A DNA stretch of 64,000 nucleotides, taken from Melioribacteraceae bacterium. GTDB taxonomy: Bacteria > Bacteroidota > Ignavibacteria > Ignavibacteriales > Melioribacteraceae. The position numbers and the translations under genes are program-made. Below, in pieces: positions 1-64,000 of the stretch; the stretch's first letter is position 1; the number at the start of each line of letters is the position of its first letter. The notes under the pieces are model-generated. The model saw only the letters and a list, made by a program, of their open reading frames with translations, was not told where the DNA came from and made no database searches. Location: positions 1 to 64,000 of the forward strand of contig WGCV01000041.1 of NCBI GenBank assembly GCA_015493615.1. The letters run 5' to 3'.

Positions 1-193
1 CGAACGGTCAATCTGTGGCTGCAATTTAGCATTATGCTGTTTTTTCGCAGATTGCAAGCAATCTACGTTACAAAAAATAGTATTTTTCTTAAAAATTTTA
101 GATTAGAAAAAATTCTAATGACAATTTTGGGATAAATTAGGTTATGCGAAGCTTTCTAAAAATTATAAGAATAATTAAAGTTTAAGAAATAGC
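1..193. other. Intergenic start of window, degenerate repeat tail
   Basis: No gene is supported here. The stretch around 120-165 (gacaatttt, then ggttatgc and aagctttct) matches the outer end of the second repeat family seen at 11299-11325 and 25160-25190, so it is probably a decayed copy cut by the window edge. The rest is AT-rich with stop codons in all frames. Confidence 0.4.
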
Positions 194-232
194 ACAAAAA
201 AACCGATAACTGAAATTAATCCGCTATCGGTT
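194..232 (-). terminator. Rho-independent terminator closing the nuo operon
   Basis: On the minus strand an 8-bp perfect stem (AACCGATA / TATCGGTT, plus-strand 201-208 and 225-232) is followed directly by a run of seven T (plus-strand A at 194-200). It lies about 20 bases downstream of the small gene ending at 254, so it probably ends transcription of nuoA-N plus that gene. Confidence 0.75.
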
Positions 233-253
233 AAAAATTGAGGGGAAAGAGAC

Positions 254-520
254 TTAATCCAATTTGATTAAAAATTCCCAAGATTTGTTTTCAGTTAAGA
301 TTTTGGCTTCGCCGTTTTCAACGAGATTTTTCATTAGTTCCAGAGCCAAGTTTTCGGTCTCGGTGTAGGAGAGTTTATCGTTCTTCTGGTCGAAGTAATT
401 TTTAATTGCAAACTGAACGTCTCTTAAAAAGAGATTCGATTTATAATACACGGGGAAGAAATTTGCCATGTATTTGAAAAATGTTTCTTTATTATTTACC
501 AATTCTTGTATATGATTCAT
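254..520 (-). CDS. Small protein of unknown function at the 3' end of the nuo operon
   Basis: This 88-residue protein is not recognised. It is mostly helical by composition, with aromatic-rich stretches near residues 14-31 (FFKYMANFFPVYY) and a C-terminal segment rich in Glu/Leu/Lys. No signal peptide, membrane span or metal motif is visible. It starts 28 bases after nuoN, reads in the same direction and is followed by a strong terminator, which supports it as a real, co-transcribed gene and not a chance ORF. A role as an accessory or assembly factor of complex I would be guesswork from position only. The ATG start at 520 is preceded by a GGAGA-like ribosome site. Confidence 0.7.
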   Translation of the reverse strand: MNHIQELVNNKETFFKYMANFFPVYYKSNLFLRDVQFAIKNYFDQKNDKLSYTETENLALELMKNLVENGEAKILTENKSWEFLIKLD

Positions 521-547
521 TAATATCTCCGAAAATCGAAATAAATT

Positions 548-2059
548 TTATAATCCCAATAAATGAACCGACTGCTGAGCGAGATGCACGATTGTCTGGA
601 AGAAAATACCGAACAGCAATGTCGGAACCGCAAGAATAATCAGCATTGTTTTATCCAAAACGGGAGCTTCAATAGAAGGCGTCATTTCATTGGGTTTATT
701 GAAATACATGTGCTTCATTATTCGCATATAGTAGTAAACCGATAATGTGGCGTTTAGCAAGCCGATAACGGCGAGCGCAATCAATTTTGCGTCCACAAGA
801 GCGACAAAGATGTAAAGTTTTCCGATGAATCCCGCAAACGGGGGAACGCCGGCAAGTGAGAATAGGAAAATTCCAAAAACAACTCCGAGTAATGGACTTG
901 TGCGTCCCAAGCCGTCGTAATCGTTAATATCTTCGCTTCCGATTTTGTTACGGACAACCATTACTGTGTAGAAAGCGCCGAGGTTCATTAGCATGTAGAA
1001 AACAAAGTAAACTAAAATGGCAAGGATGCTCTCGTTTGAAAATGCGGCAAGAGCGGCGATTAAATAACCGGCGTGAGCGATACTCGAATAGGCAAGTAGT
1101 CGTTTTAAGTTGTCCTGCCACAAAGCCACCAAGTTACCGACGCTCATGGTTAAAATTGCTATCAAAATAATGAAAGTTCTCCAATCAACTCCGCTGATCA
1201 TTTCCCAGAAGCCGTGGGAATCGCTTCCGGTTGCAAATCCTAACTGGATAACGCGAACCAAAAATGCAAAGCCTGCCGCTTTACTCGCAACCGAAAGGTA
1301 AGCGGTAATTGGAAGCGGAGCGCCTTCGTAAACATCGGGCGTCCAAAAATGGAATGGGACCGCCGAAATTTTATATCCGATACCGACAAAAACAAGTATC
1401 GACGCGACTGTCATAGTTATGTAATTAAATCCTTGAATATTTCCCGCAGAGGCAATTGCCGCAAGGTTTGTTGTTCCGTAAAGTCCGTATATCAAAGAGA
1501 TACCGAAAAGCATTATTCCGGATGAGACAGAGCCGTAAATTACATACTTTAATGAGGATTCGGCAGGGCGTTTCTGTTGCTTCAGAAAGCCGGCGAGAAC
1601 GTATGAGGAAAGCGACATTAACTCGACCGAAACGTAAATCAGCAGAAAATCGGTAGCGGATGTTAAGAACATCATTCCGAGAATCATTCCGAACATCAGG
1701 GTGTAATATTCGCCGGATCTTTGCGTTACCGACTTAATTTCATCGGAGGAAATTGACATAATAATAACAATAATCGAAGTAATTACTATTATTAATTTTA
1801 AGAATGTGCTGAACGGGTCAAGAGCGAACATCCCGATTTTAGCGCCGGGGGAAGTGAAGAATCCGGCGTGTGTCTGTCCGAATTGAGCAATTAAAAGGAA
1901 GAATGTTACTACTAATCCCGCAATACCGATATAGGGAATGATAGTTTTTTTCTCCTTAAAAATAAGGTCGAAAATCAGCACCACAACAAGTGAAATCGCT
2001 ATTGCAATTTCCGGCTTAATTATGCTAAGTGAACCAATAAAATTTGATAAATTGTTCAT
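548..2059 (-). CDS. nuoN: NADH-quinone oxidoreductase subunit N
   Basis: This is the ND2-like antiporter subunit of respiratory complex I, an inner-membrane protein of about 14 helices that takes part in proton pumping. The 503 residues have the usual family length. The proton-transporting membrane domain is recognisable from the segment YVSVELMSLSSYVLAGF with the conserved glutamate, and from GYKISAVPFHFWTPDVYEG with the conserved lysine. It is the last canonical nuo gene in the cluster, 27 bases downstream of nuoM, and shares the order M-N found in most bacteria. Expression is presumably from the promoter upstream of nuoA. Function is inferred from family and context; confidence is high. 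Confidence 0.95.
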   Translation of the reverse strand: MNNLSNFIGSLSIIKPEIAIAISLVVVLIFDLIFKEKKTIIPYIGIAGLVVTFFLLIAQFGQTHAGFFTSPGAKIGMFALDPFSTFLKLIIVITSIIVIIMSISSDEIKSVTQRSGEYYTLMFGMILGMMFLTSATDFLLIYVSVELMSLSSYVLAGFLKQQKRPAESSLKYVIYGSVSSGIMLFGISLIYGLYGTTNLAAIASAGNIQGFNYITMTVASILVFVGIGYKISAVPFHFWTPDVYEGAPLPITAYLSVASKAAGFAFLVRVIQLGFATGSDSHGFWEMISGVDWRTFIILIAILTMSVGNLVALWQDNLKRLLAYSSIAHAGYLIAALAAFSNESILAILVYFVFYMLMNLGAFYTVMVVRNKIGSEDINDYDGLGRTSPLLGVVFGIFLFSLAGVPPFAGFIGKLYIFVALVDAKLIALAVIGLLNATLSVYYYMRIMKHMYFNKPNEMTPSIEAPVLDKTMLIILAVPTLLFGIFFQTIVHLAQQSVHLLGL

Positions 2060-2086
2060 AATTTATGTCAATATCCTAATTTCGTT

Positions 2087-3661
2087 CTAAAATGCTGCAG
2101 TGTTAAGAAAATGAACAAAAGTCTTAACTGATGTATTCATAAAGTCGATTGCGAGTCCCGGTTGAACTCCGAGATAAATAACTACGATTGCCAGAGGGAC
2201 AAACATTAAATATTCACGCGGAGTAAGGTCTTCCATGAAACTCCATTTTTCGTTGAACTTACCGAAGTAAATTCTCTGAAGCGTCCACAACATATAAGCT
2301 GCGCCGAGTAAAATTCCGAGTAAACCGACGATAGTAAGCGTACGAGTAACGGTTGAACCGAAACCGCCAATAAATACGAGAGATTCGGAAATAAAACCGC
2401 TGAGTCCCGGCAAACCGATTGCCGCGAAGAAAGCTATTGTTACTATTCCGGTATAGACCGGCATTTTGTTTGCCAAACCGCCGAACTCGTAAATACCGCG
2501 AGTGTGCGCTCTGTCGTAAATAACGCCGACGATAAGGAATAACATTGCCGTAATCGTACCGTGGTTAAACATCTGGAAAATTGCTCCGGTGATACCGGTT
2601 ACAGAAAGAGTCGCCATTCCGAGAAGCACATAACCCATGTGAGAAATGGAGGAGTAGGCGATAAGTTTTTTGAAATCTTTTTGTGCCAGAGCAACCAAAG
2701 CTCCGTAAATAATATTAATCACGCCGAACAATCCGATGTACCAGGCAAGTTCTCTTGTAATCTCGGGGAAAATCGGGTAACTGATTCTTAAAATTCCGTA
2801 GGTGCCCATTTTCAAGAGTACGCCGGCAAGAATAACGCTTATCGGTGTCGGAGCTTCAACGTGGGCGTCAGGCAGCCAAGTGTGGAACGGAAACATTGGG
2901 ATTTTTATTGCAAATCCGATGAAAAGGAAGATGTAGGCAATCATTCTCCAGTTATTCGGATTTTGCGGCGATAAAATTCCGGTTGCAGAATAAGCCGACG
3001 CTTTGGTCAACTCGATTAAATTAAACGTATGAAGCTGAATTCCGTTTACCGTTTCCGTCGCGCTGAAATAGAGCGCAATCATTGTAAGAAGAATAAAGAT
3101 ACTTCCGAACAATGTGTAAATAAAGAACTTAATAGCTGCATATTCCTTGCGGGGACCGCCCCAGATACCGATTAAGAAGTACATCGGGAGAAGCATAATT
3201 TCCCAGAAAACATAGAATAAGAAGAAATCGAGAGAAACGAAAACTCCCATCATTGCGGCGTCGAGCAAAAGGAACAGCATAAAGTAACCTTTTACCATTT
3301 TCTTGATATTCCATGAGGAGAGTGTGGCGATAAAGGAAACGAACGCCGAAAGGAATACCATAAGAATACTTAAGCCGTCAACGCCTACAAAATAGTCGAT
3401 TTTGATAGTCCCTATCCAGGAAACGTTGGGAATTGTAATCCAACGCGCTTTTTCAACAAATTGGAAAGTAGAGGCGTCCAAAATGCCGGCTTTTGTAAAG
3501 TCAAAAGCGAAGAGCATAATAATTGCCAGTACCAACTGGATGGCTGTTGCGGTTAAAGCCGTATATCTGACGGCATTGTCTTGCCCTTTTTTCAAAAAAA
3601 GAATTGCAACCATTCCCACAACCGGAACAAATGTAATCAGTGTTAAAATCGGAAAACTCAT
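2087..3661 (-). CDS. nuoM: NADH-quinone oxidoreductase subunit M
   Basis: This is the ND4-like proton-pumping antiporter subunit of complex I, 524 residues and largely membrane-embedded. Family hallmarks are visible: FWEIMLLPMYFLIGIWGG carries the functional glutamate of TM5, and AIKIPMFPFHTWLPDAH carries the buried lysine and the conserved WLPDAH stretch. It sits between nuoL and nuoN with short spacers of 34 and 27 bases. Length and hydrophobicity are ordinary for the family and nothing looks broken. Confidence 0.96.
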   Translation of the reverse strand: MSFPILTLITFVPVVGMVAILFLKKGQDNAVRYTALTATAIQLVLAIIMLFAFDFTKAGILDASTFQFVEKARWITIPNVSWIGTIKIDYFVGVDGLSILMVFLSAFVSFIATLSSWNIKKMVKGYFMLFLLLDAAMMGVFVSLDFFLFYVFWEIMLLPMYFLIGIWGGPRKEYAAIKFFIYTLFGSIFILLTMIALYFSATETVNGIQLHTFNLIELTKASAYSATGILSPQNPNNWRMIAYIFLFIGFAIKIPMFPFHTWLPDAHVEAPTPISVILAGVLLKMGTYGILRISYPIFPEITRELAWYIGLFGVINIIYGALVALAQKDFKKLIAYSSISHMGYVLLGMATLSVTGITGAIFQMFNHGTITAMLFLIVGVIYDRAHTRGIYEFGGLANKMPVYTGIVTIAFFAAIGLPGLSGFISESLVFIGGFGSTVTRTLTIVGLLGILLGAAYMLWTLQRIYFGKFNEKWSFMEDLTPREYLMFVPLAIVVIYLGVQPGLAIDFMNTSVKTFVHFLNTAAF

Positions 3662-3695
3662 TCTATATAAGTCCTATTTTTATTATTTCAAACAA

Positions 3696-5846
3696 TTAAA
3701 AAAACGGTAAAAACATTACGAATAAAAGTATTAACGATAAAACTACGACAAGCACATAGCTTTGCACTTTACCATTTTGTATTTTCTTTAATCCGAAGCC
3801 GAGCACGCCGCTGAAGAACGCCGTGAAGTTTACAAGTCCGTCAACAACATAAGTGTCGAACCAGCCGCTTACGGCTGAAACTCCGCGCGTTAAAGTAGCC
3901 GCTCCGTTAACGATTCCGTCAACGACTTTGTTGTCGAAAATGGAGAGCCAGCGGCTGAATTCCAGCGTGCCTCCGATAAAAGTTTTATCGTAAAACTCAT
4001 CAACGTACCATTTATTAAGTGAAAACTTGTAGAGCCAAGGCCATTTTTTTGCAAGCTCGTCGGCTGAAATCTTTTTCCACTGGTAAATGATGTAAGCGAA
4101 CAATATTCCGAGTCCGGCAAGGAGGATCGACCAAATCATTGTCGGAAGATGAGCTTCGTGCATAGCGTGTTCGTACATCTCCGAGTGCATTACGCGCGTC
4201 GTACCTTCAACTTGTTCGCTTTCAACGGTTTCATGAGTTTCGGCGGTCGTTTTTTCCGCTTCTGCTGTTTCATGTTCCGGAGCTTCGGTTTTCATAAAGT
4301 TGAAGCGCATATCCTGCGGAACTACCGTGGTTTTTACTTCCATCTTATTGTAGAACCAGCCCGCTTCGGGATTAAAAGGATTGGGAGTGTACCAAATCCA
4401 GATTGAAAGCACTGCGAGAGTAATAAGGGGAATTGTCATTGCTTTCGGTGTTTCATGTGCGTGATCATATTTTTCCTTGTTGCGCGGTTCTCCGTGGAAA
4501 GTCATAATCACCAAGCGGAACATGTAGAATGCCGTCATAAAAGCTACAACGAAACCGAAAATCGCGACCGTCCAATGTCCTGTTAAAAGTCCGAAAGCGT
4601 AAGTCCCGGCTAACAAACCATCCTTACTCAGAAATCCCGAAAAGAGGGGAATACCGGAAATTGCGAGCGTTGCAGTTAAAAAAGTGTAATATGTAATCGG
4701 CATCTTTTTCCTCAAACCGCCCATTTGACGCATATCCTGTTCGTGGTGCATTGCGTGAATAACAGAACCTGAGCCAAGGAATAAAAGAGCTTTGAAGAAA
4801 GCGTGAGTTACCAAGTGGAAGAAAGCGAACGTGTAAGCTCCAACGCCTACAGCCATTACCATATAGCCAAGTTGACTTACGGTTGAATAGGCAAGAACTT
4901 TTTTAATATCGTTTTGAGTAATTGCAATACTTGCGGCTAAGAATGAAGTGAATGCGCCGACAAGAGCGATTACCGTTAAAGCATCCGCAGAAAGAATTAC
5001 AAAAATTTTCGTAAGCATATAAACGCCGGCTGCAACCATAGTGGCGGCGTGAATTAACGCGCTGACGGGAGTAGGACCTTCCATTGCATCGGGAAGCCAA
5101 ACATGGAGAGGGAACTGAGCCGATTTACCGACCGCTCCCATAAACAGGAGTATTCCCGCGGCAGTAAGCCAAGCTTCGCTGCCGAACGGAATATTGCCCA
5201 ATCCTATCTGAGCAAAAATTGTATCGAACTTGAATGTATGGTAATTAGTGAAGAGAATTAAAATCCCGAGCCACATTCCCATATCGCCGACTCTGTTTAC
5301 AAGAAATGCTTTTTTCCCGGCGTTAGCGGCTGAATCTTTTTCGTACCAGAAGCCGATTAAGAGATAAGAGGATAGTCCCACTAATTCCCAGAAAATATAA
5401 AGCATCAAAAAGTTATCGGTTAAAACGATTCCCAGCATTGAGAATGTGAAAATTCCCAAATAGGAATAGTAGCGTGAAAAACGTGAATCGCCTTTCATAT
5501 ATTCAGTGGAATAAATATGAACCAAAAAACTTATCAGATTAACGACAAAGAGCATCATAACCGTAATATTTGTAAGCTCAATTCCCAAATCGATATTCAA
5601 CTGACCGATTCCCGGAATATTGCCGAAACTGAACCAAGTAGCGTCCATCGCTATTTTCTGATTGGCGAAAACAAAGAGTTTTTCGTAAGCTACGTAAAGA
5701 GTCAGAAGCAAATTGGCGGATAAAATACCAATTTCAAAATTATATAACTTTGAGAACCTTTTTCCGAACAATAATACCGTTATAAAACCTATTAACGGCA
5801 GAAACAGTATTATCAGAGACAATGTAATTAAATTAGAACCAGGCAT
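3696..5846 (-). CDS. nuoL: NADH-quinone oxidoreductase subunit L
   Basis: This is the distal ND5-like pump subunit of complex I. Typical motifs are FWELVGLSSYLLIGFW and SAQFPLHVWLPDAMEGPTP, followed by the amphipathic lateral helix region and a C-terminal anchor helix. At 716 residues it is somewhat long. The excess is explained by a hydrophilic insert of roughly 60 residues (about 515-575) dominated by Glu, Thr and His, placed between the last core helices and the C-terminal part. It follows nuoK by 6 bases. The insert looks like a soluble loop and does not interrupt any conserved motif. Confidence 0.96.
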   Translation of the reverse strand: MPGSNLITLSLIILFLPLIGFITVLLFGKRFSKLYNFEIGILSANLLLTLYVAYEKLFVFANQKIAMDATWFSFGNIPGIGQLNIDLGIELTNITVMMLFVVNLISFLVHIYSTEYMKGDSRFSRYYSYLGIFTFSMLGIVLTDNFLMLYIFWELVGLSSYLLIGFWYEKDSAANAGKKAFLVNRVGDMGMWLGILILFTNYHTFKFDTIFAQIGLGNIPFGSEAWLTAAGILLFMGAVGKSAQFPLHVWLPDAMEGPTPVSALIHAATMVAAGVYMLTKIFVILSADALTVIALVGAFTSFLAASIAITQNDIKKVLAYSTVSQLGYMVMAVGVGAYTFAFFHLVTHAFFKALLFLGSGSVIHAMHHEQDMRQMGGLRKKMPITYYTFLTATLAISGIPLFSGFLSKDGLLAGTYAFGLLTGHWTVAIFGFVVAFMTAFYMFRLVIMTFHGEPRNKEKYDHAHETPKAMTIPLITLAVLSIWIWYTPNPFNPEAGWFYNKMEVKTTVVPQDMRFNFMKTEAPEHETAEAEKTTAETHETVESEQVEGTTRVMHSEMYEHAMHEAHLPTMIWSILLAGLGILFAYIIYQWKKISADELAKKWPWLYKFSLNKWYVDEFYDKTFIGGTLEFSRWLSIFDNKVVDGIVNGAATLTRGVSAVSGWFDTYVVDGLVNFTAFFSGVLGFGLKKIQNGKVQSYVLVVVLSLILLFVMFLPFF

Positions 5847-5852
5847 AATTTC

Positions 5853-6164
5853 CTATTCTTTAAGTTTATTAACTTCATCAACATTAATATGAGAATACGT
5901 TTTGAATAAATTAAGCACAATTGCAAGAGCAACCGCAGCTTCGGCCGCAGCCAAAATAATTACAACAAGTGAAACTATTTGTCCGCTTATGCCGTAATTG
6001 CCAAAGTGCGAAAAAGCAATAAAATTGATATTTGCGGAATTGAGAACAAGCTCTATTCCCATCATAACCATGATTGCGTTTTTTCTAACTACAATGGCGT
6101 AAATTCCGAGCGAAAATAAAATTGCGCTCAAAATAAGAAAATGTGTTAATCCGACATGAGCCAA
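5853..6164 (-). CDS. nuoK: NADH-quinone oxidoreductase subunit K
   Basis: This is the ND4L-like subunit of complex I, 103 residues with three membrane helices, which is the normal size. The central segment MVMMGIELVLNSANINF carries the conserved intramembrane glutamate, and the second conserved glutamate lies in the helix LAAAEAAVALAIVL. The gene lies 3 bases from nuoJ and 6 bases from nuoL, so translation is probably coupled along the operon. Confidence 0.95.
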   Translation of the reverse strand: MAHVGLTHFLILSAILFSLGIYAIVVRKNAIMVMMGIELVLNSANINFIAFSHFGNYGISGQIVSLVVIILAAAEAAVALAIVLNLFKTYSHINVDEVNKLKE

Positions 6165-6167
6165 TGT

Positions 6168-6671
6168 TTACCTCTCTTTATTATCATTTCTCGCCAAAGT
6201 TGCGGCTCCGATAAGAGCAATTAAAAGAACAATGGCAAGTATTTCAAATATTATTGAATAATGAACAAGCAGCGTCTTTCCCAATTCAAAAACGGTTGTG
6301 TTCGGGAAAGTCGGGTCGGCGGTAACCCAATTGGTTTCCGTCATTACAAATATTAAAAATGCGGCGAAAATACCCACTATTACTATCGATGGAATTATGT
6401 AAGCGTTTTCTCTCCGGATGTCAACGCTGTAAACTTTATTAGTAAGCATTATACCGAAGAGGAGTAGAATCAAAATTCCGCCTACGTAAACCATAAGCTG
6501 AGTTACACCGATAAAATCAGCTCCGAGAAGAATATAAATTCCCGCTACTCCGAGAAAAGTAAAAAGGAGCGAATATGCCGCGCGCACAATGTTTTTGGAG
6601 CCGACGACTATTGCCGCCGAAACTACAACCATTAGCGCAACTAAATAAAATATTATATCGTAGAGTTCCAT
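6168..6671 (-). CDS. nuoJ: NADH-quinone oxidoreductase subunit J
   Basis: This is the ND6-like membrane subunit of complex I, 167 residues with five predicted helices. The conserved segment QLMVYVGGILILLLFGIML is the characteristic third helix of this family. The gene sits 3 bases after nuoI and 3 bases before nuoK. Length and arrangement match bacterial NuoJ and no anomaly is visible. Confidence 0.95.
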   Translation of the reverse strand: MELYDIIFYLVALMVVVSAAIVVGSKNIVRAAYSLLFTFLGVAGIYILLGADFIGVTQLMVYVGGILILLLFGIMLTNKVYSVDIRRENAYIIPSIVIVGIFAAFLIFVMTETNWVTADPTFPNTTVFELGKTLLVHYSIIFEILAIVLLIALIGAATLARNDNKER

Positions 6672-6674
6672 TTC

Positions 6675-7292
6675 TTAACTGTCTTTTTCTTCTGAAGAGG
6701 GTTTATTATCGTTATCTTTTTTTTCAGCTTCTTGTTTTGCCTTGGCTTCAGCCGCAGCTTTAGCTTTTGCGGCAGCGGCGGCGGCTTTTTCAGCCGCTTT
6801 CTTTTCCATAAATTTTGCGTAATTTTCTTCTTTTTCTTTCACTTCCGATAGAGTAAGATTAGAGAAATTGTAAAGAAGTTTTTCCCTTTCATATTCCGAA
6901 AATTCGAAAACCTTTGTCATCGTAATACATTCTGTAGGGCAGGGAAAAACGCATAACTGACAATACATACATTTTGCAAAATCAATATTAAACTGAGTAA
7001 CCCAAAGCGCTTTTTTTGTCCCTTTTGAAGTTAAACCCAATTCGTCGGTCGGAAGCGCCTTAACCGTTTTAATATCGATACAGTCAACCGGACACGCTCT
7101 TTGGCACTGCATACAGCCGATACAATCGTCGATATTTACATAAAGGCGGTTTCTCGCTCTGTCGGGGATCGGTCTGTGTTCGTCCGGATACTGAATAGTT
7201 ACGGAAGGTATGAAAAGGTGTTTCCATGTAACTTTCATTCCGATGAAAATCGTCCAGAGAGCATCCCATGTATTTTTTAAGTATTTTTTCAT
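6675..7292 (-). CDS. nuoI: NADH-quinone oxidoreductase subunit I (2[4Fe-4S] ferredoxin-like)
   Basis: This peripheral-arm subunit carries clusters N6a and N6b that pass electrons toward NuoB. Two complete ferredoxin motifs are visible, CIGCMQCQRACP and CMYCQLCVFPCP. At 205 residues the protein is extended at the C-terminus by about 40 residues that are almost entirely Ala, Lys and Glu, predicted as a charged helix or disordered tail without cysteine. Because nuoEFG are absent from this operon, the electron donor to this subunit is uncertain; a reduced ferredoxin or a separately encoded NADH module are the usual possibilities. Confidence 0.95.
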   Translation of the reverse strand: MKKYLKNTWDALWTIFIGMKVTWKHLFIPSVTIQYPDEHRPIPDRARNRLYVNIDDCIGCMQCQRACPVDCIDIKTVKALPTDELGLTSKGTKKALWVTQFNIDFAKCMYCQLCVFPCPTECITMTKVFEFSEYEREKLLYNFSNLTLSEVKEKEENYAKFMEKKAAEKAAAAAAKAKAAAEAKAKQEAEKKDNDNKPSSEEKDS

Positions 7293-7306
7293 TTTTCTTT
7301 ATTCAA

Positions 7307-8374
7307 CTATAATAATGTAATAATTCCAACAATAATTAAATTTACTACCGCGTAAGGGATTAAATATTTCCAGCAGATAACCATAAGCTGATCGACGCGC
7401 ACTCTGGGTAGCGTCCATCTTAACCACATTTGTACGAATACCAGAGCCGTTCCTTTAAACGTAAACCAGAAAAATTGTTCAACGGGAACCAGCCAATCGA
7501 TACCGAGAGAATGTCCGAGATAGCCGATCGGAGAATGGAAACCGCCGAGAAACAGAGTAACTGCAATAGCGGAAACAGCGAACATATTTGCGTATTCTGC
7601 GAGGAAAAAGAAAGCAAACTTCATTCCCGAATATTCCGTGTGATAACCGGAAACCAATTCCGATTCCGCTTCCGGTAAGTCAAAAGGCGTTCTGTTGACT
7701 TCGGCAAGCGAACTGATGTAATAAATCAAGAAAGTGATAATCATAAAGGGAATCAAAAGGAATTTAACTATTCCCGTTTCAGGTCCCCCGAGAATCCACC
7801 AATTCCAAAAGTGAGCTGTTTGCATATCGCTTATTTTCATCAAACTTAATGTGCCGGAAACCATAACCATAGTAAGAATGGCAATCGCGGTCGGAATTTC
7901 GTAGCTGACAATCTGAGCGGCTGTACGCATTGCTCCGTAAAGGGAATATTTATTGTCCGAAGCCCAACCGGCAAGAAGCAGACCCGCAACAACCAATCCG
8001 GAAACAGCGGTTACATAGTAAATTCCGATAGCGGTGGAACTGCCGACGTATATTCCGGCAAAAGGAATCGCAGCAAAAGCGGCGTAAGTACCAAGAAATG
8101 TAAGAAGAGGAGCAAGATTGAATAACGTTTTGTCGGCTCCTTCAGGTACTATATCCTCTTTCTGTAAAAGTTTTAGCATATCTGCCAAAGTTTGAATAAT
8201 TCCGTGCCAGCCGACTCGCATTGGTCCGAGACGATCCTGCATGTGAGCGGAAACTTTTCGTTCAGCTAAAACCGCAAATAGTACGAATGTTAAGACGAAT
8301 ATCAAAGGCAATGATGCCGCAATAACATAAGCTACTATTTGATTACCGAGTAAATTAGTTAATAAATCGTACAT
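7307..8374 (-). CDS. nuoH: NADH-quinone oxidoreductase subunit H
   Basis: This is the ND1-like membrane subunit that forms the quinone-access cavity together with NuoB and NuoD. The 355 residues contain the diagnostic loops MQDRLGPMRVGWHG near the N-terminus, and FDLPEAESELVSGYHTEYSG, rich in conserved acidic residues. Eight or nine membrane helices are expected. The start overlaps the stop of nuoD by one base, indicating translational coupling. The placement D-H-I, without F-G between, is that of the short 11-subunit operon type. Confidence 0.96.
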   Translation of the reverse strand: MYDLLTNLLGNQIVAYVIAASLPLIFVLTFVLFAVLAERKVSAHMQDRLGPMRVGWHGIIQTLADMLKLLQKEDIVPEGADKTLFNLAPLLTFLGTYAAFAAIPFAGIYVGSSTAIGIYYVTAVSGLVVAGLLLAGWASDNKYSLYGAMRTAAQIVSYEIPTAIAILTMVMVSGTLSLMKISDMQTAHFWNWWILGGPETGIVKFLLIPFMIITFLIYYISSLAEVNRTPFDLPEAESELVSGYHTEYSGMKFAFFFLAEYANMFAVSAIAVTLFLGGFHSPIGYLGHSLGIDWLVPVEQFFWFTFKGTALVFVQMWLRWTLPRVRVDQLMVICWKYLIPYAVVNLIIVGIITLL

Positions 8375-9489
8375 TATCTGTCTATTTCTCCAAGAACGAT
8401 GTCTAAACTTCCTAAAATTGCAATTAAGTCCGCTACAAGGTATCCTTTGCTCAATTCGCCGAGAACCGACAAGTTAACAAAGGAAGGGGGACGAACCTTA
8501 ACCCTGAACGGATTGTTTTTGCCGTCGCTGAGAATAAAGAATCCCAATTCTCCTTTCGGATTTTCAGCGCGTACATATACATTGCCTTTCGGAGCTTTAA
8601 TTCTTTTCGGAACCATTTCGTGAACGTCTCCGTCCGGAATATTATCAATTGCCTGTTCGATGATTCTTAAACTCTGCTCCATTTCCAGCATTCTTACCCA
8701 ATATCTGTCCCACGAATCGCCCACGGTCCCGACTTTTCCTTCGCCGACGGGAATATCGAATTCGAATCGGTCATAAATCGAATAAGGATCGTTTTTACGA
8801 AGATCCCATTTAATTCCTGAACCTCTTAAACTCGGACCTGTAATTCCGTAGTTGATTGCGGTATCGGGAGGCAAAACGCCGATATTGGCAGTTCTTTCAA
8901 TAAAAATTTTGTTGAATGAAAGTAGCTCGTTAACTTCTTCAATAGTCGGGCGAAATTCCTTAATAAACTTTTTAACCATCGGCACAAACTCATCAGGAAT
9001 ATCGTGCGACAAACCGCCGACCCAGATGTAGTTGTAAAGTAAGCGCGCGCCGCAAGTCGCTTCGAAAATATCAAGGATTTTTTCGCGGTCACGGAATAAA
9101 AACAAGAAAGGAGTGAACGCGCCGATATCAAGTCCGTAAGTTCCGAGCGCAACGGTGTGGGAAGCGATTCGCTGTAATTCCGCCATAATTACGCGGATAT
9201 ATTCAACTCTTTCCGGAACCTGAATTCCCATTAATTTTTCAACGCCCATTACGTAAGAAAGATTATTCGACATTGAAGCCAGATAATCCAGTCTGTCCGT
9301 ATAAGGTACGATTTGGTTGTACGACAACGCTTCGCAATGTTTTTCAAAACATCTGTGAAGATAACCGATAATAGGTTTAACGTTTACAACCAGCTCTCCG
9401 TCAAGTTCAACTAATAATCTCAGCACGCCGTGAGTAGAAGGGTGCTGAGGTCCCATATTTAATACTAATTCTTCAGTCTTTAATGCCAC
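8374..9489 (-). CDS. nuoD: NADH-quinone oxidoreductase subunit D (49-kDa type)
   Basis: This is the hydrogenase-derived large subunit that lines the quinone site of complex I. The N-terminal loop GPQHPSTHGVLRL holds the conserved histidine close to the quinone head group, and the protein ends in the typical LGEIDR. At 371 residues it is a stand-alone NuoD, not the fused NuoCD of enterobacteria; NuoC is a separate upstream gene, with the stop of nuoC 14 bases before this ATG. Confidence 0.96.
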   Translation of the reverse strand: MALKTEELVLNMGPQHPSTHGVLRLLVELDGELVVNVKPIIGYLHRCFEKHCEALSYNQIVPYTDRLDYLASMSNNLSYVMGVEKLMGIQVPERVEYIRVIMAELQRIASHTVALGTYGLDIGAFTPFLFLFRDREKILDIFEATCGARLLYNYIWVGGLSHDIPDEFVPMVKKFIKEFRPTIEEVNELLSFNKIFIERTANIGVLPPDTAINYGITGPSLRGSGIKWDLRKNDPYSIYDRFEFDIPVGEGKVGTVGDSWDRYWVRMLEMEQSLRIIEQAIDNIPDGDVHEMVPKRIKAPKGNVYVRAENPKGELGFFILSDGKNNPFRVKVRPPSFVNLSVLGELSKGYLVADLIAILGSLDIVLGEIDR

Positions 9490-9502
9490 ATCAATACCTT
9501 TA

Positions 9503-10036
9503 TTAATAAGGAACTTTCATGCCGTTGTAATATTCGGGATCTTCATAATCTTTTCTCAAAGGATAACGTTCTCCCCAATCGTCCGGCATTAATATTCTTC
9601 TTAAATCATGATGGTTTAAGAAAATAATTCCATACATGTCGTATGCTTCTCTTTCGTGCCAATCTGCGGTTCTCCAAACGTGTTCAACAGATTCAACTTT
9701 CGGATCCTCAATCGGCGTAGATACTTTAACTAAAACTTTATGATTCAGCTTCATGCTGTGAAGATTGTAATAAACCGAAAGAGTTCGTCCTTCCTCCTTC
9801 ATATTACCTTCTTCATCTTTTACTTTTTTCCCGTTAAAATCATCCACTCCCGATAAAACCATAAGCGAGTCGAAAAGGAGATTTTCATCGTCGCGTAAAA
9901 ATTTTCCGACTTCGTGGATTTTAAGCGGATCAACCGAAATGACCGGTTCAACGGGCTGTGAATCATCGTAGGAAAGAATTACATCTTCCCCGAATTTTTC
10001 TTTTAAGATATTATATACTTCTTCTGGTGTTTTCAT
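9503..10036 (-). CDS. nuoC: NADH-quinone oxidoreductase subunit C (30-kDa type)
   Basis: This peripheral-arm structural subunit of complex I has 177 residues. The family signature is clear near the C-terminus: [14 protein letters not shown] followed by [23 protein letters not shown]. The gene overlaps nuoB by four bases (start within the stop region), so the two are probably translated together. The mid-region carries a short charged insert (around residues 70-85, [16 protein letters not shown]) that is longer than in many homologues. Confidence 0.95.
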
Positions 10037-10524
10037 GCTGTTTGCTTCGTTAATTTTTCATGTCTGATTTTTTCCTGAAGTTTAAGAAGTCCTTCAAGTA
10101 AAGCTTCCGGACGAGGCGGGCAGCCGGGAACATAAACGTCAACCGGAATAATTCTGTCCACTCCCTTTAATACATGGTAGCCGTATTGCCAGTAAGGTCC
10201 GCCGCTGTTGGAGCAGCTTCCCATTGAAATAACATATTTCGGATCGGGCATTTGCTCGTATAATCTTTTAATTCTGCTTGCCATTTTAAGCGTTACCGTA
10301 CCCGAGACAATTATTACGTCGGCTTGCCTCGGGGAAGGTCGCGGTATAACGCCGAAACGGTCAAAATCGTAATGGGAAGCGGAAGTAGCCATCATTTCGA
10401 TAGCGCAGCAGGCTAACCCGAAAGTAAGCTGCCATAGGGAAGAAAGTCTTGCCCAGTTTAATAAATCTTCCGATTTTGTTATGATAATGTTGCTGTCTGT
10501 GAATTCTTTATCTAATAATCCCAT
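10033..10524 (-). CDS. nuoB: NADH-quinone oxidoreductase subunit B
   Basis: This subunit holds the terminal [4Fe-4S] cluster N2 that reduces quinone. The four ligand cysteines are visible: adjacent C39-C40 in [11 protein letters not shown]104 in [11 protein letters not shown] and C135 in [15 protein letters not shown]. The length of 163 residues is normal. It is the second gene of the operon, about 40 bases after nuoA, and overlaps nuoC by four bases. Confidence 0.97.
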
Positions 10525-10564
10525 AAGTCTTTCTAATTAATCAATAATATAATTTTCTGTTATG

Positions 10565-10981
10565 TTAATTCTTTTCTTCAAAGCCGGCGCTATCGTTAGT
10601 TAATGTTGGTATTTGCGGTTTAGGTCTGTCCCAATCTAAATCTCCCTTACGCCATTCGTAAGCCATACCAAGGACTAAGATAATCAAGAAAACAATGCCG
10701 ACAAGAAAACCGGGAACGCCGAAGTTTTTGTATGCCAGCGCCCAGGGGAAAAGCAATACAACTTCAACGTCGAAAATGAGGAAGATTAAAGCAACTACAT
10801 AAAAACGAATATTAAATTTGACCCAAGGCGAACCGATAGTTTCTTCGCCGCATTCATAGATCATATTTTTTTCTTTTGTGGGTCTGGAAGGTCTGATGAG
10901 TTTTGCCGTGATTAGTCCGATAGGAACAAACGCCGCGGCAATAATCATAAACAATAAAATTTTTCCGAATTCTGTAAGCAT
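10565..10981 (-). CDS. nuoA: NADH-quinone oxidoreductase subunit A
   Basis: This is the ND3-like small membrane subunit and the first gene of the nuo operon. The conserved loop with YECGEETIGSPWVKFNIRFY contains the signature cysteine of this family, and FLIFDVEVVLLFPWA is the conserved second helix. The 138 residues form three membrane spans and an acidic hydrophilic tail. The start at 10981 lies about 30 bases below a plausible promoter. Confidence 0.95.
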   Translation of the reverse strand: MLTEFGKILLFMIIAAAFVPIGLITAKLIRPSRPTKEKNMIYECGEETIGSPWVKFNIRFYVVALIFLIFDVEVVLLFPWALAYKNFGVPGFLVGIVFLIILVLGMAYEWRKGDLDWDRPKPQIPTLTNDSAGFEEKN

Positions 10982-11008
10982 GCCTAAGTCTTATTTTTAG
11001 AAAAACGA

Positions 11009-11037
11009 AACTTAACACATTACCAATCTTTTGTCAA
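11009..11037 (-). promoter_or_regulatory. Candidate promoter of the nuo operon
   Basis: On the minus strand a perfect TTGACA (plus-strand 11032-11037) is followed after 17 bases by TAAGTT (11009-11014), a weak match to a -10 box, 28 bases upstream of the nuoA start. The -35 match and spacing are good, the -10 box is poor; treat this as a candidate. Confidence 0.35.
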
Positions 11038-11151
11038 TAAAAGAAATTTAAATAATCTAATAAAATGAATAATACGTTTTGTGTTTTCAATAATAAATCC
11101 TAAAAATTATGAAAAAAAAGATATTAGGCAGGATGGCAAAAACTATGATTT

Positions 11152-11325
11152 ATTATAGAAGGCTTTGCAAAACCTAATTTATATGTCATTCTGATCCCGC
11201 CTTGGCGGGAGAAGAATCTCAGAACCGGTTATTATACCTAATTTTGAGATATTTCGGACGGCTTCCACCTTCGTCGTGGCGAACTCAATATGACAATTTT
11301 AGGTTATGCAAAGGTTTCTTATAAT
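11152..11325. repeat. Inverted-repeat element, family 2, copy 1
   Basis: This 174-base element is bounded by imperfect inverted ends: attata, gaa, ctttgca and acctaa on the left match the reverse complement of the right end ending at 11325. Inside lie TGTCATTCTGATCC, a GCC-TTGG-CGGG palindrome, AGAAGAATCTC and ATTTCGGACGGCTTCC. A second copy in the opposite orientation lies at 39628-39828, and decayed pieces at 120-165 and 25080-25190. It has no coding capacity. It sits between the 3' end of the RNA methyltransferase gene and the nuo promoter. Confidence 0.7.
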
Positions 11326-11351
11326 CAATGAGTTTACTAAAGAAAGGTCTA

Positions 11352-11454
11352 AAAACCGTTGAAACGGTTGCAATGTATAATAAGCATTCTATTAGCCCAC
11401 GACTTAAGTCGTGGGTTAGCAATAACATAGAGTAATCAGTAACCGCTTCAGCGG
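11352..11454. repeat. Three clustered perfect palindromes (REP-like)
   Basis: Three separate short palindromes lie within 103 bases: AACCGTT-ga-AACGGTT (11352-11367), CCCACGACTTAAGTCGTGGG (11394-11413) and AACCGCT-tc-AGCGGTT (11439-11454). Each can form a tight hairpin in either strand. Similar extragenic palindromes in other genomes are spread by REP-associated Y1 tyrosine transposases; no such gene is in this window. They may also slow or end transcription leaving the RNA methyltransferase gene on the minus strand. Confidence 0.65.
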
Positions 11455-11490
11455 TTTATAAATTATTGAATTTGCAAATAATCACCTTTT

Positions 11491-12666
11491 TTAAGTAGGC
11501 TCATCAGTAACAGATTTTTTCCTGCTTCCTTCGTAAATTTCAAATTTAAGGAGGCGGCTTTCGATAGGACCGTTGTAAAGGGGGATTTTTCTCGAAGGTT
11601 TTAACCCGATTGCTTTTCGCGCAATATTGTTGCCGGTAAAAATCCAGGCTGTAGTATCAACATACGTGTTTTTCAGCGTATTGCCTATCATCTTGTAAAA
11701 TTCGATAATATCTTCCTTTTTTATTCGTTCGTCGTAAGGCGGATTGATAATAAGATGTTTTTTCCCGTCCGGAGGAGAAAATTCCTCAAACGGAGCGACA
11801 TAAAACTCTACGTAGTCGTCAACGTTTGCTCTTTCCGCATTTGAGATTGAAATTGTTACGGCTTCGCGGTCAACGTCCGAGCCTATTACTCGCGTATTCG
11901 AATCGCTGATATTTCGTTTTAATGTGTTGCGGACTTTATTATAAAGAAAAATATCAAAATTTTTCCACTGCTTGAACGCAAAATTTTTTCGTCTTAAATT
12001 CGGCGGAATATTCTTTGCAATCATGGCGGCTTCAATAGGCAAAGTGCCTGAGCCGCACATCGAATCGATAAATGTTGTTTTGCCGTCCCATTCCGATAGC
12101 AGAATTATTCCCGCGGCAAGAACTTCATTTAACGGCGCAAGATTTTTCTCCAATCTGTAACCGCGCCTATGAAGCGAATCGCCGGAAGCGTCGATTGAAA
12201 TTACCGCCTGTTTCTGATTAACATAAACGTCTATTACAATGTCGGGATTTCTTTTTTCCACATCGGGACGCGAGCCGAGCTTTTTTGTAAACGTATCGGA
12301 AATTGCGTCCTTTACCAAAAGGGCGGCGTAGTTGCTGTTCCGGAAAAACGGTTCGGTCGCATAGGAATTAACCGAAATAGTTTTGTCAAAGTTGAAAATT
12401 TTAGTCCAATCGATTTTCATCGCCGCTTTGTATAAATCTTTAGCGTCGCTAAGATTAACTTTTGCAAGAGGAACTAAAATCCTGAGCGCCGTTCTCAGGG
12501 AAAGATTTGCGCCGTAGAGCAACTTTTTATCGCACGTAAAACCGACCGCCCGATTTAAGATTTTCACATTCGTTCCGCCGAGAAGTTCTATCTCGTCGGC
12601 GAGCACATTTTCCAAACCGAAAAATGTTTTCGCAAGGCATTCGAATTTGTCGTTTAAGAAATCCAA
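11491..12666 (-). CDS. THUMP-domain RNA N2-guanine methyltransferase (RlmL N-terminal/Trm14-like)
   Basis: This 391-residue cytosolic enzyme has an N-terminal ferredoxin-like/THUMP RNA-binding part (about residues 1-155, starting with LAKTFFGLENVLADEIELLG) and a C-terminal Rossmann methyltransferase. The catalytic part shows the SAM site FIDSMCGSGTLPIEAA and the NPPY motif in LIINPPYDERI, typical of base-amino methylation on G in rRNA or tRNA. It corresponds to the N2-methyltransferase half of RlmL (COG0116) without the RlmK half. The start is TTG at 12666, one base after the arcA stop; no ATG occurs early enough to keep the conserved N-terminus. The exact RNA target cannot be read from sequence. 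Confidence 0.88.
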   Translation of the reverse strand: MDFLNDKFECLAKTFFGLENVLADEIELLGGTNVKILNRAVGFTCDKKLLYGANLSLRTALRILVPLAKVNLSDAKDLYKAAMKIDWTKIFNFDKTISVNSYATEPFFRNSNYAALLVKDAISDTFTKKLGSRPDVEKRNPDIVIDVYVNQKQAVISIDASGDSLHRRGYRLEKNLAPLNEVLAAGIILLSEWDGKTTFIDSMCGSGTLPIEAAMIAKNIPPNLRRKNFAFKQWKNFDIFLYNKVRNTLKRNISDSNTRVIGSDVDREAVTISISNAERANVDDYVEFYVAPFEEFSPPDGKKHLIINPPYDERIKKEDIIEFYKMIGNTLKNTYVDTTAWIFTGNNIARKAIGLKPSRKIPLYNGPIESRLLKFEIYEGSRKKSVTDEPT

Positions 12667-12667
12667 A

Positions 12668-13924
12668 TTAATTCCAGTCCACTTCTTTTCTGAGAACAGG
12701 CATCGTCATACATCTTCCTCCGCCTCCGCCGCGGGCAAGTTCCGCTCCGTCGATTGTTACTACGGCTTTTTTGTAATCGGATAATGACTTTTCTTTGTTC
12801 AAAATTTCCTTTGCCGTTACAATTTCAAAACCGCTTTTGCTTAATTCGTCGATTGTGTATTGATTCCTTCCGTAGCCGATTATTTTTCCCGGCTCAAGCG
12901 TAAAAAAGTTTGCTCCGCTGTGCCACTGTTCCCGTTCCTGCATCCATATATCTTCCGTACCGCCGCAGGCTACCCCGGTCAGCTCAATTTTTAATTTTCT
13001 TAGCGCCGAAAAAATATTCGGAGCTTCTTTTATCGATTCTATTTTTCCGTTATCGACAGCAATCAGAACCGTTCTGAAATTGTGGCGGTTCAAAATTACC
13101 GGTTCGTAAATCAGCGCTTTGTCTTTGTCGAGCACTGTGAAAACCATATCCAAGTGGATAAATGATTCGGGCGAATGAGGAAGTTCCTGAACTATTATGT
13201 TCTTGCGTCCCGGAACGCTTTTCTTTAGAAAATTAATAAACGCGTCAATCGCATGTGTCGAAGTTCGCTGTCCGTTCCCGATAAGATAAGTATCCTTATT
13301 GATTACGAGAAAATCGCCTCCTTCAATAAAGAATTTCTCGGTTAGACCGGAATTAAAATTTTCCAGATTTACCGTGGGCGCTTTAACCTTTTCGTTGTAT
13401 GTAAAAATAATGTCCATGATAATCGCTTCGCGCGCCCGCACGGAACTGAACATCGAGCCGATAAGCACATTTTCGTTAAAGCTCATGGAAGCGTCGCGCG
13501 TAAAAAAGAAATTGTGAAGCGGATGAAGTTCAAACCGTTCTTCGCTTAAAAATTTAGTCAGGTTATTTCTTTTCAGCGGAACGCCTTCTATTAATTGTCG
13601 CGCAAGTTCTTTATTCGAAAGCTGCCCGAAATAATCAATAAGTTGCGACTTCTTCTCTTTTTCGCAAACTTGTTTAATCAATTCTGATTTAGCTTCGGAG
13701 TTGTTCAAAGTTTCTTCGAGAAGTTTCATCACTTCAAAAGTTTCCGCAACCAAATCCAATACGCCGTTGAACTCGGAATATTCACGGGAAGCGACTACCG
13801 GATTAAGTATATCGCTGTAAAGCGCGCGTTCGGCGTTTTCGGGAGTCATATTTTCAACTTCTTCTCCCGGTTTATGAATAATAACTTTTTCGATTTTTCC
13901 TATTTCAGAATTAACGCGTACCAT
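12668..13924 (-). CDS. arcA: Arginine deiminase
   Basis: This enzyme hydrolyses arginine to citrulline and ammonia. The guanidino-group hydrolase fold is shown by FFTRDASMSF near residue 140, EGGDFLVI, HLDMVFTVLD with the catalytic His/Asp, GTEDIWMQEREQW, and the C-terminal nucleophile segment RGGGGGRCMTMP with Cys405. The 418 residues fit the family. No ornithine carbamoyltransferase, carbamate kinase or arginine-ornithine antiporter is adjacent, so a complete ADI energy pathway is not encoded here; the neighbour on the downstream side is an RNA methyltransferase that starts one base after this stop. Confidence 0.9.
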   Translation of the reverse strand: MVRVNSEIGKIEKVIIHKPGEEVENMTPENAERALYSDILNPVVASREYSEFNGVLDLVAETFEVMKLLEETLNNSEAKSELIKQVCEKEKKSQLIDYFGQLSNKELARQLIEGVPLKRNNLTKFLSEERFELHPLHNFFFTRDASMSFNENVLIGSMFSSVRAREAIIMDIIFTYNEKVKAPTVNLENFNSGLTEKFFIEGGDFLVINKDTYLIGNGQRTSTHAIDAFINFLKKSVPGRKNIIVQELPHSPESFIHLDMVFTVLDKDKALIYEPVILNRHNFRTVLIAVDNGKIESIKEAPNIFSALRKLKIELTGVACGGTEDIWMQEREQWHSGANFFTLEPGKIIGYGRNQYTIDELSKSGFEIVTAKEILNKEKSLSDYKKAVVTIDGAELARGGGGGRCMTMPVLRKEVDWN

Positions 13925-13981
13925 AAATTTCCTTTTTTTGTTTTTAAATTAACTACACTGCAGGCAAAATAAAAACAGTCT

Positions 13982-15337
13982 TTAAAGTAATTCCTTAATT
14001 TCATTAAGATATTTTCCGGCTAAATTTTCCGCTTCCGTTTCATCTATGGCTTCAACAATGCAACGGATAATCGGCTCGGTATTCGATTTACGCAAATGAA
14101 CCCAGTGGGAAGGGAAGTCAATTCTTACTCCATCCTCATCATTAATTTTTTCGCCGGAATATTTTGTTTTAATTAAATTCAATACTTCATCGGGATTTGC
14201 CCTCCCGATTAAAACCTTTTTCTTAACAATAAAATATTGCGGGAGCGATTCCTTAAGTTGTGTCATTGTGCCACGGAAATCAAGCAGATGCATTAAAGTG
14301 ATTGCCGTTCCCACTAAAGCGTCTCTTCCGTAGTGGACTTCCGGAAAGATAACTCCTCCGCTTCCTTCTCCTCCAATAACGGCGCCGACTTCCTTCATCA
14401 GCTTAACAACATTAGCTTCGCCAACAGGCGAGCGGAAAACTTTTCCGCCGAATTCTTCGGTTACGTTGTCAACGCCGCGGGTTGTTGAAAGATTTACAAC
14501 AACATTGCTTCCGGGATTTTTAGAAAGGATATATTTTACCGCTTGAGTAATTGTGTTTTCTTCGATAAACGGTTCACCCTTATCCGTAAGGAGAACAAGC
14601 CGGTCAACATCGGGATCTAGAACAATACCAAGGTCAACATTGTTTGCTTTAATCGCTTCCATTGTCCCGGTAAGGTTCTGAGGAATCGGTTCCGGCAGTC
14701 TTGGAAAAACTCCCGATTTTTCACAATCATGCTCGATAACTTCGCATCCTAATTTTTCAAGGAAATCTTTCATCACCCAGCTTCCCGCTCCGTTAACGCA
14801 ATCGAGAAGAACGCGGAATTTTCTTTCTTTTAATTTTGCAATATTTAACAGCTTCATTTTAAGAACATCGTTTACATGATTTAGCAAACCTTCCTTGTAA
14901 TCAAAAGTTTTCCCGACTTCGTCCCATTTAACATAGTTATTTTCCGCATCGTCGAGTAACGACAAAAATTCGTCGCTTTCTTCGGGAGTTAAAAATTCGC
15001 CTTCGGAGTTTAGGAGTTTAAGAGCGTTCCATTCGTTGGGATTGTGGCTCGCGGAAATAGAAATTCCACCAACTGCGCCAACTTTTTTAACATTGAGGAG
15101 AACTGTCGGAGTAGGGCAGACGCCAATGTCGTAAACGTCGTTGCCGCATGCAGTCAATGTTCCTGAAACAAGATTACGAACCATGTCGCCCGTTATTCTT
15201 CCGTCCGAGCCGATTACTACTTTTCCTTTCCCGATAAATTTTGAATAAGCAGTTATATATTTAACAATAGTTCCGGGATATAAACCGTCGCCCACGATTC
15301 CCCGAATTCCCGAAACGCTTACCATTAATGTTCCCAT
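13982..15337 (-). CDS. glmM: Phosphoglucosamine mutase / phosphomannomutase family
   Basis: This is an alpha-D-phosphohexomutase that moves phosphate between C6 and C1 of a hexose or hexosamine phosphate, probably glucosamine-6-phosphate for UDP-GlcNAc synthesis. The phosphoserine loop is GISISASHNPNEWNALK (active Ser97), the metal loop is DPDVDRL, and the sugar-phosphate site near the C-terminus is RKSNTEPIIRCIVEA. At 451 residues it is a full four-domain protein. The NEWNALK wording resembles the archaeal/Bacteroidota-type enzymes, for which mannose versus glucosamine specificity cannot be settled by sequence alone. It lies 57 bases upstream of arcA. Confidence 0.85.
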   Translation of the reverse strand: MGTLMVSVSGIRGIVGDGLYPGTIVKYITAYSKFIGKGKVVIGSDGRITGDMVRNLVSGTLTACGNDVYDIGVCPTPTVLLNVKKVGAVGGISISASHNPNEWNALKLLNSEGEFLTPEESDEFLSLLDDAENNYVKWDEVGKTFDYKEGLLNHVNDVLKMKLLNIAKLKERKFRVLLDCVNGAGSWVMKDFLEKLGCEVIEHDCEKSGVFPRLPEPIPQNLTGTMEAIKANNVDLGIVLDPDVDRLVLLTDKGEPFIEENTITQAVKYILSKNPGSNVVVNLSTTRGVDNVTEEFGGKVFRSPVGEANVVKLMKEVGAVIGGEGSGGVIFPEVHYGRDALVGTAITLMHLLDFRGTMTQLKESLPQYFIVKKKVLIGRANPDEVLNLIKTKYSGEKINDEDGVRIDFPSHWVHLRKSNTEPIIRCIVEAIDETEAENLAGKYLNEIKELL

Positions 15338-15469
15338 TGTTTTCTCCTAAAAATAAAAATTTTTGAAAGTCAATTTAACACTCTGCGGTTAATGATGCTT
15401 GAAACAATACCCAACAAAAAATAAAATGAGTAAAGATTGTAAACTGTTTAAAGCCCGTTTGATGGAAAC

Positions 15470-16174
15470 CTATCTCTTTTTTAAGTAAGCGAATTTAACC
15501 ATAAAAAAAATTGCCAAAATAGTCAATGTAAACCAAATTATTCCCCACACTATTGCAGGCGCCGATGTAATTATTGCAAGCTGCTGCGCGTCGTTCTTTT
15601 TATATGCGAGAGTAAGCAAATCTTCCTTAATATCAAAAAGTACATACATTGGGCTTAAAAGTCCAAGCGTTCTCATAATCCAATAATTAATTTTTTGCGG
15701 TATGTAGCGGGGAGCGGTATAAAAAAGAGCCGAGTAAAGAATCGTAAAAATTATGACAACCGGATTCGTGAAAAAATTTGCGGCAAAAAGAAGCAGGAGT
15801 ACGGCAATTATTGTTGATGACCAAATGTTGAGTTTTTTATTATCGGCGGAGAAGAAAATCAGAATTCCGAAAATCAGACTGCCGAGATACCCCGCCGAAG
15901 CGATTAAAAACTCGTTGCCTCCTTCGGATGTTACTCCTCCCGCAAGATTAGCGGAAACATTCATCGCAATTACCGAGCCGCCCGTAAAAATCGTAACCAG
16001 CGCGTGACTTATTTCGTGCAGTATAACGACAAGAAGTTTGACCGGATAAATCAGAAGCGTGTTCCAAATAAAAATTGCAACTATCGCAATCGCAAGAAGT
16101 ATAAGCAGCTCCTTATGCGAAGATGAAATTACGCTTTTCGGTTTAGATTTTTTTCTTAATTTCTTTTTCGGCAT
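15470..16174 (-). CDS. M50B-like membrane metalloprotease-family protein
   Basis: This 234-residue integral membrane protein has about six hydrophobic spans and the zinc-type motif HEISHALVTIFTGG in an early helix, as in the peptidase M50B-like family. Typical site-2 proteases carry a second metal ligand in an NxxPxxxxDG segment, and I see no convincing one here, so proteolytic activity is uncertain. An alternative TTG start exists at 16195; I prefer ATG at 16174, which begins a very basic cytoplasmic N-terminus. There is no clear operon partner; the gene is separated from its neighbours by 132 and 205 bases. Confidence 0.65.
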   Translation of the reverse strand: MPKKKLRKKSKPKSVISSSHKELLILLAIAIVAIFIWNTLLIYPVKLLVVILHEISHALVTIFTGGSVIAMNVSANLAGGVTSEGGNEFLIASAGYLGSLIFGILIFFSADNKKLNIWSSTIIAVLLLLFAANFFTNPVVIIFTILYSALFYTAPRYIPQKINYWIMRTLGLLSPMYVLFDIKEDLLTLAYKKNDAQQLAIITSAPAIVWGIIWFTLTILAIFFMVKFAYLKKR

Positions 16175-16379
16175 CTGATTAATAAATTTTAACAAACATA
16201 TATCTGAACTGTTTTATGATGATAGAACACGGACAACACGGAAGTAAAAGATTTCACAGATGAAAATCTTACACAAAACGAAAAGCAAGGGGAATGGTTT
16301 AGAACGAAAACTTAGATGAAAATTTAATAATCAACATCAAGAATAATATTCTAAACCATTTCCTTAATTCTAATTAATC

Positions 16380-18278
16380 TTAATCGTTCAGTAAGTCGTA
16401 TTCCTCAATAATTTCAAGCGTGTCCGGGTTTTTTACGACAACGTGAATTTTCTTTCCGTTCACGTAGAATAAAACGAGCGCGTTTTGCGTCGTGAATTTT
16501 TTAACCCAATTTGTCCAGGGAACTTTTTCCTGCGCGTAGTAAGGCGCGCCTGCCGCTCCGTTATTTATCTGATAAATTTTGCGCGTTATCTTCAGCTTTT
16601 TCTTGTTCCAATCTTTAGGATAAAGATCTATTCCCGGCTCAATCAAGGTCCTGTGATAGTTGTGTTCATCGCCGGTAAGTATGGCTCTGACTTTTTTGGA
16701 CTGATTTACGACAATATTCAGATAATCGTCCCGTCTTTCAATTATTCCTTCGTCAACAGGTTTTCCGGCAACATAAGGACGGCGGGAATTATTCCCGTAA
16801 TACCACATTGCGTTTATTACATGTCCGCCGTTGGGCAGAGCGGGAGTATGCTGAGTAACAAATATGTGATCAATCCGGTTATCCGCGTCTAACTTTTTCA
16901 ACGTTTTCTTCAGCCACTTAAGCTGGTTATCCATAATGTAGCCGTGCAGTCCGCCTCCGGGACCGGGAATTCCGTTTTTAACGGTTGGTGAATACCAATA
17001 ATCCGAATTGAGAACAACCACGGCGACGTTGCCGTAAACGTAATAGAAAACGCTTTCATCGTATGAGGGAAAGTCTGTTTTATTCGGATCGGGATCATAC
17101 TTTGAATCGTCTTCCGATTTAATGTCCGAGGCGACGGGATTTACAAATTCGTCCTGAAATATGGATTCGGATGAGTTATCCGCGAAGGGAAATTTATCGA
17201 AATAATATCTTTCTCCATCTTTGGATTTAAGTTCGAAACGATAGTTTTCATGATTGCCCATTGCTGCGTAGAATGGGAAATAATGAGCGAAAGGCGCCAC
17301 GCAATATTTCCAGTTAAAAAGCTCCAATCTCATATCGCTTTTGCTCGGAGTGTTGCCGTCCATTAAATCGCCGGTGAACTGAATAAAGCGAGTGTCGTTT
17401 GCTCTTGCGAGAGCAAATATCTTTTTGAGAATATAGGCGTTCGTCCCGAAAATATCTCTTTCGCCGCCTCCTACCGCGGTACGGGAATCGCTGGCATAAG
17501 CAAAAACAAAGGGTTTGCGGCTTCCCGATTTATTTGCCGTTCTGAAAGAATATGATTCTTCCCAACCGCCGTATTTCACTGTGTAACCGTAGTTTGTCGC
17601 CGGTTTTAATCCGTTAATTTTTATTTCGTGATGCCTTGCAAATTTATTATCGGAATAAGTTTTATTTTTAACGACAACCGACGCGGAAACTTTTTTATCG
17701 GTGTTGAACCAAATAACGCAGGAGTTGTCTGTTAACTTAGCTACAAAAGGACCGTCAATAATTGTCGGGTCGGTCTTGAAGGGACCTTTTCCCGTAACGT
17801 TTACTTTTGAATCAAGAACAATTTCTCCGTGCGAATTCAACACCCGGTAGCCCAAAGTAAACCGTCCCGATTTTTCCCACGAAACCATATCAAATATACC
17901 TGAAAGACGTTTGATTATATTTACTTCGGCTTTCCCGTTTTTTATTTTTACAGGTCTCGATAAAAATACCGGAATCGGGTATTTGGAATCGTTTTCGGGC
18001 ACAAGTCCGTATATTAAAGTTCCGCTCTTAAGCCTGTCGAAATTAAATGCGATTCCTTTTTTCGTACCGACAGGGTTGCCGAAAATTGTTTCGTAATCAT
18101 AAGTGTCGCTGTAAGGCGCTTCATAAACTTTTTCTCCGTTTTCATTAAGAAAATAAAGTTTAGCATCGGAATCGTAATACAAATTATGATAAACGGAAGG
18201 TATATCATTTGTTTGTGTAAATACATATCCGCTAATGGAAATAAGAGCCAAAAATATGGCAATAGTTTTTTTTATCAT
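16380..18278 (-). CDS. Exported purple-acid-phosphatase-like metallophosphoesterase
   Basis: This 632-residue protein has a signal peptide (about residues 1-21), an N-terminal fibronectin-like beta domain ending near the phrase NGLKPATNYGYTVKY, and a C-terminal calcineurin-like phosphoesterase. Metal-site motifs are visible in order: ASDSRT, FTGDLMDGN, AAMGNHENY, VTQHTPAL and LTGDEHNYHR. The architecture is that of secreted purple acid phosphatases that release phosphate from organic esters, probably in the periplasm or outside the cell. No T9SS sorting domain is present at its end. Substrate cannot be told. The downstream gap holds no obvious terminator. Confidence 0.85.
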   Translation of the reverse strand: MIKKTIAIFLALISISGYVFTQTNDIPSVYHNLYYDSDAKLYFLNENGEKVYEAPYSDTYDYETIFGNPVGTKKGIAFNFDRLKSGTLIYGLVPENDSKYPIPVFLSRPVKIKNGKAEVNIIKRLSGIFDMVSWEKSGRFTLGYRVLNSHGEIVLDSKVNVTGKGPFKTDPTIIDGPFVAKLTDNSCVIWFNTDKKVSASVVVKNKTYSDNKFARHHEIKINGLKPATNYGYTVKYGGWEESYSFRTANKSGSRKPFVFAYASDSRTAVGGGERDIFGTNAYILKKIFALARANDTRFIQFTGDLMDGNTPSKSDMRLELFNWKYCVAPFAHYFPFYAAMGNHENYRFELKSKDGERYYFDKFPFADNSSESIFQDEFVNPVASDIKSEDDSKYDPDPNKTDFPSYDESVFYYVYGNVAVVVLNSDYWYSPTVKNGIPGPGGGLHGYIMDNQLKWLKKTLKKLDADNRIDHIFVTQHTPALPNGGHVINAMWYYGNNSRRPYVAGKPVDEGIIERRDDYLNIVVNQSKKVRAILTGDEHNYHRTLIEPGIDLYPKDWNKKKLKITRKIYQINNGAAGAPYYAQEKVPWTNWVKKFTTQNALVLFYVNGKKIHVVVKNPDTLEIIEEYDLLND

Positions 18279-18296
18279 GATAAATCCTATAATATA

Positions 18297-19313
18297 TTAT
18301 AAATCGTATCTTTTTTTTAGCCACTGGTAGGCTATGTTAATTTCTTTGGTTTTACTTTCGGCAAGTTCGCGAAGTTCTTTTCCAAGCCCCGCTACTTTAT
18401 CGGGATGATAAAGCGAGATCATCTTCAGATATTTTTTACGAATTTCATTTTTACTGATTTTACCTTTTAATCCTAATACTTGTCCGTAGTAAATCGCTTT
18501 ATATTCTTCATTCATCAGTTCCGGATTATCTCTGGTTTCCTTCTCCGAAGTGCCGGAGTAATAATACTCTTCTTCTTTTTCGTACCTTTCATACTTTTCC
18601 TTTTTGCGATAACCGTATTTTCCCCGCGATTCGCTCCCGCTTTCCCTTGAATAGAATTTGTGATACTTAAAGGAATATCCGGAAACGCTTTCCTTAACGC
18701 TGCGGAATAATTTTGTTTTTTCCTGCTTAGTTATCACAAGATAATCGAGGAGGAGAGTATTTACGATGTTCCATTCAAGTCCCGAAATATCTCTGCTGAA
18801 ACCGGCGATTATCTTTTTAGCGTCATGCTCTTTTATCATCGGGAGCAAAGTTTTCAATTTTCCTTTGGAGACCATGGGATTGTATGTTTTAAGAAGCAGC
18901 TTAACCCAGTTTTCTTCACCGGCTTTTAATATTAAACTGTAGAGAATAAGGAACTCTGTAATAACAGATCGGGCGTCAATTTTGTGCAGAATTTCTTCGG
19001 AATATACAATGCTTTGAAGTCGCCCGAAACTCATAAATATATATTCGTTTAACGCCTGTTCAATGTCCATTTCAAACTCGACAATAAAAGTGGAGTTAAG
19101 CGCGCTCGGGTAAAAATCTTTTTTAAAATCGAGCGAAGCTCTCACAGTCGAGCTTAAATAGTTTCGCGAGAATTCGTTCATTGCATAATTAATATTTGCA
19201 ATAACATGCCAAAATTTGTCGTAAATATCGGAATAGACATAAAATGCCTTCTCGTATTCTTTCTTCTCGATTAAGAAATCGCCTAATTCACGTAATTTGT
19301 TCAAATTTTGCAT
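18297..19313 (-). CDS. Protein with C-terminal J domain
   Basis: This 338-residue protein has a helical N-terminal region of about 220 residues, then a charged Tyr/Lys/Glu-rich linker (around 225-262), and a DnaJ domain over the last 65 residues with the HPD motif in LYHPDKVAGLG. J domains stimulate the ATPase of Hsp70 (DnaK), so it is likely a specialised co-chaperone; the helical part may select the client. The J domain at the C-terminus and the lack of a Gly/Phe or zinc-finger region set it apart from DnaJ. I chose ATG at 19313 with GAGAT upstream over a TTG at 19328. Confidence 0.75.
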   Translation of the reverse strand: MQNLNKLRELGDFLIEKKEYEKAFYVYSDIYDKFWHVIANINYAMNEFSRNYLSSTVRASLDFKKDFYPSALNSTFIVEFEMDIEQALNEYIFMSFGRLQSIVYSEEILHKIDARSVITEFLILYSLILKAGEENWVKLLLKTYNPMVSKGKLKTLLPMIKEHDAKKIIAGFSRDISGLEWNIVNTLLLDYLVITKQEKTKLFRSVKESVSGYSFKYHKFYSRESGSESRGKYGYRKKEKYERYEKEEEYYYSGTSEKETRDNPELMNEEYKAIYYGQVLGLKGKISKNEIRKKYLKMISLYHPDKVAGLGKELRELAESKTKEINIAYQWLKKRYDL

Positions 19314-19432
19314 ATGCAAATATCTCAAATTTTATTCATAAAAAAATGAAAAATAATTAATTTTTTTATTGTTTTTCAAAACCGATATATGTATCTTTTT
19401 ATGCACTAATTAATAAATATGAGAGGTACAAA

Positions 19433-21034
19433 ATGAAGCAAAAAGCAAAATTATCCTCCCTAATATTTGCGCTTCTGTTATTTTTCAGTTTCAATTCAAT
19501 TTACAGTCAGGCTAAAGTAGATTACGACTTAAAAGCCGAGCCTCACGTTCACAAAACGGGAGCCGACCATTCAAAGTTCGAACAATTAAAGAAGGAGTTC
19601 AAAAGTCCCGAGGAAGTTACCGCCGCTTGTTTATCATGCCATAATAAACGCGGAGATGAATTTATTAAAACTCCTCACTGGCGGTGGGAACAGCCGAACA
19701 AGGACGACAAGCATCAGGGAACTTACATGCTCGGCAAAGCGAATGTTATTAACAACTTCTGTATTGCCCTGCAGAGTAACGAACCGAGATGTACAAGCTG
19801 TCATGCCGGCTACGGATGGAAGAACAAGGATTTTGATTTTGCCGATCAAAATAAAATTGATTGCTTGGTTTGTCATGATAATACCGGCACGTACAAAAAG
19901 TTCCCGACTATGGCGGGATATCCAGTGACTAAACCGACGGTTTTTAAAGGCAACGGAAAAACATTTTATCCTCCCGATTACAACAAAATTGCCCAGAATG
20001 TCGGCTTGCCTAAAAGGCAGAATTGCGGTACATGCCATTACAAGGGCGGGGGCGGAAATAATGTGAAACATGGCGATTTGGAACTCGCGCTTAATAAAAC
20101 CACTAAGAAAGTTGATGTTCACATGGGTATTGACGGGCAGAATATGCAATGCATCGAATGTCATCAAACCGAGCATCACAATATTCCCGGAAAACTTTAC
20201 ACAATTGCATCGGATAACAGTAACAGAGTTACTTGCGAGCAATGCCACAAGGGAGAAGTTCACGCCGATTCCAAAATTAACGACCACATGGCAAAAGTTG
20301 CATGCGAAACCTGCCACATTCCGGTTTATGCAAAAGTTAATCCGGTTAAGCTCTCGTGGGATTGGTCAACCGCGGGTAAATTCAAAAACGGAAAACCTTT
20401 TAAGGTTGAAGGACCGTTTGGGAAAGACACTTACTTCACTCTGAAAGGAAATTTTGTTTGGGGTAAAAACGTTAAACCTGATTATCAATTTTTTAACGGA
20501 ACAGCTTCCCACACTTTAGTTACCGATAAAATTGACCCGACTAAAACTGTTGAGCTGAATCACCTTAACGGTTCATATATCGACACCGCTTCCAAGTTGA
20601 TTCCGGTAAGAATTTTTCACGGGAAGCAAATCTATGACGCTAAATACAATACAATGGTTTATCCCAAGCTTTTCGGCAAAAAAGGCACAGGCGCATATTG
20701 GGCTGAGTTCGATTGGAACAAAGCGGCTGCAGCCGGAATGAAATATGCCGGTCTTCCTTACAGCGGAAAATACGGTTTTGTAAATACGGTTACTTATTGG
20801 CAATTGGAGCACATGGTTTCGCCTAAAGAAGACGCTTTGAAATGCGCTGATTGTCATGTTCCGGAAGGGGGACGATTAGCCGATGTTAAAGACCCGAATC
20901 TTTACGTACCCGGACGAGATAATAACGCAACTCTTGATGCGATTGGTGTAATATTGTTGCTGCTTACGCTTGCCGGCGTATTGGTTCACGGATTCGGAAG
21001 ATATTATTTTAACAATAAAAGCAAAGGGGAATAA
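19433..21034 (+). CDS. Octaheme c-type cytochrome, tetrathionate reductase (OTR) family
   Basis: This exported multiheme cytochrome has a signal peptide (about residues 1-26), eight CXXCH haem motifs (first Cys at residues 66, 120, 144, 198, 240, 268, 291 and 471) and one C-terminal membrane helix at about 502-524. Number, spacing and the long gap before the eighth haem match the octaheme OTR family, members of which reduce tetrathionate, nitrite or hydroxylamine in vitro; the natural substrate is unsettled. The C-terminal anchor places the haem domain on the periplasmic face. The following gene, three bases downstream, encodes a cytochrome b that would feed electrons from quinol. The ATG at 19433 has GAGAGG upstream. 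Confidence 0.88.
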   Translation: MKQKAKLSSLIFALLLFFSFNSIYSQAKVDYDLKAEPHVHKTGADHSKFEQLKKEFKSPEEVTAACLSCHNKRGDEFIKTPHWRWEQPNKDDKHQGTYMLGKANVINNFCIALQSNEPRCTSCHAGYGWKNKDFDFADQNKIDCLVCHDNTGTYKKFPTMAGYPVTKPTVFKGNGKTFYPPDYNKIAQNVGLPKRQNCGTCHYKGGGGNNVKHGDLELALNKTTKKVDVHMGIDGQNMQCIECHQTEHHNIPGKLYTIASDNSNRVTCEQCHKGEVHADSKINDHMAKVACETCHIPVYAKVNPVKLSWDWSTAGKFKNGKPFKVEGPFGKDTYFTLKGNFVWGKNVKPDYQFFNGTASHTLVTDKIDPTKTVELNHLNGSYIDTASKLIPVRIFHGKQIYDAKYNTMVYPKLFGKKGTGAYWAEFDWNKAAAAGMKYAGLPYSGKYGFVNTVTYWQLEHMVSPKEDALKCADCHVPEGGRLADVKDPNLYVPGRDNNATLDAIGVILLLLTLAGVLVHGFGRYYFNNKSKGE

Positions 21035-21037
21035 ATT

Positions 21038-21634
21038 ATGAAAAACTTAATATATTCCAGATATGAAAGATTGTGGCATTGGCTCCAGGCATTTTTTATA
21101 CTTCTTTTGGCGTTAACCGGATTTGAAATTCACGGCAGTTATAAATTATTCGGTTTTCAGCAAGCGGTTTCAATTCATGAGTTTTCAGGATGGTTTATCT
21201 TTGTACTCACGGTATTCACTTATTTTTGGGATTTTACAACCGGCGAGTGGAGGCAATATAAACCTACGAAAGAAAAATTAGCCGCTCAGATTAAGTATTA
21301 CACGTACGGCATTTTTCATGGTGAGCCGCACCCGACTAAGAAAACGAAGCTGTCAAAATTAAATCCGCTTCAGAGATTGGCTTATCTCGGATTGGTTGGG
21401 ATTCTGATTCCCGCTCAGATAATCACCGGTTTTTTCTACATGTACTACAATAATCAAGCTACGGTTTTCGGCTGGCATGTCGGAATATTAAAATCGATAG
21501 CTTTCTGGCATGTACTCGGCGCTTTTCTGATTCTTGCTTTTGTCATCGGTCATATTTATTTAACCACAACGGGAACAACCGTATTTTCGAATATTAAAGC
21601 AATGATAACCGGCTGGGAAGAAATAGAAGAATAA
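21038..21634 (+). CDS. Membrane cytochrome b subunit (cytochrome b561/FdnI-like)
   Basis: This 198-residue protein has four membrane helices and histidines at positions 14, 47, 158 and 172 placed as haem-b ligands of the cytochrome b N-terminal-type family used by formate dehydrogenase, Ni-Fe hydrogenase and thiosulfate reductase. It starts three bases after the octaheme cytochrome gene and ends before a terminator hairpin, so the two form a dicistronic unit. The likely role is to oxidise menaquinol and pass electrons to the octaheme enzyme on the outer face of the cytoplasmic membrane. Confidence 0.85.
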   Translation: MKNLIYSRYERLWHWLQAFFILLLALTGFEIHGSYKLFGFQQAVSIHEFSGWFIFVLTVFTYFWDFTTGEWRQYKPTKEKLAAQIKYYTYGIFHGEPHPTKKTKLSKLNPLQRLAYLGLVGILIPAQIITGFFYMYYNNQATVFGWHVGILKSIAFWHVLGAFLILAFVIGHIYLTTTGTTVFSNIKAMITGWEEIEE

Positions 21635-21660
21635 TAAATCTGAATAAATGTGTATCATTG

Positions 21661-21692
21661 AAAAGGCTGTCTATTGGCAGCCTTTTGTTTAA
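21661..21692 (+). terminator. Terminator of the octaheme cytochrome operon
   Basis: A 9-bp perfect stem AAAAGGCTG / CAGCCTTTT (21661-21669 and 21678-21686) with an 8-base loop is followed by GTTTAAT. It lies between convergent genes and could act in both directions, the A-run on the left serving as T-run for the minus strand. The same stem sequence, AAAAGGCTGTC, is reused in the terminator at 25262-25290. Confidence 0.65.
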
Positions 21693-21712
21693 TAAAAATT
21701 CTAATTTTCAGG

Positions 21713-22486
21713 CTATTGTTTCTTTTGTAGTAATACCACATCATTGGTTAATTCTACATCCGGATATAATGTAGTATAAATTATTTTCGAATAATAACCC
21801 TCTTTTTCAAATAGCAAGTAAACTTTATTTGTTAAAATTATTGTATCAGAATAGTTTTCTGTTTCTTTTACAACAATAGAATCACCTACAAAGGCGTTAG
21901 CATAAAAAAACTCATAATAGCCTTTATGACCGGTTCTTGAATTAGGTTCTCCTTTATTGCTTATAATAAAAAGTTCTTTACTATCTGAGTATGATGTGCC
22001 GTCGTCGGTTAGTGCGTTTAAGGTATAATAATATGGGCCGTTTTTAAGATTGAGACTATCTACTATATTTTTTAAATATAGTTGATAATATCCGCTCTCT
22101 AATTCTTTGGAAAATCGATAAACTATATTATTACTGACGGAATCTGTTATTTCCAAATTTACATTTGAACGATTTGGTAAAGAAAATCGTAAAAATGTGG
22201 AATTTGAAAATGGATTGGGAAAATTTTGTTCAAGATTAAAATTAAAATCATTATTCTTTAATGTTTTCAGAAAAGAAATGTCCTTAGTCGGCTCTTCCGG
22301 TATAAACGATGAGTTATAAAGACAAAAAACTTTTACTCCTTTTAATGAGTGTCCTAATGAGTCGGTAACAATTCCGTTAATTCCGGATATAAAAATATCA
22401 TCGGGGCATGTAATCACCGTGCAAGAGTATAATGATAATAACAAAAGGGGGAATAAATATTTAAGAATCGAATTTCTTATTTTCAT
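21713..22486 (-). CDS. Lipoprotein with split carboxypeptidase-regulatory-like domain around a sorting-like domain
   Basis: This 257-residue protein has a lipoprotein signal ending in LLLLSLYSC. Residues about 32-55 (ISGINGIVTDSLGHSLKGVK) look like the first strands of a carboxypeptidase-regulatory-like beta domain. They are followed at about 80-170 by a segment beginning NLEQNFPNPFSNSTFLRFSLP, which resembles the T9SS sorting domain, and then by the remaining strands (TGHKGYYEFFYANAFVG). A sorting-like fold in the middle of a protein and not at its C-terminus is unusual, and the protein is probably membrane-anchored, not T9SS-exported. Function unknown. It reads toward the octaheme operon, with the shared hairpin between. 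Confidence 0.65.
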   Translation of the reverse strand: MKIRNSILKYLFPLLLLSLYSCTVITCPDDIFISGINGIVTDSLGHSLKGVKVFCLYNSSFIPEEPTKDISFLKTLKNNDFNFNLEQNFPNPFSNSTFLRFSLPNRSNVNLEITDSVSNNIVYRFSKELESGYYQLYLKNIVDSLNLKNGPYYYTLNALTDDGTSYSDSKELFIISNKGEPNSRTGHKGYYEFFYANAFVGDSIVVKETENYSDTIILTNKVYLLFEKEGYYSKIIYTTLYPDVELTNDVVLLQKKQ

Positions 22487-22652
22487 TTTATTTATCCTTT
22501 TAATTTGATGTAATAACCAAAGCCATTAAAAAAATCCGCATTTCCGATTTGCCGTGACAGTCGGGAAGGGAACCCGGTTATATGTATTCACAAATCTTTT
22601 GTACAATTTTTATTAATTCATATGTTTTCAAAAATAGACTTGGATTTTTTCA

Positions 22653-23120
22653 TTATTCTTTTGGAATCCATTTGCCACCAACTTTTATCATCTTTTTTGT
22701 TTTATATAAACTCCATTTATAAAATGGAATTATTATTTGTACTGAGAGTTTTCTGCCTCTTATGTTTGACGGGATAAATTTCAGTTTAGTCACATAACTC
22801 AGCGCTATAGAATCTGTAATGTTGCTATTTCCTTTTATAACTTCTGGGCATAATACAGTTCCACTTGTATCGACAATTACTTTGATATAAATTGTTTGTT
22901 TTAAAAGATTTGTATCTACCATCGATATAAATTCATTCTGAATTTCTGCCAAAGATTTTAACGGAGTGGGCGGTTCAACCGATATTAAGCAATTATAATT
23001 CATTGTTTCCAGTAAACTGTCACAGTTAACGGAATTATTATTAACATGTTCTTGTGCGGAAAGATTGAGAAAGCTAAAGAATACGATCGTAAATAATATT
23101 TTTAGTGTTTTGAGTTTCAT
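22653..23120 (-). CDS. Exported TonB C-terminal-domain-like protein
   Basis: This 155-residue protein has a signal peptide (about residues 1-23) and a C-terminal domain of the TonB type: LKQTIYIKVIVDTSGTV, then IALSYVTKLKFIPSNIRGRKL and VQIIIPFYKW. In TonB this domain contacts TonB-dependent receptors and the protein is anchored by an N-terminal helix joined to a Pro-rich linker. Here the hydrophobic N-terminus ends like a cleavable signal and no Pro-rich linker exists, so it may be a periplasmic relative, not an energy transducer. No ExbB/ExbD gene is nearby. Confidence 0.7.
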   Translation of the reverse strand: MKLKTLKILFTIVFFSFLNLSAQEHVNNNSVNCDSLLETMNYNCLISVEPPTPLKSLAEIQNEFISMVDTNLLKQTIYIKVIVDTSGTVLCPEVIKGNSNITDSIALSYVTKLKFIPSNIRGRKLSVQIIIPFYKWSLYKTKKMIKVGGKWIPKE

Positions 23121-23260
23121 ATATCAAATATAAAATGATGTAATAATTTCTGTTCCAAAATGAAAAGACGTTCTTCTCGTCCAACGTTCTTGATTTAATA
23201 GAACTACTAATAACTTTGTTGTTTTTAAGAGTTCTTCTTTCCAAAAGAATAAGTCATAAA

Positions 23261-23512
23261 TCATAAGAAACACTGTTCTTTAGCTTGTTCTAAATTCCCA
23301 CACACATTTTGAACATACACATTAAATGTTTCTAATTTGGTGTTGTTGTAATAATCTTCAGACCCCATTGAATAAATGTCTTTGTGAGAAATAATGTCAC
23401 CGATTTCAATTTCATTACTTCCTATTAATTCTAAAATTACATATTCGCCATCTTCAGAACGAGCGGCAACCATTCCACGGTTAGGGTTAATTATAACTAC
23501 TTCTGCTTTCAT
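23261..23512 (-). CDS. Small beta-rich protein of unknown function
   Basis: This 83-residue protein is not recognised. The N-terminal half (VVIINPNRGMVAARSEDGEYVILELIG) reads like a short beta barrel of the type found in cold-shock or RNA-binding small proteins, and GDIISHKDIYSMG is a possible following strand pair, but no diagnostic motif is present. Two cysteines lie near the C-terminus. It follows an attC-like palindrome (23538-23672) on the same strand, and its start is preceded by an AGGATATC-like site. Confidence 0.45.
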   Translation of the reverse strand: MKAEVVIINPNRGMVAARSEDGEYVILELIGSNEIEIGDIISHKDIYSMGSEDYYNNTKLETFNVYVQNVCGNLEQAKEQCFL

Positions 23513-23537
23513 TTTGATATCCTATGTTTATTATGTA

Positions 23538-23672
23538 TAACAGCGTGGCTTTTCACCCTTCCGCTGAATATTAAAACATCAAGTTAAAAAAACTCCAAAT
23601 TCGCTTTACCTTATAATGCCAAAAAACTGCGCTAAGTTTCGCGGACGGGTGGGAAAGCGAGTCGTGTTGTTA
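23538..23672 (-). repeat. attC-like imperfect palindrome
   Basis: The ends TAACAGCGTG...GCTTTTCACCC...TCCGC on the left pair with the right arm ending in GTGTTGTTA. I count about 27 paired bases (some G-T) interrupted by a 4-base one-sided bulge, a single extra G and one mismatch, enclosing about 75 bases. This layout of two paired boxes separated by unpaired bases with extrahelical bases is that of integron attC sites, and the minus strand end reads GTTATAC, near the GTTRRRY core. Length (135 bp) is within the attC range. No integrase gene or second attC is visible, so the call is tentative. Confidence 0.4.
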
Positions 23673-23699
23673 CTTTTATTTTTTGTTAATAACTTTATT

Positions 23700-24635
23700 T
23701 TAAAAAACATAACTTAACCCAAGTCCGATTTCTGTTGAAATACCAACGGCAATTAAAACATGGTTAAATAATTTATACTTAAATCCGATTTTGAAGTTGG
23801 GTATAAATACTTTGTAAGTTGAGGACTTGTCAGTTGACGGTAAAAAGAATAAAAAATGATCTGCAAATTTAGAAGTAATAGTAGCGTACGAAATACCTAA
23901 TCCTCCGTAAAAATAAATATTGCGAAACAATTCTCTTTGAAGATAAGCCTGTAAATAGATTGATTCCATCCTTTTAATTTTTCCTATAAGAATTGGTATT
24001 TCCAGGTCGTATTGCCTAGAATATCCCGCAGAAACGCCCCAATTTTCAGAAAACATATAGGTCCCGTTAATATTTAATTCGGTTCCGCCTATCGCTATTG
24101 GAAAGCCGTAAAAACCGTCTATGACAAACCTTTTTCTGAAGTTGTTTAAGTACTTATTAAAAATAATAACCGTATCTTTTTCGTAAGCCGTGGTATCGGC
24201 AAAAACCACATGAATATTTTCTTTATCTAATTCCCACCAACTCTTGGAAATCCAATCAACTGCAAAAGAGTATGGGACCCAGACCAGATCTCCAATAAGA
24301 TATCTTGCGGCAAAAGAACTTTTTAATGAAGTTTGATAACTTTTATTCGTATCAAGTTCCAGTTTAATTGAATAATCATTAGCCGACCTTAAATTTAACT
24401 TAAGCGGAGTTTTGCCTCTTAAACTATCCTCGATAATAACTTTTGCCCCTGTTGGTTCTGAGGTAATAGCAACTTGTTCCGTTGGACCTTTTATAATTGT
24501 AGCGCAATTTGTAAAAATCAAAACCGAAAAAAGAAACAAAATCGTGTTTCGAGTATTATTTCTATTAAAGAAGAACTTTCTAAGAAAATCTCGAAAAAGA
24601 ATAAGTAATATGTTAAAAATCTTTAGGATTGTCAT
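23700..24635 (-). CDS. PEGA-domain lipoprotein-like envelope protein
   Basis: This 311-residue protein has a hydrophobic stretch at about 30-43 ending in FTNCATIIKG, a probable lipobox, preceded by an unusually long basic N-terminus. A PEGA domain follows (AITSEPTGAKVIIEDSLRGKTPLKLNL, about residues 52-85), as in surface proteins of Bacteroidota that sit near the cell wall or S-layer. The remaining half alternates short strands (YLQAYLQRELFRNIYFYGGLG and similar), consistent with a small beta barrel or outer-membrane-associated domain. Function is unknown. The downstream region on this strand is the attC-like palindrome. Confidence 0.6.
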   Translation of the reverse strand: MTILKIFNILLILFRDFLRKFFFNRNNTRNTILFLFSVLIFTNCATIIKGPTEQVAITSEPTGAKVIIEDSLRGKTPLKLNLRSANDYSIKLELDTNKSYQTSLKSSFAARYLIGDLVWVPYSFAVDWISKSWWELDKENIHVVFADTTAYEKDTVIIFNKYLNNFRKRFVIDGFYGFPIAIGGTELNINGTYMFSENWGVSAGYSRQYDLEIPILIGKIKRMESIYLQAYLQRELFRNIYFYGGLGISYATITSKFADHFLFFLPSTDKSSTYKVFIPNFKIGFKYKLFNHVLIAVGISTEIGLGLSYVF

Positions 24636-25260
24636 AATCTTTAATTAAATAATTAGTAGAATGTTAAAAATGATTTATTGCGATCATTAACAAATCGTAG
24701 TAACATTGCTATCAAAAGACCTCCTGTGTAATATTTATATTGTTTAATAAATAATTACTTCATTCCATTTAACAAACTAAAAATATTTCTCTTTAGTAAT
24801 TTTTTCAATGTGTATATGTTATTATCATATAGTTCCAAATTGACAAAAGTGAAATAAACCGGAAAGAGAAGTTAGAAGAGATAAAATTTTTTTCACCCTC
24901 ATCAGTGAGAATTTTGTTTCAGAATGTTTTAATATAGTGGCGGCCAATTAACCGCCTTTGTTTTATAAAAACAAATTATTGATTTTCTCGGTTATTTGCA
25001 AGTGGAGAGTAGAAATAATTGTTGTTGAAGATAGTCAGCCAAAGGGGGATTAGAATGAAGTAATTTTTTAGTGTGAAAGGAAGAATCTCAATTCTAGTAT
25101 TGGCGCAGGCTTGGTGTGGAGATTGCCACACTCCGATAAAAAATATCGGAGTTCGCAATGACAAAATGAAGTTATGCAAAGCTTTCTAAAATAAGAATAA
25201 GGATTTAAGAGAATAATGATTTCTATTCTGTAAATATTTATATCGAATTCGGATGCAAAT
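24636..25260. other. Intergenic AT-rich stretch with decayed repeat pieces
   Basis: No credible gene is seen. A small GC hairpin GGCGG-ccaattaa-CCGCC lies near 24940. Between about 25080 and 25190 are pieces of both repeat families: GAAGAATCTCA, GGAGATTGCCACACTCC, CGCAATGACA and GTTATGCAAAGCTTTCT, with a local hairpin CTCCGATA / TATCGGAG. Short reading frames here are translations of these repeats and are not genes. Confidence 0.5.
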
Positions 25261-25261
25261 A

Positions 25262-25290
25262 AAAAAGGCTGTCTTTGGGACAGCCTTTTC
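25262..25290 (-). terminator. Terminator of the glgA-glyA gene run
   Basis: An 11-bp stem AAAAGGCTGTC / GACAGCCTTTT with a short loop is followed on the minus strand by a T-rich tract (plus-strand A-run at 25258-25266). It lies 25-50 bases downstream of the glyA stop codon. Confidence 0.8.
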
Positions 25291-25313
25291 AATATCATCA
25301 AATGAATTTGGTT

Positions 25314-26609
25314 CTATGCTAATTCGGGATAAAGAGGGAATTTGTCGCAGAGCGTTCTAACTTCATTTCTTATTGAAGCTAATTTCTCATCGTCTTTGTA
25401 GTTGTTAACCACGTCGTTGATGAACTCGGCGATTCTGTCCATTTCCTCTTCTTTCATTCCGCGTGTTGTGGCGGCGGCGGTACCGATTCTGATTCCGCTT
25501 GTAATAAAAGGACTTTTTGTATCGAAGGGAATCATGTTTTTGTTGACCGTTATACCGGCTTTTTCAAGTGCTTTTTCGGTTTTCTTGCCGCTGATTCCTT
25601 TGTTTGTTAAATCAATTAACATCAAGTGGTTATCGGTTCCGCCGGAGATTATATCGAAATCTTTTTCCATTAATCTTTCCGATAATCTTTTGGCGTTTTT
25701 AATAACCTGCTCGATGTAATCCTTAAAGGAATCTTGAAGCGCTTCGCCGAACGCGACCGCCTTAGCCATAATAATGTGCATCAAAGGTCCGCCTTGAATT
25801 CCCGGCATCACAGTGCTGTCAAAAAGTTCTGACATTAATTTCAGTCTGTCGCCTTTTAGTGTTTTAATTCCAAGGGGATTTTCTCCGTCTTTTCCAATCA
25901 TTATTACGCCGCCACGCGGACCGCGCAATGTTTTATGAGTTGTTGTGGTAACGACATCGCAGTAGGGAAGAGGATTGTTCAGAAATCCTTTTGCTATTAA
26001 TCCTGCGGGATGAGCAATATCCGCCATGAGGAAAGCGCCGACTTTATCGGCAATCTCGCGGAACTTGGCAAAATCCCAATCGCGGGAGTAAGCGCTGGCG
26101 CCGGCAACAATAATCTTCGGCTTCTCCTTAACTGCTAAATCCTCAATAATGTTGTAATCCAGCATCTTGGTTTCTTTGTTAAGAGGATAACCCACGGCGC
26201 GGTAAATTTTTCCGGAAAAGTTAACCGGCGAGCCGTGCGTTAAATGTCCGCCGTGATCAAGACTTAAACCGAGAATCGTGTCTCCCGGTTTGAGCAAAGT
26301 CATATAAACTGCCATATTTGCCTGTGAACCGCTATGCGGCTGCACATTCACATATTCGGCGCCGAAAAGTTGTTTTAATCTTTGGCGGGCTAAATCTTCC
26401 GCCATGTCAACAAATTCGCATCCGCCGTAATACCGTTTACCCGGATAACCTTCGGCGTATTTGTTTGTTAGCACGGAGCCTGCCGCGGCTAATACGGGAA
26501 GACTGACGAAGTTTTCGGAAGCAATCAGTTCAAGATAATGTTCTTGTCTGTCGAGTTCCTGATTGGCAATCTTAAAAATTTCAGGGTCGTTCTTTAAATA
26601 ATTTAACAT
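25314..26609 (-). CDS. glyA: Serine hydroxymethyltransferase
   Basis: This PLP enzyme interconverts serine plus tetrahydrofolate with glycine plus 5,10-methylene-tetrahydrofolate, supplying one-carbon units used for example by ThyX in this window. The N-terminal segment [15 protein letters not shown], the loop [20 protein letters not shown] and the PLP-lysine segment [15 protein letters not shown] are all intact. Length of 431 residues is normal for the compact SHMT form. It is the last gene of the minus-strand run beginning with glgA, 17 bases after the TPR gene, and is followed by a strong terminator. Confidence 0.97.
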
Positions 26610-26626
26610 TTTAATTTCCTTTCTTT

Positions 26627-27922
26627 TTAAGGTACGATTACGCTTCTTTTAATCCAGCCGAAACATTGACCGGCAACTTTAACTTTATCGCCGGATTTAA
26701 GTTTGCGGAAGAAATAATCTTCTTTCTGAGGAACCGAATCTTTAAGCGCTGCAACTCTTTCCGCTGCGACGGATGCGTAAGTTCCTTTTAAGCTCACGGC
26801 TTTTCTGTATTCATTTCTCGCCAGCAGATAAACCAACTTGGCGTTAAAATCAAACTTGCAGGCGCGCGCGGCTTGTTCATAAATCGTTCCGAGTACATAA
26901 TGGGGATAATCCCATTTCGGGTCAACTTTCATGGCTTTTTCAAGATATGAACGCGCTACAGAAAGCTGATCCATATCTTTGTAGATAATCGCCGTGTTTA
27001 CATAGTAATCACGGTTTTTAGGATCAAGTTTAATCAACTCTTTGTATTCTTTAAGCGCGTCGTGAAACTTTTCAAGTTTAGTATATGCGCGGGCAAGTTC
27101 AACTCTGTAGTTTACAACTTCCGGAGATTTTTTTATAAGGAATTGAAGAGGTTCAACCGCTTTTTCATACTCTTCGGCTTTAATACAAAGGGAAGCGTAT
27201 TTCCAAGCTTTTTCCGTGTTGTTTTTATCCAAATCCCACGCTTTTTTTGTAATATCAACCAGCTCGTCAATGTTATCCGCCAACCCTTCAATACGTTTAA
27301 TCCATGTAGGATTCGAAGGTTCTTTTTCCGACATTGCCGAATATAATTGAAGCGCTTTCATTTTATAGCTGTCGTCGTTTTCAGAAAGTTTAATATAAAG
27401 CAATCCCAATCTGTCTTTATAGTAATCTTCAAGATTCGGATTAAGCGCCAACGCAATTTCGTAGTGGTGAATTGCCGAATCAACTTTTGAAGGCGTGTAC
27501 CACGTTTCGTAAACAACGCCTTCTATTTTGTGAAAATCGGAAAGTTTAACCGAATCCTTGACATACTTCATCCCTTGATTCAGGGCATAGATTAATGTAT
27601 CGGCGTAAGCTAATTTTTCTTGAGGACTGGTAGCAACCGAATCATGCATAAACCAGCACATATCAGCCATTTTGGAAAAAGGGTGATAGCGCAAAAACGG
27701 CTTAGGATTTCTCTTTATTATATCTAATGCGTAGGGCAGAGCGCTTTTATAATCCTTGTTTTTGTAGTATTCGTAGAACAGACTGAATTCAGCCATTAAG
27801 TTCATACTGTCGCTTGCCGCAATTTCATTTTTCAGCAAATAATTTTCAGCTTTCAACTCTTTAACGGGAGCAACAAAAAGCAGCGTTAAAGCGAAGCTCA
27901 GCAAAACAATCGTCTTTTTCAT
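26627..27922 (-). CDS. Exported TPR-repeat protein
   Basis: This 431-residue protein has a signal peptide (about residues 1-26) and a chain of tetratricopeptide-like helical pairs covering most of the length; clear units include [37 protein letters not shown] and [21 protein letters not shown] arrays bind partner proteins, so a scaffolding role in the periplasm is likely. The tail ([23 protein letters not shown]) resembles a small SH3-like strand cluster. It lies between the beta-barrel protein gene and glyA. The partner cannot be inferred. Confidence 0.75.
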
Positions 27923-27943
27923 CGTAGGTGTCTCCTAAATTAA

Positions 27944-29185
27944 TTATCTTCTTCTAAAAAACCATTTTTCCCCGAATGACAGGGAGATACCAAAACTAAC
28001 AAACTTTTCCGAAACCAAACCGAAATCGGTAGTTCCTCTTTGCCCGAAACGAAGCGACAGGTCAAGAATATCATCAAAATTAATCGGAACTCCTAATCCT
28101 ACGCTCGCGGCGTATTCATTTATTTGATTATTGTTAACTAAATATTTCATCTTTTTATATGAGAATCCGGCTCTGTAAGATAATCTTTCCCAAAATGTTT
28201 TTGTCTTTTTTCTCATATCTTTATATTCCAAGCCGAGCGTGAATCTCGTTCTGTCCGTAAAATGTGTTCCTAAAATATCAGCCATTTTAAATTTTGACCA
28301 TGGCGAAAACTCAAAATCAGAAAGTATTGTAGTTGATTTATGAAGAACCAATTTCATGCCAAAAGATAAGTCATACGGAATTTTGGAATCGACAACATCA
28401 TGCGCGGTCGTAACTTCTTCAACGCTCGATTTAACGACAAGAAATGTATCGATAGCGACTTTCGGTATGTATCTGTATGTCGCCCCGAATCTCAAATCCG
28501 TAATTGCATCGGACTTGAGAATTCCGGCAAAGTTGTTTGAAATTGCTCCTACGGTAAAGCCGATTCCATGCTGATCGAACTTTTTTGTAAGGGTTGAATT
28601 TTTATATCCGGAAAATTCATTGAAAATAACTTCGGATTTGTAGTTGGTTGAGCCGGTGTAATAATCAAAAGTTGCTCCGAGTGAAACGCCTGCCGGAAGC
28701 CGGTAAGTTAAACCGAAGCCGAATTTTGATAATCCTCCTTCGCCGGAATATTTTAAGTCGTAGTTGCCGAAATCGGCATCAGTGTAGTTTTTTTGTACAG
28801 AATAATCGACAAAAGTTAACGGTTCAAGGAAAAACGCTATGACGATTCCGTAATCGTGCTGAACAGGAATTCCGAATCTTACGCCTTGGAAACGAGTGGT
28901 AAAAACGTTTCTGCTCCCGTTGTCGTCTGTTTGTTGCATCTGTGTTAACGAAAGTCCGCCTTCGAATCTCACTAATTTTAACGTACTCCAACCGGCGGGG
29001 TTTGACGTACCGAGATGATCGGTTTCGGAAAGCGCGGTTGTGGAACCGCCGAGGGCTTCAGTTCTCGCTGAAACGCCGTTGCTCGCAATCCCGAGTCCGT
29101 ATCTCGAATAAATCGAACTTTGTCCGAAAAGTGTAACCGAAGTTATTAAAAGCAATACCGTTATAAATTTATTTGCATTTTTCAT
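27944..29185 (-). CDS. Outer-membrane beta-barrel protein
   Basis: This 413-residue protein has a signal peptide (about residues 1-22), then SSIYSRYGLGIASNGVSARTEALGG, a typical start of Bacteroidota-type outer-membrane porin-like proteins with an N-terminal plug glycine stretch, followed by alternating amphipathic strands to an end in FGEKWFFRRR. The general look is of the FadL/PorV-like barrel group; a specific transport role is not readable. It starts one base after the stop of the upstream lipoprotein gene, implying joint production of lipoprotein and barrel. Confidence 0.72.
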   Translation of the reverse strand: MKNANKFITVLLLITSVTLFGQSSIYSRYGLGIASNGVSARTEALGGSTTALSETDHLGTSNPAGWSTLKLVRFEGGLSLTQMQQTDDNGSRNVFTTRFQGVRFGIPVQHDYGIVIAFFLEPLTFVDYSVQKNYTDADFGNYDLKYSGEGGLSKFGFGLTYRLPAGVSLGATFDYYTGSTNYKSEVIFNEFSGYKNSTLTKKFDQHGIGFTVGAISNNFAGILKSDAITDLRFGATYRYIPKVAIDTFLVVKSSVEEVTTAHDVVDSKIPYDLSFGMKLVLHKSTTILSDFEFSPWSKFKMADILGTHFTDRTRFTLGLEYKDMRKKTKTFWERLSYRAGFSYKKMKYLVNNNQINEYAASVGLGVPINFDDILDLSLRFGQRGTTDFGLVSEKFVSFGISLSFGEKWFFRRR

Positions 29186-29186
29186 T

Positions 29187-30374
29187 TTATCTCATCTTCG
29201 TGTAAAGGATTTCTAATTGAGGTCTTTTGGTCGAATCGGGATAATCCGCTCCGAAAAGGAGAAGCTGATTGGCGGTTGTTTCTTCGTCCGATAATTTAAG
29301 CTGCATTCCTTGATTTACTGCGGAACTGTCCACCCATTTTTGAACAAACGTTGTCAGTTCGCCGCTGAATTTTGTAGAATCGCCGAATAAGTATTCTGTT
29401 CCCATTGAGCCGAGGAGCGTGTGCGCCGAGGAATCGGCAAACATATTCAGGATTAGAGTATCGGACTTATTAGTGCCGAATTCCGCTTCGGTAATATCAT
29501 AATAAATTTTTAATGTCGCTTTATTGATAATCGTACTTTTCGGGAAGGATGAAAAATCAAAATATAAACCGCTGCGCACTCCCGTTCCCGCCTGGAGAAT
29601 CATTCTGTTTGCTACGGTTGGAATAGGTCGCTCTATTACATGAACATCTGCGCTTGTGTAAAATCCGAGCGTATCCAATTTTGACGAACCTACTATCTGG
29701 GTAACGCAAGTCAGTTTTAATCTTCCGTTGGAAAGCGCCGAAGTCAGCGCGGGAAATCCGAGAATCAAATTTCCGCCGGCGTTCGGTTCGAGATATATTC
29801 CGTAGTTATGCGCCGAATCGGGATTTACCTGCGAGTAAAGCCATTCCTTTGGCGCGTCCGGCTGAATGTGAAACTTGAATGTCGAATCGGTTAATTCCTG
29901 ATTCAGATAAACGTCCTGCGGGTCAAACTCAAGAGCGGAGAGACTATCAAGCGTAAATTTTCCGGCGTTCCAGTTGGAATATATGTTATGGGCGGTAAAA
30001 TCAAGACTTGCGCCGTCGCCGAGCTTATATTTAATATTTGAACTCAGCCAAGATTCGACAAAAGTTAAGCTGTCCGCAGACAGAGCGTCTTTAATTGAAT
30101 CGGGAAGAGAAATCAAAAATTTAACAAGCAGATAACTTTTTGCCTGATTGTAAGAGCCGAGCAAAACCGTGTTTGAGTAACTTAACGAAAGAGTATCTTT
30201 AAAGGTAAACGATCTTTCGGATAATGGATTATCCACTGTGTTCCAAGTTTGAAGATTAATCTCATCCGAGGGGGGAAGAAGATTAGAACCTACGCTGTTC
30301 GGCGCGTCATTGCATCCCGCAAAAAAGAGAAGGGGAATAACGGTTAATAAAAAAATGAATCTATGTTTATACAC
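29187..30374 (-). CDS. Lipoprotein of unknown function (DUF4270/DNRLRE-like)
   Basis: This 395-residue protein has a lipoprotein signal ending in LLFFAGC (lipobox at about residue 20). The remainder is beta-rich, with repeated phrases such as FKDTLSLSYSNTVLLGSYN and ILQAGTGVRSGLYFDFSSFP, ending in LEILYTKMR. The order (cysteine, acidic spacer, IG-like region, long beta domains) recalls the DUF4270 or DNRLRE-type surface lipoproteins of Bacteroidota, but the match is by impression only. Its start overlaps the last base of the upstream phosphatase gene, and it is followed one base later by an outer-membrane barrel gene. Confidence 0.55.
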   Translation of the reverse strand: MYKHRFIFLLTVIPLLFFAGCNDAPNSVGSNLLPPSDEINLQTWNTVDNPLSERSFTFKDTLSLSYSNTVLLGSYNQAKSYLLVKFLISLPDSIKDALSADSLTFVESWLSSNIKYKLGDGASLDFTAHNIYSNWNAGKFTLDSLSALEFDPQDVYLNQELTDSTFKFHIQPDAPKEWLYSQVNPDSAHNYGIYLEPNAGGNLILGFPALTSALSNGRLKLTCVTQIVGSSKLDTLGFYTSADVHVIERPIPTVANRMILQAGTGVRSGLYFDFSSFPKSTIINKATLKIYYDITEAEFGTNKSDTLILNMFADSSAHTLLGSMGTEYLFGDSTKFSGELTTFVQKWVDSSAVNQGMQLKLSDEETTANQLLLFGADYPDSTKRPQLEILYTKMR

Positions 30375-30952
30375 TAATTACCTCCGTTTGCTTCGCCGAT
30401 AATAAAGTCGGCTGCTTCTAAAAAATTATTGGCAATATAATCGGGAGCGGCATTTTTTTTATTTAAGATTTCAGCTTCATCCGGATATATTTCCGATTTC
30501 AATAAAATTGTTTTTGTCCCGGCGTTTAGTCCGCTTTCAATATCGGTGTGTCTGTCGCCGATAAAGTAAGTCTTCTCCAAATTCAAATTAAAATCACCGG
30601 CAGCTTCAAAGAGCATTTCGGGAGAAGGTTTTCTGCATTTTGAGTCTTCTTCCGAACTGAACTCGGGATGAAAAGGGCAGTGGTAAAATTTTGAAACAGT
30701 AATTCCTTTTTCACTTAGAAGCCGCTCTATTCTACTGTTTACATTGCGGACTTGTTCCATTGTAATTAAGCCGCGCGCAATTCCCGCCTGGTTTGAAATA
30801 ACGATAAAGATAATTCCGGGAAATTTTTCCTTAAGTTTCAGCATCCCGTCAATCACGCCGTCAAGAATTTCCACTTTAGAAGCGTCTCCCAAATAGCCGT
30901 AGTCAAAATTAATCGTTCCGTCACGATCGAGAAAAATAGCTTGGGGAATCAT
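30374..30952 (-). CDS. HAD phosphatase, GmhB-like (heptose-bisphosphate phosphatase family)
   Basis: This 192-residue HAD enzyme shows IFLDRDGTIN (nucleophile Asp9, acid/base Asp11), ISNQAGIARG (motif II), KCRKPSPEM (motif III lysine) and FIGDRHTDIESG (motif IV). This set, including the zinc-type cluster CPFHPEFSSEEDSKC, fits D-glycero-D-manno-heptose-1,7-bisphosphate 7-phosphatase, which provides heptose for LPS; a histidinol-phosphatase-like activity is an alternative. The ATG at 30952 is chosen because AGGAG lies just upstream and it begins one base after the glgA stop; an ATG at 30967 would swallow that ribosome site. Confidence 0.82.
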   Translation of the reverse strand: MIPQAIFLDRDGTINFDYGYLGDASKVEILDGVIDGMLKLKEKFPGIIFIVISNQAGIARGLITMEQVRNVNSRIERLLSEKGITVSKFYHCPFHPEFSSEEDSKCRKPSPEMLFEAAGDFNLNLEKTYFIGDRHTDIESGLNAGTKTILLKSEIYPDEAEILNKKNAAPDYIANNFLEAADFIIGEANGGN

Positions 30953-30953
30953 C

Positions 30954-32450
30954 CTACTCCTGAACAATTTTATTGTAAAGCTCGATGTAATTTTTTGCGG
31001 AATTCAGCCATGAGAAATCGCGCTTCATTCCGTTTTTCATAATTTTCGTCCAAGTTTCAGGCTGCTCGACAAATATTGAAACGGCGCGTTTAAGTTCGCC
31101 GATTAAGGAAGTTACATTATATTTTTCAAAAACAAATCCCGTCCCTTCGCCTGTTTTTTCATCAAAATTCTGAACCGTGTCAATCAAACCGCCAGTAGCG
31201 TGAACAACGGGAACGGTTCCGTAAACCATGCTGTACATCTGGTTCAAGCCGCAAGGTTCGGTTTTTGAAGGCATGAGATAGATGTCCGCGCCTGCTTCAA
31301 TTAAGTGCGCTAACTTATCGTCAAATCCAGGATAGAAGATAAATTTATCTTTATGGTCAAAAGCCATCTCCTCAAGGAATTGGTGGAATTTTTTATCGCC
31401 GGTGCCGAGAATTACGAGGCGGATGTTCATCGCCATTAATTTGGGAAACGCCTTCTGAAGAAGGTCGAAACCTTTTGTGCTGTACAACCGGGAGATGTTT
31501 CCGATTATCGGAGTTTTGTCGTCAATTTCCCCGTTAAATTTTTCAGCAAGCGCGGCGCGATTTTCTTTTTTCTTATCAAGTTTTTTAACGCTGTATTTAT
31601 GCGGAATCAGCTTATCTTTTTCGGGATTCCAGATGTTCATATCAATTCCGTTTACTATTCCGTGCAAATCTGATTTCCGCTTTTTAAGCACATCCATCAG
31701 TCCGAAACTTAATTTCGGGTCGCTTGCGATTTCTTTCGCGTAAGTTTGACTTACAGTGTTAATTGTATCGGCGTAAACAATTCCGGCTTTAAGGAAATTA
31801 AACTTCCCCTTATGCAGTACTTTTGTTTCGGTGCAGACGCTTTCCGGCAGTCCCGTCTTTTTGCAAGTCGATTTCCCGAATGCGCCTTGGTAAGCGATAT
31901 TATGAATAGTGAAAAGAGTTTTAATATTCTGAATATCTTCGTCGTCTTTATAAACGGTTTTAAGATACGCGGGAATTAATCCGCTCTGCCAATCGTTGCA
32001 GTGAATTATATCGGGATACCAGCCGAGCTGTTTTATTAACTCAAACACAGACTTTGCAAGAAGAATAAACCGTTCGTCGTTATCGGAAAAATCTTTGCCC
32101 GAAAGAGGGTCGGTGTAGAGCGAATGACGGGAAGCAAAATAATTCGGCTCATCGAGAAAATAAACCTGCACGCGGTGTTTTTGCCCCGGTAAAAATGAAG
32201 AGCGAATTGAAAAAGTCACTTCTTTTTTACCGATTTGCGTCGTTAAGTCCTGAAGCCGTACAACCTCGTGGATTTTATGTTTTCGCTCATCTATTGCTCC
32301 GTATTTGGGAGCTAAAATTCTAACTTGGTGGCCATGTTGCAAAAGTCTTTGAGGCAATGCGGCTGAAACATCCGCCAAACCGCCTGTTTTCATGAAGGGA
32401 ATTACTTCAGAGGTTACGAACAAAATTTTAAGACTTTTCTTTCCTGCCAT
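30954..32450 (-). CDS. glgA: Glycogen synthase (ADP-glucose type)
   Basis: This GT5 glycosyltransferase extends alpha-1,4-glucan chains from ADP-glucose. The N-terminal donor/acceptor loop KTGGLADVSAALP is present near residue 21, and the C-terminal half shows NISRLYSTKGFDLL and MPSKTEPCGLNQMYSM, the usual phosphate-binding region. Length of 498 residues fits. It is the first gene of the minus-strand run leading to glyA. It lies back-to-back with hutI across 269 bases that must contain both promoters. No other glycogen genes are in the window. Confidence 0.93.
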   Translation of the reverse strand: MAGKKSLKILFVTSEVIPFMKTGGLADVSAALPQRLLQHGHQVRILAPKYGAIDERKHKIHEVVRLQDLTTQIGKKEVTFSIRSSFLPGQKHRVQVYFLDEPNYFASRHSLYTDPLSGKDFSDNDERFILLAKSVFELIKQLGWYPDIIHCNDWQSGLIPAYLKTVYKDDEDIQNIKTLFTIHNIAYQGAFGKSTCKKTGLPESVCTETKVLHKGKFNFLKAGIVYADTINTVSQTYAKEIASDPKLSFGLMDVLKKRKSDLHGIVNGIDMNIWNPEKDKLIPHKYSVKKLDKKKENRAALAEKFNGEIDDKTPIIGNISRLYSTKGFDLLQKAFPKLMAMNIRLVILGTGDKKFHQFLEEMAFDHKDKFIFYPGFDDKLAHLIEAGADIYLMPSKTEPCGLNQMYSMVYGTVPVVHATGGLIDTVQNFDEKTGEGTGFVFEKYNVTSLIGELKRAVSIFVEQPETWTKIMKNGMKRDFSWLNSAKNYIELYNKIVQE

Positions 32451-32719
32451 ATCATTTCCTCAAACAATTATTTTTTATCTTACAAAATTACGAAAATATT
32501 GGTACAGTGACAAAAATTTAGCATATTAAAGATTGTGTGATTTTAATTTTAAGAGTTGGGAACATTTTGAGATATATGAACCGAGATGATACGATAAAGT
32601 TTAAAACAGATAAATCGCATTTTCTTCTTTAATTCTCCCACTCTTGCCACCGTCTTAAAATAATTTGAATTACACAAGGCAAATTATTTATGATTAACCG
32701 TCATTACTTAGGATAAAGA

Positions 32720-33970
32720 ATGAAACGATTATTTTATAATCCGGAACAAATTGTTACGGTAAATACAATGGAAAAGAATGTTAAAAGAGGCGCCGATATG
32801 AATTACCCGGGCGTCCTCGAATATTTTTCGATTGTTGTCGAAGACGATATTATCACTGAATTTGTCCCGAATCACGTAATAAAGCGCACGGAGTTTGACG
32901 AAGTTTTTGATTTAACGGGGAAAATTGTTTTGCCCGGACTTGTGGAAAGCCACACTCACGCTGTTTTTGCAGGTTCGCGCGCGGACGAATTCCGCATGAG
33001 GTTATCCGGAGCGACATACGAAGAGATTGCAAAAAAGGGCGGAGGAATTCTGAACACGGTAAATGCGGTTCGCAATTCTTCGGTTGACGAACTGATTGAG
33101 ATTTCCAAAGGGAGAGTCGAAAGTTTTATCCGGCAGGGAGTAACTACGCTGGAGATAAAAAGCGGTTACGGATTAAGCTTTTACGACGAAATAAAACTTC
33201 TACAGGTTATTAAGGAACTCGACACGATATTCCCGATTGATATTCTCCCGACATTCCTTGGCGCGCATACTTTCCCTCCGGAATATCAGAACGACAAAGA
33301 GAAGTATGTAGCGGTAATTATAGAAGAGATGCTTCCCTATATCAAGGAGAACAATTTAGCTGTTTTTACGGATGCCTTTTGCGAATCAACTGCTTTTACC
33401 GCAAAGCAGGTTGAAAGGATTTTTGCGGCTGCTAAAGAACTCGGTTTTAAACTTAAATTGCATACCGAACAGTTTAACCGTATCGGCGGACTTGAAACGG
33501 CGCTCGGTTTAAACGCATTAAGCGTTGATCACCTTGAAGTGCTTGAAGATGATGAAATACAGATGTTGGCTGATTCGGATACTACGGCTACACTGCTACC
33601 GGGAGTTTCGTTTTTCTTGGACTACGGTTACGCTCCCGCACGGAAGTTGATAGATAGCGGAGCGATAGTAGCGCTCGCAACAGATTATAATCCCGGCTCC
33701 TCACACATATTAAATCCTTTTTTGATTATGCTCCTTGCGTCGCTGAAGATGGGAATGACAATTGAAGAAACCATTTCCGCTTATACAATTAATGCGGCTA
33801 AATCGCTTGACTTAAATGAGGAAATTGGCAGCTTGGAAATCGGGAAAAAAGCGGACTTTGCAATATTTGGCACAAACACTTATTCCGATATTATATACAG
33901 CGCCGGACAAAATCTTATTTACGCCACGGTTAAAAACGGGGAAGTCGTCTATAAGGTTGAATCTCGTTGA
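32720..33970 (+). CDS. hutI: Imidazolonepropionase
   Basis: This amidohydrolase opens the imidazolone ring in histidine degradation to give formiminoglutamate. The metal motif HTH is in ESHTHAVFAGSRADEF, later ligands appear in LHTEQFNRIGG and VDHLEV, and ATDYNPGSSH is the typical C-terminal active-site segment. The 416 residues match the family length. Other hut genes (hutH, hutU, hutG) are not in this window, so the gene stands alone here. Downstream is a dense repeat cluster with no terminator that can be told apart from repeat hairpins. Confidence 0.93.
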   Translation: MKRLFYNPEQIVTVNTMEKNVKRGADMNYPGVLEYFSIVVEDDIITEFVPNHVIKRTEFDEVFDLTGKIVLPGLVESHTHAVFAGSRADEFRMRLSGATYEEIAKKGGGILNTVNAVRNSSVDELIEISKGRVESFIRQGVTTLEIKSGYGLSFYDEIKLLQVIKELDTIFPIDILPTFLGAHTFPPEYQNDKEKYVAVIIEEMLPYIKENNLAVFTDAFCESTAFTAKQVERIFAAAKELGFKLKLHTEQFNRIGGLETALGLNALSVDHLEVLEDDEIQMLADSDTTATLLPGVSFFLDYGYAPARKLIDSGAIVALATDYNPGSSHILNPFLIMLLASLKMGMTIEETISAYTINAAKSLDLNEEIGSLEIGKKADFAIFGTNTYSDIIYSAGQNLIYATVKNGEVVYKVESR

Positions 33971-34054
33971 GTCCGCCAATCCGCCGTAACGAACGGTGTG
34001 TTTTTAGTTTTAAACGTCCGCCTTGGGCAGACAATGTGCTATTTAAATTTATAA

Positions 34055-34190
34055 CGTCATTGCGAGGAGCGAAGCGACGTGGCAATCTCACGGGGAAACA
34101 CGCTATTGCCAAATAATCAGCAACGTTTTAACTGCTAAAGTTGAGCATTTAGGAGATTGCCACACTCACTCCGTTCCGCTCGCAATGACG
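34055..34190. repeat. MITE-like element family 1, copy A
   Basis: The left end CGTCATTGCGAGGAGCGAAG and the right end CCGCTCGCAATGACG are inverted. Inner inverted parts are GGCAATCTC and GAGATTGCC. The core between (TTTTAACTGCTAAAGTTGA) is a diverged version of the core in other copies. It is followed by a T-run. Confidence 0.75.
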
Positions 34191-34211
34191 GTTGTTTTTT
34201 TAGCGCCGTCT

Positions 34212-34355
34212 CGTCATTGCGAACTGCGACGTAAGGAGCAGTGAAGCAATCTCACCGGTAAACTTACCGTTGCCGAATGTTCAAAACCGGTTTAACTGCT
34301 GAGGTTAAAAATTCAGGAGATTGCCACGCTCCACTGCGTTCCGCTCGCAATGACG
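34212..34355. repeat. MITE-like element family 1, copy B
   Basis: The same inverted ends (CGTCATTGCGAACTGCGACG and CGCTCGCAATGACG) and inner AGCAATCTC / GAGATTGCC enclose a core with AAAACCGGTTTAACTGCTGA. It is separated from copy A by 21 bases that include TTAGCGCCGTCT; the same spacer recurs after it. Confidence 0.75.
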
Positions 34356-34377
34356 GTTGTTTTTTTTAGCGCCGTCT

Positions 34378-34421
34378 CGTCCGCCTTAGGCGGATTACGA
34401 GGAGCGGAGCGACACTGCAAT
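34378..34421. repeat. MITE-like element family 1, partial copy
   Basis: A truncated left end (CGTCCGCCTTAGGCGGATTA, then CGAGGAGCGGAGCGACACTG) follows copy B after the spacer AGCGCCGTCT. The end carries an inserted GTCCGCCTTAGGCGGA palindrome. The remaining bases to 34613 show no recognisable feature. Confidence 0.55.
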
Positions 34422-34613
34422 ACGTAAGCGTTAGCCGTTGAAGTTGTTTTTGTATTGCTCCGACAGAGCAGAACTCGAAGATTGGCGCGCAATGGTTTGT
34501 CGGAACGGCTTTGGCTTTCTTTAAATCGAGGGCATTTTGTTCGACGTCACAAAAGGAAATTAATTTGTTTTCAAAAGTTGCAATTTTAACGTAAATCGAA
34601 TATATTTAATGTT

Positions 34614-35027
34614 ATGAAAAAGATTGGAATTACAATATTCGCATTTGCGCTAATATTTACAACGCTGCAAAGTTTTGGGGACGCCTTTCTCGCAATGTTT
34701 AACGGGCGAAGCGAAGGAGACAACATAGTTTTAACTTGGCAGACAGGGGAAGAAAACGGGATCAAGCAATTTGTCGTTGAGAGAAAAACAATAAACAGCT
34801 CTTTCTTTGATTTGGGAACCGTAATAGCCAAAGGGAGTAATTCCGTTTACACATACGTCGATCAGGACGCTTTCAGCAAGGGAGGGGATTTACTTTTTGT
34901 TTACAGATTAAAAATGGTTTCGATTAATCCCAACGTTCCTCCCACTTATTCTAAAGAGGTAACGGTTTCGCATAATGTTTCCAGCGTTAAACGAACTTGG
35001 GGAAGCATTAAAGCCCTCTTCAGATAA
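34614..35027 (+). CDS. Small exported fibronectin-like domain protein
   Basis: This 137-residue protein has a signal peptide (about residues 1-22, ending SFG) and one beta-sandwich domain: the phrase IVLTWQTGEENGIKQFVVER and the end VYRLKMVSINPN followed by PPTYSKEVTV are typical of the fibronectin-III-like repeats that precede T9SS sorting domains in this lineage. No sorting domain follows. The role is unknown. It ends six bases before the maf start, so the two are probably co-transcribed. Confidence 0.65.
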   Translation: MKKIGITIFAFALIFTTLQSFGDAFLAMFNGRSEGDNIVLTWQTGEENGIKQFVVERKTINSSFFDLGTVIAKGSNSVYTYVDQDAFSKGGDLLFVYRLKMVSINPNVPPTYSKEVTVSHNVSSVKRTWGSIKALFR

Positions 35028-35033
35028 ACCTCG

Positions 35034-35612
35034 ATGATACAGACCGATATTCCCATTTTTCTTGCTTCAAAATCTCCGAGAAGAAAAAAACTGCTTCGTC
35101 AAATCGGACTTAATTTTAAAGTTAAAGCATTTGATGTTGAAGAAAACTTTTCAGTAAATGATAATCCAGTAAAGCTTGTTAAAAAATTAGCTGCAGATAA
35201 ACTGGAAGCCGCGAAGAATAAAATCGTTAATTCTATAATTATTACTGCAGATACAATAGTTGTTCGGGATAAGAAAATAATCGGAAAACCTAAGGATGAA
35301 AAGGAAGCCATTAAAATGCTGGGACTTTTAAGCGGCAACAAACATTATGTTTACACGGGTTTTGCAGTTTTCAACGGAGTTTCAGGTAAGACGATTATCG
35401 ATTACGAAAAAACATGCGTTAAGTTCCGTGAGCTTTCAGACGACGAGATTACCGAATATGTTGAAACCGGACAGCCCTTGGATAAAGCGGGCGCTTATGG
35501 AATTCAAGAAGATTACGGCGCCGTTTTCGTTGAACGGATTTCCGGCGATTACTACAATGTTGTCGGGCTTCCCCTTGCCAAACTTTATTTGAGATTAAAA
35601 CAAGTTCTGTAA
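35034..35612 (+). CDS. maf: Maf-family nucleotide pyrophosphatase
   Basis: This enzyme hydrolyses the triphosphate of non-canonical or modified nucleotides to monophosphates. The N-terminal ASKSPRRKKLL matches the phosphate-binding loop of Maf, ITADTIVV holds the catalytic acidic residue, and DKAGAYGIQEDYGAVF with GDYYNVVGLPL completes the signature. 192 residues is normal. It lies between a small exported protein and a flippase-like membrane protein whose TTG start directly abuts this stop. Confidence 0.92.
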   Translation: MIQTDIPIFLASKSPRRKKLLRQIGLNFKVKAFDVEENFSVNDNPVKLVKKLAADKLEAAKNKIVNSIIITADTIVVRDKKIIGKPKDEKEAIKMLGLLSGNKHYVYTGFAVFNGVSGKTIIDYEKTCVKFRELSDDEITEYVETGQPLDKAGAYGIQEDYGAVFVERISGDYYNVVGLPLAKLYLRLKQVL

Positions 35613-36557
35613 TTGGGGAAGTATAAAAAGTATATTATTCCCACAATAATTTTTACGGCGGTTTTTTATATCGCGCTTTCATTTTACGGCAGTATTGATA
35701 ATCTCAAAACCATTTTTGAAAATTACAATTGGGCTGTTTTACCTCTGCTGCTTGCAATATCGCTTGTCAATTTTTTCGTCAGATATATTAAATGGCATTA
35801 CTATCTTGTTAAAATATCCTCCGAAGTTAATCCCTTTGAATCGTATCTCGTTTTTAATTCAGCGATGGCGCTGAGCTTTACGCCTGGGAAAGTCGGGGAT
35901 TTAATCAAATCTTATTTTCTTAAGGAATCGCGCAATCTCGAAGTGAGCCGTACGGCGACAATCGTACTTGCCGAGCGGATTACCGATATTACATCGCTTC
36001 TGTTAATTACGATTCTCGGAGCGTATTTTTACGGATACGGATTAAACGTGATTTTTTCGTTAACCGTAATTTTTGTCGCCGTAATTATTTTGCTCGGTAT
36101 TCCTAAAGCCGGCGAATATTTTACAAGGCTGTTCGGAAAAATCAAGTTTCTTGAAAATATAACCGGTCCGTTCTTAACCGCGTACAAAACTTCGGGAGAA
36201 TTATTAAAACCGCGCAAACTTATTTTAATGACGCTCCTGACGTTGGTCGCATGGGGAATCGAATGTTTGGGATTTTACATAATTCTCTTTAATTTTAATG
36301 TTCAAGTTTCTTATTATAATGTTTTGTTTATTTATTCATTTTCAATTCTTGTCGGCTCTGTCTCAATGTCTCCGGCAGGTTTGGGATTTACCGAAGGTTC
36401 GTTAACTTATTTGCTGATAAAGAACAATGTGGAGAAGGACATCGCGGTGGCGTCAACTATTTTGATACGAGTTGTAACTTTATGGTTTTCCGTTCTTGTC
36501 GGATTGATAAGTTTATTTTTCTATAAAAAATATGAAACAAAAGCCGCAAATAGTTGA
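35613..36557 (+). CDS. Flippase-like membrane protein (UPF0104/MprF N-terminal-like)
   Basis: This 314-residue integral membrane protein has about eight helices and belongs by look to the lysylphosphatidylglycerol-synthase membrane-domain family: ALSFTPGKVGDLIKSYFLK and SVSMSPAGLGFTEGSLTYLL are the two diagnostic loops. Members move lipids or glycolipids between leaflets. The synthase domain itself is absent, so the substrate here is unknown. The start is TTG at 35613, immediately after the maf stop codon, with no good ribosome site, suggesting translation by re-initiation. Confidence 0.78.
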   Translation: MGKYKKYIIPTIIFTAVFYIALSFYGSIDNLKTIFENYNWAVLPLLLAISLVNFFVRYIKWHYYLVKISSEVNPFESYLVFNSAMALSFTPGKVGDLIKSYFLKESRNLEVSRTATIVLAERITDITSLLLITILGAYFYGYGLNVIFSLTVIFVAVIILLGIPKAGEYFTRLFGKIKFLENITGPFLTAYKTSGELLKPRKLILMTLLTLVAWGIECLGFYIILFNFNVQVSYYNVLFIYSFSILVGSVSMSPAGLGFTEGSLTYLLIKNNVEKDIAVASTILIRVVTLWFSVLVGLISLFFYKKYETKAANS

Positions 36558-36632
36558 TATAATTGGTAAATTAATAAGATAAATTTTTTCTGTTTTTTGA
36601 AAAATTCAATATTAGAAATAAAGGAGGTTGAA

Positions 36633-37097
36633 ATGGCAACTGAAAACGAAGGTTTAGGAAAAGGAATGCTTATCGGTTTCTTGACCGGCGGAATAGTAGG
36701 CGCGGTAGTAGGATTGCTTTATGCTCCGAAATCGGGGAAGGAATTAAGAGGCGATCTGAGAGAAAAATCGGAAGATTTACTTGAAGAAGCCCAAAACGTT
36801 CTCACCGACGCTAAAGTAAAAGCCGATGAAATTATGAACGAAGGAAAAAAGAAATCGGAAGAGATGGTCGCTGATACTAAAGAAAAAGTTAACGAACTTT
36901 TATCCGAAGCTGAAGATATTTTGGATGAAGCAAAAAAAAAAACAGATAACGCAATCGAAGTAGGAAAAGAGAAGTTGTCTGAAAAGAGCGACAAGTTGAA
37001 AACAGCGGTAAAAGCCGGAATCGACACTTTTAAAAAAGAAAAAGAATCGGCGGAAACTGCCGAAGAAGCAAAGGACGAAAGTAATGAGCCTGCTTGA
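36633..37097 (+). CDS. YtxH-domain protein
   Basis: This 154-residue protein has an N-terminal glycine-rich membrane helix (GMLIGFLTGGIVGAVVGLLYAP, about residues 11-31) followed by the YtxH-type KSGKELRGDLREK segment and a long charged coiled coil rich in Lys, Glu and Ala. YtxH proteins are small membrane-anchored coiled coils linked to stress responses or cell-envelope upkeep. ATG at 36633 is chosen because AAGGAGG lies seven bases upstream. It overlaps the next gene by 14 bases. Confidence 0.8.
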   Translation: MATENEGLGKGMLIGFLTGGIVGAVVGLLYAPKSGKELRGDLREKSEDLLEEAQNVLTDAKVKADEIMNEGKKKSEEMVADTKEKVNELLSEAEDILDEAKKKTDNAIEVGKEKLSEKSDKLKTAVKAGIDTFKKEKESAETAEEAKDESNEPA

Positions 37098-37494
37098 TAT
37101 ACTTCTTGCGGCGCTGATAATTGCGGCAATCGTTCTGATTGTTTTTGTTATCAAATTTTTAAAGGACTTGACGGAATCGCTGAAAACTACGGTTGATTCC
37201 GTTAAAAGTCTTGAACATGATATTGAAGAAATTAAAAATGAATTAACTCCCGCCTTAAAAAACATCAATGAAATTACCGAAAAAGGAGCGGAACTTACCG
37301 CCCGTATTGAAACGGATTACAGTTTTGTCGGTTCTCTTATTGCAAATCTGAAAGAGGTTTTTGCAAAGGATAAAAATAATCCGAAGAGCGTTGAGGTTTC
37401 GGAAGAACGCATCAATGAAACAATCAAAAATTTGAAAGCAATTTCCAAAGGGGCAAGAACATTTTTAAATACTTTGAGGAATAGAAAATCGTAG
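37084..37494 (+). CDS. DUF948-like membrane-anchored protein
   Basis: This 136-residue protein has one N-terminal membrane helix (LLAALIIAAIVLIVFVIKFL) and a long coiled coil of polar heptads (SLKTTVDSVKSLEHDIEEIK), as in DUF948 proteins, which are usually encoded next to YtxH proteins. The paired genes overlap, and the product may form a complex with the YtxH-like protein at the membrane. The precise function is not known. Confidence 0.75.
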   Translation: MSLLDILLAALIIAAIVLIVFVIKFLKDLTESLKTTVDSVKSLEHDIEEIKNELTPALKNINEITEKGAELTARIETDYSFVGSLIANLKEVFAKDKNNPKSVEVSEERINETIKNLKAISKGARTFLNTLRNRKS

Positions 37495-37512
37495 ATTAAT
37501 TCAGGAGGAAAA

Positions 37513-39591
37513 TTGAAAGAGTACAAAGCTGACGCGATAAAAAATATCGCATTTATCGGACACGGCGGCAGTGGAAAAACTTCACTGGCTGAACTTATGC
37601 TTTTTACTGCCGGAATAACAAACAGAATAGGCAAAGTGGAAGAAGGAAATACAATTTCCGATTTTAATGCAAACGAAATTGAACGACAAATTTCAATTGC
37701 TGCGACACCGATGCATTTGGAATGGGACAATAAAAAAATTAACTTTATCGACACCCCCGGATACACCGATTTTATCGGTCAAATTTATGCGGCTCTGCAC
37801 GTTGCCGATGTCGCGATTCCCGTCGTAAAATCGGTTGAAGGCGTTGAAGTCGGAACCGAAGCCGTTTGGGAAATTGTTAAGAAAAACAATATCGGGGGCG
37901 CGGTTGTTATTAATAAGGTTGACAACGAACACTCAAACTTCGACAACGCTTTTGCAATGGTTAAGGACAGATTAAGCGGCGACGCCACAATCATCACTTT
38001 CCCGGTTAACGAAGGTCATTCCTTTGATTCGGTAATTGACATTGTTAAGATGAAGCAATATACATACGGCGAAGCCGGATCAAAGAAAGTTACAGAATCC
38101 GATATTCCGGCGGACTTAAAGGAAAAAGCCGAAGCTCTGCACGAAGAATTAATTGAGAAGATTGCGGAATCGGACGAAGAACTGATGAATAAATTTTTCG
38201 AAGAAGGCTCGTTAAGCGATGAAGATTTAAGCAAAGGAATTAAAGCGGCAATGTTAAATGAATCCTTTGTTCCCGTTTTTGCGACTGCAGCCACTAACGG
38301 AGTAGGCGTAAATAACTTTTTGGATTTCATCTCAAATTTCTTCCCGTCTCCTTCGGATCAAAAACCTTTGATTGCCAAATTAAACGACGACGATGTTGAA
38401 ATTAAAGTTGATGAAAACGGAGAACCTGTACTGCAAGTTTTTAAAACCATGTCCGAACAACACGTCGGCGAACTTTCAATCTTCAAAGTTTATTCAGGCG
38501 TTTTGGAAGCCGGAATGGATTTGCTGAACACTACGAGAGACAAGGTTGAGAGACTAGGACAGATGTTCCTGATTAACGGTAAAGAAAGAACGGAAATAAC
38601 AAAAGTTTCCGCCGGAGATATTGCGGCTGTGGTAAAATTGAAGGACACTCACACAGGCGATACGCTAGCATCGAAAAACTTTCCCGTTAAATTACCCGAA
38701 ATCGTTTTCCCCGAATCGGTTATCAGAGCGGCTCTTAAACCGAAATCAAAAGGGGACGAAGATAAGATTTCATCGGGACTTCATACGGTTCACGAAGAAG
38801 ATCCTACATTGTCCGTTCATTTTGACCCGGAACTTAAGCAGACAATTATTTCCGGTCAGGGCGAATTGCAGCTTGCTCTTGCCGTAAAGATGCTGAAGGA
38901 CAGGTACGGCGTTGAAGTTGATTTGGTTGAGCCGAAAATTCCTTACCGCGAAACAATTAAAGGCGTAGCCGAAGATGCGGAATACAAACATAAAAAACAA
39001 TCCGGCGGACGCGGACAGTACGGACACGTTCATCTTAAGTTGGAGCCGGTTCCGAGAGGAACGGGGTTTGAGTTTGTTGACGCAATCGTAGGCGGCGTTG
39101 TTCCCGGAAGATTTATTCCGGCGGTTGAAAAAGGTATTCGCGAAATTATGGATAAAGGTATTTTAACCGGTTCAAAAGTAATCGATATTAAGGTAACCTT
39201 ATTCGACGGTACTTTCCACAATGTGGATTCCGACGAAATGTCGTTCAAAATCGCTTCTTCGCAGGCGTTTAAAAAAGGATTCTTAAGCGCAAAGCCTGTA
39301 ATCCTGGAACCGATTTACGACATAACCGTAAAAGTTCCCGAAGAATTTATGGGCGACGTTATGGGAGATATTTCCTCCAGGCGCGGAAAGATTTCGGGAA
39401 TGGACTCCGAAGGACCTTTCCAGATTATTAAAGCTAAAGTTCCTCTTGCGGAGCTTTACAAATATTCGACGCATCTTCGCAGTTTAACTTCCGGACGCGG
39501 AATTCACATGAGAAGTTTTTCTCATTATGAAGAAGTTCCGAAAGAAATCGAAAAGAAAATCATAGAAGCTTACAACAGCGAAGAAGAATAG
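37513..39591 (+). CDS. Elongation-factor-G paralogue (EF-G2 type)
   Basis: This 692-residue translational GTPase has the P loop GHGGSGKTS, the switch-II DTPGY, and NKVD in place of the usual NKxD; domain IV with QSGGRGQYGHVHLKL and the C-terminal domain V are complete. Several features mark it as the paralogous EF-G form, not the primary fusA: GHGGSGKTS where primary EF-G has GHIDAGKTT, and the lack of rpsL/rpsG neighbours. Its role could be ribosome recycling or translocation under special conditions. The start is TTG at 37513 preceded by a perfect AGGAGG. Confidence 0.88.
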   Translation: MKEYKADAIKNIAFIGHGGSGKTSLAELMLFTAGITNRIGKVEEGNTISDFNANEIERQISIAATPMHLEWDNKKINFIDTPGYTDFIGQIYAALHVADVAIPVVKSVEGVEVGTEAVWEIVKKNNIGGAVVINKVDNEHSNFDNAFAMVKDRLSGDATIITFPVNEGHSFDSVIDIVKMKQYTYGEAGSKKVTESDIPADLKEKAEALHEELIEKIAESDEELMNKFFEEGSLSDEDLSKGIKAAMLNESFVPVFATAATNGVGVNNFLDFISNFFPSPSDQKPLIAKLNDDDVEIKVDENGEPVLQVFKTMSEQHVGELSIFKVYSGVLEAGMDLLNTTRDKVERLGQMFLINGKERTEITKVSAGDIAAVVKLKDTHTGDTLASKNFPVKLPEIVFPESVIRAALKPKSKGDEDKISSGLHTVHEEDPTLSVHFDPELKQTIISGQGELQLALAVKMLKDRYGVEVDLVEPKIPYRETIKGVAEDAEYKHKKQSGGRGQYGHVHLKLEPVPRGTGFEFVDAIVGGVVPGRFIPAVEKGIREIMDKGILTGSKVIDIKVTLFDGTFHNVDSDEMSFKIASSQAFKKGFLSAKPVILEPIYDITVKVPEEFMGDVMGDISSRRGKISGMDSEGPFQIIKAKVPLAELYKYSTHLRSLTSGRGIHMRSFSHYEEVPKEIEKKIIEAYNSEEE

Positions 39592-39627
39592 TTTTTCGGA
39601 AAGAGGAATAATGATTCTTCTAATTTT

Positions 39628-39828
39628 AAGACTCTTTTACTTAGAGATTTTTGCATAACCTAAATTTGTCATATTGAGGACGGTGTAAGCCGTCCGAAAT
39701 ATCTCTAATCCTGTATTATTACCGCTTTTGAGATTCTGATCCCGCTCCGCCTTGGCGGAGGATCAGAATGACAAATAAATTGGATTATTCAAAGCCGTCA
39801 CTTAATCAATATTTTGTAAAAGAGTCTT
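39628..39828. repeat. Inverted-repeat element, family 2, copy 2
   Basis: The element is bounded by a perfect 13-bp inverted repeat AAGACTCTTTTAC / GTAAAAGAGTCTT (39628-39640 and 39816-39828). Within it, TTGCATAACCTAAATTTGTC and AGAATGACAAATAAATTGGA are imperfect inner ends and the body carries GTCCGAAATATCTC and CCGCCTTGGCGGA. Orientation is opposite to copy 1 at 11152-11325. It fills the gap between the EF-G paralogue and the HIT protein gene and could end transcription of the former. Confidence 0.7.
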
Positions 39829-39854
39829 TTTGTAGTTATTAAAAGAGGTAAATT

Positions 39855-40355
39855 ATGGATAAAATGTGGTCGCCTTGGCGCTCTCAATATATTGATTCAT
39901 TTAAAGATCAGACAGGGGACGAACAGTGCGTTTTCTGCTCCGCTCAAAATGAAAATATTGATGATGATAAAAGTCTGAAAGTATATGAAGGGAAAGAAGC
40001 TTTTGTAATCATGAATCTCTATCCTTACAACAACGGGCATACCATGGTAGTGCCTCGGCGTCATCTTTCCGATTACGGGGAACTTACCGGAAGCGAGAGA
40101 GCTGAAATAGCCGAGCTTATTGATAAAACAATTCAGGCGTTAAAAATTGTTTCTTCCCCGCAGGGTTTTAATGTCGGAGCTAATATCGGCAAAGCTGCCG
40201 GAGCAGGAATAGATCAGCATCTGCATTTTCATATTGTGCCGCGCTGGATGGGCGACACTAATTTTATGCCCGTGCTCGGAGAGGTAAAAGTGATTTCGGA
40301 AGAACTTTCAAAAACTAAGAAAGCATTGATTGAAGCGTTCAAAAAAATCGGATAA
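39855..40355 (+). CDS. HIT-family nucleotide hydrolase or phosphorylase
   Basis: This 166-residue protein is in the histidine-triad superfamily, with the triad HLHFHIVPR and upstream MVVPRRHLSDYGEL; an N-terminal CVFC pair suggests a metal site as in galT-like and Ap4A-phosphorylase-type branches. Members act on dinucleoside polyphosphates or nucleoside phosphoramidates. The segment MWSPWRSQYI at the start resembles Ap4A-phosphorylase-type HIT proteins. It is followed by the glycerate-kinase gene after a one-base gap. Confidence 0.85.
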   Translation: MDKMWSPWRSQYIDSFKDQTGDEQCVFCSAQNENIDDDKSLKVYEGKEAFVIMNLYPYNNGHTMVVPRRHLSDYGELTGSERAEIAELIDKTIQALKIVSSPQGFNVGANIGKAAGAGIDQHLHFHIVPRWMGDTNFMPVLGEVKVISEELSKTKKALIEAFKKIG

Positions 40356-40356
40356 A

Positions 40357-41487
40357 TTGGAACATAAAATTTTAATAGCGCCCAACAGTTTTAAGGAAAA
40401 TTTATCTTCGGTAAAGATAGCCGAGATACTTAAAACGGAAATGAAAAAAATACTACCGGAAAATTTTTCTTTTACCTCGTTCCCTCTGTCCGACGGAGGC
40501 GACGGTTTTCTTGAGGTTGTCAAAGTTGGATTTGCCACAGAGAGCTTAAAGTTTGAGATCGATTATCCTTATCAATCGGAAAAGAAACTGAACGTTTGCG
40601 TTGAGTTTGACAAAGAAGGGAAGAGGATTTTTATCGAATCGGCTAAAGCTATCGGACTTGAAATCGTCGCTCCGGAAAAGAGAAATCCGTTGGAGCTGAC
40701 ATCTCGCGGTTTGGGGCAATTGTTAAAGCAAATCAGAACGGTTGCGCTTTCAGGCGAAGTTGAAGTTAAGGAAGTCGTGATTGGTCTTGGCGGTTCGGCG
40801 ACGCAAGATTTAGGTTTGGGAGCGTTGTCCGAGTTCGGCGTTCGTATTTTCCATTTTGCGAAATACATTCCGGTAGAGCCGAAGTTTTTTTCCCGCGCGG
40901 ACAGAATTTCATACAACAAGCGTGACTTGAAATTTCCGTTTAAAATAACTTTTGCAGTAGATGTTGACAATCCGCTTCTCGGTGAAAAAGGAAGCGTCCG
41001 AACTTTTGCGAAGCAGAAAGGCGCCGGCGATTCCGCTATCGAAATATTGGAGAAAGGATTTAAAAACATCTTGCGGTTGCTGCATGTAAAATCCGCGGAA
41101 GGTTTATCGGGCGCAGCCGGAGGAATTGCGGCGGGCTTTAAACTTCTTGCAGACGATGTTGAAGTTATCGGGTCGAAGAAGTTTATTGAAGAAGTTCTCG
41201 GGTTAAATTCCATTCCGCGTCCGGATATTTTGATAACCGGAGAAGGTAAGCTGGACGCGACGACGCTATATGGGAAAGCGCCTTCGGTTGTGATTGGGAA
41301 ATTTTCCGAAAGCGTTAAGCAAATCTTTTTTATCGCCGGTAAATCGGAAATTGATTTGAAAAATAATAAAGCGGTTGTGATTTCCTTAACGGAGCTTTTC
41401 GGTTCGGAAAAGAAAGCCAAAGCAAATTCCGTTGAAGGATTAAAAATAGCGGCGCGCAAAATATCGAATATGATTTTGGAGAATTAA
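40357..41487 (+). CDS. Glycerate kinase
   Basis: This 376-residue glycerate kinase of the GarK/GlxK family phosphorylates D-glycerate with ATP. Signatures are KILIAPNSFKENLSSVKIAE at the N-terminus, FPLSDGGDGFLEVVK, VIGLGGSATQDLGLG, and LITGEGKLDATTLYGKAP. A TTG at 40357, one base after the HIT-gene stop, is taken as the start because the family begins with the K-I-L-I-A-P strand; a second TTG at 40330 is possible but lies inside the HIT gene. It directly abuts thyX (no bases between). Confidence 0.88.
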   Translation: MEHKILIAPNSFKENLSSVKIAEILKTEMKKILPENFSFTSFPLSDGGDGFLEVVKVGFATESLKFEIDYPYQSEKKLNVCVEFDKEGKRIFIESAKAIGLEIVAPEKRNPLELTSRGLGQLLKQIRTVALSGEVEVKEVVIGLGGSATQDLGLGALSEFGVRIFHFAKYIPVEPKFFSRADRISYNKRDLKFPFKITFAVDVDNPLLGEKGSVRTFAKQKGAGDSAIEILEKGFKNILRLLHVKSAEGLSGAAGGIAAGFKLLADDVEVIGSKKFIEEVLGLNSIPRPDILITGEGKLDATTLYGKAPSVVIGKFSESVKQIFFIAGKSEIDLKNNKAVVISLTELFGSEKKAKANSVEGLKIAARKISNMILEN

Positions 41488-42420
41488 ATGGCAGAAGAGT
41501 TTGAAAGGTTGGAGTCAATCCGCGTTTCCGCATTAGACGAGATTCTCGGGAAAAAATTTAAAGTTTTAGACGACGGATTTATCCGCGTTATCGATTACAT
41601 GGGTTCTGACGAAGCCGTTGTACAAGCGGCGAGAGTTTCCTACGGAAAGGGGACTAAGAAGGTCAGGCAGGACAGAGGTTTGATTCGTTATCTGATGCGT
41701 CATAAACATACGACGCCGTTTGAAATGTGCGAAATAAAATTGCATGTGCGAATCCCGATGGACGCGTGGCGGCAATGGATTCGCCACAGAACGGCAAATG
41801 TTAACGAGTATTCAACGCGTTATTCGGTCGCTATTGATTCGGCGCAGGAAACCCTGCCCGGCGAGTGGAGATTCCAGGCAAAGGATAACAAGCAGGGGAG
41901 TTCGGGATTTGTTGATGAGAAATTAGGCGTTGAATTAAGCAAGCAGGAGAAACAGCTTCATCAAACTCTGCGTGAAATTTACGAAAAGCGAGTTGAGCTT
42001 GGAGTCGCCCGCGAGCAGGCTCGGAAGGATTTGCCGTTATCAACATACACCGAAGCGTACTGGAAAGTTGATCTTCACAACCTTCTTCACTTTTTGAAAT
42101 TGCGTATGGAAAAACACGCTCAGTTGGAAATCCGGAAATATGCCCAAATAATCGGCGAAGAGATTGTAAGCAAATGGGTCCCGTTGACTTGGGAGGCGTT
42201 TATGGATTTTACATTCGGGGCGACAGATTTCTCTGCAAGCGAGATGAAGATTTTAAAAGAGCTTGTCGCTAAGAATAACAATGCCGCAACTGAACTTGCG
42301 GAAGAATTCGGATGGCTGCGTAAGAATGAATCGGGCGCGCTTGTTAAAAGTCTTGAACGAATTGAATTTGAAGAAAAATTGGGAAAACTTAATCTTACTC
42401 CGCCTTGGATAAGCCGGTAA
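41488..42420 (+). CDS. thyX: Flavin-dependent thymidylate synthase
   Basis: This enzyme makes dTMP from dUMP with methylene-tetrahydrofolate, FAD and NADPH, releasing tetrahydrofolate. The ThyX motif is visible as RHRTANVNEYSTRYS; the upstream segment HKHTTPFEMCEIKLHVR and the C-terminal LKLRMEKHAQLEIRKYA also fit. At 310 residues it is longer than the common 210-260 residue form, mainly by a C-terminal extension. Adjacent folA is of interest, since ThyX itself leaves folate in reduced form. Confidence 0.93.
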   Translation: MAEEFERLESIRVSALDEILGKKFKVLDDGFIRVIDYMGSDEAVVQAARVSYGKGTKKVRQDRGLIRYLMRHKHTTPFEMCEIKLHVRIPMDAWRQWIRHRTANVNEYSTRYSVAIDSAQETLPGEWRFQAKDNKQGSSGFVDEKLGVELSKQEKQLHQTLREIYEKRVELGVAREQARKDLPLSTYTEAYWKVDLHNLLHFLKLRMEKHAQLEIRKYAQIIGEEIVSKWVPLTWEAFMDFTFGATDFSASEMKILKELVAKNNNAATELAEEFGWLRKNESGALVKSLERIEFEEKLGKLNLTPPWISR

Positions 42421-42429
42421 ATTTGTTCT

Positions 42430-42912
42430 TTGGATAATTTAAAAAAAATAGTAATAGCGTCGATCGGGAAAAACGGAGTAATCGGAAGTCAAGGCAAAAT
42501 GCCGTGGAACATTCCCGAAGAGCTTGCTCACTTTAAGCGAACGACAATCGGTTCCCCCCTAATAATGGGAAGACGAACTTTTGAATCGTTAAAACGTCCT
42601 TTGGAAGGAAGAACAAATATTGTGTTGACCGGGGAAAAAAGGACAGATTTCGAAAACGTTAAATTTGCCGATTCGATTAAAATGGCGCTGAATATTGCTT
42701 CCGGCGAATCGGATAAAGTTTTTATAATCGGAGGCGGGGAAGTTTTTGATAGTACGATCCGGGAGGCGGATGAATTGATTTTATCCTTTGTGGAAGGGGA
42801 CTTCCAAGGGGACGCCTTTTTCCCCTTGAAATGTATTGATGACTTTACCGAGACGGACGAAGAAAAAAAGAACGGATTTATTGTGAAATATTACAGCAGA
42901 ACGAATGAATGA
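42430..42912 (+). CDS. folA: Dihydrofolate reductase
   Basis: This enzyme reduces dihydrofolate to tetrahydrofolate with NADPH. The usual landmarks are present: IVIASIGKNGVIGSQGKMPW, the LAHFKRTTIG folate-binding loop, PLIMGRRTFESL and VFIIGGGEVFD. 160 residues is normal. Position 27 of the E. coli enzyme (Asp) is replaced by Glu in PEELAHFK, as in many Gram-positive DHFRs. The start is TTG; the 3' end overlaps the mutL start by 8 bases, so translation is coupled. Confidence 0.92.
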   Translation: MDNLKKIVIASIGKNGVIGSQGKMPWNIPEELAHFKRTTIGSPLIMGRRTFESLKRPLEGRTNIVLTGEKRTDFENVKFADSIKMALNIASGESDKVFIIGGGEVFDSTIREADELILSFVEGDFQGDAFFPLKCIDDFTETDEEKKNGFIVKYYSRTNE

Positions 42913-44734
42913 AAATAAAAATAAAATAAATTTGCTTCCGTCGGAAGTTTATAATAAAATTGCAGCCGGAGAGGTTGTTCAGCGTCCGGAGTCCGTCATA
43001 AAAGAGCTTGTCGAAAATTCCATTGACGCGGGAGCGCAAAATATTACCATTGCCGTAAAAGACGCCGGGAAGAAGTTACTCAGCGTTACTGACGACGGCG
43101 AAGGGATGAACGAAGCAGATTTGAAGCTCTCGGTCGTTAGGCACGCTACAAGTAAGATTAAGTCGGCGGCTGATTTGGAGAAAATAGGTTCTTTCGGATT
43201 TCGTGGAGAAGCGTTAAGTTCAATAGCCGCAGTCAGTCAGGTCGAAATAAAATCCCGTACGGCGGACGAAGATGTTGCTACGAGACTTTATTTTACGAGT
43301 GAGACTGAGTTTGAAACCGAGAAAGTAGCCGCAGCAAAAGGAACAACCGTAACGGTTAAAAATCTTTTTTATAATGTTCCCGCTCGCAAAAACTTTCTTA
43401 AGACAAACGCTACAGAGTTGAAAAGAATTTCCAATATCGTTAAATACTTCGCTTTGGCTTATCCCGAAATAAATTTTAAATACTATGTTGACGATAAACT
43501 TCAGATGAATTTTTTAAAGAGTAATTTATCTTCGAGGATGAAAGAAATTTACGGAGAAAACTTTTTGGAAATGCTCGTCGAGATTTATGAACAAGTTGAT
43601 TTTATTGAGGTTTCCGGTTTTATCTCAAAGCCGACTTTCCTTACCGACAGCAAATTCGACCAGCATCTTTTTGTAAACAGAAGGTATGTGAAAAACAAAT
43701 CGATTAACCACGCGGTTTTTTCGGCTTATCAAAATATTTTATCGAAAGGGGAATATCCTTTCTTTATACTTTTTATCGATATTGATCCGGAAAAAACCGA
43801 CGTTAATATTCATCCGACAAAACAGGAAGTAAAGTTTTACGATGAAAAGGAAATTTATCTTCTTGTTAATGCCGTAATTAAAAAAAGTCTCGGTAGCTAC
43901 GATACGCTTCCCGCAATGAACTCAATGTTTGAGAACAAAATCAAAACGGGAGCTTCCAATAAATCGTCTGACGCGCCTCATAGAAAAAAAAGGGAATCAG
44001 GAATAGGAGAAAATGAGTTGGATTTACTTTTCGGCGAGATTGAAAAAGAACTAAGCCTGGAAGAAAAGGATAATGTGATTACTCATCCTTTTGCGGCGGA
44101 TAAAACACAGCGGGAGGTTGAGCATAAATATTCCGAACGGAGAGCCGAAACCGAGAGCAACGACAGCAATTTTGTCGTAAATCTTCATAACAAGTATATT
44201 CTTACGCAGATAAAAAGCGGACTGATGATTATCGACGCTTATCCGGCTAACGTCAGAATTATTTATGAAAAAGCCCTCTCCGCGCTATCTTCCAATATGC
44301 CTTTTTCTCAGCAGCTCCTTTTTGTTCAGACGCTAAGAATCGGAAAAGAGGCGTTCAAGATTTTGCAGGAATACGATAAATACTTTGCCTCCGTCGGTTT
44401 TGAAATCAGATATTTCAGCAATTCGACAATTTCAATTACCGGAGTTCCTTCCGAGGTGAAATTAGGCTCCGAGGTTAAAACATTACTCGGCATTCTGGAT
44501 GAAACGCTTAAACTGAACAAGAATGAAAAGGATAAATTAAGCAAAGAAAAATTCGCCGAAATATATGCGCAATTCGCGGCGTCCGGATTGGACGAAAATC
44601 TGACTTCAGCGCGTATGAAATCTCTTGTCGATCAGTTATTCGCGACTTCAAATCCGTACAGTTCGCCTTGCGATAAACCGATAATCGTTAAAATTTCGCT
44701 GAGTGAGTTAGATAAAAAATTTGGGAGAAAGTAA
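42905..44734 (+). CDS. mutL: DNA mismatch repair protein MutL
   Basis: This protein links mismatch recognition by MutS to strand removal. The GHKL ATPase motifs are intact: ELVENSIDAGAQNI, DDGEGM, GFRGEALSS and the end motif around KGTTVTVKNLFYNVPARKNFL. The 609-residue protein includes a C-terminal dimerisation domain. There the endonuclease motif usually read as DQHA(X)2E(X)4E appears as DAYPANVRIIYE (residues 444-455), and the C-terminal CPHGRP-type motif appears as SPCDKP, so nicking activity may be lost, as in enterobacterial MutL. No mutS or mutH gene lies in the window. Confidence 0.93.
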   Translation: MNENKNKINLLPSEVYNKIAAGEVVQRPESVIKELVENSIDAGAQNITIAVKDAGKKLLSVTDDGEGMNEADLKLSVVRHATSKIKSAADLEKIGSFGFRGEALSSIAAVSQVEIKSRTADEDVATRLYFTSETEFETEKVAAAKGTTVTVKNLFYNVPARKNFLKTNATELKRISNIVKYFALAYPEINFKYYVDDKLQMNFLKSNLSSRMKEIYGENFLEMLVEIYEQVDFIEVSGFISKPTFLTDSKFDQHLFVNRRYVKNKSINHAVFSAYQNILSKGEYPFFILFIDIDPEKTDVNIHPTKQEVKFYDEKEIYLLVNAVIKKSLGSYDTLPAMNSMFENKIKTGASNKSSDAPHRKKRESGIGENELDLLFGEIEKELSLEEKDNVITHPFAADKTQREVEHKYSERRAETESNDSNFVVNLHNKYILTQIKSGLMIIDAYPANVRIIYEKALSALSSNMPFSQQLLFVQTLRIGKEAFKILQEYDKYFASVGFEIRYFSNSTISITGVPSEVKLGSEVKTLLGILDETLKLNKNEKDKLSKEKFAEIYAQFAASGLDENLTSARMKSLVDQLFATSNPYSSPCDKPIIVKISLSELDKKFGRK

Positions 44735-44782
44735 ATTCTTATTTATTTTTTCAAATATTATAAAAAAGGAATCGAGGAATAA

Positions 44783-46441
44783 ATGAATCCACATGAAAAA
44801 TTTAAAAATGCAAAAGAAGAATATCTTGAAGCATTAAAAAACGCTAAAGAAAACGGTTTGAAGTTTACTTCCGTATCGGGCGAAGAAGTTAATCCCCTTT
44901 ACACGCCGGATGATATTCCCGAATTTGACTATATGGAGAAGCTGGCTTTCCCGGGACAGTTTCCCTTTACCCGCGGAGTTCATCCGAACGGATACAGAGG
45001 AAAGGTTTGGACGATGCGTCAGTTCGCCGGATTCGGCACGCCTGAAGACACGAACAGCAGATTTAAGTATTTGCTGAAAAACGGGCAGACGGGACTTTCG
45101 GTAGCGTTTGATTTGCCAACGCTTATGGGCTGGGATGCGGATGCCGATATGAGCAAAGGGGAAGTCGGTATTTGCGGAGTTGCAATCTCCTCCCTTGAAG
45201 ATATGGAAATTTTGTTTGATGGAATTCCTCTTGACAAAGTTTCAACCTCGATGACTATTAATTCTCCCGCCGCAATGATTTTTGCATTTTATCTCGCGGT
45301 GGCTAAAAAGCAGGGCGTTAGTTATGATAAACTTCGCGGCACATTACAGAATGACATCTTAAAAGAATATATCGCGCAGAAAGAATATATATATCCTCCT
45401 ACTCCTTCCATGCGAATTATTACAGACATGATTGAATTTACGACTAACGAAGTTCCCCAATGGAATCCTGTTTCCGTGAGCGGTTACCACATTCGCGAAG
45501 CCGGTTCCACCGCAGCGCAGGAGCTTGCTTATACGCTTGCCGACGGGTTTGCTTATATCGAAAGCTGTATTGAAAGAGGAATGGATGTTGACAGTTTTGC
45601 TCCGAGAATTTCCTTCTTCTTCAACTCACATCTCGATTTCTTCGAGGAGATAGCAAAGTTCCGCGCCGCCCGTAGGATTTACGCTAAAAGATTGAAAGAA
45701 GTTTACGGCGCGAAAAACCCGCGTTCGTGGTGGCTTCGTTTTCATACGCAGACAGCGGGATGCACTTTAACGGCGCAGCAGCCTGAAAATAATATTGTGA
45801 GAACGGCTTTCCAAGCTCTCGCCGGAGTATTGGGCGGAACGCAGTCTCTCCACACAAACTCAATGGATGAAACTTTAGCTCTCCCGAGCGAAAAGGCAGT
45901 GAAAATTGCGCTTCGCACTCAGCAGATTTTGGCGTACGAAACCGGTGTAATCAACACGGTTGATCCTCTCGGCGGAAGCTATTACGTGGAATCGCTAACC
46001 GATAAAATGGAAGAAGAAGCAAATAAAATATTTGCCGAAATTGATTCATACGGCGGTGTTGTTGAAGCAATTGAAGCGGGTTATTTTCAGAGAGAAATCG
46101 GAGAAGCGGCTTACCGCTATCAGAAAGAACTCGACAGCAAAGAAAAGATTGTTGTCGGCGTAAATGAATTTGTTGATGAAGAGGAAGAGATTGATATTCC
46201 GATTCTGAAGGTTACAAAAGAAGTTGAGGAAAAGCAGGTAGAGCGTTTAAAGAGCTTAAAGGCGCGCAGAGACAACTCGGCTGTGGAGGCTTCATTAAAG
46301 AAGATAAGCGACGCCGTCGTTAATAATAAAAACTTAATGCCGGTGTTCGTTGAAGCCGCGGAAAATTATGTAACTCTCGGAGAGATGGTCGCAGAGCTTA
46401 AAAAGCATTTTGGTTCGTACGAGGAAAACGTAGTCTTTTAA
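44783..46441 (+). CDS. Methylmalonyl-CoA mutase, large (catalytic) subunit
   Basis: This 552-residue protein is the TIM-barrel catalytic part of an acyl-CoA mutase that rearranges methylmalonyl-CoA and succinyl-CoA. Recognisable segments are [53 protein letters not shown] and [20 protein letters not shown]. The chain ends before the B12-binding domain with its DxHxxG motif, so a separate small subunit must supply cobalamin, as in split McmA1/McmA2 enzymes; none is in this window. The TPSMR wording favours methylmalonyl-CoA, although isobutyryl-CoA-type enzymes are close relatives. Confidence 0.87.
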
Positions 46442-46481
46442 GATTAGATACATCCCAGTTGCGTCATAGACAGCGCAGTCT

Positions 46482-46635
46482 CTTTATTGCGAGGAATGAG
46501 CTTGTAACTGACGAAGCAATCTCAGTAGAAAGCATGCGGTTGCTGAATATTCAAATGCGGTTTAACATGGGAGGGTGAATACCCGTGAGTCCGCCAAGGC
46601 GTAGCCGCGCTCACTCCGCTCCTCGCAATGATGAG
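46482..46635. repeat. MITE-like element family 1, copy C
   Basis: The outer ends TTTATTGCGAGGAATGAGC and GCTCCTCGCAATGATGAGA are inverted, with inner AAGCAATCTCA and a core GCGGTTTAACATGGGAGG. The 3' portion carries a GTCCGCCAAGGCG insertion. Downstream, 46650-46800 holds family-2-like pieces (TTGTCATTCTGATACCGCC, AGAAGAATCTCTAATTTAGG). Confidence 0.6.
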
Positions 46636-46844
46636 ACAAAACCCGAATTTGTCATTCTGATACCGCCGTTTTTGGGTGGGAGAAGAATCTCTAATTTAGG
46701 ATTTATGCAAATGCCAGATTGGAGATTGCCCCTAACGAAAAGCAGTCGGGGCAAGCACATTTGCTCCGCTTGTTCGCAATCCGCCAATGGCGGACGTCTT
46801 GTTATTTTTTATTTCCAATTCCCGGAAACGGATTTGATTTTCAT

Positions 46845-46858
46845 GTGATTTAAATCAC
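46845..46858. promoter_or_regulatory. CRP/FNR-type operator palindrome
   Basis: GTGAT-TTAA-ATCAC (46845-46858) is a perfect palindrome with the N4 spacing of CRP/FNR-family half sites; the flanks extend the symmetry partly. It lies about 155 bases upstream of the ATG of the large surface protein gene in otherwise AT-rich leader DNA, consistent with control by a CRP/FNR-family regulator. Confidence 0.45.
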
Positions 46859-47012
46859 GTAAAAAAGATGTGAAAATCTTTTGATATTTAAATAAATATG
46901 TTTAATTTAATAAACAAGTTTATGAATGCATAACCATTACTAATTCTGTACTGTTTTCCGCATTCACAAGGAGTATTTAAATAAATATTTAACAACTAAT
47001 ACGGAGGGAAGA

Positions 47013-50000
47013 ATGAAAAATCTTCGACCGACAAAACTGCTAATGTTTTTATTAGTCAGTTTATTTACATTCACCTACGTCCAGGCACAAACGCAATCAT
47101 CTCCTGCCGATGGTTCTACTGCTATAGCTTTAGGTAATCAAACATTTGATTGGTCAGCTTATAGTTTTGAGAACGACGGCGTAAATGAGGATGATTACTA
47201 TGTTTTGGAAATAGGTACATCCGCCGGTGCACATGATTTATATCAAACTGCAGCATCGACTTTAACAACTAATTCAGAGACGGTTGATTTATCCGGAGCT
47301 TCTGATAACACAACTTATTATTGGCGTGTTGTTGTCTATGATGACGGCGCTCAAGTTGCAGTGTCCGGTTCCAACTTTACTTTTACAACCGTCCTTGCAA
47401 CCCCAACGCTTGTTGACCCGAGCGGGACATATTCTGCGAACACAGCATTGAACTGGAATATGGCTGGAAATTATTCTAATGTGGATTTTGCTTATTCTGT
47501 TGCTACTGACAACGGATTTACCAATGTAGTAGCTTCAGGAACAGTATCACATGTTTTGACCGCAACAGCAGCTTTACCTTCAGCCGGTGATTACTATTGG
47601 AAGGTTACCGCTACCGTAAATGATGCGGGCGCAGCTAACAATACAGAATCAACAATCAGCGCTACAGGAAGTTTTACGCTCACTATTCCGGGCCCGGCTT
47701 TGACCGCTCCCGTTAACGGTTTAACCGGAGTTTCAGTTGAACCTACCATGACTTGGGGAAGCGTAACCGGAGCGGTATCTTATAAACTTTATGTGGCTAC
47801 CGCAAGTACATTCGGTGCGACAAATATTTATGCGGTTGATCAAGGTACAAATCTTTCAAAAGCATTTACCGAAGCTATTACAAACTTCCCGCTTTCAAAC
47901 GGTACTACTTATTATTGGAAAGTAGCTGCTGTTGATAACGCCGGAACAGAATACGCATCATCAACTTATCATTTCACCACTTTCCCAGATGTCAGCCCAA
48001 CACTAACGAATCCGGCGAATGCTTCTACGGTTTATACTTCATCCGTATTAATGGGATGGACAATCAACCAAGCCGTTGGTACATTGAAGTTTAAACTTCA
48101 GTATCAGGAAACTTCACAGAGTGATAACACGGAACCAACCGCAGGAGAATGGGCGGCAGATGGTTCAGGAACAGATGCGACATCAGTTACTACTACAAAT
48201 TTAAGCTACTCAATAAATGTTAACGGAGGAAGAAAATATTATTGGAGAGTAGTTGTACTTAACTCTTCAAATGAAGTTGAAGATTATTCTTCTGTTTATG
48301 CTTTTACAACTTCCGGCGGTGCGACTGTTAATCCTATTCCTTCCTATCCTATAGGCGGAGCAACAGTTTATACAAATTCCCCGACTTTATATTGGTATGT
48401 TAACGAGTACGCATCTGGAGTAACCTATCAGGTTAGATACGCAACGGCATCTACGGTTGATGGAGACGGTATGTTGACGGATGCAAGCGCGGCAAGTCTT
48501 CCTACTGACGCTAATATTGCAACTGCAACAAGCGCAATGTATAAGGCGCTTTCCGGATTGAATCCGGGAACTACTTACTATTGGGAAGTTCGCGCTTATT
48601 ACTCCGCTACTTCTTCATATGGCGATTGGTCAAGCGTAAACAGCTTTACAACTAACGGCAGCGGAACGCTTGTTGTTCCAACGGTTTCATATCCTAATGG
48701 CGGTTACACTGTTTATACCACATCGCCTTATTTGTATTGGTATATAAGCGGCAGCGGCACTGGTTTAACATATAATGTTCAAGTTGACGACGATGCAGCT
48801 TTTGGAAGTCCTGCATACACCGGTTCAACAACTACCAATGCAACTTATATTCAAGCATCCGGTTTAACTCCGGGAACTACATATTATTGGAGAGTTCAAT
48901 CCGATAACGGAACAAATCAATCGGCATGGTCTTCTTCAGGTACATTTGCCGTTGCAGGTGGAGTTACTAACGGTTATCCTGTGGCTTCTTATCCGACAGG
49001 TAATCCTACTGTTTATTCTGCAAGACCTACATTATACTGGTATCTTGAAGGTTCATCATTAGGATTGACAAAATATGTAGTCAGATATAAAGCGGGCAGC
49101 GCTTCTTCGAATTGGGCTACAACTTATGACGGTACTGCTGATGTTTCTAATCTTAATACTACTTACTGGACATTCACTTCCGATTTGACTTACGGAGAGA
49201 CTTACTATTGGGCTGTTGCAAGTTATGACGGTTCAAGTTACTCTGCATGGTCTCAAGGTTCATTCACAGTTGTAGGGCCCGGAACAGCCGGCGCTCCGAT
49301 TCTTTCATATCCGTCTAACGGCACAACCGTTAACGACCGAGACGTAACTTTGAGCTGGTACATTAACGGCTCCACAACAGGAATAAGTGAATATCAAATT
49401 ACATACAGTACTTCTGATGTATTTGAGTCAAGTGTAACTACAACCACAACAAGTTCGACAAACAGCTTAGCTTTGACTTCACTAACTCCCGGAGCTACTT
49501 ATTATTGGAAAGTCCGTTCTCACTATTCGGGAACTACATATTCCGGTTGGTCCTCAACATATCACTTTACGATAGATCCCGGCGCAAATGCCGTCGTTCC
49601 TTTCCCGGGAAGTCCTGTAGCTCAGGTCTCAGTAAATACTACGTCGCCTGTCCTTTCATGGGCGTTGCCGGCACAGTCGGAATCTGAATTGACTTATACT
49701 ATTGAATATTCAACATCGCCCGATTTCTCGGACGCACAGGAAATTGATAATGTAAATATGCCGTTCAAACAGATTGACGGCTTACAGGCAAATAGATCAT
49801 ATTACTGGAGAGTTAAATCTACCGCATCTAACGGTACGGTTTCTGGTTACTCTCCTGTTGGCGTGTTCAACACTAACGGAGTTACAGGCGTAGAAAATCA
49901 AGGCGGCGAACTTCCCAAGGAATTTGCGGTCATGCAGAACTACCCGAACCCGTTTAATCCGACAACCACGATTAAATATCAGCTGCCTCAAGCGGCTCAT

Positions 50001-50195
50001 GTTACAATCGCGGTTTATAACATTCTCGGTAAAGAGATTGCGACATTAGTTAACGGCAATGTGGAAGCAGGTTATCATTCGGTTATTTGGAATGGTACCA
50101 ATAATTCCGGAGCTAAAGTTAATTCCGGCGTTTACTTCTACAGAGTATCAACTAATTCAAATGTTGCAGTTAAGAAAATGTTACTGCTTAAATAA
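47013..50195 (+). CDS. Large T9SS-exported protein with tandem fibronectin-like repeats
   Basis: This 1060-residue protein has a signal peptide (about 1-25), nine fibronectin-III-like units recognised by the strand YYWxV (TTYYWRV, GDYYWKV, TTYYWKV, RKYYWRV, TTYYWEV, TTYYWRV, ETYYWAV, ATYYWKV, RSYYWRV) and a C-terminal type A sorting domain (MQNYPNPFNPTTTIKYQLP ... YNILGKEIATL). Units three to eight are alike, with repeated phrases SYPxGxxTVYTxSPxLYWY, so they arose by internal duplication. The product should be attached to or released from the cell surface. GGAGGG lies seven bases before the ATG. A CRP/FNR-type palindrome lies upstream and a small membrane peptide gene lies downstream. Confidence 0.85.
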   Translation: MKNLRPTKLLMFLLVSLFTFTYVQAQTQSSPADGSTAIALGNQTFDWSAYSFENDGVNEDDYYVLEIGTSAGAHDLYQTAASTLTTNSETVDLSGASDNTTYYWRVVVYDDGAQVAVSGSNFTFTTVLATPTLVDPSGTYSANTALNWNMAGNYSNVDFAYSVATDNGFTNVVASGTVSHVLTATAALPSAGDYYWKVTATVNDAGAANNTESTISATGSFTLTIPGPALTAPVNGLTGVSVEPTMTWGSVTGAVSYKLYVATASTFGATNIYAVDQGTNLSKAFTEAITNFPLSNGTTYYWKVAAVDNAGTEYASSTYHFTTFPDVSPTLTNPANASTVYTSSVLMGWTINQAVGTLKFKLQYQETSQSDNTEPTAGEWAADGSGTDATSVTTTNLSYSINVNGGRKYYWRVVVLNSSNEVEDYSSVYAFTTSGGATVNPIPSYPIGGATVYTNSPTLYWYVNEYASGVTYQVRYATASTVDGDGMLTDASAASLPTDANIATATSAMYKALSGLNPGTTYYWEVRAYYSATSSYGDWSSVNSFTTNGSGTLVVPTVSYPNGGYTVYTTSPYLYWYISGSGTGLTYNVQVDDDAAFGSPAYTGSTTTNATYIQASGLTPGTTYYWRVQSDNGTNQSAWSSSGTFAVAGGVTNGYPVASYPTGNPTVYSARPTLYWYLEGSSLGLTKYVVRYKAGSASSNWATTYDGTADVSNLNTTYWTFTSDLTYGETYYWAVASYDGSSYSAWSQGSFTVVGPGTAGAPILSYPSNGTTVNDRDVTLSWYINGSTTGISEYQITYSTSDVFESSVTTTTTSSTNSLALTSLTPGATYYWKVRSHYSGTTYSGWSSTYHFTIDPGANAVVPFPGSPVAQVSVNTTSPVLSWALPAQSESELTYTIEYSTSPDFSDAQEIDNVNMPFKQIDGLQANRSYYWRVKSTASNGTVSGYSPVGVFNTNGVTGVENQGGELPKEFAVMQNYPNPFNPTTTIKYQLPQAAHVTIAVYNILGKEIATLVNGNVEAGYHSVIWNGTNNSGAKVNSGVYFYRVSTNSNVAVKKMLLLK

Positions 50196-50202
50196 TTGTT
50201 TA

Positions 50203-50230
50203 TCGATAACCGGTTAACTCCGGTTATCGA
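50203..50230 (+). terminator. Hairpin after the fibronectin-repeat gene
   Basis: An 11-bp perfect stem TCGATAACCGG / CCGGTTATCGA with a six-base loop, followed by AATTATTTTA. The T-run is weak, so it may reduce, not end, transcription into the downstream 30-residue gene. Confidence 0.55.
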
Positions 50231-50284
50231 AATTATTTTACAATAGTTCTTTACAATTTTGTCGGATAAAAAAGAGAGGTGAAT

Positions 50285-50377
50285 ATGTCAAAGGTTGCTG
50301 CCATATTGTATGTTGCGTTTATCTTTCTTGTACTTGGTTCCGCATTACTTGCATGCCAGGCTTTTATTATAAGATAG
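50285..50377 (+). CDS. 30-residue single-span membrane peptide
   Basis: The reading frame ATG to TAG encodes MSKVAAILYVAFIF followed by LVLGSALLACQAFIIR: a short basic start, about 22 hydrophobic residues and a single cysteine at 24 in an LLAC context. A good ribosome site (GAGAGG) lies six bases upstream, and a strong terminator (50404-50431) follows, which supports expression. The LLAC might be a lipobox or just a transmembrane helix. Too short for family recognition; possible roles include a membrane-complex stabiliser or a toxin-like peptide, neither of which is shown. Confidence 0.5.
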   Translation: MSKVAAILYVAFIFLVLGSALLACQAFIIR

Positions 50378-50403
50378 ATAAATAAAAATATAATATAAAT
50401 TTC

Positions 50404-50431
50404 AGCCCCGTTTTTTAACGGGGCTTTTTTT
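50404..50431 (+). terminator. Strong rho-independent terminator
   Basis: A 9-bp stem AGCCCCGTT / AACGGGGCT with a T-loop is followed by seven T. It follows the 30-residue peptide gene by about 27 bases and supports that gene as a real transcription unit. Confidence 0.9.
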
Positions 50432-50443
50432 ATGCCGATAAAT

Positions 50444-50478
50444 AAAACCTTCGAGGTTTTGAAAACCTCGAAGGTTTT
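50444..50478. repeat. Perfect 17-bp inverted repeat with one-base loop
   Basis: AAAACCTTCGAGGTTTT, a single G, then AAAACCTCGAAGGTTTT. The arms are exactly complementary. It is adjacent to the terminator at 50404 and T-rich on both sides, so it may act as a bidirectional terminator or be a small mobile palindrome. Confidence 0.6.
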
Positions 50479-50510
50479 TTGATAGCGTCACGTCATTGCC
50501 AGTGCCGTCT

Positions 50511-50651
50511 CGTCATTGCGAAGGAGGACGAAGGACGACTGAAGCAATCTCAATAGAAAACATGCCAATGCTGAATAATAAAAACCGGTTTAACGGCTGA
50601 GGTTGAATACCGGTGAGATTGCCGCGCTCACTTCGTTCTCTCGCAATGACG
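50511..50651. repeat. MITE-like element family 1, copy D
   Basis: A complete 141-base element: CGTCATTGCGAAGGAGGACG at the left, TCTCGCAATGACG at the right, inner AGCAATCTCA and TGAGATTGCC, and core AAACCGGTTTAACGGCTGAG. Nearly identical to copy E (about six differences by eye). Confidence 0.85.
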
Positions 50652-50727
50652 GCTTGTTTTTTATGTCTTTCCGTTTTTTCGAAATCCGCCAATGGCAGAC
50701 GGCTTGTTTTTGTTGTCATCACCGTCT

Positions 50728-50868
50728 CGTCATTGCGAAGGAGGACGAAGGACGACTGAAGCAATCTCAATAGAAAACATGCAAATGCTGAATAATAAAA
50801 AGCGGTTTAACGGCTGAGGTTGAATATTGGTGAGATTGCCGCGCTCACTCCGTTCGCTCGCAATGACG
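50728..50868. repeat. MITE-like element family 1, copy E
   Basis: The same length (141 bases) and orientation as copy D, 217 bases downstream of it. The 76-base spacer between the copies has no gene. No clear target-site duplication is visible at either copy. Confidence 0.85.
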
Positions 50869-51047
50869 GTTTGTTTTTCTAACACTGGGTTCGCAATGCA
50901 GGTTCTGCTAAAGGTTATTAACTTTTATAACAGTAGCCGTTATACTATTCTCCGGAAAACCAAAAAATCTTTTGCCATTTCATTGTCATTAAATCCAAAA
51001 TGAGTATCTTTTTAAATTAAAAAATGTGCTATTGTAAACGGAGTGTT

Positions 51048-52025
51048 ATGAGACTTTTTACAACCATTTCTTTTTTTATTTTATTGTTATTATTTGCTTC
51101 GTGCGAGACTCAGCCCCCCGACATTTTACAGCCTGTGCAAAAAGAAGGCAGCGTAATTATTAACTCCGATATTTCCGGAGCGAAAGTTTACGTAAACAAC
51201 GTCTATATGGGCGTTGCCAACTTAACGCTGAACTTGCAGCCCGGAGAATACTCGATCTACCTTGTTAAAGATACTCTCCGCTCGGATACTCAAAACGTTA
51301 ATGTCGAAGCCGGAAAATCATATCGTCTTTTTTTTATCCTCGGACAAAAGAGTTCCGTACTTCTTGAGGATTTTGCAAATGTGAGTTGCGATCCTTGCGT
51401 CGAATCCTCTCTGATTCTTAATAAATTACTTTCGTCCCGTTATACGAACGATAAGTTAATCGTCATTCGGTATGCGACAAATTTCCCTTCTCCCAACGAC
51501 CCGTTTTATTTAGCGAACAGCAGTATGAATGATAACAGAATCGGAATGTACAATGTTTTGTTTGCGCCAACAACAGTTGTGGACGGAGTAGAAAAACCTA
51601 TCGCCACCGATTCAGTCTCGATAATAGACGCGGTTGATTCCCGCCTTTCCGTACATACATCATTTTCAATCAATAATTTGAGCTTGAGTATTACAAGCGA
51701 TTCCATTTCAGTCTCGGGCAATCTGATTATGCCTTCAAGCGGATATGAAAATAATAAGCTGTTTATTGCTTTGATTAGAAAAGAGGTAGTTTACCAAACG
51801 CCTCCCGGCTCTAACGGTGAAACGGTTTTCCGAGATGTGGCTTTTGCTTTTATCCCGAATAATAATGGAATTTCCCTTACAGACTTAAACTTAAATAACA
51901 ACAGCGCAGCATTTGAATATAAAATTGAGAATACATTTACCGAACCGGCTGATAATATTGCCGCGGTACTTTTCATTCAGGACATAATCAGTAAAGAAGT
52001 TTATTTTGTAATTAGAAAGGAATAA
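51048..52025 (+). CDS. PEGA-domain plus Omp28-like lipoprotein with CxxC
   Basis: This 325-residue protein has a lipoprotein signal ending in LLFASC, a PEGA domain (SVIINSDISGAKVYVNNVYMG, about residues 35-95) and an Omp28-like domain beginning SVLLEDFANVSCDPCVESS, where SCDPC is a thioredoxin-type CxxC. The later part (VYQTPPGSNGETVFRDVAF) matches the same region of the next gene, so the two are paralogues. ATG at 51048 is chosen because GGAG lies just upstream, and because MRLFTTISFF gives a proper signal peptide. It precedes the T9SS Omp28-like gene by eight bases. Confidence 0.75.
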   Translation: MRLFTTISFFILLLLFASCETQPPDILQPVQKEGSVIINSDISGAKVYVNNVYMGVANLTLNLQPGEYSIYLVKDTLRSDTQNVNVEAGKSYRLFFILGQKSSVLLEDFANVSCDPCVESSLILNKLLSSRYTNDKLIVIRYATNFPSPNDPFYLANSSMNDNRIGMYNVLFAPTTVVDGVEKPIATDSVSIIDAVDSRLSVHTSFSINNLSLSITSDSISVSGNLIMPSSGYENNKLFIALIRKEVVYQTPPGSNGETVFRDVAFAFIPNNNGISLTDLNLNNNSAAFEYKIENTFTEPADNIAAVLFIQDIISKEVYFVIRKE

Positions 52026-52033
52026 GGAACGCT

Positions 52034-54064
52034 ATGAAAAAATTATTTTTCTTTTTGTTTATTCTTGGTTTAACATTAAACGTAAACGGTCAGTTTCGCA
52101 GAATAGCTTTGTTAGAAGAAGCTACCAATGCAAGCTGCGGACCTTGTGCGGCGAACAATCCTCATCTTCAGCAGTTTTTCGAGCATAATTTCGGCGGTGT
52201 AATTTCGGTAAGATATCATTCGTGGTGGCCCGGAACGGACCCCATGTACTCCGACAATACCGCCGACAACAGAGCCAGGATAAATTATTACGGCATTAAC
52301 GGAGTTCCCACTTACACAATGGACGGAGTTGTAAAAGGAATGCCGAGCAATCCGGTTCAGATTGCGGATGCCATGTGGAACGATATTTCATCCGCCTCGC
52401 CGTTTTGGATAAAAGTTTCGGCAAATCCCGAAGGAACAAGTTACAATGTGAATGTAACCGTAATAGTCGGTGATAATGTTACCGCAACAAATCTTTATTT
52501 AAGAACGGCTGTCATCGAAAGAAGGATTCATTTCAGCTCTCCTCCCGGAACTAACGGTGAAAAAGATTTTAACGATGTTATGAGAAAATTACTCCCAAAT
52601 GCAACGGGACAAGCATTAACAAATCTTACTCCCGGTGATACGCTTAATTTCAGTTTTTCCGCAGATATACAGCATAGTTGGAATGTAAGCGATTTAGCCG
52701 CCGTAGCTTGGATTCAGAGCGACGACACAAAAGAAATTCTTCAGTCAAATATCAATATTCCAACCTATGTTATTCAATCAAACCGAAGCAGAGCGGAAAT
52801 TATTTCGGGCGCAAGCGTAATTAATACGGATTACGTTCTATCCAACAATAACAGCGACACAATCGCCGTTCATTTAACGCCTGAAGTTACTCTTTCCGAT
52901 GGCTGGAGTTTTGATATGTATTATGAAGGAAATCCGACGGATGAAATAAACGCTTTGGTCTTGCCGGGCGACACTCTCTTTTTCAGTTCACAAATTACAA
53001 CCGATACCTCGGGAAGCGCAGCTGTCGGGTTGTATGCGCAGAATCTCAGAGATAATTATCAGTATGGATTTACTTCCACCTATTTTGGATTTATTCCCAA
53101 AGGGAAAGTTCTGCTAATTGATGCAGACGGCGCAAATTATGAATCTTACTACGAAACCGCGCTTGATTCCGCTAAGGTTGAATATACGTTTTTAGACAGA
53201 GCTTACTTAAGCGCACTTGGAAACGATTTGCTTACAAGAGGTTTCGAAGCTGTTTACTGGAACGCAGGCTGGGGCTTTCCCGCATTTGTTCAAGCCGATT
53301 TGGATTTCTTAACTCAATTCCTTGATAACGGCGGACGCTTATTTATTGGCGGACAGGACATCGGCTGGGACGTTTTTGATTCGGGCGGAAGCAGTAATTT
53401 TCAGGCTGCAAAAGATTTTTATCATAACTATCTCGGCGCAACTTACATTGCGGATAATTCCGGGATTCACGTTCTAACCGGTGTTGACGGCGATCCGATA
53501 ACGGACGGCTTAGCTTTTAATTTGCGCGCCGTTTATTCTTACTATCCGGAAGTAATAAGACCCAACGGCACGGGAGCAAGTACAATATTGAAGTATTCCA
53601 ACTCAACGCAAATCGGCGCTGTTAAAAACGAAGGGGAAAATTTCAAAACCGTTTATATGGGGTTCGGACTTGAACAGGTAGGAACTGAAACCGCGCGTTT
53701 GCAGCTTGTTAAAAACTCTCTTATTTGGTTTGGCGTTTTGCAGCCGAATTCCGTTTCCGACGAGACGCAAACGCCGCAAGCTTTTGCGCTTGAGCAGAAT
53801 TATCCGAATCCGTTTAATCCTACAACGACAATAAACTATGTCATTGCGAGGAGCGGAGTGACGAATCAACCTCCTGAACTGTCTGTTCAACTAACTATTT
53901 ACGACATCCTCGGACGAGAAGTCGCCACCCTTGTCAACAGTAAACAAGCGCCGGGAACTTACTCGGTTCAGTTTGATGCAAGCAACCTCGGAAGCGGAAT
54001 TTATTTCTACACTTTACGAGCCGGAGATTTTACATCAACAAAAAAGATGACGCTGATTAAATAA
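52034..54064 (+). CDS. T9SS-exported Omp28-like protein with ThuA-like domain
   Basis: This 676-residue protein has a signal peptide (about 1-19), an Omp28-type thioredoxin-fold domain with CxxC in ATNASCGPCAANNP and YYGINGVPTYTMDG, a beta linker, a Rossmann-like domain (about 355-575, GKVLLIDADG ... GGRLFIGGQDIGWDVF) that resembles ThuA/GATase-like folds, and a C-terminal sorting domain (EQNYPNPFNPTTTINY ... YDILGREVATL). The sorting domain carries an odd insert, YVIARSGVTNQPP at about residues 602-614, translated from a family-1 repeat end (53840-53869). It is probably a cell-surface thiol/disulfide or binding protein. Confidence 0.78.
   Translation: MKKLFFFLFILGLTLNVNGQFRRIALLEEATNASCGPCAANNPHLQQFFEHNFGGVISVRYHSWWPGTDPMYSDNTADNRARINYYGINGVPTYTMDGVVKGMPSNPVQIADAMWNDISSASPFWIKVSANPEGTSYNVNVTVIVGDNVTATNLYLRTAVIERRIHFSSPPGTNGEKDFNDVMRKLLPNATGQALTNLTPGDTLNFSFSADIQHSWNVSDLAAVAWIQSDDTKEILQSNINIPTYVIQSNRSRAEIISGASVINTDYVLSNNNSDTIAVHLTPEVTLSDGWSFDMYYEGNPTDEINALVLPGDTLFFSSQITTDTSGSAAVGLYAQNLRDNYQYGFTSTYFGFIPKGKVLLIDADGANYESYYETALDSAKVEYTFLDRAYLSALGNDLLTRGFEAVYWNAGWGFPAFVQADLDFLTQFLDNGGRLFIGGQDIGWDVFDSGGSSNFQAAKDFYHNYLGATYIADNSGIHVLTGVDGDPITDGLAFNLRAVYSYYPEVIRPNGTGASTILKYSNSTQIGAVKNEGENFKTVYMGFGLEQVGTETARLQLVKNSLIWFGVLQPNSVSDETQTPQAFALEQNYPNPFNPTTTINYVIARSGVTNQPPELSVQLTIYDILGREVATLVNSKQAPGTYSVQFDASNLGSGIYFYTLRAGDFTSTKKMTLIK
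53840..53869 (+). repeat. Family 1 repeat end embedded in a coding sequence
   Basis: GTCATTGCGAGGAGCGGAGT followed by GACGAATCAA matches the left end of the 140-base element family found between genes. It is read in frame as VIARSGVTNQ inside the T9SS sorting domain of the host gene. Only the end is present. Confidence 0.8.
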
Positions 54065-54067
54065 GTT

Positions 54068-54258
54068 GTCAGTAATCAGTTATGAGTAATCAGTTATCAG
54101 TAATGAGTTATGAGTGATGAGAAAACAAAAAAAGAGTAACAAATTATTGTGAGTAACGGAAGCAATAATAATTATTAGATTGTTTCTCTTTACTCATAAC
54201 TCATCACGCATCACGCATCACGCATCACGCATTACTCATTACTCATCACTCATTACTA
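54068..54258. repeat. Inverted arrays of seven-base repeats
   Basis: The left arm (54068-54122) is made of variants of GTAATCA, GTTATGA, GTAATGA and GTGATGA; the right arm (54190-54258) of CTCATAA, CTCATCA, CGCATCA (four times) and CTCATTA. The arms are in reverse complement, separated by about 67 AT-rich bases, so the region can fold into a large imperfect stem. It fills the whole gap between two T9SS protein genes and ends just before the ribosome site of the second. Confidence 0.8.
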
Positions 54259-54279
54259 TAAAAAATGGGAGATTAAATT

Positions 54280-55041
54280 GTGAAACATATTCTTGTTATT
54301 TTGTTTCTTTTATTATCGGTTAATATCAAAGCGCAGAGTTTTACCGTAATCGCCGACACTACTGTCGCAAACGATTCATTGAATTCCGAGATGATATTCA
54401 ATCTTACCGTAACAAATATCAGTAACGGGGATTTAACTTTTTATGTGAAGCGCACTGTTAACAATCTTCCCGCGGATTGGACATCTTCATTATGTTTCAG
54501 TTTCTGTTTTTCACCGACTTTAGACAGCATTGCCACAACGTCTGATTTCGGCGCGCGAGCTTTATCGCCAGGGGAATCACGTGAGCTTTCGCTCCATGTT
54601 TTTCCTCACACAAATTACGGCTCCGGAATTGTAACGCTAAGATTCGGCGACGCTTTTAATTTTGCAGATTCATCCGTAATTAGTTTTACGGCAAACGCAA
54701 ATCCCACAGGCGTTGAGGAAAACAGGGGAGCGCCGTCCGGGTTCAAATTGTTTCAGAACTATCCTAACCCGTTGTCGTTAAAAGGGAACGGGCGGGGAAG
54801 CGCCGTTACTACCATTCGATATAAGATTGCTTCCGTCGGTAAGAATTCCGTGCAGGAGAATGTTAAACTGACGCTTTATAATATTCTCGGTGAAAAAGTT
54901 AAAACGCTGGTTGATAAAACCATGCAGCCGGGCGTTCACGAAGTTAAGCTGCAAGCGAGCGATTTACCCGCAGGAATTTATTTCTACAGGTTAACCGCCG
55001 GAAGATTTTCCGCTGCGAAGAAAATGATTTTGATAAGATAA
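54280..55041 (+). CDS. T9SS-exported Ig-like protein
   Basis: This 253-residue protein has a signal peptide (about 1-19), one Ig-like beta domain of about 125 residues (SFTVIADTTVANDSLNSEM ... SSVISFTANANP) with a cysteine pair SSLCFSFCFSP, and a C-terminal sorting domain NYPNP ... YNILGEKVKTLV. The sorting domain is atypical: the usual FNPTTTI is replaced by a 12-residue insert before TTIRYKIA, and a second insert follows. The GTG start at 54280 is preceded by GGGAG. The gene lies between an Omp28-like gene and a TlpA-like thioredoxin gene, 20 bases upstream of the latter. Confidence 0.75.
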   Translation: MKHILVILFLLLSVNIKAQSFTVIADTTVANDSLNSEMIFNLTVTNISNGDLTFYVKRTVNNLPADWTSSLCFSFCFSPTLDSIATTSDFGARALSPGESRELSLHVFPHTNYGSGIVTLRFGDAFNFADSSVISFTANANPTGVEENRGAPSGFKLFQNYPNPLSLKGNGRGSAVTTIRYKIASVGKNSVQENVKLTLYNILGEKVKTLVDKTMQPGVHEVKLQASDLPAGIYFYRLTAGRFSAAKKMILIR

Positions 55042-55060
55042 GTAAATACTTGAGGAACTT

Positions 55061-55552
55061 ATGAAACTATTTTTCACACTTATGATTTTCGCATTTGTTC
55101 TAAATGCCCAGAGCAAGCAGCTATCAAAAGCTCCCGAATTCGAGTTGGACGATATAAACGGCAATACTTACGAGTTGTCGGATTTTCTCGGCGACGGACC
55201 CGTTCTTATTAGTTTCTGGGCAACTTGGTGTAAACCCTGTATGGAAGATATGCCGCACTACAACGCAATATTTGAGAAATACCAAAAACGTAATCTCAAA
55301 ATGATTGCAATCTCGGAAGATACGGAAAGAAGTCTTGCAAAGGTAGTTCCCTACATACGCTCGCATGATTATAAATTCACGGTTTTGCTCGATCCCGAAA
55401 ACGAAGCGGCGCGAGATTACTATGTTCAAGTTGTGCCTCACACGATTATTTTGAATAAGAAAGGCGAAATCGTTTACAGTCATTCCGGATACAAAAAAGG
55501 GGACGAGATTAAAGTTGAAGAAATCATAAAAAATTTGTTGGACTCTAAATGA
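55061..55552 (+). CDS. TlpA/ResA-like exported thioredoxin
   Basis: This 163-residue protein has a signal peptide (about 1-18) and a thioredoxin fold with FWATWCKPCMED (active CxxC), IAISEDTERSLAKVVPYIR and the cis-proline region YYVQVVPHTIIL. TlpA/ResA family proteins reduce disulfides of exported proteins, for example in c-type cytochrome maturation. It overlaps the next gene by four bases, and three neighbouring genes also carry exported CxxC or Cys-pair proteins, which points to an envelope redox unit. Confidence 0.9.
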   Translation: MKLFFTLMIFAFVLNAQSKQLSKAPEFELDDINGNTYELSDFLGDGPVLISFWATWCKPCMEDMPHYNAIFEKYQKRNLKMIAISEDTERSLAKVVPYIRSHDYKFTVLLDPENEAARDYYVQVVPHTIILNKKGEIVYSHSGYKKGDEIKVEEIIKNLLDSK

Positions 55553-57087
55553 TCTATAAAATTAAATTATTAGTTCTAATTCTTCTTTTATCAGGCGGCG
55601 GAAACGCTTTACTGCATGCACAGAACATAAAATTGCCCGATGGATTATCGTTGTCGAATCAGACTAAATATTCGTACGATGTTGATTTGGACAGAGAGAT
55701 TTTTGAGAATTGGTTCAATGCCGATTATCGTTACGGAATTTTCAGGAGCGGAATCCGGTTTGATGTTTTTCAGCCGAACGATCCCAATCCGGCAATAAGC
55801 AGAGGAAAAGAACACTTTTCCGGCGTTGATTTCCTTTACTTTAAGGTTAATATGGGAAAGAAGAAAAAAGGATTCAATTTTACGATTGGAAATTTCTATT
55901 CTACATTCGGAAGAGGATTGTTAATAAAGATTTATGAGGACAGACACATACGCGTTGATAATAATCTGCTCGGAGCTAAATTTTACGGAAGGTACGGTAA
56001 ATTAAGTTTAACGGCTTTTACCGGAATGGCGGAAAATTCCCTTGCGGTCAGAAAAGATATACTCCACGCAGCCGATTTGGAATACCGCATGTTCAGGAAA
56101 ATCCGCCTTGGTTTAAGCATTGCTTCAAACACTCCTTATGTTGCGTCCGCAGCTCGAACTTCTCTGCTATCTTTCCGTTCACAAATCAGATTTTGGAATT
56201 TTGATTTCTACGGCGAATATGCCGTCAAACAAAATAGCGACATCAGGAAAGATGTTTTTAACAACTCCGAAAAATTTGTCGGTAAAGGAGTTTACGGGAA
56301 TCTCAATTTTTATTACGGAAAATTTTCACTATCTGCCGAGTTGAAATATTACGACAATTTTAAATTTACAAGTTACGACCAAACGGTTGTTTATAATACG
56401 CCTCCTTCGGTTACTCAGGACTATTCATATATACTTCTGAACAGACATCCTCACGCTCTGAACCAAAACAACGAGCAAGGTTATCAGTTTGCTTTTAATT
56501 ACATACTCAGCCGCAAAATTTCCTTGAAGGGAAATTACGGAATGACAAAATCGTTGGGGGCAAACTCCTATTTTAAGCGAATTAAACATTCACTTTTGCC
56601 GACAAGCGTTATGTTTAATGAAGCATATATTCAGCTGAGAAGAGACGGGGATAATTATCTCGGGATTCTCGCTCTCGGCTACTCAAAGGAGATGGAAACT
56701 TCAACAACAAACCTTACTCCGATAGTTGAACTTAAATATTATCTCGATAAAATTAATACTATCCGCGCCATTGTTGAGCATCAGCAGGTAAAAGTTTTAT
56801 CCACAAATGAAAAATATTACGACGATGCCGTAACGCTTGAATGGCTGAGATCTCCGAATTTAACGCTTTCGCTCGTGGGAGAAGTTCAGACGAAGGAGCC
56901 GGAAAAGTCGCATCTCGTGAGAAAATTCTGGGGCTTTTTCAGAGTCGGATATAATTTGTGGGATAACTCGGAAGTTTCGCTTCTTGTAGGAACGCGACAG
57001 GCAGGGAATATCTGTATCGGCGGAGTTTGCCGTTACGAACCGGAATTCAGCGGGGTTGAACTAAAATTTATGACAAGAATTTTTTGA
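55549..57087 (+). CDS. DUF6029-like outer-membrane beta-barrel protein
   Basis: This 512-residue protein has a signal peptide (about 1-25) and an alternating-strand barrel through to the end at MTRIF; INKLPDGLSLSNQ-like N-terminal wording and NFYSTFGRGLLIKIYEDR, with LGAKFYGRYGKLSLTAFTG, recall the DUF6029 family of Bacteroidota, found next to Omp28/TlpA genes. The start overlaps the thioredoxin gene by four bases, so expression is coupled. The function is unknown; a role in handling redox-active or metal cargo at the outer membrane is only an inference from neighbours. Confidence 0.72.
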   Translation: MIYKIKLLVLILLLSGGGNALLHAQNIKLPDGLSLSNQTKYSYDVDLDREIFENWFNADYRYGIFRSGIRFDVFQPNDPNPAISRGKEHFSGVDFLYFKVNMGKKKKGFNFTIGNFYSTFGRGLLIKIYEDRHIRVDNNLLGAKFYGRYGKLSLTAFTGMAENSLAVRKDILHAADLEYRMFRKIRLGLSIASNTPYVASAARTSLLSFRSQIRFWNFDFYGEYAVKQNSDIRKDVFNNSEKFVGKGVYGNLNFYYGKFSLSAELKYYDNFKFTSYDQTVVYNTPPSVTQDYSYILLNRHPHALNQNNEQGYQFAFNYILSRKISLKGNYGMTKSLGANSYFKRIKHSLLPTSVMFNEAYIQLRRDGDNYLGILALGYSKEMETSTTNLTPIVELKYYLDKINTIRAIVEHQQVKVLSTNEKYYDDAVTLEWLRSPNLTLSLVGEVQTKEPEKSHLVRKFWGFFRVGYNLWDNSEVSLLVGTRQAGNICIGGVCRYEPEFSGVELKFMTRIF

Positions 57088-57152
57088 TGTTTATATAAGA
57101 AAAGCATTATATTAGACTATATGTCTTAATTAAAATTAAAAAGGAAAATAAA

Positions 57153-57653
57153 ATGGCTACAATTACATTAAAAGGAAACGAAATACACACATACGGAGAT
57201 TTACCTAAAAAAGGTACAAAAGCTCCCGATTTTCAGCTTGTTAATTCCGATTTATCGGATTCTACACTGGAAGACTTCAAAGGGAAAAAAGTACTGTTAA
57301 ACATTTTCCCCAGTTTGGATACGGATGTTTGCGCCGCTTCTGTAAGAAGATTTAACAAAGCCGCATCAGAGCTTGAGAACACTGCTGTTTTGTGTATCTC
57401 AATGGATTTACCTTTTGCGCATTCACGATTCTGCTCCACTGAAGGGTTAAATGATGTTGTAACTCTAAGTGGAATGAGAAACCAGGACTTTGGGAAAAAT
57501 TACGGTGTGCTTATTGTTGACGGTCCGCTTGCAGGTTTATATTCCCGCGCGGTTGTCGCTCTGGACGAAGAAGGGAATGTGATTTATACGGAACAAGTTC
57601 CGGAAATTGTTCAAGAACCGGACTATGAAGCTGCTCTGAAAGCTTTGAAATAA
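57153..57653 (+). CDS. tpx: Thiol peroxidase
   Basis: This 166-residue peroxiredoxin of the Tpx type reduces peroxides. The peroxidatic cysteine is in [15 protein letters not shown] (about residue 61) and the resolving cysteine in [11 protein letters not shown] (about residue 95), the standard atypical 2-Cys arrangement. No signal peptide is seen. It lies 66 bases after the DUF6029-like gene, ends before a strong bidirectional terminator, and may be expressed separately. Confidence 0.93.
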
Positions 57654-57665
57654 ATTAAACAGTTT

Positions 57666-57718
57666 AAACCGGTAAAAGGTTGGAACGGAAAGTTCTTCTT
57701 TTACCGGTTTTCTGTTTT
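57666..57718. terminator. Bidirectional terminator between tpx and the FmdB gene
   Basis: A 13-bp perfect stem AAACCGGTAAAAG / CTTTTACCGGTTT (57666-57678 and 57698-57710) is followed by TCTGTTTT on the plus strand and by TTTAAACTGTTT on the minus strand, between convergent genes. Confidence 0.85.
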
Positions 57719-57753
57719 AAAAATCAGATAAGTTAATTTACTGAACCCCAACC

Positions 57754-58056
57754 TTAACTTGCTTTGGCTTCCGTTTTAGTGTCGGAAGATTTTGCAGCCG
57801 GTTTTTCGGTTTTTGCCGGAGCGGTTTTTTCCGATTCGGTTTTGTTTGCAGATTTACTTGTTGCGCTCGAATGACTTTTTTTATAATCGGTTTCGTAAAA
57901 TCCTGAACCTTTAAAAATTATTCCCGCTCCGCTTCCAATAACCCGTTTAACTTTTCCGCCGCATTTCGGGCAAGTTTCAAGATGTGGATCGGTCATTTTT
58001 TGGAAAGCGTCAAATCTGTATCCGCATTCTAAACATTTGTATTCGTATGTAGGCAT
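57754..58056 (-). CDS. FmdB-family zinc-ribbon protein
   Basis: This 100-residue protein has a CxxC pair twice, in YKCLECGYRFDAFQKM and LETCPKCGGKVKRVI, followed by GSGAGIIFKGSGFYETDYK, the usual FmdB arrangement. The C-terminal 40 residues are a low-complexity Ala/Lys/Thr/Glu tail. FmdB proteins are small zinc-ribbon regulators. The gene is convergent with tpx and shares its terminator. Confidence 0.88.
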   Translation of the reverse strand: MPTYEYKCLECGYRFDAFQKMTDPHLETCPKCGGKVKRVIGSGAGIIFKGSGFYETDYKKSHSSATSKSANKTESEKTAPAKTEKPAAKSSDTKTEAKAS

Positions 58057-58175
58057 CGTATCAACTCCAATTTTTTACTCTCGAAAAATATATATTTTCT
58101 AAGACTTTTCACAATCCGGCATTTTTTATCTGTTTAAATTATGATTATAGAACATAAAAACATAAATAACACACT

Positions 58176-58320
58176 GTCATTGCGAGCGACCGTAGGAAGC
58201 GTGGCTCCGCCTAGGCGGACTCACCAGTATTCAACCTCAGCCGTTAAACCGTTATTGAATTTTCGGAATTAGTGTGTTTGTTAGTGAGATTGCTTCGTCT
58301 CATCGTTCCTCGCAATGACG
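58176..58320. repeat. MITE-like element family 1, copy F (reverse orientation)
   Basis: The left end GTCATTGCGAGCGACC and the right end GTTCCTCGCAATGACG are inverted, and the core (TATTCAACCTCAGCCGTTAAA) is the reverse complement of the core in copies D and E, so the element is in opposite orientation. An insertion GCTCCGCCTAGGCGGACTC lies in the left arm. The rest of the gap 58057-58514 shows no gene. Confidence 0.75.
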
Positions 58321-58514
58321 AGACGGTGTTGTCGTGATTGAAACATAAACACCTATCGTAGTAAGCCGCAATATGCCAAGGCAGACAATGGAGCAAAGGT
58401 AATAAATCTATGAACCTCTGTGGATATGAACCTTGATTTTATGTTTCATGACAATAATCTTAGCAAAAATCACAAGAATTTAAACTTAAATATCATAAAC
58501 AATTTTATGAAACG

Positions 58515-59378
58515 TTAGTTTCGTTCGACAATCGCATTAAAAATAGCGGAATAATCCAAATCCCCAAGTCCTTTGTTCATCCCATTTTCAAGAATTTGCT
58601 CAATGGCTTTAAGAATTTTAGTGTCAATTTTACTTTTATCAAAATCTTTTTCAATAATCTGAACATCCTTGAGCAAGTGCTTTAGAGGGAAATTCGGATT
58701 GGTAAAATCGTTGTTCAACATCTTTTGGAGTTTCTTGTCGAATGTAGGAGAATATAATGCGCTTTTGCGAAGAATCTCCATGAAAGATTCAACATTTACG
58801 TCATTCTTAATTACGAATCCCAAACTCATTGAAAACGCAGCCGTTAAAGTAGCTATTAGTTGATTGTACGCCAATTTTGCGGCTGAAGCTTTTCCGACAT
58901 TCCCGAAATAATGAACATCCGGCCCGAAGACTTTAAAAAGAAATTTAAATTGATCGAATAATTCTTTTTCGCATCCTACTAAAGTAAGGAGGTTTCCCGA
59001 TTTGATTTGAGGAATACTTCCGAGTACGGGAGCTTCAATATAATTGCCTCCTTTCTTGTTAATCATCTTTTCCAAGAGGATGTTTTCGTCGATTCCGATT
59101 GTTCCCATTTGAATTACGGTTTTTCCTCTGTATGAAATATCATTCGTAAGAAGAGTCTCTTTATTAGCGTCAAAGGTAGTCAGGACTGTGATTATCACAT
59201 CTGCATTTGTAATTGCATCGCCGGGAGAATCAAAAATTTCTGCTCCTAATTCTTTCAAAGGAAGCGCTTTCGATTTTGTCCTGTTAAATATATTCAGTTC
59301 ATATCCGTTTTGCAGAAGTCTTTCAGCCATTGGGAAGCCGATAAGTCCCGTTCCGATAAATGTAATCTTTTTTCTCAT
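58515..59378 (-). CDS. 3-hydroxyacid dehydrogenase-like oxidoreductase (HIBADH/GLYR1 family)
   Basis: This 287-residue protein has a Rossmann NAD(P) site at the start (ITFIGTGLIGFPMAERLLQ), a catalytic region IEAPVLGSIPQIKSGNLLTLVGC, and the helical second domain with KASAAKLAYNQL (the conserved lysine) typical of beta-hydroxyacid dehydrogenases. NADP preference is suggested by FNRTKSK after the second strand. Possible substrates are 3-hydroxyisobutyrate, glyoxylate or succinic semialdehyde. ATG at 59378 is chosen over a TTG at 59396. Confidence 0.85.
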   Translation of the reverse strand: MRKKITFIGTGLIGFPMAERLLQNGYELNIFNRTKSKALPLKELGAEIFDSPGDAITNADVIITVLTTFDANKETLLTNDISYRGKTVIQMGTIGIDENILLEKMINKKGGNYIEAPVLGSIPQIKSGNLLTLVGCEKELFDQFKFLFKVFGPDVHYFGNVGKASAAKLAYNQLIATLTAAFSMSLGFVIKNDVNVESFMEILRKSALYSPTFDKKLQKMLNNDFTNPNFPLKHLLKDVQIIEKDFDKSKIDTKILKAIEQILENGMNKGLGDLDYSAIFNAIVERN

Positions 59379-59484
59379 TTTTTTAAACTTTCCCAAATTT
59401 TTTCCGATAATTAATTATAATAAATATATAAAATTTAAGTTTTATTTGTATGAACAAAAAAATTCACAAGAATGAGGAGGGAGC

Positions 59485-62400
59485 ATGTATAAAAAATACT
59501 TAGCTTTCATTATTTTATTTATTTCCGTAATTTCTCTTAACGCACAAAGCAACCATTCGAACTTGGGTGAAGCCAACCAATATAATCTTTTTGTGATTGG
59601 CAACGCACAACTATCTTCCGCGGATATACAAGGAGTTGTAGCAGTCGGAGGAAATGCAAATATTACAAATTTCAGTATTGGCGACCAGATCCCAAACTCA
59701 TCCGGCGCGGTAAATGTGCTGACAGTAGGGGATTCGCTTTGGTACTCCGGCGGCAGAGTTTACAGCGGTAATGTTGTTTACGGTGAATTTGCCGATGTTT
59801 CCGATAATCTGATATTAGATGGCGAGGGGACTGTTTTTCAAGGTTCTCCGATTGATTTTGCAAATATAGGAATTGAGATTGCAGATATTTCAATTCAGTG
59901 GAGCGGAATAGCGGCAAACGGCAGCGCAGAGTTTAGCAATAATGTTTTAACGCTTACGGGAGTCAACTCCGGCTTAAATGTTTTTACTGTTTCGGGAGAT
60001 ACGCTTGCTTCGGCAAACGGAGTTACAATTAACTCCCCGGAAGGTTCTACTGTTATTGTTAATATTTCCGGCTCTAACATTACTTGGCAAGGCGACAATG
60101 ACATAACCGGTACAAATCAGACAAATGTCATTTATAACTTTTTTGAAGCCGATACAGTGAACATCGGCGGAATTGCTGTCAAGGGAAGTATTCTCGCCCC
60201 ATTCGCTAATCTTTTCTTTACCAGCGGACAAATAAACGGGAATGTGATTTGCCACGATATTACATCCGAAGGACAAATAAATTACAGCTACTTTAACGGT
60301 AATGTTCAGTATTCCTCCTCCGAGGTTTCGAGCAGTTGTACGGTTACAATGAAAAATGTTCTGCAGGGACAATCTGTTAGACTTAGCGAAGCATTTGACG
60401 GACATAGAAATCTTTGGGCCGGCACTATACTCGGACAGATGAACACACACGGCACATCTTACTACTGCATTGATATTTCTCATTATCTTAAATGGAACAG
60501 ACCTTACGAATATGATGGAGCTATCACAGGCCCCGTTGCATATATCCTAAGAAATTATTATCCGCGAATTCCATACACCGGCGATAACGGACAGTTAAAT
60601 CGCGAGCGAAAAGAAGCCGCTGCGGTTCAGTGCGCAATTTGGCATTTTTCGGATGGATTTGATCCGAATCTAATCTCAAATAATAATCAGATTAAAAACC
60701 GCGCGCTTGCAATTATCGATGACGCGGTCGGACAAAATCCGGTGCCTATTTCTACTTTCTATGTTCAGCCTGCAAGTCAGGTTGTTCAAACAGGACAAAC
60801 AGCGATGCTTACGGTAGTTCTCAGAGATGCCGATGGAAATCCTGTCCCGAATGCTTACGTTACATTGGAAACTACAGCCGGAACGCTTGTCCCTTCGGAA
60901 GGAACAACCGATGCAAACGGCGAATTGGTAGTTGCACTGCAATATGATGAAAATGAAAATCCGGAAAGCGCGCAGATTACAGTGAATACGGACGACGGAA
61001 TCGTACCGGAAGGAACGCGTTATATTTACCCTAACAGCCAAACTCTTGTTACAAACGATGAACTTGTAACTTGTATGACGACTGTCGCTAATGTTTATTG
61101 GTCCGGTTCGGCATTGCCCGGCAACGATTTTGATTTTTATATGTTTACCACTACCAACTCCGGCTTGCCTACCACCGGATTAACTACAGTTGCCGCTATG
61201 GACGATTATGTTTATTTCGGAGCTTCAACCGGTTTTTACAGATACGACAGAGCAAACGATACTTTTGAACAGATCAATCTTAATTACACAAATGTAAGCG
61301 AAGTTTTTGCATATGATGATGACAATGGAGACAGAAATATTTTTGTCGGTTTTGAAAGCGGCGGATTTGCTTACAAACATGGCAATGACGACTTTGTTTA
61401 TTACGATTCAAATAACGGATTTGCAGGTTCCAAGATAACTGACTTTGAACATTACACCGGTAATAACTCAGACTTGATTTTAATTTCACACGATGCCGGA
61501 ATATCATTCTTCAATCCTTCAAATGGAATGTTTTCCAATATCAGCTCAACAAATTCCGATTTACCCGCTGGAACTTGTTACGACGCAACGATTGATGACG
61601 ACGGCGGAGTTTGGGTCGCTACCGATCACGGCATTGCATATTCAACCGATTTCGGCGGAACATGGCAGGTCTTTAATCCTCAGAACTCAGATATTAACGG
61701 CACTTTCGTTCGTTCAATTGCTTACGGCGACGGAGAAGTTTATGTTGGCACATTTTACAGCGGACTTTGCGGATACAACATCGAGTCGGGTGTTTGGACA
61801 AATTATACACCTTTTATCAGCACCCAGCCTGTTATGAATCTTCATTTTGCCGATGGCAAGTTGTTCATCGCCAATTGGTCCGAAGGTTTGTATGTTTATT
61901 CCAACGGAAATTTCAAACAGTACAGCAGCGTCAATCCTAATAACGCTCCGACAATTATCGAAGATTTTTGGTTTGACGGAACCGACTTCTGGTTTGCCGT
62001 TCAGGACGGTTTAAGCAGAACGATAAACGGAATTACCGCTTCAACCGGAGATGCCGCTATAGTTATTACGGATAATTCAACTTACGCCGGAGGAACAACA
62101 ACTCTAAACTGTAATCTTGTTCCTAACGGTGAGATTAGTTTCCAATCGCTGACCGGAACAATCGAATATAATCCGAATGAGTTGGAGTTTATTGATTATA
62201 CAACGCAGGAGCTTTTTGCCGACTGTGTATTCCATTTCAGCGAAACCAGTTCTGGGAGAATTACCTACAAAGCAATTTGTCCAGAAGATTCACCGATTAC
62301 TTCAGAAGGTACGATGTTCAGTCTGACATTTAAAGTTAAAGAAGAGATGGCTCCGTTGGGAGGCGGAATTATCGCAGTATTCGCTCCAATGTTCACGGCG

Positions 62401-63366
62401 GGAATTAATGATCCGTTAAATCACGAAGATCTCGGCGTAATAAACTGGACAAACGATGGTTCCGGAAACGCCGGTGAAGGCGACGCTAATTTGGACGATG
62501 ATATTGATTTAACGGACTTTTTAGCGACTGTTGACCATTACACATACGGCGGAGATTTTACTCTGACCGGCAACGGGTTTACAAATGCGGATATTGACAG
62601 CAACGATGTTGTGGACGCGTGCGACGCTTCTGAGCTTCTTTCATTCCTCACCAACGGATGTTTCCCCGGTGTCTTTGGCGGAAATCAGCCTGCCGGGGGA
62701 TTTGTTCCCGCTGCGGTTAACGTTAATCCCGATAATAACGAGGCGACAATCACACTCAACACTTCCGACGCTGAAAATCTGAATAATATGACTATCACAT
62801 TTAATTATGATACAACTCAAATAAATTACGAAGCGTTCTCGTCGATTCAAATCGGGAACGGCAATTATGTTCACGCTTCAAGCGTCGCTCCGGGAAAAGT
62901 TGTGTTTACGTTCAATGCTCCTACGCAGCTCTCCGGAAATTTTGAGCTTGGCGATATTCTTGTTAATTACACTGATACAAAAGGAGACATTCAGATTCAC
63001 ACTACATATTCCTATGACGGGATCAATCAGATTGAAGGACCGGTAATAACCTTTAATCCTAACGGAGTTGAAGATGAAATTAAACCGACTGCATTTAAGT
63101 TGGAACAGAATTATCCTAACCCGTTTAATCCTTCAACCACGATTAAATTTGCAATTCCTCAAAAGGAATTTGTTTCCCTTAAAATTTACGACATACTGGG
63201 AAGAGAAGTGAAAACACTTTTATCCGAAGATAGAAATGTTGGAACATATTCAGTTAAATGGAACGGAGTTGATAATTCGGGAAACAGAATTTCCTCCGGC
63301 GTTTATTTCTACAGACTAAAAGCCGGCAACTTTACACAAGTTAAAAAAATGGTACTACTTAAGTAA
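59485..63366 (+). CDS. Giant T9SS protein: choice-of-anchor A, thioester, Big_1, propeller, cohesin/dockerin-like
   Basis: This 1293-residue exported protein has, in order: signal peptide (1-21); a choice-of-anchor A domain (about 25-272); a thioester-type domain (about 285-420) with SYYCIDIS (Cys328) and AAAVQCAIWHFSDG (Gln382), the pair that forms the internal thioester in the TED family of adhesins; an invasin/Big_1-like domain (424-518); a beta-propeller-like region (about 560-850, repeated V-W/F-A-T/V-blades); a cohesin-like sandwich (856-990); two dockerin-type EF-hand-like loops (999-1012, 1035-1052); a second beta sandwich (1075-1190) and a sorting domain (1205-1293). It probably works as a covalent-binding surface adhesin. 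AGGAGG lies upstream of the ATG. Confidence 0.8.
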   Translation: MYKKYLAFIILFISVISLNAQSNHSNLGEANQYNLFVIGNAQLSSADIQGVVAVGGNANITNFSIGDQIPNSSGAVNVLTVGDSLWYSGGRVYSGNVVYGEFADVSDNLILDGEGTVFQGSPIDFANIGIEIADISIQWSGIAANGSAEFSNNVLTLTGVNSGLNVFTVSGDTLASANGVTINSPEGSTVIVNISGSNITWQGDNDITGTNQTNVIYNFFEADTVNIGGIAVKGSILAPFANLFFTSGQINGNVICHDITSEGQINYSYFNGNVQYSSSEVSSSCTVTMKNVLQGQSVRLSEAFDGHRNLWAGTILGQMNTHGTSYYCIDISHYLKWNRPYEYDGAITGPVAYILRNYYPRIPYTGDNGQLNRERKEAAAVQCAIWHFSDGFDPNLISNNNQIKNRALAIIDDAVGQNPVPISTFYVQPASQVVQTGQTAMLTVVLRDADGNPVPNAYVTLETTAGTLVPSEGTTDANGELVVALQYDENENPESAQITVNTDDGIVPEGTRYIYPNSQTLVTNDELVTCMTTVANVYWSGSALPGNDFDFYMFTTTNSGLPTTGLTTVAAMDDYVYFGASTGFYRYDRANDTFEQINLNYTNVSEVFAYDDDNGDRNIFVGFESGGFAYKHGNDDFVYYDSNNGFAGSKITDFEHYTGNNSDLILISHDAGISFFNPSNGMFSNISSTNSDLPAGTCYDATIDDDGGVWVATDHGIAYSTDFGGTWQVFNPQNSDINGTFVRSIAYGDGEVYVGTFYSGLCGYNIESGVWTNYTPFISTQPVMNLHFADGKLFIANWSEGLYVYSNGNFKQYSSVNPNNAPTIIEDFWFDGTDFWFAVQDGLSRTINGITASTGDAAIVITDNSTYAGGTTTLNCNLVPNGEISFQSLTGTIEYNPNELEFIDYTTQELFADCVFHFSETSSGRITYKAICPEDSPITSEGTMFSLTFKVKEEMAPLGGGIIAVFAPMFTAGINDPLNHEDLGVINWTNDGSGNAGEGDANLDDDIDLTDFLATVDHYTYGGDFTLTGNGFTNADIDSNDVVDACDASELLSFLTNGCFPGVFGGNQPAGGFVPAAVNVNPDNNEATITLNTSDAENLNNMTITFNYDTTQINYEAFSSIQIGNGNYVHASSVAPGKVVFTFNAPTQLSGNFELGDILVNYTDTKGDIQIHTTYSYDGINQIEGPVITFNPNGVEDEIKPTAFKLEQNYPNPFNPSTTIKFAIPQKEFVSLKIYDILGREVKTLLSEDRNVGTYSVKWNGVDNSGNRISSGVYFYRLKAGNFTQVKKMVLLK

Positions 63367-63391
63367 GACTAAGTAGCATTAGCCCCCAAAT

Positions 63392-63417
63392 AAAGGCGTA
63401 CGAAAGTGCGCCTTTTT
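63392..63417 (+). terminator. Terminator of the giant T9SS gene
   Basis: A 10-bp stem AAAGGCGTAC / GTGCGCCTTT (one T-G pair) with a GAAA tetraloop is followed by TTTATTTT. It starts 26 bases after the stop codon. Confidence 0.88.
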
Positions 63418-63563
63418 TATTTTCCTATATTTAGGATAAAACGGCTTGCTAAAAGAATGATAAATACTTATTATTATTTAATAAATAAAGGGCTATTGAT
63501 TAAACGTTCATTTTTTTCGGAACTAATGAGACTGTCATTGAACAATATTATAAAGGTTGTAAA

Positions 63564-64000
63564 TTGAGATACTACGGAGCAAAGACAAAAATTTTACCAT
63601 TAATTGAAAGTGTTGTTAAATCAACTGGGGTTAATGGTATATCTAATTTTGTTGACCTTTTTGCAGGAACAACTTCCGTTGGAAGACATTTTAAAAAATT
63701 AGGCTATACCGTTTATTCAAATGATATATTAGAATTTTCCTATGCTTTGTCAAAAACTTATATTGAATTAAATGCACAGCCAAAATTTAACAAATTAAAG
63801 AAACATCTTAATATAATACGAGATGACAATCAACTTATTTTTGATTACTTGAATAATTTAGATAAGAATATTGAAGGATTTATTTATAAGAATTATTCAC
63901 CAAACGGGGGAAGACAATATTTCACAGATGAAAATGCTTTAAAAATAGATACCTTCCGTTATTTATTCGAAGAATGGAAAAAATTAAAATATGTAAATGA
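63564..64000 (+). CDS. D12-class N6-adenine DNA methyltransferase, 5' part (cut by window end)
   Basis: The reading frame starting at TTG 63564 (AAAGG upstream) is open to the end of the window, 145 residues visible. It begins RYYGAKTKILPLIES, then SNFVDLFAGTTSVGRHFKKLGY (SAM site FxGxxxVG) and GYTVYSNDILEFSYALSK, with NYSPNGGRQYFTDENALKID further on. These match the D12 class of DNA adenine methylases, usually part of type II restriction-modification systems. The catalytic DPPY motif and any restriction partner would lie beyond the edge. No ATG exists upstream in the frame before a stop at 63501-63503. Confidence 0.75.
   Translation, partial: MRYYGAKTKILPLIESVVKSTGVNGISNFVDLFAGTTSVGRHFKKLGYTVYSNDILEFSYALSKTYIELNAQPKFNKLKKHLNIIRDDNQLIFDYLNNLDKNIEGFIYKNYSPNGGRQYFTDENALKIDTFRYLFEEWKKLKYVN

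Follow-up and report, generated by a model that had tools for sequence, protein, structure and literature searches.

A sorting domain with repeat sequence in its first loop

The window, i.e. the whole 64,000-nt stretch analysed, belongs to a Melioribacteraceae genome of 3.15 Mb in 67 contigs; what is said about the whole genome is based on searches and on stretches retrieved from it. It contains several genes for proteins with a C-terminal T9SS sorting domain (CTD) and six intergenic copies of a repeat element:

52034–54064, + strand: ORF of 676 aa, Omp28-like passenger (PF11551) followed by a C-terminal T9SS type A sorting domain (profile matches)
53798–54061, + strand: T9SS sorting domain of this ORF, NYPNPF...KKMTLIK (TIGR04183; profile and structure model)
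53840–53873, + strand: left end of a CGTC-type REP, read in frame as VIARSGVTNQP in the beta1-beta2 loop (exact 20-mer; 34 nt at 82%; model)
53873–53893, + strand: what is probably left of an earlier GTAG palindrome's right half (..GAACTGTCTGTTCAACTA), read as (P)ELSVQL (15-base match and tree)
54757–55038, + strand: CTD of the following gene; its expanded loop is a different one, and the second site has an insert, PNP-LSLKGNGRGSAV-TTI (54766–54801)
49938–50192, + strand: sorting domain with a short normal loop (control)
63109–63363, + strand: sorting domain with a short normal loop (control)
34055–34193, + strand: intergenic element copy with both ends, CGTCATTGCGAG...CTCGCAATGACGG
34209–34358, + strand: intergenic element copy
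46510–46635, − strand: intergenic element copy, whose head ATCATTGCGAGGAGCGGAGT comes closest within the window to the sequence at 53840 (1 mismatch)
50508–50658, + strand: intergenic element copy
50725–50875, + strand: intergenic element copy with 95% identity to the one lying 217 bases upstream
58168–58323, − strand: intergenic element copy with a nested TCCGCCTAGGCGGA palindrome

The 676-aa ORF matched TIGR04183 with 43.1–46.1 bits, above the curated NCBIfam cut-off of 23, and PF18962/Por_Secre_tail with 43 bits versus a Pfam cut-off of 27. The sorting-domain profile match spans residues 590–672 of 676 and thus the C terminus of the protein. Across the loop the ORF reads NPTTTINY-VIARSGVTNQPPELS-VQLTIYDILGRE, and over a longer stretch NYPNPFNPTTTINY-VIARSGVTNQPPELS-VQLTIYDILGREVATLVN...KKMTLIK. 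Rfam yielded no relevant match around this position. Right behind the stop codon, the window positions 54061–54246 are occupied by an inverted array of AGTAATGAGTTATGAGTGATGAG-like units with arms of 64 nt and a spacing of 58 nt.

The original prediction placed the left end of the intergenic element in frame within this sorting domain. This was affirmed by an exact match of the 20-mer GTCATTGCGAGGAGCGGAGT at 53840–53859 on the + strand, and the similarity to the element copy at 34056 covers 34 bases with 82% identity, reaching 53873 rather than the 53869 first proposed. The element is a true repeat: three copies of GTCATTGCGAGGAGCGGAGT were found in the window at up to 3 mismatches, 35 element heads occurred genome-wide at the same threshold with 0 in the reversed control, and a BLAST search with a full copy gave 61 matches across the genome. 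The CGTC tag is present in most intergenic copies and in the CTD inserts of L024, L099, L103 and L106; the insert at 53840–53873 reads TGTC, the Tyr codon being TAT instead of TAC. That ordinary codon evolution generated a chance likeness to the repeat is practically inconceivable, since the match, although short, includes an exact 20-mer of which 0 matches were expected (100 dinucleotide shuffles of the window), reversed controls gave 0, relatives carry whole in-frame elements and orthologues lack the loop. A further family of intergenic repeats, GAAGGCTTTG.. / GGATCAGAATGACA, lies at 11153–11319 and 39643–39799 of the window in opposite orientations, the two copies being 85–89% complementary.

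Comparison with orthologues had been set beforehand as the refutation test of the prediction, and the loop was absent from them. Orthologues with 33–53% identity carry the loops SIPQNTDYNSLLQT, FLPSNGL, QLVEDSH, NVPKESF and TIPTVVDANFASTTS, and none of those compared has a VIARS loop, so the insert is specific to this lineage's copy. The loop of the G062 orthologue, SLPGVGTTHGLS, may represent a worn GTAG insert.

The structure model of the CTD (pLDDT 85.9) is a beta-sandwich with six strands of at least 3 residues (25–32, 44–52, 57–66, 69–76, 83–91 and 94–102) and no helix. The element-derived VI corresponds to model residues 31–32 at the end of beta1, while residues 33–43 form a lower-confidence loop between confident strands. 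Among the best PDB matches of the model were the CTDs of NucA (8glk_D, T9SS-bound; E 1.7e-3) and mirolase (8qb1_A; E 2.5e-3), which other Ig-like folds equalled or surpassed. Functional motifs of CTDs have been assigned to L-beta3-beta4 and the C terminus (PMC11285876), and the surface contacting the translocon is poorly conserved except for one lysine (PMC10994853). Strand alternation may place the beta1-beta2 loop on the edge that also bears L-beta3-beta4. The prediction that the first loop of the domain accepts insertions agrees with the modelled loop and, as inferred from intact genes, with the preservation of both the reading frame and the conserved remainder of the CTD in every carrier; the secretion machinery would then tolerate these inserts.

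Expanded loops and the GTAG palindrome in this genome

TIGR04183 matches identified 101 CTDs in the genome, 78 of which were C-terminal domains read complete. A normal loop, counted from TTIxY to VxLxxYDxLG, has about 7 residues (e.g. SIPKSGM) and was found in 39 of the 76 CTDs analysed. Repeat sequence in the beta1-beta2 loop was shared by about 27 CTDs of the genome, which upholds the in-frame insertion event described originally but makes a single event too small a description. Sequence of the CGTC element occupies the loop in at least eight CTDs, as in VIARSEATRQSPELS. The L103 loop VIASGAKQSQESLANNEIASSQAPRNDN holds the whole element with both ends in frame, and in the L106 loop VIARSEATMAPPRRTSELS the palindrome TCCGCCTAGGCGGA is nested in frame in the CGTC insert, like in the intergenic copy at 58168. 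The claim that element fragments enter coding DNA holds: 4 of the 30 CGTC heads with context lie within long ORFs, all four in CTD loops, and 26 lie outside; some named MAGs provided whole elements in the loop.

VETRHALS(L) or a near variant occurs in 18 complete CTDs, encoded by the 28-bp palindrome GTAGAGACAAGGCATGCCTTGTCTCTAC, whose two ends are GT[AG]G and C[TC]AC and which fits a double-foot GTAG REP as defined in PMC6006769. Strong hairpins (score of at least 10) were present in 17 of 37 expanded loops of this genome and in 0 of 37 normal-length loops. A second acceptor site lies between PNPF and TTI, where L097 carries TCCGCCAAAGGCGGA and L099, L100 and L101 have similar inserts.

Genome-wide, 19 sites matched the GTAG palindrome with up to 2 mismatches, and 18 of these are CTD loops. 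The 19th lies in a REP-associated tyrosine transposase (RAYT), just past the HUH motif (GEFIVMPNHVHGI..VETRHALSL), and is read in the same frame as in the CTDs. This ORF (L124/L358) was missed by the PF01797 profile and matched NF047646 with E 8e-18 and 64.7 bits, which is below the curated NCBIfam equivalog cut-off of 80. No GTAG palindromes were found beside the five PF01797 transposases of the genome, and only one CGTC element was found near one of them (L235). In-frame residence of double-foot REPs in their own tnpA_REP, between the HuH and Y motifs, is known for subclass 2.4 (Quentin 2018, PMC6006769). The palindrome architecture and the in-frame position after HuH are alike here, and the transposase of this genome shares the motifs NHVH, WQ and YINNP with subclass 2.4; what differs is that this REP class also resides in the loops of T9SS sorting domains, read in the same frame (V-E-T-x-H-A in this genome). 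The GTAG-type REP would be mobilised by the TnpA_REP/RAYT enzyme whose gene itself contains this palindrome. CTD and RAYT palindromes had been expected to agree within each genome; an exact match was found in the window's genome only, and none among the RAYT genes examined in G050, G005 and G014, so that RAYT is a candidate mobiliser.

Among TnpA_REP genes of relatives (L358–L387), a strong, gene-specific palindrome follows the gene's own HUH motif in 23 of 26 parsed. This diversity is large for one family of Ignavibacteria, the residence itself being known from subclass 2.4.

Recurrence in relatives

A pattern for expanded-loop CTDs gave matches in 28 of 38 relatives, and many of the palindromes are genome-specific. 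The loop palindromes recorded by genome are:

G036: GTAGAGACGGGGCATGCCCCGTCTCTAC
G021: CCTCCCCTTTGGCAAAGGGGAGG
G028: GTAGGGGCACGATGCATCGTGCCCGTAC
G011: CTGCCTGCCGGCAGGCAG
G006: CTCCTTACCAAGGAG
G024: GTCACCCTGAGCGAAGTCGAAGAG
G050: GTAGAGACGGGATATATCCCGTCTCTAC

Strong hairpins (score of at least 10) occurred in 18 of 80 expanded loops of relatives, the overall range including the window's genome being 22–46%, versus 0–0.3% in the controls (dinucleotide shuffles and other windows of the same domains). Of 294 genomes of the class, 17 had GTAGAGAC in the context T-x-I-x-Y-x-I-P-x at exactly the same codon, while the reversed control gave 0. CTD loops account for at least 15 of the roughly 26 TCCTCCCCTTTGGCAAAGGGGAGGA sites in G021. 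Most of the named MAGs in which a CGTC head sits in the loop belong to Melioribacteraceae or Ignavibacteriaceae, and at five MAG loci (L314, L323, L324, L325 and L327) the loop holds the whole element with both ends in frame.

Among the GTAG palindromes of the family whose context was checked, 15 were coding, all in real ORFs (9 CTDs and 6 transposases), and 7 were intergenic. Seven of the nine CTDs carry the palindrome in the beta1-beta2 loop and two in the loop before SGVYFY. In L331 and L352, GTAG palindromes in this second CTD loop, before SGVYFY, stand in place of DASxL and read VETxHA. A GTAG match in the uvrA-like L343 was non-palindromic and discarded as a chance match.

Altogether, the beta1-beta2 loop of type A T9SS CTDs is very likely a recurrent REP acceptor in Melioribacteraceae and Ignavibacteriaceae, spread by CTD duplication. 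Different REP families (CGTC, double-foot GTAG, CCTCCCC..GGGGAGG and others) have entered the same loop in different genomes. Insertions would survive if they consist of whole codons without a stop and fall into the turn between two strands, where the domain still folds, and duplication and shuffling of the CTD cassette would then carry them into many secreted proteins. Neither a filled/empty strain pair nor a target duplication was seen, which counts against recurrent insertion, as does the finding that about half of the expanded loops have no detectable palindrome.

CGTC and GTAG REPs, including intragenic REPs coding for 20–30 aa, have already been described (Di Nocera 2013, PMC3733652). 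The intergenic copies found here share the CGTC tag with them, and the palindrome ends in GTAG. That survey put the stress on DNA replication and repair genes and on mostly different sites, and its searched text made no mention of Ignavibacteria (PMC3733652). Rickettsia palindromic elements, which insert in frame into protein-coding genes (discussed in PMC3733652), are a functional analogy: there, too, selfish palindromic DNA is translated and gives otherwise normal proteins an additional surface segment. However, they hit many unrelated genes, whereas here one loop of one repeated secretion-signal domain receives several unrelated palindrome families. In the open-access literature searched, we came across no account of T9SS sorting domains acting repeatedly as REP acceptors. 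In-frame REPs are usually seen as scattered curiosities; here they concern one export-signal loop and several palindrome families in a bacterial order. This also accounts for odd loop peptides such as VIARSEATRQS, VETRHALS and TSSPLAKGRTEEG in annotated sorting domains, and makes it testable now which part of the T9SS signal may vary freely.

DNA-level conservation and the history of the inserts

In a tree of 76 CTDs of this genome, built from the sequence downstream of the loop, GTAG and CGTC carriers fall essentially into a single clade (28 rows, SH-aLRT 97) in which the two types are intermingled and CGTC carriers nest among GTAG carriers. Since the carriers are one clade, many copies arose by CTD duplication and not by separate insertion. 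It could therefore be argued that one ancient insertion per lineage was spread by CTD duplication alone and that the loop has no special role. The single clade in this genome and the identical junctions in L001, L024, L030, L071 and L075 are in favour of this explanation. Between genomes it is refuted by unrelated palindromes at the same codon position. Within the clade, the intermingled types and at least four CGTC changes forced by the starred branches speak against it, as do L099, L103, L106 and L101 with their differing junctions or nested repeats. Overall we regard a single insertion per lineage as very unlikely.

For this genome the palindromes themselves were compared codon by codon, using 16 intact CTDs with the GTAG insert that had been selected on their protein sequence. 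No synonymous difference was detected within the palindrome in 945 pairwise codon comparisons, while synonymous differences amounted to 55% in the left and 42% in the right flanks of the same CTDs; 0/945 versus about 0.5 does not fit plain inheritance from one insertion either. In G050 the respective values were 3% in the palindrome and 29–42% in the flanks, and in G021 9% and 35–43%, both sets being less independent because the first was found via the first 8 palindrome bases and the second partly via the palindrome. Location in one clade implies that the cassettes are related, yet the palindrome has aged unlike its flanks. DNA-identical palindromes inside coding sequence with synonymously saturated flanks thus pose a puzzle, for which the options are recent re-templating by REP activity or gene conversion, or selection at the nucleic-acid level.

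Under the last option, the palindrome would be kept for a role of the DNA or RNA, either as an mRNA hairpin or as a recombination signal for CTD cassette exchange between passengers. Near-zero synonymous change in the palindromes of three genomes next to saturated flanking codons is consistent with this, and so is the L072 copy, in which a symmetric change affected both arms (AAGG/CCTT to AGGG/CCCT). Nevertheless, most CTDs do without a palindrome (39 of the 76 analysed have normal loops), decayed palindromes persist as loops (L104, and L229 and L230 of G017), and the same data are explained if copies were recently re-inserted, or spread by gene conversion, from one shared source. We therefore consider such a role rather unlikely. 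Quite unlikely, too, is that the loop is a maintained docking site in which palindromes promote exchange or conversion of CTD cassettes, or are re-templated by REP transposases; were this true, selfish palindrome and secretion signal would spread together.

Returning to recurrent insertion into the loop, the insert at 53840–53893 would be two-layered, with the left end of a CGTC REP followed by what remains of an earlier GTAG REP, namely its worn right half. Downstream of the element, seven CGTC-type loops matched the right half of the GTAG palindrome in 9–10 of the first 15 bases, versus a mean of 4.8 and a maximum of 10 of 15 in a control of 52 CTDs. This right-half match and the nested tree position of the CGTC carriers suggest, with moderate strength, both the two layers and their order: the GTAG REP would have come first and later lost its left half to a CGTC REP.

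The loop offers dozens of natural replicates of selfish DNA turned into protein, with worn copies showing the later fate. At L104, L229 and L230 worn GTAG palindromes remain as loops of the same length, which suggests later domestication of the peptide.
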